Both the position numbers and the translations under genes were made by a program. From IMG/VR virus record IMGVR_UViG_3300035698_027913, positions 1 to 27,232 of that record: DNA of 27,232 bases; one strand, given 5' to 3'. Positions 1 through 27,232 of this stretch are shown in pieces. The stretch is from a virus. Position 1 is the first letter of the stretch; every line of letters begins with the position of its first letter. The notes under the pieces are model-generated. The model did not search any database, was not told where the DNA came from, and worked only from the letters and a program-made list of their open reading frames with translations.

Positions 1-837
1 CTCGATGAATACAAAAAGAACTTCGGCAACTGGCAGACTATGCCAGAGACCATGATAAAGAAGGTCGCTGAATCCCAAGCGTTGAGACAGGCTTACCAGG
101 GACTTCTCGGTGGGACATACCACGATGCAGAAGACTGGAGACAACCAGACCCTAGCTTTCAGGACGGCGAGTTTGATAAAATGCGATTACACGGCCCAAA
201 TACGGCGATCCAAGCCGAAGTGGAACCACAGTTCGACCAGGGACAAAACTCGGGCACGTCAGGCGCAGGACGGCGCAATATCAGCCAGAAGCAGCAGGAG
301 CTCCTCGGTAAGCTTTGCAACAGCAGTCATCTGACCAGGGGCGAGCAGGACGAGCGTCAAGCCTTCCTGGATAACCCCGATTCCCTCATGACGGAGGCCA
401 CTAAGCTCATCGATAGCACGATGCAGCTCATTGAAGAGAGGAAGAAGGCGGAGCTCGAGGAAGAAGAACCGGTCAAGGATGCCGCATCTGACAATGCCAG
501 AAAAGCAATTCTGGAAATGTCCACAGACTCACTGCTGACAGAATCCGAGAAAGCCAACCTCGAAAACTATGCAAAGGATCCACGGCTCACAAACAAGAGC
601 GCTCAAGCACTCATCTCATCAGTAGCCCAGCGAATCACTAAGCGGAAACAGCAGCAGAACTATCCCGAGCACCTCGAGCAACTCATCTCTGGCATCCAGA
701 ATCACTGGGAATGGGACACTCGTGAAAAAGCGATCGAATGGCTAGAACTCCATGATGAAAACTGGAAGAATCTAACAGAACCAGACGCATCCCTTCTGCT
801 TACGTCAGTGCTCAACAATGAGAAACTGCCTTTCTAA
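1..837 (+). CDS. RecT/Bet-family ssDNA annealing protein, 5'-truncated by window
   Basis: The frame is open from base 1, so the gene begins outside the window; the ATG at 40 is an internal methionine. The first visible residues carry the RecT/Bet signature: NWQTMPETMIKKVAES, then QALRQAY and LGGTYHDAED, which matches the end of the catalytic core of phage annealases. These proteins anneal complementary single strands during phage recombination and replication. After this core comes about 200 residues of charged, low-similarity sequence, longer than in typical family members, ending in NNEKLPF. That ending resembles the acidic/LPF tip of single-stranded DNA-binding proteins. It heads the replication-type operon that continues with the DUF1376 and RuvC-like genes. 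The family call is from sequence pattern; the role of the long tail is unknown. Confidence 0.8.
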   Translation, partial: LDEYKKNFGNWQTMPETMIKKVAESQALRQAYQGLLGGTYHDAEDWRQPDPSFQDGEFDKMRLHGPNTAIQAEVEPQFDQGQNSGTSGAGRRNISQKQQELLGKLCNSSHLTRGEQDERQAFLDNPDSLMTEATKLIDSTMQLIEERKKAELEEEEPVKDAASDNARKAILEMSTDSLLTESEKANLENYAKDPRLTNKSAQALISSVAQRITKRKQQQNYPEHLEQLISGIQNHWEWDTREKAIEWLELHDENWKNLTEPDASLLLTSVLNNEKLPF

Positions 838-846
838 GGAACCACG

Positions 847-990
847 ATGAAAGCTTACAAATTCAGACGACCAGGACTCGATCGAACAGAGCGGGTTCTG
901 GAATCGATAGAAAACCTTCCAAGCATACTTGCACCCTGGCTACTCGTTGCATTTGTTGCGTTGCTATTGGCTCAGTGTTGGAGGGTATGA
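847..990 (+). CDS. small single-pass membrane protein (47 aa)
   Basis: ATG at 847 follows the RecT stop by 9 bases with a weak purine-rich leader (AAGGAACCACG). The product has a basic N-terminus (MKAYKFRRPGLDRTE) and one hydrophobic segment at about residues 26-44 (PSILAPWLLVAFVALLLAQ), so it should be an inner-membrane peptide with a cytoplasmic basic head. Its stop overlaps the start of the next gene, and the next gene's GGAGGG ribosome site lies in its last codons, which suggests translational coupling. I do not recognise the family. It could also be a non-translated leader, but the frame, charge pattern and spacing argue for a real gene. Confidence 0.5.
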   Translation: MKAYKFRRPGLDRTERVLESIENLPSILAPWLLVAFVALLLAQCWRV

Positions 991-1907
991 TGGACAGCAA
1001 CAAGTACAGCCTCCCCTACTTCCCGCTCTACACGTCAGAGTTTATTGCGGACACCCAGGACCTGACAGATGAAGAAGTCGGAGCCTACATCCGGATCCTC
1101 ATGTACTCCTGGAATAAAGGCGGACCGGTTGAAAAGAAACGTGCAATCCGGTTGCTGGATAACGTGAAACAGGTATGGCCCGTTCTCTCACAATTTTTTG
1201 TCGAGAAAGATGGAGTGATCCACAATAGCCGACTGGAAAAAGAACGAAAAAAAATCATCCAAAAAATGGTTGCTGGAAGCAAGGGGGGAAGCAGAAAGCC
1301 AAGCAAAACCTCAAGCGAAAGTGAAAGCGAAACATATAGCGAAAGGGGGGATAACTCAGAACTCAGAACTCAGAACTCAAATAGAGAGAACTCAGAACTC
1401 AAAAAACAACACAGTGCCGTAACTAATGATCATAGTGACAGCAATAGAGAGACCCCCTCACCGGAACCTGAGTTGACGGTGTTGTCGTTTTTTTCTGAAT
1501 ACCCTTCTCTCCAATTCCCAAACATGACAATCCCACGGCTACTACAGTCGATGGTTCTTGATGCTTACGACGAAAAAGCCCTGCGCCACATCCTGCACGA
1601 GCTGTCAGGGGTCCCCGACGTCAAGAAGCGCTATTCACCGCAATATGTCAAAGCGATTATTCAGAACGCACCGCTCCTGAAAATCAAAACCGGCGAGGTT
1701 GATGAACAGGGACAGGAGATCAAGGAATGGACACGAGAGGAAGCCCTGGCATGGTGTGATCGAAACGCTGCCAGGATGGATAAGTCTTTCGTTGGCATAA
1801 AAACCAGCGAGGGCGACGTAGCCCGATTCGAAAACGGGAAAGCGAAGTTCATGCTGGTCACTCCAAACCAGATGGTTTCGGCATTGGCCGGAGGGTTTGG
1901 ATCATGA
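990..1907 (+). CDS. DUF1376-family phage replication-associated protein
   Basis: I chose the ATG at 990 because GGAGGG at 980-985 is correctly spaced for it; ATG 987 and GTG 975 are in frame alternatives. The N-terminus (about residues 1-100) fits DUF1376: LPYFPLYTSEFIADTQDL, then LTDEEVGAYIRILMYSWNKG, then VIHNSRLEKERKKI followed by a GSKGG turn. DUF1376 proteins sit in phage replication modules and are thought to act in replication initiation with a helicase loader, though the biochemistry is not established. Residues about 105-160 are low-complexity Ser/Glu/Asn/Arg sequence encoded by short tandem repeats. The C-terminal part (about 170-305) has helical character and may be the partner-binding half. 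No helicase or DnaC-like loader follows it here. Confidence 0.7.
   Translation: MDSNKYSLPYFPLYTSEFIADTQDLTDEEVGAYIRILMYSWNKGGPVEKKRAIRLLDNVKQVWPVLSQFFVEKDGVIHNSRLEKERKKIIQKMVAGSKGGSRKPSKTSSESESETYSERGDNSELRTQNSNRENSELKKQHSAVTNDHSDSNRETPSPEPELTVLSFFSEYPSLQFPNMTIPRLLQSMVLDAYDEKALRHILHELSGVPDVKKRYSPQYVKAIIQNAPLLKIKTGEVDEQGQEIKEWTREEALAWCDRNAARMDKSFVGIKTSEGDVARFENGKAKFMLVTPNQMVSALAGGFGS
1353..1401 (+). repeat. 7-bp tandem repeat (AACTCAG) inside the DUF1376 gene
   Basis: Positions 1353-1379 hold nearly four consecutive copies of AACTCAG. After a short break, 1389-1401 holds almost two more. A GAAAGY hexamer-like repeat lies just upstream at about 1315-1345. The 7-bp unit is not a multiple of three, so gain or loss of one copy would shift the reading frame in the middle of the gene. 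Confidence 0.8.
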
Positions 1908-2248
1908 GAACCAAAGTCACCATTTATGACAGGGTTCTGCGACTGCTCAGGCAGGAGGAGAAATACCGAAACTCCGACGATCTCCTTTTTCTTCGGATCC
2001 TTGACGACCTGGGGTGCATCGTGTTCAGTCAGAAAGTGAATGAGCATTTCATTCCTGTTTCAAAATTCAAGACAGCTCCCCAATACGAATCAGTTAGAAG
2101 GTCCAGGCAAAAGGTTCAGCAAGAACACGCTGAGCTTGTGGCGACCGATCCTCACGTACGGAAAAACAGAGGCCAGAAAGAAGCCACCAGGGGCACTTGG
2201 ATTTATCGGGAAGCCTACAATCCAGCACACGATAGGGTGAGATTATGA
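1904..2248 (+). CDS. phage replication-region protein, unknown function (114 aa)
   Basis: Starts in an ATGA overlap with the DUF1376 stop and ends in another ATGA overlap with the RuvC-like gene, so it is translationally coupled on both sides. The N-terminal half reads as a small helical domain (YDRVLRLLRQEEKYRNSDD, LLFLRILDDLG), as in winged-helix-like folds. The C-terminal half contains the pattern YESVRRSRQKVQ...HAEL...DPHVRKNR, which resembles small proteins common beside DUF1376 and resolvase genes in phages. No catalytic motif is visible. A DNA-binding helper is plausible but is inference from composition and context only. Confidence 0.6.
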   Translation: MRTKVTIYDRVLRLLRQEEKYRNSDDLLFLRILDDLGCIVFSQKVNEHFIPVSKFKTAPQYESVRRSRQKVQQEHAELVATDPHVRKNRGQKEATRGTWIYREAYNPAHDRVRL

Positions 2249-2685
2249 AGCGCATCCTGATCGGCATCGACCCTGGGGTAAAAACTGGATTTGCAGTAAT
2301 CAATCACGGATTGATCGAGCGGGTTGAGACCATCGACATCCTGGAAGCTCTGGATGAACTCGAGACCTATGCGAATAAGGGACTCTATTTCGACAGGAGC
2401 ATCAACGTCTACATCGAAAACCCCAACCTAAACAAGCCTGTCTTTGACAGAGGTCAGCGGGACAGAAAAGCTCTGAACATCGCACAGAAGGTCGGTTCCA
2501 ATAAGCGTGATGCCCAGATACTCATCGAGAAATGTAAGCGAGTTGGTTTGCAAGTGATCCCTGTGAAGCCAGTCGCCGGTCCCTTCACAAAAATGACCTC
2601 AGAATTCTTTATGAAACAGACCGGTTGGGTCGGAAGAACATCACAGCATGCCAGAGACGCTGCTGGTTTAATCATTGGGAGGTAG
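2245..2685 (+). CDS. RuvC-like Holliday-junction resolvase (RNase H fold)
   Basis: 146 aa. Strand-1 motif LIGIDPGVKTGFAVI places the first catalytic Asp at D9. VYIENP places an acidic Glu at E58. The C-terminal TSQHARDAAGL places His135 and Asp138, matching the terminal catalytic helix of RuvC-type nucleases. Such enzymes cut branched DNA (Holliday or replication forks) using metal ions bound by these acids; phage versions resolve recombination intermediates before packaging. The position after an annealase gene fits this role. The protein is shorter than E. coli RuvC (173 aa) but within the range of phage members. ATGA coupling upstream; the next gene starts 2 bases after its stop. Confidence 0.8.
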   Translation: MKRILIGIDPGVKTGFAVINHGLIERVETIDILEALDELETYANKGLYFDRSINVYIENPNLNKPVFDRGQRDRKALNIAQKVGSNKRDAQILIEKCKRVGLQVIPVKPVAGPFTKMTSEFFMKQTGWVGRTSQHARDAAGLIIGR

Positions 2686-2687
2686 GA

Positions 2688-3257
2688 ATGGAGCGCAGAT
2701 TTAAAAAGATAAAATACGGCAAAGGCAAGGTCATCATTGTTTGGGAGCAAAAAAACAAGGCTGATGAGTGGGACAGTTACAGCATGGAATCTACGGAAGC
2801 ACCCGCTCCCTCCCTCGACCTCGCACTCCAGGGGTTACGCCGACCTCTCCTGGAAGAGACCGAACTCACCATGTTGGAGCCTGTCAAATTCAACGTCGGA
2901 AGCGTTTCTATCTCCTGGGTTGAAACCGAGGATCAAGGGACTGTCATGGGTGCTGTGATTTCAGCACTTCGTGAACTTGACAACTCAAACTCACCCCTAG
3001 TGATCAATTCTCCATTCAAGCCGGAACGCCCATACACCGAGGATGGTGATTGGACAGGATGTCTTCAGCAGGAAACCGTCGAAGTAATCAAGCTCCTTTT
3101 CGATGAGGCAGAGCTATACCTCGAGGGGGACAGAGCGCAGACAAATCTCTTCAACCACAAGCGGAAAACCATTGCGAATGACCTTGAGTCCAGCGTTCAG
3201 GCATTTGTCGATGTGCTTGAACAAGCGAACGCTACTGTGGAGGTCGTTGAATGCTGA
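2688..3257 (+). CDS. phage protein of unknown function (189 aa)
   Basis: ATG at 2688 follows a purine-rich GGGAGGTAGGA leader; an in-frame GTG-type start at 2625 would lie inside the resolvase gene and is less likely. The start is basic (MERRFKKIKYGKGKVIIVW) and reads as beta-strand, the middle contains TMLEPVKFNVGSVSISWVE, and the C-terminal half is helical and acidic (QQETVEVIKLLFDEAELYL). The strand-then-helix layout is seen in small phage proteins near resolvases, but I recognise no named family. It is coupled to the next small gene by overlap. No catalytic or metal-binding motif stands out. Confidence 0.6.
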   Translation: MERRFKKIKYGKGKVIIVWEQKNKADEWDSYSMESTEAPAPSLDLALQGLRRPLLEETELTMLEPVKFNVGSVSISWVETEDQGTVMGAVISALRELDNSNSPLVINSPFKPERPYTEDGDWTGCLQQETVEVIKLLFDEAELYLEGDRAQTNLFNHKRKTIANDLESSVQAFVDVLEQANATVEVVEC

Positions 3258-3355
3258 TCTTTCGCCTCTGCGTCCTCTCTGGATGTTTAATAGGGCTGGT
3301 TTCGACCAGCCTTCTCTCTTTATGTGAACCAATTCAAAAACAGGGTATCCAATGA
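3251..3355 (+). CDS. tiny hydrophobic peptide with lipobox-like LSGC (34 aa)
   Basis: An ATG at 3251 opens a 34-codon frame that overlaps the preceding gene by 7 bases and the methyltransferase start by an ATGA. It would be MLIFRLCVLSGCLIGLVSTS followed by a short polar tail, that is one hydrophobic stretch with LSGC at residues 9-12 resembling a lipoprotein signal. The stretch before the Cys is short for a real signal peptide. Its exact fit between two coupled genes supports translation; it may serve mainly to couple them. Function unknown. Confidence 0.35.
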   Translation: MLIFRLCVLSGCLIGLVSTSLLSLCEPIQKQGIQ

Positions 3356-4554
3356 AAATAATTTATCTCAATCCATCTGAAGTATTCCCCTACCAGAACA
3401 ACCCTCGAATCAATGAAAAAGCAGTGGAAGGTGTTGTAAAAAGCCTGCAGGAATTCGGTTTTCAGCAACCGATCGTGGTCGATGCAGAACACGTCATCAT
3501 CGTTGGACACACCAGGTGGAAAGCTGCCCTGAAGCTCAACCTCCCAAGCATCCCGATCCTGATCGCAGAGAACCTCTCGGCTGAACAGGTGAAGGCATAC
3601 CGCCTAGCCGACAACAAGACTGCCGAAGCATCCGATTGGGATTACACGAAGCTCATAGACGAGATTGCCGATCTGACCCAACTGGATATCGACATCACAT
3701 TGACGGGCTTCTCTGATAAAGAAATCCAGGAAATCCTTGGCATGAATGAGTCCACGACTCAGGGACTTGTTGATGACGACGAAACACCTGACGTCGAGAA
3801 TGTCGAACACCGAGTTCAACCTGGTGATGTATGGGTTCTGGGCGAGCATCGCCTGGTCTGTGGTGACGCTACTCTAGCTGAGGATGTTCAAAAAGTTCTC
3901 TCCAGGGCAGATGAAGTAGCCGATATCGTTTTGACCGATCCTCCGTACAACGTGGACTACGAGGGGAAGGCTGGTAAGATCCAGAATGACAAAATGGGTG
4001 GCTCGCAATTTCTCACATTCCTCACGGAAGCGTTCAAGAACATGGCTGAGCACACAAAAGAGGGTGGCGTGGTTTATGTGTTCCACGCTGATACTGAAGG
4101 CATCAATTTCCGAACTGCTCTCGCCGTTGGAGGCTTTGAACAAAAGCAGACCCTGGTCTGGAATAAGAACTCCGCAGTGATGGGTCGCCAGGACTACAAC
4201 TGGAAGCATGAGCCGATCATGTACGGCTGGAAACCTGGTGCAGCTCACTATTTCAACAAGGATTTCAAGCAAACGACCGTTATTGATCATCCACGCCCCA
4301 CAAAGAACGAACACCACCCCACTATGAAGCCTGTGGACCTGTTGGTCCTGTTGCTCCAGAATAGCTCTATCACCGGTGATGTGGTACTTGACACCTTTGG
4401 TGGATCCGGATCGACGCTAATTGCTGCAGCAAAGACCGGTCGCAAAGCACGCATCCTTGAGCTGGACCCCAAGTTCTGTGATGTGATCCTTGAGCGTTGG
4501 GAAACATGGTCTGGTGAAAAAGCAGTCCGCATGGAATTGGAGATGGCAGGATGA
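3352..4554 (+). CDS. ParB-like domain fused to beta-class DNA methyltransferase (400 aa)
   Basis: Residues 1 to about 115 are a ParB/sulfiredoxin-like domain: IYLNPSEVFPYQNNPR, then LQEFGFQQPIVVD, IIVGHTRWKAAL and the AYRLADNKTAEAS helix. Residues about 185-400 are an S-adenosylmethionine-dependent DNA amino-methyltransferase: catalytic motif TDPPY with DPPY at 196-199, and the S-adenosylmethionine site DTFGGSGST starting at D347, followed by ARILELDPKFCDVI. The DPPY-before-FGGSG order is the beta arrangement, giving N6-adenine or N4-cytosine methylation. ParB-MTase fusions are common in phages and usually act as orphan modification enzymes shielding phage DNA from host nucleases. No restriction partner is nearby. 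Target sequence cannot be read from the protein. Confidence 0.88.
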   Translation: MKIIYLNPSEVFPYQNNPRINEKAVEGVVKSLQEFGFQQPIVVDAEHVIIVGHTRWKAALKLNLPSIPILIAENLSAEQVKAYRLADNKTAEASDWDYTKLIDEIADLTQLDIDITLTGFSDKEIQEILGMNESTTQGLVDDDETPDVENVEHRVQPGDVWVLGEHRLVCGDATLAEDVQKVLSRADEVADIVLTDPPYNVDYEGKAGKIQNDKMGGSQFLTFLTEAFKNMAEHTKEGGVVYVFHADTEGINFRTALAVGGFEQKQTLVWNKNSAVMGRQDYNWKHEPIMYGWKPGAAHYFNKDFKQTTVIDHPRPTKNEHHPTMKPVDLLVLLLQNSSITGDVVLDTFGGSGSTLIAAAKTGRKARILELDPKFCDVILERWETWSGEKAVRMELEMAG

Positions 4555-4748
4555 AAACACTCTTCCAGGTAGGACAAAGTGTAACAGTCCGAAACCCAGA
4601 ATCCCCCCGCTATAGTGAATTCGGGAAGGTAAAGTACATCGATGTGGCAGGTCGTCTCTGGGTGCTACTTTTCGGACAGAAAGAGCCGCAGCCATTTCGT
4701 GAAACAGAATTAATTCTGACCAGAAATATGATTCCAGAGGAGATGTGA
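4551..4748 (+). CDS. small SH3/KOW-like protein, unknown function (65 aa)
   Basis: ATGA overlap with the methyltransferase stop. The product is mostly beta-strand: FQVGQSVTVRNPES, then GKVKYIDVAGRLWVLLFGQ, then a short RETELI end, a pattern like a small SH3/KOW barrel in which a basic VxxG loop is followed by two strands. Small barrels of this type often bind nucleic acid or proteins, but here that is only fold-level inference. Its last codons contain the AGGAG site of the next gene. Not recognised at family level. Confidence 0.5.
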   Translation: MKTLFQVGQSVTVRNPESPRYSEFGKVKYIDVAGRLWVLLFGQKEPQPFRETELILTRNMIPEEM

Positions 4749-4750
4749 AC

Positions 4751-4969
4751 ATGCAGGTTGTCGATATCCAACTCAAGAAGGTCACCTTCAACCGTGGTTC
4801 ATCACCCCATCCCTCAATTCTGATTTTTATTGATGATACTTGGGAGCGGTTCCACGACGGTGTAGGTGTTGAATTGTCCGAAGCTGAAGTGGCACAAATC
4901 CCAAATTCTTACTTCGAAAACGGTCTTTTGTCGGTGGATGAAGTCACCCGCACGGTGATTAGCAAATGA
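4751..4969 (+). CDS. small phage protein of unknown function (72 aa)
   Basis: I chose ATG 4751 because GAGGAG at 4737-4742 sits 8 bases upstream; the in-frame GTG at 4745 is too close to that site. The protein has strands VVDIQLKKVTF and ILIFIDDTWERF, followed by an acidic helix LSEAEVAQIP. No known motif. It is coupled to the zinc-ribbon gene by an ATGA overlap. Function cannot be inferred beyond membership in the early operon. Confidence 0.5.
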   Translation: MQVVDIQLKKVTFNRGSSPHPSILIFIDDTWERFHDGVGVELSEAEVAQIPNSYFENGLLSVDEVTRTVISK

Positions 4970-5163
4970 ACTGTCCAAATTGCAAAGACGATGGGAGAAA
5001 AATGATTCTCAGAACACAGCAGTACCAGGGGTTCACTATGCGCAAAAGGATCTGCCTCATTTGTAGCTACCAGTTCGAAACGGTAGAAAAAGCTCTGAAA
5101 GACATCGAAATCAAAATCAGCAGAGAAGGGGAGCAGCATGAGCGTGTACAAGCGACTTCTTAA
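4966..5163 (+). CDS. zinc-ribbon protein resembling the NrdR N-terminal domain (65 aa)
   Basis: The N-terminus is a four-cysteine zinc ribbon: CPNC at residues 3-6 and CLIC at 30-33, with MRKR before the second pair and FETVEKA after it. This spacing and the basic strand resemble the zinc ribbon of the repressor NrdR, but the ATP-cone domain that completes NrdR is absent. Stand-alone ribbons of this type usually bind DNA or RNA polymerase, so a transcription-related role is possible. It overlaps the following head-protein gene by 26 bases, an unusually long overlap that puts the head gene start inside this frame. Confidence 0.6.
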   Translation: MNCPNCKDDGRKMILRTQQYQGFTMRKRICLICSYQFETVEKALKDIEIKISREGEQHERVQATS

Positions 5164-6067
5164 TGAGATCGATGGTCTCCTGGGTGATCTTGGGATCCTG
5201 AAAGCGGACGACACAGACGACCTGGTTGTTCAAATCAGGGACCTTCTCTTTGGCCACCTGGATGCTGTTCAGAAACAGACCGTCGAGGATGCGATTCGTG
5301 AGCTCAGCAAGCCGACCTCTGAGAAATTGACGAAGGCCGATTACAAACGAGTGAAAGCATCTGTCGAGTCCTCACTTGGGATTGGAGTTGATGATGCTTT
5401 AAAGGCGAAAGTGCTCACCTCAGTTGACGAGGTTTACGCTCGTGGCCAAGAGGCGGTCCTTGGGTTCCGTCCCACCTATCAGACCATTGACACCAAGGCA
5501 ACCACCTGGCTACAGGAGGATTGTGTTTACTGGATCGGCAACCACTACGAGACTGATGTTCGTGATCGCCTTTTAAGCACCGCCCAGGAGATCATCGGTT
5601 CAGGCATTGGCCGGTCAGATGCTGCGAAGCTCATGGAAGCCTCTTTTGGTGAGGAGTTCGTCCGGTCCCAGGTGTATTGGGATGGCCTTGCAAATCATGT
5701 GGTGACCAGAGGTCGGGAATTTGGTTCCGTGAGTGGCTACGAGGCTGGTGGGATCAAGAAGTACAAAATCCTGGCGTTCATCGACCAACGTACCTCGGAT
5801 ATCTGCAGACAGATGGATGGTAGAATCATCGAGGTGGCAAAAGCCTCTGAACTCAGGGACTCCCTCATGAATGCAGGCAAACCGGAAGACGTGAAAGAGA
5901 TCGCACCCTGGCTCAAGGGCAAAGATATCAAAGGCAAAAAAACGAAGGACTTACCAGTTGGGATGTCACTGCCCCCCTATCACTTCAAATGCAGAACAAC
6001 AACCATCGCTGTGGACGATGGCAGCGAAGAAGAACTTCAAACCGAGGAAGGAAAAACAGAAGAATGA
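5138..6067 (+). CDS. Mu gpF / SPP1 gp7-like minor head protein (309 aa)
   Basis: The C-terminal half matches the phage head-morphogenesis family (Mu F-like): residues about 205-235 give IKKYKILAFIDQRTSDICR, and PPYHFKCRTTTIAV places the conserved PPxHxxCR motif at residues 279-286 with His282 and Cys285. Members are minor capsid proteins that associate with the portal and, in SPP1, affect DNA ejection. The N-terminal 100 residues are helical. Normally this gene lies directly after the portal; here it is on the opposite strand, about 5 kb away and within the replication-type operon. Start ATG 5138 lies within the previous gene, with GGGGAG upstream. Confidence 0.75.
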   Translation: MSVYKRLLNEIDGLLGDLGILKADDTDDLVVQIRDLLFGHLDAVQKQTVEDAIRELSKPTSEKLTKADYKRVKASVESSLGIGVDDALKAKVLTSVDEVYARGQEAVLGFRPTYQTIDTKATTWLQEDCVYWIGNHYETDVRDRLLSTAQEIIGSGIGRSDAAKLMEASFGEEFVRSQVYWDGLANHVVTRGREFGSVSGYEAGGIKKYKILAFIDQRTSDICRQMDGRIIEVAKASELRDSLMNAGKPEDVKEIAPWLKGKDIKGKKTKDLPVGMSLPPYHFKCRTTTIAVDDGSEEELQTEEGKTEE

Positions 6068-6324
6068 GTGAAAAGCTTTACTGCGGACGTGGGAAGACCA
6101 TTAAAACCCAGTTTGGACCGCAATTGAAATTGTCCCTAACAGCAGAGGACCTTGCAGTCATGCAAAGCAACTTGGACAATGGCTGGGTGAACATCGACGT
6201 GAAGAAGAAGCAGGACGAGAACGCCAAGTTCCCCTACTACATGGAGGTGAACACCTGGAAGCCCAACCAGCCAAGCACCACATCTACACAACCACCCATT
6301 GACGATGAACCACTACCGTTCTAA
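6064..6324 (+). CDS. small protein with SSB-like C-terminal tip (86 aa)
   Basis: I chose ATG 6064, an ATGA overlap with the head-protein stop; longer in-frame starts would lie inside that gene. The body (about residues 1-65) is beta-rich: MSEKLYCGRGKTIKTQFGPQ, LKLSLTAEDL, WVNIDVKKKQDE and YYMEVNTWKP, consistent with a short OB-like or related barrel. A Ser/Thr/Pro/Gln linker follows, then DDEPLPF at the extreme C-terminus, matching the acidic tip by which bacterial SSB recruits partners. The RecT-like protein ends in EKLPF as well. I infer a phage single-strand-binding role; no direct family assignment is certain. Confidence 0.55.
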   Translation: MSEKLYCGRGKTIKTQFGPQLKLSLTAEDLAVMQSNLDNGWVNIDVKKKQDENAKFPYYMEVNTWKPNQPSTTSTQPPIDDEPLPF

Positions 6325-6336
6325 AACGAGGATCCT

Positions 6337-6777
6337 ATGAAAAAGAAAACGCAAGCACCAACACCTGAAATCAAACCGGTCAACAAACCTGAACCAAAGC
6401 CTGAGCGATTTCTGCTCCAGCGGACCGAAATTGGTGTTCTGGTGTTTAATGACTATCTGGAGAAGGCCAAGGGCCGGAAAGATCGGAAGCTGACGGTATT
6501 GGAAGAGCGTAAGTTCCCTGATGCCCCAAAGGTTGCACCTTCTCACCGAGTTGCGGAGTTCGCAGGTATATTGCCCAAAAAATCGAAGGAAGCTGTGTCT
6601 GGCGCATACGAATCTGGAGTGGATCGAGGTCGGACGGGTGTACAGAGAGGGCTTATGAACCTCCTTGGAATTGGTGGGATGGTATCCCAGATTAATCAGA
6701 TGACGACCGTACTTAACGTATTGGATAAAAAAGTGTATGAGCACGATAATGTGCTTCATCACTGGAATAAATCCTAA
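6337..6777 (+). CDS. last gene of the left operon, unknown function (146 aa)
   Basis: Begins 12 bases after the SSB-like stop with AACGAGGATCCT as leader. A Pro/Lys-rich N-terminus (KPVNKPEPKPERF) precedes a short beta region (TEIGVLVFNDYLEK), a basic stretch and a glycine-containing helical C-terminus (GLMNLLGIGGMVSQINQMTT). The C-terminal helix is amphipathic to moderately hydrophobic, so it may be membrane- or capsid-associated. No family recognised. A 124-base gap follows before the accessory Fic module. Confidence 0.5.
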   Translation: MKKKTQAPTPEIKPVNKPEPKPERFLLQRTEIGVLVFNDYLEKAKGRKDRKLTVLEERKFPDAPKVAPSHRVAEFAGILPKKSKEAVSGAYESGVDRGRTGVQRGLMNLLGIGGMVSQINQMTTVLNVLDKKVYEHDNVLHHWNKS

Positions 6778-6839
6778 AAAAGGGGAACTTTGGACCGATA
6801 ATTGAAGTTGTTGAGGTGAACCACGCCGGCAAAAACATG

Positions 6840-6867
6840 TTGCAGACGGTCTGCCGCAGATTAATAT
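6840..6867 (+). promoter_or_regulatory. candidate promoter/operator of the Panacea-Fic pair
   Basis: Two perfect inverted repeats share an arm: GCAGAC-G-GTCTGC (6842-6854) and TCTGC-C-GCAGA (6850-6860). They lie between a weak -35-like TTGCAG (6840-6845) and a -10-like TAATAT (6862-6867), spaced 16 bases. A repressor bound here would block transcription, which is the usual autoregulatory layout of toxin-antitoxin operons. The repeats are directly seen; promoter activity and the bound protein are inference. A weak GAGGG ribosome site follows at 6885-6889. Confidence 0.4.
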
Positions 6868-6901
6868 TTTGATGAGTGGTGAATGAGGGCTAGCCAATTT
6901 A

Positions 6902-7531
6902 ATGTATAATATTCTAAACATAGCGGATTACGTGATTGATCACGGGGCAAAAACAGGTGTCTCTATTTCACATTTGAAGCTCCAGAAATTACTATATTAC
7001 ATTAAAGTGTGGTCGCTTGTTGCCAAGCAGCCGATAATCAAAAGCGGATTCTACAAATGGAAGTTTGGCCCAGTTAATAACACGGTCTACCAAAACTATA
7101 AAAGTTTTGGCTCCCAGGATTTGTATCCAAAATCACCTGGTAAAAACCCGTTTAAGACAGACTCTGATAAAGCTCTAGTCGATTTCATTATTGACAGCTA
7201 TGCTCCATTTGATGCGGTTACACTTTCAACTTTTACTCACAAGGAACTTCCTTGGCTAATGAGCAAGGATAGTGATAAAATTGATGAAGAAACCATCCTT
7301 CAATATTATTCTGGCCTTGAGTTCGCTGAGAATTTTCCACTTTCTACGGAAAGTGACTCTTATGTGCCCGTCTACACCGAACAAGACGCTTCCTACATAT
7401 TTGATATGGAGTTAGCTTTTGCCCAGCACATCTTCAAATACAACTCGATAGAAGATTTCAAATCTAATATTGATAAGGCAAAGAAACCTGCTCTCAAAGC
7501 GTTGAAGGATGCGATAGCCACCCTTGTCTAA
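6902..7531 (+). CDS. Panacea (DUF4065/SocA-like) antitoxin-type protein
   Basis: 209 aa. The N-terminal 110 residues carry the Panacea/DUF4065 signature: ILNIADYVIDHG, then SHLKLQKLLYYIKVWSLVA, then FYKWKFGPVNNTVY and YPKSP. This domain is known as a promiscuous antitoxin module that pairs with many unrelated toxins, and it includes SocA, a proteolytic adaptor. The C-terminal half (about 115-209) is helical and probably provides toxin specificity. The adjacent Fic gene overlaps by 8 bases. ATG 6902 is the natural start for the family alignment. A+T-rich codon use differs from the flanking phage genes, suggesting later acquisition. Confidence 0.85.
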   Translation: MYNILNIADYVIDHGAKTGVSISHLKLQKLLYYIKVWSLVAKQPIIKSGFYKWKFGPVNNTVYQNYKSFGSQDLYPKSPGKNPFKTDSDKALVDFIIDSYAPFDAVTLSTFTHKELPWLMSKDSDKIDEETILQYYSGLEFAENFPLSTESDSYVPVYTEQDASYIFDMELAFAQHIFKYNSIEDFKSNIDKAKKPALKALKDAIATLV

Positions 7532-8282
7532 ATCGGTTGAATGGGAATATTTAGCCGAGCTCATCCAAGATTTTCCTCCAAAAAGAAAACTTGACAACGA
7601 CCCCGAAGTTGCAGTCGACAAAGCATTCTTACTGCTCAGGGATAGAACAAAATCGGTCGAAGCTTTTAATATGTTCGAAGATCTTGGCCCCCCCTTTTTC
7701 GACTGGGATTTGACCTCAAAGATTTCAGCCGTTGAAAAGATAATTCTCACATATCACAGTGTCCTTTTTAAGCGAATCCTGTCTAACAATGGAGAGTACA
7801 GAAAATCAACGGACCCCTACGGGGGTAAAGTGGGATTTGGAGGGAACCTCCGCTCTGAAACTAGAATAAAATATCCAGGTTGTGGGCCAGCATCCATCTC
7901 TAAGAGGGTGCGAGAGGCAATCACTCAGCTATTCAACGAGCGGGAAGACAAGGTAGAGAGCGCAATCAGATTCTATCAGCAATTCGTATTTTGTCACCCC
8001 TTTTATGATGCTAACGGTCGAATTGCACGATTTATAGTGAACTCCTACCTTCGATATCACGGAATAATTATACTTTGGACTCAAATACACCAAAGCAGGC
8101 GAAATTTCGTACGCCGACTGAATAAGTGTCATGACCGGTATAAATCCCATGATAAACAAGCTTATGAGCGGCAGATGAATTATTTTGTTTCATACATAAA
8201 ACAGCACCTACTGAAAACATCCGAACTTGGGGACACGGTTGAGCCGTTAGATAAAATCAAAAAGCCTCGGCTCCAGAAATAA
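7524..8282 (+). CDS. Fic-domain protein, probable toxin partner of the Panacea protein
   Basis: 252 aa, starting at TTG 7524 inside the antitoxin frame (8-base overlap); no better start is in frame. The Fic core has the early helix HSVLFKRILSNNGEYR and the catalytic motif HPFYDANGRIAR at residues 158-169, with His158 as the catalytic base. Fic enzymes transfer AMP or another phosphate-containing group from a nucleotide to a protein hydroxyl; Doc-type members phosphorylate EF-Tu. The anion-loop acid (D162) and the Asn-Gly-Arg are intact. I find no clear (S/T)xxxE(G/N) inhibitory helix, so control probably comes from the neighbour. Its 3' end overlaps the oppositely oriented terminase gene by 26 bases and no terminator separates them. 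Confidence 0.85.
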   Translation: MSKSVEWEYLAELIQDFPPKRKLDNDPEVAVDKAFLLLRDRTKSVEAFNMFEDLGPPFFDWDLTSKISAVEKIILTYHSVLFKRILSNNGEYRKSTDPYGGKVGFGGNLRSETRIKYPGCGPASISKRVREAITQLFNEREDKVESAIRFYQQFVFCHPFYDANGRIARFIVNSYLRYHGIIILWTQIHQSRRNFVRRLNKCHDRYKSHDKQAYERQMNYFVSYIKQHLLKTSELGDTVEPLDKIKKPRLQK

Positions 8283-9576
8283 CCCCAGGCCCAATCAGGT
8301 CGTGTGATATACCCATCATTAGTGCATCGCTATAATCAGGTGAAAAATTGAGTCTTTTCTTGATGTCATCCTTTGAAAGCACGGTGATCATTTTGTCCCC
8401 ATCCACTTTGTATCGATGTGCAGCAATATCCTCACGCAACCTCTGGTGATCTGGAATCTGAATAAGTTCATCTTTAAATAATTCTCTCAATTTCCAATAG
8501 CCCTGAGAACGTAGATTTCTAAAAGTGAACGCTGTCCCTCCCTGTAATTTGGGCTTTGCTCCTGAGATAAACTCACGCACCTTAAAGCTCTGGGCACGCA
8601 AGTTATCCACCACACCAGCACCTAGTCCAACACCATCCACAACGATGCGGTTTCCAGGGATCCTGTTCTCAGCTGCATAGAGGGAAACCCTACTGGAAAG
8701 TGTGTGGGTATCCATCCCCTTGAAAGTCTCCTGATTGAAAAGCGTCACTATCCGGTCGTCCTCAAAGATATGGGACAATACTGAAAGGTCATCCCCATAC
8801 CGAGCAACGTCCACGCCCAGCCCTTGAGTCCCTGCAATCTTTGGCCTGGTGTCATAGGTGGCATTTTTTACCCATCGGAACGGGATCAGCTGCGCAGGAT
8901 CATCTTTCGTATCCCAACGGCCAAGGATGTACCGCTCCCATTCGTCTGGAGTGAGAATGTTCTGCAAATCATCGATATATCCAGGTGGGAGGTGAGGATT
9001 TTCTGTTGGCAGTGCCGGAATGAAAGCATGGTTGGCAAGTTTTTGATCATGAAACCTTCTTTTGACCCAGGAGTCCTCGGGATTGCATGTCAGCATAATT
9101 CGCTTTGGAGAACGAGTTCCATTGGGTAGAACCCATCGGCCTACTCTGGTGGCAAGGATCCGGAAAGCCTTTTCGTCTACTTCGTCCGCTTCTTCAATAC
9201 ATGCCCAGCCAACCTCCAATCCTTTGAGCTTGTTCAACTCAGGGTCTTTTGTGATATCCGCCTCAAGGAATTCAATTACAGACCCATTGATCAGGGTGAT
9301 AACCATATCAGACCGGTTGAAAGATTTGATCAGTTCCGGTGGGCATACCCGCAGGAATGTCATGAGGGTGGTTTGTTTCAGTCGTTTGAGGGTTTTTCGT
9401 ATGAAGACACCACGGTTCCCTGGGTACTTCATGGAAAGGTCCACTCCTTCACCAGAGACGGCGTAGGATTTCCCTCCGCCCATTGCTCCCCCATACAACC
9501 TGAATAGCTGGGGAGCTTTGTGGAACTCTACTTGTTTTGGATGAGGAGTGTAGTACTTGGCTGCATTGACGATCAT
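8257..9576 (-). CDS. terL: large terminase subunit (DNA-packaging ATPase/nuclease)
   Basis: 439 aa. ATPase half: Walker A GGAMGGGKS at residues 29-37 and Walker B ACIEEADE at 125-132, with the LKGLEVG sensor region just before. Nuclease half: GLGVDVARYGDDLSVL supplies the first metal-binding Asp, IVVDGVGLGAGVVDNL the second, and DYSDALMM near the C-terminus the third. It pumps DNA into the prohead and cuts the concatemer. The start overlaps the small-terminase stop by 4 bases. Length and motif order are normal for the Terminase_6-type group. Its last codons are antisense to the Fic gene. Confidence 0.95.
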   Translation of the reverse strand: MIVNAAKYYTPHPKQVEFHKAPQLFRLYGGAMGGGKSYAVSGEGVDLSMKYPGNRGVFIRKTLKRLKQTTLMTFLRVCPPELIKSFNRSDMVITLINGSVIEFLEADITKDPELNKLKGLEVGWACIEEADEVDEKAFRILATRVGRWVLPNGTRSPKRIMLTCNPEDSWVKRRFHDQKLANHAFIPALPTENPHLPPGYIDDLQNILTPDEWERYILGRWDTKDDPAQLIPFRWVKNATYDTRPKIAGTQGLGVDVARYGDDLSVLSHIFEDDRIVTLFNQETFKGMDTHTLSSRVSLYAAENRIPGNRIVVDGVGLGAGVVDNLRAQSFKVREFISGAKPKLQGGTAFTFRNLRSQGYWKLRELFKDELIQIPDHQRLREDIAAHRYKVDGDKMITVLSKDDIKKRLNFSPDYSDALMMGISHDLIGPGVISGAEAF

Positions 9577-9998
9577 TCCATAATCTCATCTTCAGCAGTG
9601 GAATCTCCCGTAGGGGGTGGGTCCGGCTCCGGCACTGCGCTCTGGTAGATAATTGTCTGCTCGGATTCAACCTTTTGAACCTTTAGACCCAGGAGCTCAT
9701 CGACTTCTTTCAAAGCCTGGATCGCACCCTTGAAATCTCCCAGCTGGACGAGGCGTGAATAGAGGAAGTTTAGTTTCGCAAGTGACTGTCCCATTGCCTG
9801 GGTTTGGAACCCATCTCGGATAGTTTCAAATTCCGCCAGAGCCTTGTTCATGTAACGTTGCACTGAGCGAGGTCCGATGCCGTATTTGTTGTCCAAAGTT
9901 GTCGCAATTTGATTGCTTCGTGCGCCGATGATGAGCATATCAACGATATCCCTAACCGCTTGCTCACGTTCACTTTTCTTTAGTTTTGGTCCTGGCAT
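9573..9998 (-). CDS. terS: small terminase subunit
   Basis: 141 aa beginning MPGPKLKKSEREQAVRDIVD. Residues about 10-60 form a helix-turn-helix-like region (RSNQIATTLDNKYGIGPRSV), expected to recognise the packaging site. A helical region follows (about 70-115; SLAKLNFLYSRLVQLGDFKG) that should drive ring assembly, then an acidic Pro-rich tail that probably contacts the large subunit. It lies directly upstream of and overlaps the large-terminase gene, the standard arrangement. The portal stop is only 36 bases upstream. Confidence 0.85.
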   Translation of the reverse strand: MPGPKLKKSEREQAVRDIVDMLIIGARSNQIATTLDNKYGIGPRSVQRYMNKALAEFETIRDGFQTQAMGQSLAKLNFLYSRLVQLGDFKGAIQALKEVDELLGLKVQKVESEQTIIYQSAVPEPDPPPTGDSTAEDEIME

Positions 9999-10034
9999 AA
10001 TTGGTCTGTCTTCCGCAAAACTGGCGACAACTGT

Positions 10035-11303
10035 CTACACAGCACTTTTCAGAGTGTTTCTGAGTTGAACAATTTGAGTGATTAGGTTGACAGCATTTGT
10101 TTTTGAGACGTCCTCCAGGTCCAGCAAATTCTTACCCTCATCGGGGGTTAAAATCTCATCTTGAACAAGTCCACGAACGTTCTCTATGTCGGATGTGTTT
10201 GAACTGAGATCAATTCCTCGGAACTTGATTCGAAGACCCGTCTCGTTCAGAAGTGTCCTGTTGAGAACGGATTCGAAGATTTGCTGCTTTGGAGAAATCG
10301 ACACCTCTTTGAAAATCTTCAACTGCTGTTCTGCTTCACCCCCGCCTCCCATCGAACCAGAAGTCACCACACCCATAATCCTTGGTGGAACACCGTGGCC
10401 GGACAACACTTCGTCCCTGATTGAAGTCCGGAGCTTTTGAAAGTCAGCATCCTTAACCTCAGCCATGATTTTCTCGAAACGAACTTTAATATTGGGGTCA
10501 TTGATTGGGAGATACAGCGTCTTGTGAGAATTGTCGATCCCCTTCACCGTCTGGGTCAAGAAGTCACGCACCAGGGCTTTGGTGGGGCCATCGAACTCTC
10601 CTCCCTCAACGATAACAGCCAGCGCTGGGATTGCGTTGTTCCTGAAAAACCGATAGTTCCATTCAACGGCCAGTGCATCCAGGATCATGGATCCAACAGC
10701 ACCAATCCAATCTGGCCTACCATAGTAGGTGGAACGATTCGAGGGATATTTGAAGCGAATCATCTGGTTCTTGGCACGATCGCTCTTCTTTTTAAGACCA
10801 TACGGGGTAAAGTGGACTGTTCTGCCATTCAACTCCTGTATGAAGGTATCTTTCGTTCGGTTGAGATACATGGTTTCCCCAGGAACCCAGTACAACTCTG
10901 CTGGATCACCTTTCCTGGTCTGAATGACCTCAATGTGACCACCCCCAACTTCTTCAAAGTCCATAAATGCAGACAGAATGACCTCATGAAAGCTTTCCAA
11001 GGGGTTAGCAGTGATCAAGATTTTCGGCCACTTATCCTCGGGGACATATTCACCCTCTACATCGAGAATGTCGAACCCTAGCCCCACTGCAGATACAGCC
11101 TTGAAGCTTATAGCTTTATGGTGGTAGGTGTTATCGATGGTCTTTATCGCTCTGAGATTGATAGGGTGAGGAATAATGTTTTCCTGCTTAACGATCTCAT
11201 CGTTCAGCTGAGAACTTGCCTTTTTTACTGACGCAAGCGATGGTCCGGATTCCAGACCAGTTGTAAGGGTGATGATTTCAGCAGATGGTTTGGCATCACT
11301 CAT
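10035..11303 (-). CDS. phage portal protein (PBSX/HK97-like)
   Basis: 422 aa from the ATG at 11303, which has GGAGG seven bases upstream on the minus strand; a longer in-frame start at 11408 would run through the operator-like dyad. Typical portal features include AISFKAVSAVGLGFDIL, a segment of about 90-100 residues with ELYWVPGETMYLNR and FTPYGLKKKSD, then PDWIGAVGSMILDALAVEWN and GHGVPPRIMGV. The C-terminus is helical (VNLITQIVQLRNTL). It forms the dodecameric ring through which DNA enters and leaves. It is first in the leftward packaging operon, so order is portal, small terminase, large terminase, the reverse of the common terS-terL-portal order. Confidence 0.85.
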   Translation of the reverse strand: MSDAKPSAEIITLTTGLESGPSLASVKKASSQLNDEIVKQENIIPHPINLRAIKTIDNTYHHKAISFKAVSAVGLGFDILDVEGEYVPEDKWPKILITANPLESFHEVILSAFMDFEEVGGGHIEVIQTRKGDPAELYWVPGETMYLNRTKDTFIQELNGRTVHFTPYGLKKKSDRAKNQMIRFKYPSNRSTYYGRPDWIGAVGSMILDALAVEWNYRFFRNNAIPALAVIVEGGEFDGPTKALVRDFLTQTVKGIDNSHKTLYLPINDPNIKVRFEKIMAEVKDADFQKLRTSIRDEVLSGHGVPPRIMGVVTSGSMGGGGEAEQQLKIFKEVSISPKQQIFESVLNRTLLNETGLRIKFRGIDLSSNTSDIENVRGLVQDEILTPDEGKNLLDLEDVSKTNAVNLITQIVQLRNTLKSAV

Positions 11304-11374
11304 TGGATTTCCTCCGTGATTATTAACTCCATGTGCCAAGGTAGCCACCCCGCAAAAACCACTTCTGCATGAAT

Positions 11375-11408
11375 TTGTCACCGACACCGACACGGGTGTA
11401 TATGACAA
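11375..11408. promoter_or_regulatory. 34-bp symmetrical dyad over a late-promoter-like sequence
   Basis: Between the divergent portal and protease genes lies TTGTCA-N3-ACACC-N6-GGTGT-N3-TGACAA, two nested pairs of perfectly complementary arms with equal 3-base spacers. The left outer arm TTGTCA (11375-11380) is a 5/6 match to a -35 box, and TATATG (11399-11404) 18 bases on is a partial -10 box for rightward transcription toward the protease at 11451. A dimeric or tetrameric regulator bound here could switch both late operons. The dyad is seen; the regulator is unknown. Confidence 0.5.
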
Positions 11409-11450
11409 GCATCCTCTTTCTGGGGAACGGGCAGTTGGGAAATTCCCCCC

Positions 11451-12518
11451 ATGCGAAGAAAAGTCACCAAGACCACCAAGCTCAAAGACCTCACAGTTGA
11501 ATTCATTTCAATTGTGCCAAGTGGTGCAAATCAGAAGCAGATCATCCACAAGGATGAAAATGGTGTCACCTCCCTCCGCCTCCGAATCCTGAAACAGGAC
11601 GAAGATCAGCGGATGGTCTATGGCATTGTTTACTCTCCTGGAACCCCAGACAACGAGGACACCCAGGGTGACTTCATGGAAGCAGAGGAGATCAGAAAGA
11701 CGGCCTTTGACTTCATGGCCAACGCACGAATCCACAATGTGGACTCTGATCATGATTTTGAAGCTGGCCAGGGCTTCGTCGCTGAATCCTGGATCACCAA
11801 ATCCGACGGTGAGCTGAAGGATCCAATGTTCCCCGAAGAACCCGAAGGCTCATGGGCAGTCGGCATCTATGTCAGCGATGATGAGGTCTGGGAAGGTGTC
11901 AAATCTGGAGATTACAATGGACTGTCAATGGCCGGAGCCGGTGTCCGTGAAACCGTGGAGAAGAAGATGAATTTTATCGAAAAAGCCCAAGAGATAATCA
12001 AGGGTGTCAAGGAGAACTATTCACGGAGAAAGCTCTGGGACCTGGTCTATGCGTTCACTGATGCTGTCTGGGAGGTCATGAATGATGAGGACACCACAGA
12101 CAAAAAGGCTGCCGTGAAGGAGCAGGTGACAGAATTCACCGCTCTCTTGGACGCTGAAGTCCTGAAGTCTGCTGCTGGCAAAGCAAATATTGAAACTATG
12201 AAAAAGGCTCATGAGGCACTTGGAAGTCTCCTGGGTGGAACCACTGATCAAGAAAAGGAGATCGAAAAGATGTCTGAAAAAACCGTAGAGACTCCTTCTC
12301 AGGTAGCCACTGAGGAGCCGGTCGAAAAAGCAAAAGGGACACCTGAAGTGAAAAAAGCAGATGACATTGCTGCCATTGTAAAGGCCGCTGTAACTGATGC
12401 TGTCAAACCCCTGGAAGATCGTATCTCGAAGCTGGAAGGCTCACCCGCCTCAACCAAAGAGTCTGGGGAAGTGAACAAGTCCGAGGAAGAAGTTCCTCAT
12501 ACCATGTTCCTCGGTTGA
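11451..12518 (+). CDS. XkdF-like prohead protease fused to a scaffold-like region
   Basis: 355 aa. Residues about 10-185 match the XkdF-type phage serine protease (S78-like): LTVEFISIVPSGANQKQII, QRMVYGIVYSPGTPDNEDTQ, then HNVDSDHDFEAGQGFVAESW with the candidate catalytic His, and GLSMAGAGV with the candidate Ser. Residues about 190-355 are charged and helical with a coiled-coil look (AAIVKAAVTDAVKPLEDRIS), as expected for a self-cleaved scaffold. Such proteins guide capsid assembly and then cleave the scaffold. Position immediately before the major capsid gene fits. Start ATG 11451 has only a weak ribosome site. Catalytic residues are assigned by pattern, not alignment. Confidence 0.8.
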   Translation: MRRKVTKTTKLKDLTVEFISIVPSGANQKQIIHKDENGVTSLRLRILKQDEDQRMVYGIVYSPGTPDNEDTQGDFMEAEEIRKTAFDFMANARIHNVDSDHDFEAGQGFVAESWITKSDGELKDPMFPEEPEGSWAVGIYVSDDEVWEGVKSGDYNGLSMAGAGVRETVEKKMNFIEKAQEIIKGVKENYSRRKLWDLVYAFTDAVWEVMNDEDTTDKKAAVKEQVTEFTALLDAEVLKSAAGKANIETMKKAHEALGSLLGGTTDQEKEIEKMSEKTVETPSQVATEEPVEKAKGTPEVKKADDIAAIVKAAVTDAVKPLEDRISKLEGSPASTKESGEVNKSEEEVPHTMFLG

Positions 12519-12556
12519 TCCGAGCCTGAAGTAGAAAACCAAGAGGAATAAATATC

Positions 12557-13540
12557 ATGACCGTAAAAGAATTTTTAGAGCAAGTCCAGAAGGGTGCAAT
12601 CACCACTTCCGTTGGTGGCCAGATGTCCACCCAGGATGCGAACGCATTCATCAACCTGGTGAAAGAGAACAACCCCTTGTACGGCACAGAAGTACAGCTC
12701 GTGCCCATGACTGCACCATCCAAGAAGATCGAGATCATTGATCTGGCCAGTCGTATCATGCGTTCAGGTGTTGAGGGTGTTGCTCCCACGGACACATTCA
12801 GTCCCACCATCTCAAACCGCACACTTGAGGTGAAGGAAGTCCTTCTGCCTTATGATGTGACGTTTGACTTTCTGGAAGAGAACATCGAGGCAACAGATGC
12901 TGATACTCTCCTGCAGAAGATGTTCACCACCCAGTTTGGTAATGACCAGGTTGACCTCTCCATCAACGGAGACGAAGCGCTGGCCGAGACGATCACCGAC
13001 ACAACCCCAAATGACGGGGTGGATGATACCACTGGGTTCACCCAGAACGATCACACCTTTCTACGCATCAACGATGGTTGGGTGAAGAAGCTGAAGGCCG
13101 ATGCTGCAGCACATACTGCGGTACTTGGTGATTCAACCTCTCGTGATTACAAGGGAGACATTTTCCCTGCCTTGATCGACAACCTGCCTGAAAAGTACCA
13201 GCGTGATCTCGGTAAGCTGAGTTTCTATGTGAATCCAGCAGCTGAACGTGCCTATCGTCGCCAGCTCTCCGCTCGTGAAACTGCCCTGGCCGATGCGATC
13301 CTGACCGAAGGTCGTCGGGTTCGTTATGAAGGTATCGATATCGTGCCTGTCCCTGGCTGGCCAGCCCATGTTCCTGTGCTATCTGCCAAGCTGAACTTTG
13401 CAGTTGGTGTTAGCCGGAGCATCCGTGTTGGACGTCAGGTTCAGGAACGGAAACGCATTATCGAGTACACCATCACTGCCAAAACCGATGCGGAATACGC
13501 TGTCGGTGATCAGATCAGCTTTACCGTTCTGACCGATTAA
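12557..13540 (+). CDS. major capsid protein (HK97 fold)
   Basis: 327 aa, with GAGGAA 9 bases before ATG 12557. Features fit the HK97-type shell protein: an N-terminal helix (MTVKEFLEQVQKGAIT), an E-loop region (MTAPSKKIEIIDLASRIM), VLLPYDVTFDFLEENIE in the P-domain, YVNPAAERAYRRQLSARETA, then the A-domain region with GIDIVPVPGWPAHVPVLS and a beta-rich end. It follows the protease/scaffold gene directly. No cleavage site can be fixed from sequence alone. Strong ribosome site and a stable hairpin after the stop fit the high expression a capsid needs. Confidence 0.9.
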   Translation: MTVKEFLEQVQKGAITTSVGGQMSTQDANAFINLVKENNPLYGTEVQLVPMTAPSKKIEIIDLASRIMRSGVEGVAPTDTFSPTISNRTLEVKEVLLPYDVTFDFLEENIEATDADTLLQKMFTTQFGNDQVDLSINGDEALAETITDTTPNDGVDDTTGFTQNDHTFLRINDGWVKKLKADAAAHTAVLGDSTSRDYKGDIFPALIDNLPEKYQRDLGKLSFYVNPAAERAYRRQLSARETALADAILTEGRRVRYEGIDIVPVPGWPAHVPVLSAKLNFAVGVSRSIRVGRQVQERKRIIEYTITAKTDAEYAVGDQISFTVLTD

Positions 13541-13566
13541 CACATCCTACCTCCGGTTTGATAAAT

Positions 13567-13593
13567 GAGGGAGAGCGTCGTGAACTCTCCCTC
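13567..13593 (+). terminator. hairpin after the capsid gene (no U-tract)
   Basis: GAGGGAGAG (13567-13575) and CTCTCCCTC (13585-13593) form a perfect 9-bp stem with a 9-base loop. No run of T follows, so it is more likely an mRNA-stabilising or partial attenuation hairpin than a full terminator. It lies in the 100-base gap between the capsid and the next gene. Confidence 0.5.
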
Positions 13594-13640
13594 TCTCACC
13601 GGTGGAATATTTACGCAACCCGATCTAGGAGGTAAGACAA

Positions 13641-13862
13641 ATGTCTGAAAAAGACGCAACCGAGAAAACCACCCAGCCCCAGGCTCCCAAGGGAGTCACC
13701 AAGGTTCTGACAGGGAAGAATGAAATCCTGCTGGTCTCCAAAGGGGGCCGAAAGGTTAAAAAAGGCTCACCAGTCAATTTTACCCTGGCGGAGTGGAAAG
13801 CACTCCCAGAGTATTACAAGAGCCTGTTTTCAGATCCTGCTCCAAAGAAAAAGGAAGATTAG
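13641..13862 (+). CDS. small head-region protein (73 aa), possible decoration or head accessory
   Basis: Strong ribosome site TAGGAGGTAAGACAAATG. After a polar N-terminus the protein reads KVLTGKNEILLVSKGGRKVK, then GSPVNFTLAEWKALPEYYKS and a lysine-rich end. The strand-turn-helix pattern resembles small proteins found between capsid and connector genes in siphophages. No named family recognised. The gene right after it starts 9 bases beyond its stop. A head accessory role is position-based inference. Confidence 0.55.
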   Translation: MSEKDATEKTTQPQAPKGVTKVLTGKNEILLVSKGGRKVKKGSPVNFTLAEWKALPEYYKSLFSDPAPKKKED

Positions 13863-13871
13863 ACCTTCCCC

Positions 13872-14300
13872 ATGTTTACGACCTCTGCAGCAGTTATCAC
13901 CGAGGGCAACCTTGCTGGATTAGATGAGAGTATCATCAGTCCCCACCTCAAAAAGGGGGAAGTTGATCTAAAGAAGCTTGTCCCTGTGGCGACTCTTGAT
14001 CTCATTATTGGGCCAACCGCCCCCTACGATGCCACCGATAAAGAGGTGGTGACTGCTGCAGAATCGCTTCTCGTTTTGTCTCACGCACTCCCCAAGCTCA
14101 TTAATCTTGCTGGAAAAGATGGTGGACTGACTCGTACCCAGGGGATGGGTGACAGTACAACAGTGTTCGTGAGTCACAGAGAAGCAACGGTTATGGCAAA
14201 AGATTATCGTGCTCAGTCCATACGGCTCTTGAAACCCTACATGGAAGAGATGCCTGTAGGAGCAGTGAGCGCTGGAGGTTTTGACTTATGGGAAGTTTAA
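13872..14300 (+). CDS. head-tail connector-like protein (142 aa)
   Basis: Position between the capsid and the gp10-like gene is where the HK97 gp6-like adaptor is expected. The protein is helical: LDESIISPHLKKGEVDLKKL, then DKEVVTAAESLLVLSHALPK, with a polar C-terminus ending in GGFDLWEV. Connectors of this group are about 100-150 residues and sit under the portal. It overlaps the next gene by 13 bases. The ribosome site is weak, so it may be translated by coupling to the previous gene. Role is assigned from order and size, with limited motif support. Confidence 0.6.
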   Translation: MFTTSAAVITEGNLAGLDESIISPHLKKGEVDLKKLVPVATLDLIIGPTAPYDATDKEVVTAAESLLVLSHALPKLINLAGKDGGLTRTQGMGDSTTVFVSHREATVMAKDYRAQSIRLLKPYMEEMPVGAVSAGGFDLWEV

Positions 14301-14809
14301 AGCTCAAAGTCACGGACAAGCCAGCAATCCTTGATGCGAAAGCTGCTCTGATTCTGGCAAAGGACCTGGACCGGCATACAAACCGTGAAGGGAGTCTCCT
14401 CGTTGGAAAGGTGAAACAGCGAATCACCAAAATGAAAAAGGTGGATCAAGGTGAATTGCGAAAATCCATCGGATACGAGACAAGGCGAAATGGCTCCAGA
14501 AATGAACTAAAAGTCGGACCAGGTGCAAAACACGCAATTTTTGTCCATGAGGGTACGAAACCACACTGGGCTCCGCTTGGATCTCTCTTACTCTGGGCGA
14601 AACGAGTGAAGCCGAAATTGACCCCTATCGAACGCACCCTCTTTGCTAAAAGGGTTCAATTCAAGATTGCACGATACGGAACGGATGCACACCCATTCCT
14701 GGCAGAAGTTTTCGAGGAAGAGTCCCCAAATGTGAGGGACCGCTTTCACGGTGAAGTACGAAAGATTTTTAAGAACCGGTTCAATCTCACCCTCGGTGGT
14801 ACTGCATGA
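14288..14809 (+). CDS. HK97 gp10-like tail-completion/neck protein (173 aa)
   Basis: Matches the gp10-like family: VGKVKQRITKMKKVDQGELR with the LRKSIGYE strand, then KVGPGAKHAIFVHEGTKPHW and a short LLLWAKRV strand, and PHPFL-type AHPFLAEVF near the C-terminus. The protein contributes to the tail-to-head joining complex. Length is within the family range (about 110-180 aa). It overlaps the neighbours on both sides (13 bases upstream, ATGA downstream). Confidence 0.75.
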   Translation: MGSLKLKVTDKPAILDAKAALILAKDLDRHTNREGSLLVGKVKQRITKMKKVDQGELRKSIGYETRRNGSRNELKVGPGAKHAIFVHEGTKPHWAPLGSLLLWAKRVKPKLTPIERTLFAKRVQFKIARYGTDAHPFLAEVFEEESPNVRDRFHGEVRKIFKNRFNLTLGGTA

Positions 14810-15201
14810 ACATCAAGGATTACATGGTGCTCATTGTAGCACTCATACAGGCAAACCTCGGCGATCTAGGCTTGAGTGCGGTTCACGACCACCACGACCT
14901 CTCAGACGAAAGGGTGTCCGGCAACGAGGCTTTCATCGACCTGGATACACAAGAGTTTGATTCTCCCGAGGAGGATCGTTTCGCACTTGAAATGATTGTC
15001 CTGTTTCCAAGGTCGAAAAAAGAGAGCCGTTCTGTCGCACGTTCCAAGGGGGTTGATTTTGTAGAAAAATTTAAGGAACTGATCTGGAGCGACCTGGGAC
15101 ACCAGGACTACCCTCCGGATGTTAAAGCCACCTACGGCTATGTGAATTTAAATGGAACGCAAGTCTTCGGTGTGAGCTGTGTTCTGACTGTGACGATATA
15201 A
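14806..15201 (+). CDS. tail-terminator-like protein (131 aa)
   Basis: It follows the gp10-like gene in an ATGA overlap and precedes the probable tail tube gene, the position of tail terminators (lambda gpU type), which cap the tail tube and join it to the head. The sequence begins with a helix (MNIKDYMVLIVALIQANLG), then FALEMIVLFPRSKKESRSV, and ends in a strand pair (VNLNGTQVFGVSCVLTVTI), an alpha/beta layout usual for this family. No specific motif is strong enough for a firm family call, so the label rests mostly on gene order. Confidence 0.6.
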   Translation: MNIKDYMVLIVALIQANLGDLGLSAVHDHHDLSDERVSGNEAFIDLDTQEFDSPEEDRFALEMIVLFPRSKKESRSVARSKGVDFVEKFKELIWSDLGHQDYPPDVKATYGYVNLNGTQVFGVSCVLTVTI

Positions 15202-15220
15202 AGCAAAGGAGCTTAAGATC

Positions 15221-15637
15221 ATGCTGAACAAGGACAAAATTATCAATGGGCCGTTCGAATTCGAGCTTCTCACCGATGCAGCAGCCGAAGTCATCAGCTT
15301 CACAGGTCTGAAAAAGGATTCTGTGAAGTTCGATGTTGAGACGGAGGAATATGCTGACGACATCGAAGACGGAAGCAAGGACCAGGGCAATTATGGCAAG
15401 AATGCAGTCTGCGAGCTGACCATTTCTGAACTGGATCCCACTGACCTTGCACTCATTGAGGGTGGTACGGTTGACAATGCTGAAATCCGGTTTACGGCTA
15501 AGGGGAAAAAGGTCACCATCCCTTCAATGGATGCCATTTCTATCTCGGTTGAGAATTTCAAAACCAAGATCAAAATCAGGAAGTCCCTGGCCATCGGGCA
15601 GGCATTGACTGACGCCTTCACCATCACTGCCATCTAG
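15221..15637 (+). CDS. probable major tail tube protein (138 aa)
   Basis: Good ribosome site AAGGAGCTTAAGATCATG. The protein is beta-rich: DKIINGPFEFELLTDAAAEV, KDSVKFDVETEEYADDIEDG, AVCELTISELDPTDLALIEG, then VTIPSMDAISISVENF and a C-terminal strand. Tail tube subunits have this beta-sandwich look and lie just after the terminator gene. It is short for a siphovirus tail tube but similar in size to contractile-phage tubes. No sheath gene is recognisable nearby. Assigned by position and composition. Confidence 0.6.
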   Translation: MLNKDKIINGPFEFELLTDAAAEVISFTGLKKDSVKFDVETEEYADDIEDGSKDQGNYGKNAVCELTISELDPTDLALIEGGTVDNAEIRFTAKGKKVTIPSMDAISISVENFKTKIKIRKSLAIGQALTDAFTITAI

Positions 15638-15644
15638 GTATTGA

Positions 15645-15836
15645 ATGCTGGTTAGGGGTAAAAAGAAGGTGAAACCACAAGTTTCACTCAGCCAGTCTAC
15701 CAGGGTGATGATGTACACACCTGACGGTACACTGATTTCAGTCCTTCGCAGGAAGGTTGGAGTGAAGTTGAAACAAGGATTCTCTTTCGCTGACAGGGAA
15801 ACACGCAAAGCCGACCAGAAAAAAAGGTCGATGTGA
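15645..15836 (+). CDS. small basic protein, unknown function (63 aa)
   Basis: Starts 7 bases after the tail-tube stop with no strong ribosome site and ends 1 base before the next ATG. It is very basic (MLVRGKKKVKPQVSL at the start, KADQKKRSM at the end) with a central strand RVMMYTPDGTLISVLRR. No family recognised. Its place at the head of the membrane-protein cassette suggests a small tail or lysis accessory, but composition alone does not decide this. Confidence 0.45.
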   Translation: MLVRGKKKVKPQVSLSQSTRVMMYTPDGTLISVLRRKVGVKLKQGFSFADRETRKADQKKRSM

Positions 15837-15837
15837 A

Positions 15838-16086
15838 ATGACCCTGGAAGAACGCAGACAACTGGAGGTCCTGACTCATGCTGTTAATGATCTGAATGTG
15901 AAGGTTACCCAGGGGTTGACAGAGCTTAAAACGGAGCTGAAGTCCTACCCAATTGTAAAGGATCAAGTCTATACAAACAAGGACCGAATCACGCAGCTGA
16001 AAACGGCAGGCGGCGTGACAGTGGCGATCCTAACCCTATTAATCACGGCTGTTGGAGCTGTTGCATCTGTAGCCGCACTGCAATGA
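15838..16086 (+). CDS. holin-like/XhlA-type membrane protein (82 aa)
   Basis: Residues about 1-55 form an amphipathic coiled-coil-like helix (LEVLTHAVNDLNVKVTQGL, LKTELKSYPIVKD), and residues about 58-80 are one membrane segment (TVAILTLLITAVGAVASVAA). This N-in coiled coil plus C-terminal membrane helix is the layout of hemolysin XhlA-type lysis accessories and some holins. It begins 1 base after the previous stop. The family is not certain, but membrane topology is clear. Confidence 0.6.
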   Translation: MTLEERRQLEVLTHAVNDLNVKVTQGLTELKTELKSYPIVKDQVYTNKDRITQLKTAGGVTVAILTLLITAVGAVASVAALQ

Positions 16087-16099
16087 AACGAGGTATGAA

Positions 16100-16492
16100 A
16101 TGAGAAAACGAATTAGCGTGATTTTCCTGGTGATGGTGATCCTCCTGATCGGAGGCTTTACCATTTTAGATGCACAAGATTCCCAGGTTCGACCCAAGAA
16201 GGAGCTCACCGCAGAATTAGTCCTGTCTGCTCCCTCTCAACCTGCCACAGATATCCAAATCCAGGATGAGCCTGGGGAAATCATTCAAGATTTGGAAGGA
16301 ATGGACCCTGTTGGCGATTGGTTAAGCCAGTTTGCCTGGTATCAGAGAATCGAACGGTTTCTGCCTGGTCTGATCCTTCTCGGGTTACTGCTCGGCAAGG
16401 TGGCAAAGTACACACCTGGAAAGCAGGATGATCTCATCTCTGGAGCTTTGCTTTTGATTGGTCGATTGCTGAGGAAAACGCCCAAGAAATGA
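16100..16492 (+). CDS. membrane protein of the lysis-type cassette (130 aa)
   Basis: An N-terminal hydrophobic segment follows basic residues (MRKRISVIFLVMVILLIGGF), resembling a signal anchor or signal peptide. A polar, Glu/Gln-rich middle comes next, then a second hydrophobic segment at about 90-105 (LPGLILLGLLLGKVA) and an amphipathic basic C-terminus (LLLIGRLLRKTPKK). Two membrane segments next to a holin-like gene suggest a holin or membrane anchor, but no known family is evident. Coupled by ATGA overlap to the DUF5675 gene. Confidence 0.55.
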   Translation: MRKRISVIFLVMVILLIGGFTILDAQDSQVRPKKELTAELVLSAPSQPATDIQIQDEPGEIIQDLEGMDPVGDWLSQFAWYQRIERFLPGLILLGLLLGKVAKYTPGKQDDLISGALLLIGRLLRKTPKK

Positions 16493-16893
16493 AACGCTTC
16501 CACCTTCATAGGGTAAGCAGTAGCCATAAGGTTACGATGGGAGCTCTGGTCCACCAGGGCATTCCCTTTTTGGTTACGCTTGAGCGTCCTTGGAGGTTCA
16601 ATAAGCCATTCGAAAGCTGTGCCCCTGAAGGTGAGTACCTCTGCGAGCGATACGTCTCGGAACATTATCCCCTGACCGCACTCGCCTGGCAGGTGAAGGA
16701 TGTCACCGGCAGAAAGAACATGCTTATTCACGCTGGAAACACCGTCAAGGACTCAAAAGGGTGCACGCTACCAGGAACCGGTTTCTGTGTTCTCAAAGGT
16801 GAACCAGCAGTCCTCAATAGCAAGGAAGCTCTCCGGATCCTTAACCAGGTGACCGGTGGAGAGCCATTTGAATTGATAATTCACAGAAATTGA
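16489..16893 (+). CDS. DUF5675-family protein (134 aa)
   Basis: Contains the DUF5675 pattern: TLERPWRFNKPFESCAPEGE, then RKNMLIHAGNTVKDSKGCTL with His81, Ser89 and Cys92, and the GFCVLKG strand. The IHAGN...DSKGC arrangement resembles the His/Ser-x-Gly-Cys site of L,D-transpeptidase-like enzymes, so a wall-related activity is conceivable, but the family's biochemistry is not established to my knowledge. It overlaps the membrane-protein gene. In phages, DUF5675 genes lie in tail or lysis regions. No classical lysozyme or amidase is present in this window, which makes this the best local candidate for a wall-acting enzyme, as inference only. Confidence 0.65.
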   Translation: MKRFHLHRVSSSHKVTMGALVHQGIPFLVTLERPWRFNKPFESCAPEGEYLCERYVSEHYPLTALAWQVKDVTGRKNMLIHAGNTVKDSKGCTLPGTGFCVLKGEPAVLNSKEALRILNQVTGGEPFELIIHRN

Positions 16894-16906
16894 AAGGAGA
16901 AGCTGA

Positions 16907-17542
16907 ATGCCTCCCTCAAGTAAAACCGTCCATGTATATCAGGACGCCACTCTAAAAGCATCTCCAACTGTCAACCAGACAACCGGAGCCTGGGATGCTG
17001 GCAATGTTTCATTCTCCTCTGGTGATCATGCCTTAAAAGCTCGAGCTGAAGATATTGCCGGTAATTTTTCAGGCTACACCCAGAAAAATGTCCGTTTTGG
17101 GGACAATAATGTGCCCGCTCTACCGGACCTGCTTGACGATTCAGGGGAAAGCTCTGTTGATAATATCACCAACGATGACACCCCTAGAATAAAGGTAACA
17201 CTAACCCTTCCCATTCCTGCAGGAGCGTCTGCTGTTGCACAGGCATCGGTTGGAAAGCTCGTTTTGGTGAATGCTGGGACTGAGTCTGAGATCGCCAGCG
17301 AGGTGCCAAACTACACAGCACCTAATATCTTCGATTACACATTCCAGCTGGCGGCACTTGCGGATGGTATTCACGGATTTCGAGCAAAGTGGGCGGACGC
17401 TTTGGATAACCCATCAGCCGCCTCTGCTGCATTAGAAATAACTGTGGATACCCAGGCTCCGGACGTGCCTTCCATCACCTCTGTCGTGGATGGCCAGGTA
17501 TTCGTCGGAACCTCCATCCCTGTTTCGGGATCCGCTACCTGA
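16907..17542 (+). CDS. Ig-like (Big-type) tail protein, starts and ends mid-domain (211 aa)
   Basis: Ribosome site GAAAGGAGAAGCTGAATG. The N-terminal 60 residues look like the later strands of an Ig-like repeat (WDAGNVSFSSGDHALKARAE, DIAGNFS). A full repeat follows (about 65-190; SSVDNITNDDTPRIKV, then LADGIHGFRAKWADAL, and ITVDTQAPDVP). The last 17 residues, DGQVFVGTSIPVSGSAT, are normally the first strands of the next repeat, after which two stops (TGA TAG) end the protein. Ig-like domains on phage tails usually bind host surface sugars. A terminator follows at 17574. The truncated ends are discussed as a separate finding. Confidence 0.7.
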   Translation: MPPSSKTVHVYQDATLKASPTVNQTTGAWDAGNVSFSSGDHALKARAEDIAGNFSGYTQKNVRFGDNNVPALPDLLDDSGESSVDNITNDDTPRIKVTLTLPIPAGASAVAQASVGKLVLVNAGTESEIASEVPNYTAPNIFDYTFQLAALADGIHGFRAKWADALDNPSAASAALEITVDTQAPDVPSITSVVDGQVFVGTSIPVSGSAT

Positions 17543-17573
17543 TAGCAGCCTGACAGGACCGGTGTATGAATCT

Positions 17574-17603
17574 AAGGGGAGGGGCCAGTCCCTTCCCCTT
17601 TTT
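17574..17603 (+). terminator. rho-independent terminator after the Ig-like gene
   Basis: AAGGGGAGGG pairs with CCCTTCCCCTT, with one bulged base and a short CCAGT-type loop, followed by a T-run (17599-17603). It would end or attenuate transcription in the middle of the late region, between the lysis/Ig cassette and the fibre gene. Confidence 0.6.
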
Positions 17604-17621
17604 ACAATAGGATGATGAGAG

Positions 17622-18680
17622 ATGTCTTTTCAGACAATCGACCTGGGAACCCAGGGGACACAATCGGGAGATACAATTAGAAACGCCTTCACGAAGGTGA
17701 ATTCTAATTTTGTGGATGCCCAGAGCCAGATCGATGGAAAGGCTGATTCGGGGCATGTGCACGACTCCAGATACGTCAAGAGCAATGGTTCAAGCTGGAC
17801 ACCACACACCAGCACAAATCGAAGTAGTGGTTGGAATACCTTTTGGACTGACTATGGATATATCCAGTTCGGTCCTGCTAATTCATCCTGGGCTCACATC
17901 TATTCAACAAAGCCATTCTACTTCAACGATCAAATTCATGTTCTTGGAAATCAGGTATTTCACCCAGGGCACCTCCCTGCGATTTCTGAGGTGAGCGGAC
18001 TCCAAACATCTCTGGATGGGAAAGCTCCTACCCACACTCATCCCTACCGCTCAGACTCCTGGGTTCCAGCTTGGACTGATATCACTGGGAAACCTGCGAC
18101 ATTCGCTCCTAGCTCACACACTCATTCACTTTCTGAGATAAGCAATTCCGAGGATGGCGGTGAATTGATTGCCGCTGATGGACTCGGTGGCTTGACAGGA
18201 ACCGGACTCCTGGCGGATGGAGTCTTCATGAAGGATGATACCCTGGCTGAGGTTGGGGATGTGACTCTCTCAGCAATCGGGGACGGAGAGCTTCTTCTGT
18301 GGAATTCGACACTTGGGGAATGGATCAACCGGACATTGGCTGAGGCTGGAATTGCATCAACTACTCACTCACATACGGCTTATGCCTCCAAAACAGTCGC
18401 TGAGACCATTTCCGGATCATACAATTTTACTAATACCCTGGTCGAATTTGCCCAGAGGCTTGGTCACTATGGAGACACAAACACATATATTGATTTTGCA
18501 ACTGACAGAATCACAATGTTTGCCGGTGGGTCGTTATGTTTCGATACAACAAAAGGCGCAGCTCTTCAATGTTCTACCGGAAACGTCCTAGATATCGATT
18601 TCGATGAGGGGACCGGAGAGCTCTTTATTAAGGGTCAAAACTTTTGGTGGACGTCCGGAAAGATATTCGCAAAGGTCTAG
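17622..18680 (+). CDS. tail fibre / receptor-binding protein with HxH motifs (352 aa)
   Basis: The N-terminus SFQTIDLGTQGTQSGDTIRN followed by AFTKVNSNF is the common virion-attachment module of phage fibres. The shaft carries repeated HxH sites: GHVHDSRYV, APTHTHPYRS, SSHTHSLSEIS and TTHSHTAYASK. In known fibre tips such clusters bind iron ions that hold a trimer. ASVG-type turns and Trp-rich segments (SSWTPHTSTN, NSSWAHIYSTKPF) point to a receptor-binding middle. The gene lies just after a terminator and is followed 3 bases later by the next Ig fragment. Host receptor cannot be inferred. Confidence 0.75.
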   Translation: MSFQTIDLGTQGTQSGDTIRNAFTKVNSNFVDAQSQIDGKADSGHVHDSRYVKSNGSSWTPHTSTNRSSGWNTFWTDYGYIQFGPANSSWAHIYSTKPFYFNDQIHVLGNQVFHPGHLPAISEVSGLQTSLDGKAPTHTHPYRSDSWVPAWTDITGKPATFAPSSHTHSLSEISNSEDGGELIAADGLGGLTGTGLLADGVFMKDDTLAEVGDVTLSAIGDGELLLWNSTLGEWINRTLAEAGIASTTHSHTAYASKTVAETISGSYNFTNTLVEFAQRLGHYGDTNTYIDFATDRITMFAGGSLCFDTTKGAALQCSTGNVLDIDFDEGTGELFIKGQNFWWTSGKIFAKV

Positions 18681-18683
18681 AGA

Positions 18684-18983
18684 ATGAGCGACACTTTCAG
18701 AGTCAAACTTTTTCTGCAACTCGGGATCAATCCTGACCCGGAAACAGACACCTTGCTGGGCGAGGATTTGACATTTCCCTCGGATCAGTTTGATATCATC
18801 ATCGCATCACTTCCCGAAGGACGGCACACGATCTACTCAGTCGCATACGACCTCGCCGGAAACCAATCCAATATCGATGACAAGGACATCGGCACCCTTC
18901 CCAACCCTATGCAGGTCTCAGGTCTGGTGGACTGGACCATTGGCGAAATGCATCAAACACAGATAGGAATATTCAGCTCGTGA
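18684..18983 (+). CDS. Ig-like fragment protein (99 aa)
   Basis: Reads as the later strands of an Ig-like repeat: FRVKLFLQLGINPDPETDTL, then LPEGRHTIYSVAYDLAGNQS, a close paralogue of the following gene (MAGATPDPQNDTLI, NHSIYSVWTDRLGNVSS). The C-terminus (NPMQVSGLVDWTIGE) resembles the first strands of another repeat. The ribosome site is weak; the start lies 3 bases after the fibre stop. The gene ends in a GTGA overlap with its paralogue and in a different frame. Confidence 0.6.
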   Translation: MSDTFRVKLFLQLGINPDPETDTLLGEDLTFPSDQFDIIIASLPEGRHTIYSVAYDLAGNQSNIDDKDIGTLPNPMQVSGLVDWTIGEMHQTQIGIFSS

Positions 18984-19216
18984 AGAACCCTTACGAACAA
19001 CTCAGTATTGCGATTTACGAAATGGCTGGTGCAACCCCCGATCCGCAGAATGATACCCTTATCGATTCGGCGCAGGTGCTTCCGCATGTTTCCACTTCCT
19101 GGGACATGGGTAACCACACCTTTACCGTTGGGAACCACAGTATTTATTCAGTCTGGACGGACCGCCTTGGAAATGTCAGCAGTCCCTCCCAGGTGATCAG
19201 CTTCGAGGTGCAATAA
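18980..19216 (+). CDS. Ig-like fragment protein, paralogue of the previous gene (78 aa)
   Basis: GTG start at 18980 within the GTGA overlap; no ATG is available near the start of homology. The sequence LSIAIYEMAGATPDPQNDTL and FTVGNHSIYSVWTDRLGNVS repeats the pattern of the preceding protein, with about the same spacing between the PDPxxDTL loop and the YSVxxDxxGN strand. It therefore looks like one Ig-like domain lacking its first strands. Stop TAA shares a base with the ATG of the next gene (TAATG). Tail location is inferred from context. Confidence 0.55.
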   Translation: MKNPYEQLSIAIYEMAGATPDPQNDTLIDSAQVLPHVSTSWDMGNHTFTVGNHSIYSVWTDRLGNVSSPSQVISFEVQ

Positions 19217-20028
19217 TGGCTCGACAAATTGTAAAAACACGATCTGAAATACTGTGGAGCTTCGACAGTCACGAAGTGCTCTACAAAGAGGGTATCGTCG
19301 AGCTTTCCTTCATCATGAAGAATCCCCGTGGTTACAAGGCGAGTCTGGCCACCTTCCAGTTTTATAACGACCATGCTTCAGAATGGGTCCCTGCGTCCTT
19401 GGATTCTGTTCAGTATGTATCACTCGGTGGGTTTCCACTGACAGGCAAATTTGAGAAAGTGATTATCCGTTGGGACTGTGCTTCCGACCTTCGCATCATG
19501 AAGGCTTTTCAAAACGTGCACTTTGCTGTGGCTTTCAATGATCGTGAAGAACTGATCGGGACAGAAACCGAACTCAGAGAATACACAATTCCCGAGGTTG
19601 ATTTCACTATCCAGGATGAACCCAGAATCATCAAACCCCACTCAAACGACCCTTATCTAATTTTTGAATTTGTGAACCCAAAATCAATCAGGGACGCATT
19701 GCTGCATTTCAAGCTTGAGGTGGACACCGCTGATACATTCGATTCTCAAAATCTGGTCACATTCAATTCTTTTGAGGACCAGGCGGGTTGGAAGTACGAT
19801 GTGAATGGAGTCTGGACCGATTTGGTTCCAGAAGGACTATCTGGCCTTTCGTACTGGAAATTCAAATTCGAGGATGCAAGCTTGACGGCTCTCACCGGTG
19901 GTGACTACTATTTCCGGATCACACCGATCCTTTCACAAATCAAGGTTCATTTTTATTCGATTGCAGACGGCCAAGTCTTTCAAACCACGACGATCCCTGT
20001 GAATGGGTACGTCGAAATACTCGATTAA
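19216..20028 (+). CDS. tail-region structural protein ending in an Ig-start-like tail (270 aa)
   Basis: Mostly beta-strand: IVELSFIMKNPRGYKASLAT, VHFAVAFNDREELIGTETEL, LREYTIPEVDFTIQDEPRII, then FEFVNPKSIRDALLHFKLEV and YWKFKFEDASL. No known family recognised. The last 20 residues, DGQVFQTTTIPVNGYVEILD, match the C-terminal end of the 16907 gene product (DGQVFVGTSIPVSGSAT). Coupled to the previous gene by TAATG. The next gene, a tail chaperone, starts 15 bases after the stop behind a strong AGGAGGT site. A fibre-attachment or tail-surface role is inference from neighbours. Confidence 0.6.
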   Translation: MARQIVKTRSEILWSFDSHEVLYKEGIVELSFIMKNPRGYKASLATFQFYNDHASEWVPASLDSVQYVSLGGFPLTGKFEKVIIRWDCASDLRIMKAFQNVHFAVAFNDREELIGTETELREYTIPEVDFTIQDEPRIIKPHSNDPYLIFEFVNPKSIRDALLHFKLEVDTADTFDSQNLVTFNSFEDQAGWKYDVNGVWTDLVPEGLSGLSYWKFKFEDASLTALTGGDYYFRITPILSQIKVHFYSIADGQVFQTTTIPVNGYVEILD

Positions 20029-20043
20029 ACAGGAGGTAGATAA

Positions 20044-20415
20044 ATGGATAGAACAGAATTCGCAGAGGTAAAAGATTACACGCTACAGGGCATACCCGTC
20101 TGGCAGCACGAGCTAACAATTGGACAAGATATTAAACTGGCCGAGCTGGTTGCAAAGCTTGGTGGTGTGGATTGGAAGAATCTAAATGGTGTTCTCCGTG
20201 CCCTTCAGAAAGATGGTATGCTGGGTGATTTTCTGAGTGTGATCCTTGAAGGGGATGTCTCAAATATTGATCCACTCAATCTTACCAACTCTCAAGTCTC
20301 AGAGGTGGCTCAAGATTTTTTCGGCTTAAACGGAACAGGGATCGAGAGCTTCAAGAATTTGTTCAATCAAGTGGTATCGATACCAGGACTTCCGGAGGAG
20401 CAGAAGGAGAGTTAA
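20044..20415 (+). CDS. tail-assembly chaperone, short (G-like) form (123 aa)
   Basis: Strong ribosome site ACAGGAGGTAGATAAATG. Size, helical composition (LAELVAKLGGVDWKNLNGVL, MLGDFLSVILEGDVSNIDPL) and position just before the tape measure fit lambda gpG-type chaperones, which coat the tape measure during tail assembly. Family members usually make a longer frameshifted product, and a slippery heptamer and open -1 frame are present here (see the next two entries). The short product ends PEEQKES at TAA 20413-20415. Confidence 0.7.
   Translation: MDRTEFAEVKDYTLQGIPVWQHELTIGQDIKLAELVAKLGGVDWKNLNGVLRALQKDGMLGDFLSVILEGDVSNIDPLNLTNSQVSEVAQDFFGLNGTGIESFKNLFNQVVSIPGLPEEQKES
20316..20322 (+). other. 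candidate -1 frameshift slippery site T TTT TTC
   Basis: In the chaperone frame (GAT TTT TTC GGC) this heptamer has the X XXY YYZ form, so both ribosomal tRNAs can re-pair after a one-base slip. The -1 frame downstream is open without a stop to 20589. A second, poorer candidate, C TTA AAC, lies at 20325-20331. Confidence 0.5.
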
Positions 20416-20591
20416 GGGACTTATTTAGCGAATTGGGCGAAGAGCCTGACGAGGTTGAGACTCTTGAGAACCTGGTCTTCTCTCACGTAGAGGGAGACCC
20501 CATAAAAGGCCGACAAGTCTTAAGGTTGATGAGGACAGTGGAAATGCTGAAATGGAACGAGATAGCAGGAAGGTTCAATAATGGCTCTTGA
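20322..20591 (+). CDS. -1 frame extension of the tail chaperone (GT-like fusion)
   Basis: If the ribosome slips at 20316-20322, translation continues here for 89 codons to TGA 20589-20591, giving a fusion of about 182 residues. The distal part is coding-like: LRDLFSELGEEPDEVETLEN, then LVFSHVEGDPIKGRQVLRLM and MLKWNEIAGRFN. It fills the otherwise empty gap and overlaps the tape-measure start by 11 bases, the usual position of the T domain. No plausible ATG opens this frame early; a TTG at 20433 is the only alternative independent start. The part between the slip site and about 20400 is less convincing as coding, so the slip could occur later. Confidence 0.5.
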   Translation, partial: RLKRNRDRELQEFVQSSGIDTRTSGGAEGELRDLFSELGEEPDEVETLENLVFSHVEGDPIKGRQVLRLMRTVEMLKWNEIAGRFNNGS

Positions 20592-23166
20592 TAATGCCCT
20601 TGTCCTCCGGATCATCACAGACATTGAGGACATGGCCAATGACCTAAAGCGAATGGGAGTCCGTGTAGATGAATTCACAACCAAAGCTGAAAAGCAGGTG
20701 GATTCTCTAGGAGCAAAGTTCGCTAAAATCGGCCTTGCCATCCAAGGTGTGCGTGGGTCTATCGAAATGGTAGTGGGTGCAGTAAATCGCTTTATCAGTC
20801 CTGCAGCCAACCTGCAGGAAGCCATGCTGGGTGTTCAAAAAACAACAGGGCTCACCAATGCCGAGCTAAAAACTCTTGAGAGTCGCTTGGTAGGACTGTC
20901 CATCCAGACCGGTCAACCAGCTGAAGACCTGGCCCTAATCGCTGAACAGGCTGGCCAACTTGGGATCAAGGGTGTGAAGAATCTCGATGCATTCACACGC
21001 ACTGTTTCAAAAATGATCAAAACCACTGATCTTTCTGTCGAAGAAGCGGGATCAAGACTAGCCCAGCTTGCCAACCTCTATGATCAACCAATTACAGAAG
21101 TTGAAAAACTGGGGGATGTGATCAACGAGCTTTCCAACAACACCTCTGCTGGTGCGAGGGACATCGTGGAAGGCGTGAGAAGAATGGGGACTGAAGGAAA
21201 AGCCCTGGGCTTCACCTTCTCAGATATGGCCGGAATCTCAGCGACCCTCAAGGAAATGGGTATCGATGCTGAACGTGGTGGTACTGGTGTTCGAAATGTC
21301 ATGATGCGTCTCCAAACCCAATCCAAAGCCATTGCAAAGGACATGGGTGTCTCCCAGAAGGAGTGGGAGAAGATGATCTCTGATGATGGGAAACAAGCTC
21401 TCCTGGCTTACCTCGATGTGCTGAACAAAATGGATCAAGTCTCTCAGACTGGATCGGTAGCAAAAATATTTGGTATGGAGGGAGCACCTGCCATTAAAGG
21501 ACTCGCTGCAGATGTCGAAATGCTCCGGAGTAATATGGCAATGGCCAACGAGCAGTTCAGGACCGGTGGCTCACTGAATGCCGAGTTCAACAACATGATG
21601 CAGGGAATGAATGCCCAGGCATCCAGGTTCGGCCAGGGGCTCAAAGCAATTCTGATCGGCTGGGGCAACGTTGCCCTCCCCTATCTAACTGAAGCTTTTA
21701 GATGGCTTGCTGACAATGTTCATAGATCCGGTGAAGCAATCATGTGGGCCTGGAATATTCTGCGTCCATTCGCCTATGCTGTTGGTGCATACCTCGTGGT
21801 CGAAAAGTCTTGGATAGTCATACAGAAACTTCGAGTGCTTTGGACCCAGAGAGCGACGATTGCTCAAAAGGGCTTGAACTGGGCGATGAAAATGAATCCG
21901 ATCGGAATCATTGTAAGTGCAATCGCTCTCCTAGTTGGTGCTTTCCAGGCCTTTGGTGGGAATATGGGAAAAGTGAAATCCATGTTCATCGCCCTGTGGA
22001 TTACTATCAAGGATTTTGGGAAGAATTTCACCGCAATCTTTAACCTCATGTGGGTCCATTTTACCTCAGTGTTTCGAGGTATCTACTATGTGATCAGGGA
22101 ATTCGCCCAGAGGTTCCGAGAGATATTTGGAAGCATTGGTGACATGGCATCCGGATTCTGGATGATCGTCACTGGAGACTTTGATAAGGGCTGGGCAAAA
22201 ATGAAGTCCGGAGCAACAAATCTCGCTTCCTCCCTAGGTGACGGTTTTAAAGAGGGGCTTGGGCAATTGGGCAAGGACTACGTCGATGCTTTCAATCAAC
22301 TGAATTTCTCTGAGTCTGATAAAGCCTGGCATGAATTCGGTGTAATGTCCTGGTTCAAGGTGAAAGAAGGCATCGAACAGGCGTCAGCAGACAATCCTCC
22401 AGATATCAAACTCCCAACACTTGATGGTGGTGACAGTGAGAATCCCATCCCAGACCCAGAACTTGGACCCTGGGGGCAGAAGCTGGATCAGTTTGGGATA
22501 AAGGTTCAAAGTTTCTCTGCTTCAGCAAGGGATGCATTTGTGTCTCTTGGATCCAGTGCAATGAGCGCTGGTAAGATGGTCCAGAGCGCACTCGACCAGG
22601 CATCAAAAGCATTTCTTGATTATCTCTGGACGAATTACATCGCAAAGAAATTCATTCGGCAAAAGGAGCTGGTCGAGGACACTACTGCTACAGCTGTCGC
22701 TGTTGGGAACTCGGCCACGAGAACAACCGCCAATACTGTTGAAGCCGGAACAGGACTTCTATCGTCCGTTTCAGCAATTCCCTTTCCATTTAATATTGCT
22801 TTGATGATCGGGGGAATTGCGCTCCTGTTTAAGCTGATTTCTGGGATAAAAGGCAAAGCTAAAAAGGTCCCTGCAATGGCCACCGGTGGCGCAACCTTTG
22901 GACCCCAGCTTGTACTTGCCGGTGAAGGCACAGACCCTGTTGAGCTGTTTGCACCACAGAAAGATTTTCTCACCTATGCCAGGGAAGTATTGACCCCCAA
23001 AATATTGGCTCAAACACACGCTAAGCAGGGGCAAACCACTTCATTTGATGGTGTAAAGGAGCGTTTGGACAAACTAATAGGTTTGGTCTCCCAGGAGGCG
23101 AAGACAGTTGTCCGTGGCCGTGATATCCATTTGATACAAAGCAAAATGTCTCGGGGCCGGTTGTGA
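20581..23166 (+). CDS. tape measure protein (TP901-like, 861 aa)
   Basis: Residues about 70-400 match the TP901-family minor tail region: SPAANLQEAMLGVQKTTGLT, LVGLSIQTGQPAEDLALIAE, then DMAGISATLKEMGIDAERGG and MEGAPAIKGLAADVEMLRSN. Hydrophobic segments occur near the middle (MNPIGIIVSAIALLVGAFQA) and at about 735-755 (PFNIALMIGGIALLFKLIS), as expected for a protein that inserts into the host membrane at infection. It sets tail length; at about 0.15 nm per residue this predicts a tail of about 130 nm. The start overlaps the chaperone extension; the end overlaps the next gene by GTGA. Confidence 0.88.
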   Translation: MALDNALVLRIITDIEDMANDLKRMGVRVDEFTTKAEKQVDSLGAKFAKIGLAIQGVRGSIEMVVGAVNRFISPAANLQEAMLGVQKTTGLTNAELKTLESRLVGLSIQTGQPAEDLALIAEQAGQLGIKGVKNLDAFTRTVSKMIKTTDLSVEEAGSRLAQLANLYDQPITEVEKLGDVINELSNNTSAGARDIVEGVRRMGTEGKALGFTFSDMAGISATLKEMGIDAERGGTGVRNVMMRLQTQSKAIAKDMGVSQKEWEKMISDDGKQALLAYLDVLNKMDQVSQTGSVAKIFGMEGAPAIKGLAADVEMLRSNMAMANEQFRTGGSLNAEFNNMMQGMNAQASRFGQGLKAILIGWGNVALPYLTEAFRWLADNVHRSGEAIMWAWNILRPFAYAVGAYLVVEKSWIVIQKLRVLWTQRATIAQKGLNWAMKMNPIGIIVSAIALLVGAFQAFGGNMGKVKSMFIALWITIKDFGKNFTAIFNLMWVHFTSVFRGIYYVIREFAQRFREIFGSIGDMASGFWMIVTGDFDKGWAKMKSGATNLASSLGDGFKEGLGQLGKDYVDAFNQLNFSESDKAWHEFGVMSWFKVKEGIEQASADNPPDIKLPTLDGGDSENPIPDPELGPWGQKLDQFGIKVQSFSASARDAFVSLGSSAMSAGKMVQSALDQASKAFLDYLWTNYIAKKFIRQKELVEDTTATAVAVGNSATRTTANTVEAGTGLLSSVSAIPFPFNIALMIGGIALLFKLISGIKGKAKKVPAMATGGATFGPQLVLAGEGTDPVELFAPQKDFLTYAREVLTPKILAQTHAKQGQTTSFDGVKERLDKLIGLVSQEAKTVVRGRDIHLIQSKMSRGRL

Positions 23167-24791
23167 GTCTTCAAGTCACCATTAATGGAACTGATCGAAC
23201 CCGCTACGTTGAGAAGGAGGGGTTCCCTGAATTCTTCGAGGAGTCCTTGAAAGGTGAAGGGCATACAGAATACCAAGTAAAAGAGTTTGATCTACCACTA
23301 CGCACACAGGGATGGACAGCTTCCCAAGATGATGAGATAATTCTCAAAATCAGAGAAACTGGTGAGCATTTAATGAAGGGCAGAATCGACTCTATTGATA
23401 ACGTCCTAGCAGATGTTGTCACAGCCACAGTTTATCCGGAAGCGATTCTCCTAAAAGACACCAAGGTTGGATTTAAGAAGAATTTAAACGACTCGTCCTG
23501 GGTCGATGGTGATGCAGAGAACGACGATGACGATATTGTCCAAGACTTCAAGACGGATGGTATCGAGAATGTCCGAACCATCCTTGCAAAGGTTCTGCAG
23601 GACGTAAACCGGCAGAAAGGAACTTCCTTTTGGGTCGATGTCGAGAGCTGCCCCGACCCTCCAAGTGAGCATTCACAGAGAAACCGCTATATCGGTTCCG
23701 AACTCATGGCAGTTGAGAAGGAGGGCATTATTGGGATGCTCCTGGATGTTCTCTCAGGTGGGCTTGGAGATAATTTCGACGATTCTGTTTACTTTCGGTA
23801 CAATGGAGAGAACCTATTTCTGGTTCATCACGACGGCGGATTTCACCGACGTAAAATTTTAAACGAAGGACAGTGGGTTAATGTCTCCTTCTCAAAGACT
23901 TGGAAAATCCTTGGGACTGAATTCGGCTTTAATTTTGGCCGGATAAAGGTTCCCTCAGAGGATGTTTACATTCCCGTTCCCTCCATGATATCACGTTACT
24001 ATCTCTGCCAGGGCGGTGGCCTTGATCTACAGGAGGAGGCTACCTACTTCCCTGTTTGGCCATTCAATCAGTCCAAGCCCACTGAAGGGTTCATGGGAGC
24101 GGAACTGAATGACATAGCCTCGGAAAATCTCGGGAGTGTGAATTTCAGGGCTGAGTCATACTGCGATGAAAATGCGCTCTATGGGCCACTTATCCAGATG
24201 GCGATGGATACGGATACACGGAACACCTACATGCGTCTGGAAGCTCGCCGCCAAAACCGAATACGAAGAACAGCTTTCATCCTAGTGTTTGAGACAGCCT
24301 TCGATTTCAACTACGCTGCCCATTACCGAAATACATCTGCTAGCCAGATCATAAAGGACCTGGCCACCGTGACCGATCGCTGGTTTTTCGTCGATGGACA
24401 ATCTCGGCTCTGGTTTCTTCCACGAGGTGTCGGAAACGGAACCGTGGATATTCCTCGTACACGAGTTCTCTCTCTGAAGAAGAAAACCACCAAGATCGAT
24501 GATCTTAATTTTGATCTAAGCCGCTACGAGGAAGACAGAGATGGACGTGTGAATAGCTACGGCTTGAAGCTCCGCAAGAACGAGTACGAGGCTGTCAAAC
24601 GCATTCTGAAGGATCGCTACGAAAATAAGTCAGTCGTTTCCTACGACCTTGAAATACTTAACCCCTCCAATGACATACAGCTCATGAAGGAGCTTGCCAT
24701 TGGTGGAGAGTCGGGATACGGGACTATTGTGGAACGTGGCAAGGGTTTCCTGGAAAATATAATGACCTTAAGGACAGAGAAATATGTATAG
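23163..24791 (+). CDS. distal tail / tail-hub-like protein (542 aa)
   Basis: GTG start at 23163 in a GTGA overlap with the tape measure. The N-terminal region is beta-rich and begins SLQVTINGTDRTRYVEKEGF, like the tail-tip proteins that follow tape measures in siphophages; it continues with EYQVKEFDLPLRTQGW and VVTATVYPEAILLKDTKVGF. A middle segment has SEHSQRNRYIGSELMAVEKE and a long beta region; the last third is LRLEARRQNRIRRT-like strands and a helix-rich end (SRYEEDRDGRVNSYGLKLRK). No enzyme motif is evident. A hub or baseplate-like role is by gene order. Confidence 0.6.
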   Translation: MSLQVTINGTDRTRYVEKEGFPEFFEESLKGEGHTEYQVKEFDLPLRTQGWTASQDDEIILKIRETGEHLMKGRIDSIDNVLADVVTATVYPEAILLKDTKVGFKKNLNDSSWVDGDAENDDDDIVQDFKTDGIENVRTILAKVLQDVNRQKGTSFWVDVESCPDPPSEHSQRNRYIGSELMAVEKEGIIGMLLDVLSGGLGDNFDDSVYFRYNGENLFLVHHDGGFHRRKILNEGQWVNVSFSKTWKILGTEFGFNFGRIKVPSEDVYIPVPSMISRYYLCQGGGLDLQEEATYFPVWPFNQSKPTEGFMGAELNDIASENLGSVNFRAESYCDENALYGPLIQMAMDTDTRNTYMRLEARRQNRIRRTAFILVFETAFDFNYAAHYRNTSASQIIKDLATVTDRWFFVDGQSRLWFLPRGVGNGTVDIPRTRVLSLKKKTTKIDDLNFDLSRYEEDRDGRVNSYGLKLRKNEYEAVKRILKDRYENKSVVSYDLEILNPSNDIQLMKELAIGGESGYGTIVERGKGFLENIMTLRTEKYV

Positions 24792-25233
24792 AGGATCCGG
24801 ACCACCAGCGTTCCGGTGGAATAGACAGCTTTGGCAATTGCCCAGGGTACTCCGAAACGAGCGCAAAGAGAAGTACGACCCATTGTCAAAAATCTATGAG
24901 AACATAGATGAAGAGCTGATCCCTGGTGAACCCCGATTTCGGTTCCTGGGCGAGTATAAATTTGCTCCTATGTCATCCTCGCTTGTGGACGTCCTGATCA
25001 CCATTTATAACAGGGGGGGTACAATTCGCTGGATACCCCATTCCGACTTTTCCGTCGTTGCCTATGATGCAATCATTGAGTTGGTATCGCCTGAGCCGAA
25101 GGACGGTCTGAGCATGGTGGACCAAGTGGAACTCAAAATCAAATCAAAGAAACCGGTCAAGAAAATTCCGACCGTTGACAATATGCTGGGCTGTGTTCGG
25201 CTCACTCGAATCTGCGTAATTAATAATACTTGA
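24784..25233 (+). CDS. tail-tip protein, unknown function (149 aa)
   Basis: ATG 24784 lies 8 bases inside the end of the distal tail gene. A basic, Trp-containing N-terminus (FRWNRQLWQLPRVLRNERKE) precedes an acidic Pro-Gly turn (ELIPGEPRFRFLGEYKFAPM) and two strands (VDVLITIYNRGGTIRWIPHS, YDAIIELVSPEPKDGL). No named family. Its place between the tail hub and the fibre gene suggests a baseplate or fibre-adaptor part. The C-terminal region includes the short basic KIKSKKPVKKIPT stretch. Confidence 0.5.
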   Translation: MYRGSGPPAFRWNRQLWQLPRVLRNERKEKYDPLSKIYENIDEELIPGEPRFRFLGEYKFAPMSSSLVDVLITIYNRGGTIRWIPHSDFSVVAYDAIIELVSPEPKDGLSMVDQVELKIKSKKPVKKIPTVDNMLGCVRLTRICVINNT

Positions 25234-25243
25234 GAGGTGAATA

Positions 25244-26092
25244 ATGGCTGGAAGATTACCATTTGGAATATTTGGACAGGGAACGGATGAACTGATCGCC
25301 GGACTCGAAGTAACTATCAAACGTGATTCAGATGGAGCCGTTGTTGCCAGGACGCATAATCCTGGTGGTGGTGAACAGCAGATTGAGGACAATAACGACG
25401 GAACCTACTTTGTTGATAATCTTCCTACAGGTGATTACTCCATCTATGTCGGCAGCGACCTTGTTCCACAGGATGAGCTCTCTGGAATTCCTCACGTTTT
25501 GGCTAGCGATGTGACCGGTCACATTTCGGACGCATCAAAGCATCGAACCATCAACGATGCCAGTTCAGGGTCGACCGATCTGTGGTCTGCACAAAAGATT
25601 TCCCAGGAGCTGTCTGGCAAATCGTCTGCAGCTCACACCCATGCCGGTGTTTATGCAACGGCAAATCATAACCATGATTCAGCATACCTGAAACTATCAG
25701 ACGCATTTGCAACTACTCCTCTCTCCCAGGGGCAGGACATCATCGATTTCCTGATCCAGACTGCGAACTTCTCACTGGATGCAACAGATGGTCACCGGTT
25801 GAAGCTCACACAGTCCTTTGCTGATGAAACGATCCTGACAGATAATGCATCACTGTGTACCAACCTGGAAGCGCTCCAGTCAGCGATCTTAAATCGTGTG
25901 ACGGACATCCTTCAGATTAATCCAAGGGCTTCTACTCTAGATGCGGTTCAAGCCAACGAGGGAAAAGTGTACTACATCAAAAATATGCTCGCTACCTCAC
26001 CAAGAAGCTATGGTGTGTACATGATCATGGCGCACCCAGACGGAGGATATGCATCGGTGGAGATAGCAAAACTATCCGAAACGCCCCAGTAA
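25244..26092 (+). CDS. second tail fibre-like protein with HxH motif (282 aa)
   Basis: Leader TTGAGAGGTGAATAATG. Residues about 5-80 form a small beta-sandwich like a carboxypeptidase-regulatory domain: LIAGLEVTIKRDSDGAVVAR and NNDGTYFVDNLPTGDYSIYV. Residues about 120-160 have the fibre repeat with HxH sites (AAHTHAGVYATANHNHDSAY), which would be expected to bind metal in a trimer. The remainder is helical/strand (LSQGQDIIDFLIQTANFSL; LEALQSAILNRVTDILQINP) and ends MAHPDGGYASVEIAKLSETP. Last gene before the strong late terminator. It probably helps recognise the host, but no ligand can be named. Confidence 0.65.
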   Translation: MAGRLPFGIFGQGTDELIAGLEVTIKRDSDGAVVARTHNPGGGEQQIEDNNDGTYFVDNLPTGDYSIYVGSDLVPQDELSGIPHVLASDVTGHISDASKHRTINDASSGSTDLWSAQKISQELSGKSSAAHTHAGVYATANHNHDSAYLKLSDAFATTPLSQGQDIIDFLIQTANFSLDATDGHRLKLTQSFADETILTDNASLCTNLEALQSAILNRVTDILQINPRASTLDAVQANEGKVYYIKNMLATSPRSYGVYMIMAHPDGGYASVEIAKLSETPQ

Positions 26093-26116
26093 TACATCTT
26101 CATCCGCTGCCGCCAG

Positions 26117-26141
26117 AAGCTCAGGGACGCCTGAGCTTTTT
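26117..26141 (+). terminator. rho-independent terminator ending the late operon
   Basis: AAGCTCAGG pairs with CCTGAGCTT across a GACG loop (9-bp stem), followed by a five-base T-run. It begins 25 bases after the last fibre gene stop. Confidence 0.85.
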
Positions 26142-26253
26142 GGTCTTTATCATTGTTATTATTGATTATACACGGGATTACGCTTGATAACACTTTTTTC
26201 TCATTGCACATTCACACCAGCATGACGAAGGAAGCCCCAAAAGGAGAATCAAA

Positions 26254-26448
26254 ATGACAAACCCAACCACAACTCAGAACCCAAACATCCGGAGCACATA
26301 TTACGAATTGGGCGATAAGGTTGGAAAACTTGAGGGCCTAGCTTTGGAACTGCAGGACGACAAACTGATCGAGCTGAAACGCAAGGCAAACAAGCTGATG
26401 ATGGAGCTGAACGCCCACCTCGACGAGAACTATAAAGGCTGGGACTGA
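26254..26448 (+). CDS. small helical protein, unknown (64 aa)
   Basis: Excellent ribosome site AAAAGGAGAATCAAAATG. After a polar start the protein is a helical hairpin (YYELGDKVGKLEGLALELQD, LIELKRKANKLMMELNAHL). No family recognised. First of three small genes after the late terminator, so it needs its own promoter; I did not find a convincing -35/-10 pair in 26142-26253. Confidence 0.55.
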   Translation: MTNPTTTQNPNIRSTYYELGDKVGKLEGLALELQDDKLIELKRKANKLMMELNAHLDENYKGWD

Positions 26449-26450
26449 AA

Positions 26451-26657
26451 ATGAGCAAAGCCAAGACAACCCTGGAATCGTTGGAGAACCACCCAATGTG
26501 GCATCAAAACGATTACGATTACTTCATCAACAAAGGCTACGACCACGAGGATATCCTGGCCTTCTGGGATCGGGATCAAAAAGCCGGATGTGAGCCCTGC
26601 ACCTGGGAAGAAGAACCCACAGACATTGTGGGCGTATTATCCGGAATGCTGAAATAG
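26451..26657 (+). CDS. small acidic protein with GCEPC, unknown (68 aa)
   Basis: Starts 2 bases after the previous stop. Features: SLENHPMWHQNDYDYFINKG, YDHEDILAFWDRDQKAG, then GCEPCTWEEEP with two Cys three residues apart, and a short hydrophobic C-terminus (IVGVLSGMLK). The CxxC pair with nearby His (HEDI) could bind zinc, but only one pair is present. No family recognised. Confidence 0.5.
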   Translation: MSKAKTTLESLENHPMWHQNDYDYFINKGYDHEDILAFWDRDQKAGCEPCTWEEEPTDIVGVLSGMLK

Positions 26658-26671
26658 AGCGAGGAAACGAA

Positions 26672-26875
26672 ATGGCACAAAGAACTGACCTACCCGATGA
26701 ATTGAACCCAAAGTATATGTTCCAAACTACCGCCAACAAGATCCTCTCCCAGATAGCAAAGGGAAAGATAAACCCAATTGAGATGGCCAAGCGAGAACTC
26801 GCTGCCAGGGGATATGACGTTAATGGTGACTGGGTCGGATTTAAAAAAGCGGCAGCGCTTCTAAATATCTCCTGA
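26672..26875 (+). CDS. small helical protein, unknown (67 aa)
   Basis: GAGCGAGGAAACGAAATG gives a fair ribosome site. The core reads TTANKILSQIAKGKINPIEM, then AKRELAARGYDVNGDWVGF and a short helix. The ELAxRGxDxxGxWVGF pattern occurs in small proteins of phages and plasmids whose function I do not know. It ends 27 bases before the terminator stem. Confidence 0.5.
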   Translation: MAQRTDLPDELNPKYMFQTTANKILSQIAKGKINPIEMAKRELAARGYDVNGDWVGFKKAAALLNIS

Positions 26876-26901
26876 CATCGTCATGCTAAGCGAGTCAGTG
26901 G

Positions 26902-26930
26902 CCCTCGGATTTATCCCCGAGGGTTTTTTT
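26902..26930 (+). terminator. rho-independent terminator after the small-gene cluster
   Basis: CCCTCGG (26902-26908) pairs with CCGAGGG (26917-26923) across an 8-base loop, followed by seven T residues. Confidence 0.85.
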
Positions 26931-27050
26931 ATTACCATATTACTGCCATCAACAATAGATGGGGCTAAGAGTGCATCAAAATAGTATCAAAGAATTTGGC
27001 TTCTGGTGTCACCATTTGTCCAATTTACTCAAATTAGTGAATGGGCTATA
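26931..27050. other. non-coding, A+T-rich junction between phage genes and tRNA
   Basis: No gene of reasonable size is present in this 120-base stretch. It holds short symmetric pieces, TGGTGTCACCA (27004-27014) and AATTT-ACTC-AAATT near 27022-27035. These could belong to an attachment site or integrase arm region, but no second copy exists in the window, so no att site is called. Confidence 0.4.
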
Positions 27051-27082
27051 AAAAGAAAAACCCCTTGTAAAACAAGGGGTTT
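27051..27082 (-). terminator. rho-independent terminator of the tRNA gene
   Basis: On the minus strand AAACCCCTTGT pairs with ACAAGGGGTTT through a three-base loop (11-bp stem), followed by TTCTTTTT-like sequence. It begins 6 bases beyond the tRNA 3' end, so it ends tRNA transcription. Confidence 0.85.
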
Positions 27083-27088
27083 AGGGAG

Positions 27089-27162
27089 TGGGCCCACAGG
27101 GGCTTGAACCCCGAACCGACGGATTATGAGTCCGGCGCTCTAACCAATTGAGCTATGGGCCC
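27089..27162 (-). tRNA. tRNA with CAU anticodon (Met or Ile2)
   Basis: Minus strand, 74 bases. Acceptor GGGCCCA pairs with TGGGCCC, discriminator A. D-arm GCTC...GAGC with TTGGTTA loop; anticodon loop CTCATAA (anticodon CAT); T-arm CGGGG TTCAAGC CCCTG. The first anticodon-stem pair is a C.T mismatch. The CCA tail is not encoded (next bases CTC). The CAU anticodon may be elongator Met or lysidine-modified Ile2, which sequence alone does not settle. Its 3' end points to the phage genes, the usual arrangement for a phage that integrates into a tRNA. Confidence 0.93.
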
Positions 27163-27232
27163 TTTTTAATTAAGAATTGTAAATTATGAATGATAACTTT
27201 ACTGTTTAAAAATCGTGCATTACCATTCATGA
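27163..27232 (-). other. A+T-rich leader upstream of the tRNA
   Basis: Probable tRNA promoter region on the minus strand; TACAAT-like and TTATCA-like hexamers occur but not at a standard spacing. No gene is visible. Confidence 0.3.

Follow-up and report, generated by a model that had tools for sequence, protein, structure and literature searches.

Locus and genes

The window, meaning the whole stretch of 27,232 nucleotides analyzed, is a 27 kb virus record in which the head genes come first and the tail genes after. Placed among the phage tail genes, from the tail tube to the tape measure, are four genes that carry pieces of Ig-like domains and are referred to here by their first positions (16907, 18684, 18980, and 19216). 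N-terminal pieces with strands C-G are called acceptor halves, and C-terminal pieces with strands A-B are called donor halves. Related loci come from L003, an IMG/VR contig (gene 16907 92% identical); L002, a contig from a genome of Candidatus Neomarinimicrobiota (73%); L011, a genome from that phylum as well (45%); and L013, an IMG/VR contig (44%). The sample thus comprises five loci, of which three are closely related. The phage family carrying the split Ig genes is found in deep-branching marine bacteria. The features of the window are as follows.

15221: tail-tube position
15645-16489: small membrane and lysis-like genes
16907..17542, + strand: gene 16907, 211 aa, with acceptor half, complete Big_13 domain, and donor half; boundaries the same in L002, L003, L011, and L013
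16910..17101, + strand: acceptor half of 16907, Ig strands C-G, residues 2-65; partial Big_13 match
17114..17452, + strand: complete Big_13 domain of 16907, about residues 70-182 (Pfam)
17447..17539, + strand: donor half of 16907, A-B strands, residues 181-211, ending ...IPVSGSAT; by homology to the 19216 tail
17574..17600, + strand: terminator-like hairpin after gene 16907 (scan)
17622..18680, + strand: tail fibre gene (Phage tail repeat, PTR)
18684..18983, + strand: gene 18684
18684..18893, + strand: acceptor half of 18684, residues 1-70; by homology to the other acceptors
18894..18980, + strand: C-terminal tail of 18684, residues 71-99; proposed third donor, unconfirmed
18980..19216, + strand: gene 18980, 78 aa, acceptor half only
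19216..20028, + strand: gene 19216, 270 aa; donor tail at the C-terminus of a body of unknown fold
19930..20025, + strand: donor tail of 19216, residues 239-270; hhalign 96.9% to the 16907 donor
20044/20433: tail assembly chaperone position
20581: tape measure

Gene 16907 encodes an intact domain between two halves. Its N-terminal 64 residues match the Pfam family Big_13 over profile positions 40-95 of 102; the Ig-like fold of this head is incomplete in sequence, starting at strand C with no earlier profile positions matched. Stop-to-stop frames show an in-frame stop 0-1 codon upstream of the ATG at each of the five loci. The middle of the protein, residues 76-182, matches Big_13 at positions 12-102 of 102 (E 6e-13), and with 49.5 bits for the whole protein it is a full domain above Pfam's curated cutoff. 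The chain then ends in ...DGQVFVGTSIPVSGSAT, the A-B part that usually precedes strand C, and hhalign identifies these C-terminal 31 residues as homologous to the 19216 C-terminus (96.9%). Both types of half are thus present in one gene, and its own tail and own head rebuild one continuous domain in sequence, a feature of which the first-pass annotation made no use. Overall, 16907 looks like a slice of a Big_13/Big_7/Big_6 array taken out of phase by half a domain.

At their N-termini, 16907, 18684, and 18980 carry mutually homologous pieces (hhalign 81.7-98.3%, with 98.3% for 18980 against the head of 18684). All three heads start at the C strand, in agreement with the earlier reading that these proteins begin with the later strands of an Ig-like repeat. 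That reading also had three proteins, 16907, 19216, and 18684, ending in the first strands, so that heads and tails matched in number. A profile test bears this out for 16907 and 19216. The tail of 18684 is conserved, though less so than its head, and it fails the profile test; its join to 18980 gives no Ig hit in a Pfam scan. Hence, there are three heads and two confirmed donors, and a count of three to three is not fully established.

Conservation and selection

The splits were sought in relatives and are present in L002, L003, L011, and L013. Gene 16907 starts and ends at the same points in these loci and the window, which are five independent assemblies, and every locus yields exactly three C-G heads with the half profiles. 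The stop after the 16907 tail is TGA in the window and L003, TAA in L002 and L011, and TAG in L013, so the place of the stop has been kept and the codon has not. Among close relatives, where it could be computed, dN/dS is 0.025-0.18 in both halves, meaning that the halves are under purifying selection. Between the window and L002, the halves of 16907 are 89-90% identical and the intact middle domain is 60% identical; the halves are more conserved than the middle domain in comparisons with L002 and L003, but not with L011 and L013.

These observations bear on two simple explanations for the split. The first is that sequencing error or gene decay has broken a longer gene. Nothing speaks for it beyond the broken look of the region, with stops at 17540-17542 (TGA, 16907), 18981-18983 (TGA, 18684), and 19214-19216 (TAA, 18980), and it is refuted by the identical architecture in five independent assemblies. 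The second is that frameshifting, read-through, or reinitiation links the pieces into one continuous chain. Genes 18684 and 18980 do overlap by a few bases in a -1 frame relation, which speaks for it. However, inspection by eye found no slippery sequence at this overlap in any of four loci, and the frame of 18980 is already closed one codon before its start in L002 and L003; together these points make a frameshift fusion of 18684 and 18980 unlikely. Gene 16907 has an in-frame stop before it and a terminator-like hairpin after it; at both 16907 and 18980, the frame is closed and no slippery sequence was found, speaking against a programmed frameshift that would extend an Ig domain. Given the shared cut points, differing stop codons, upstream stops, and purifying selection, we regard error, decay, and frameshifting as very unlikely: linkage into one chain is highly improbable, and error or decay is close to inconceivable.

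A third explanation is that the halves are relics of a cut-up multi-Ig protein, kept as linkers or binding tails with no mutual completion. Continuous Big_13-type proteins of 1,500-4,700 aa do occur in host-phylum genomes, and the tail of 18684 is not recognized as an Ig half, both of which fit this explanation. Among 245 such genomes, further donor or acceptor genes were found in G001 and G246 only, and the other matches lie within larger open frames, mostly of >1,600 aa. Against relics, the exact cut points are kept down to 44% identity with low dN/dS, and among close relatives the intact domain has diverged more than the terminal halves. Moreover, the donor tail is lost where acceptors are absent. 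In L012/L037, a more distant phage, the 19216 homologue stops where the donor tail would begin, and half profiles find no acceptor heads or donors in the sequence examined; L012 and L037 are nearly identical and count as one lineage. The loss of the donor tail there accompanies the absence of acceptor heads, which we count in favor of complementation between the halves. Relic halves are therefore an unlikely explanation.

The first-pass annotation offered, as one of two proposals, that a once-continuous gene was interrupted by insertion of the fibre gene and by stops. This finds no support among the relatives, none of which has a continuous (unsplit) version. The fibre gene itself is highly variable across loci, at 352, 359, 598, or 83 aa, or absent. 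In L013, no separate fibre gene stands between 16907 and the acceptor gene that follows, and the split persists all the same, so insertion of the fibre gene does not explain it. The second acceptor head of L013 is instead fused to a protein of 299 residues, which weakly matches polysaccharide-lyase 14 (concanavalin-like). With this lectin-like fusion as the second acceptor, the half-Ig resembles an exchangeable socket. L013 shows three acceptors against one visible donor, a mismatch that counts against complementation; its 19216 gene is cut off before the end. In L011 (10091-10342), the fibre gene is down to an 83-residue stub that resembles the window fibre's N-terminal portion.

Joining the halves

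If the halves complete one another, a donor followed by an acceptor should read as one domain. A-B donor and C-G acceptor pieces were concatenated as text and scanned with Pfam, where the cutoff for Big_7 is 24.1 bits. The join of the L013 16907 donor to its own acceptor scores 26.1 bits over positions 4-68 of 70, above the cutoff, and also covers nearly the whole of Big_6 and Glucodextran_B. All other joins are at or below the Big_7 cutoff. For example, the L013 16907 donor gives 24.2 bits with the next acceptor and 18.6 bits with L013 18980, and the L011 16907 donor gives 22.6 bits with the 18684 acceptor. The L011 19216 donor scores 21.6 bits for Big_7 with the 18684 acceptor, and its joins to acceptors match either Big_7 at this score or Glucodextran_B at 17.8 bits. 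No Big_7 match was found for L011 18980 behind the 16907 donor. Big_7 was likewise absent from the three acceptors scanned alone (L013 16907; L011 16907 and 18684), from donors alone (16907 of L011 and L013), from acceptors behind a shuffled donor, and from the single reversed order scanned (L013 16907).

L011 and L013 supply the highest-scoring Pfam joins; the gain is weak or absent in the window, where the self-join raises Big_13 from 23.0 to 23.8 bits and a Big_7 match of 14.0 bits spans the donor only. An intact Ig repeat from an Azospirillum protein aligns with 99% of the L011 self-join, junction included (38.6% identity, E 0.03). A home-made profile of joined halves, run on intact arrays, showed no gain over the acceptor alone, the reversed order, or shuffled donors, which indicates that only some profiles see the donor; this test is not taken as support. 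In hhalign, the joined domain and the intact middle domain align in the F-strand region alone. As judged by some of these profiles, the joined halves make Ig domains that are recognizable in sequence.

The strength of the L013 self-join raises the possibility that 16907 closes on itself, with acceptor and donor pairing in the same chain or in a closed swapped dimer or trimer, as a permuted two-domain protein. The gene has both halves, its own halves score best when joined (26.1 bits, L013), and linkers of ~9 residues could permit closure, given a middle domain folded back alongside. On the other hand, 19216 is donor only, while 18980 is acceptor only, as is the lectin-like protein of L013; with a single type of half, at least these proteins cannot self-close. 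In addition, the AlphaFold2 model of 16907 (a poor one) places residues 183-211 below pLDDT 50. Self-closing is thus quite unlikely.

AlphaFold2 single-chain models built from 4-5 sequences have a pLDDT of 53.5 for 16907 and 40.2 for 19216, too low to use. A solved-structure search with the 16907 profile gave no relatives below 0.01, and the L011 join gave one chance match. In PHROGs, 16907 matches one 3825-position family of unknown function and nothing else, and 18684, 18980, and 19216 have no match. In public phage records, 16907 has only two matches, both weak and enterobacterial, and 19216 has none.

Possible mechanism

What is the most plausible function of the split? The genes are split, the halves are conserved and under selection, and they fit together in sequence. 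We consider strand complementation between chains, joining split Ig-like domains into a tail appendage, to be the best explanation, and with modest confidence a probable one. Of the two earlier proposals, completion between separate chains is partly supported, and the better supported of the two, by the cut points, by selection, and by the cross-chain joins. Because the AlphaFold models are too weak to decide, we infer the mechanism, including the physical pairing of the chains, their order, and their place on the tail. Specifically, 16907, 18684, 18980, and 19216 would be structural tail proteins joined by completing each other's Ig-like domains, with A-B strands at the C-terminal end of one chain filling the gap in the C-G head that starts the next. 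A covalent isopeptide link between the halves was considered as another candidate joint. The donor-only 19216 would be the tail-bound start; 16907, with acceptor, donor, and an intact Ig domain as spacer, would be a link that could follow itself; and the acceptors 18684 and 18980 would bear distal or capping parts. The earlier note imagined a tail surface network. One donor-only chain, one chain with donor and acceptor (18684 possibly being a second), and acceptor chains fit a linear chain of start, links, and cap better. In L013, where the second acceptor carries the lectin-like domain, the split Ig may act as a plug and socket for swapping tips.

A more speculative extension is that 16907 polymerizes with itself, its tail completing the head of the next copy. 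The product would be an Ig fibre of open length, with 19216 as its start, acceptor-only caps, and tips exchanged through half-Ig sockets. This is a tentative reading, less likely than not. The hairpin 3' of 16907 has an uninterrupted stem of 10-12 bp at the same place in 5/5 loci with differing stem sequences, followed by a T-run in the window, L002, and L003 that is short or missing in L011 and L013. A terminator-like hairpin here would allow more 16907 than downstream gene products, which is no more than compatible with 16907 as a repeated link. If strand complementation does take place in this tail, it would be a genome-sparing route to long appendages and would provide a modular socket for the exchange of receptor-binding tips.

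Comparison with known systems

Cells are known to build very stable filaments by strand complementation, and chaperone-usher pili are an established case of donor-strand exchange. In type 1 and P pili, as proposed here, a strand of the next subunit completes an incomplete Ig-like fold, and the chain is heteromeric with tip and start subunits. The pilus donor is an N-terminal extension, whereas here it would be a C-terminal A-B pair. Unlike the pili, these are phage tail genes: scans with Pfam and PHROGs matched no chaperone or usher among the genes covered, and inspection by eye saw no signal peptide in the split-Ig genes. Donor-strand exchange is also established in the TasA/TapA fibres of Bacillus subtilis (PMC9674648, PMC10151520), which share with the arrangement proposed here head-to-tail strand donation and a separate donor-only starter, but differ in their unrelated sequences, in donating one N-terminal strand, and in being secreted biofilm protein. 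A further established case of donor-strand exchange is the Sulfolobus thread filament (PMC9715654), which resembles this case in its head-to-tail Ig-like subunits and putative donor-only cap; it is archaeal and glycosylated, with no sequence relation shown. The Big_13/Big_7/Big_6 repeats of giant adhesins belong to the same sequence family of domains as those described here, but form one continuous chain, whereas here the chain would consist of separate proteins. Ig-like folds also occur on phage surfaces in lambda gpV, T4 Hoc, and T5 pb10, whose Ig-like domains are complete within one chain. In open-access full-text papers, we found no example of strand complementation in a phage tail. The split-Ig proteins would work like donor-strand systems, and we do not class them as a member.

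Other features of the loci

The gene before 16907 (window 16489-16893; L011 8665-9153; L013 7579-7983) occupies a possible endolysin place. It is a DUF5675 gene in the window, and its counterparts in L011 and L013 look unrelated and have no Pfam hits; a Glyco_hydro_108 protein in L013 is located elsewhere (2069-2542). At the tail assembly chaperone position, an overlapping downstream frame (window 20044-20591; L003 8829-9373) gives the pattern expected for a programmed frameshift. At window 8257-11408, the terminase large subunit and portal genes are on the minus strand, in contrast to the protease, capsid, and tail genes on the plus strand. Finally, an N6/N4 DNA methyltransferase at window 3352-4554 is fused to a ParB-like N-terminal domain (phrog_498; Pfam ParB_N and N6_N4_Mtase).
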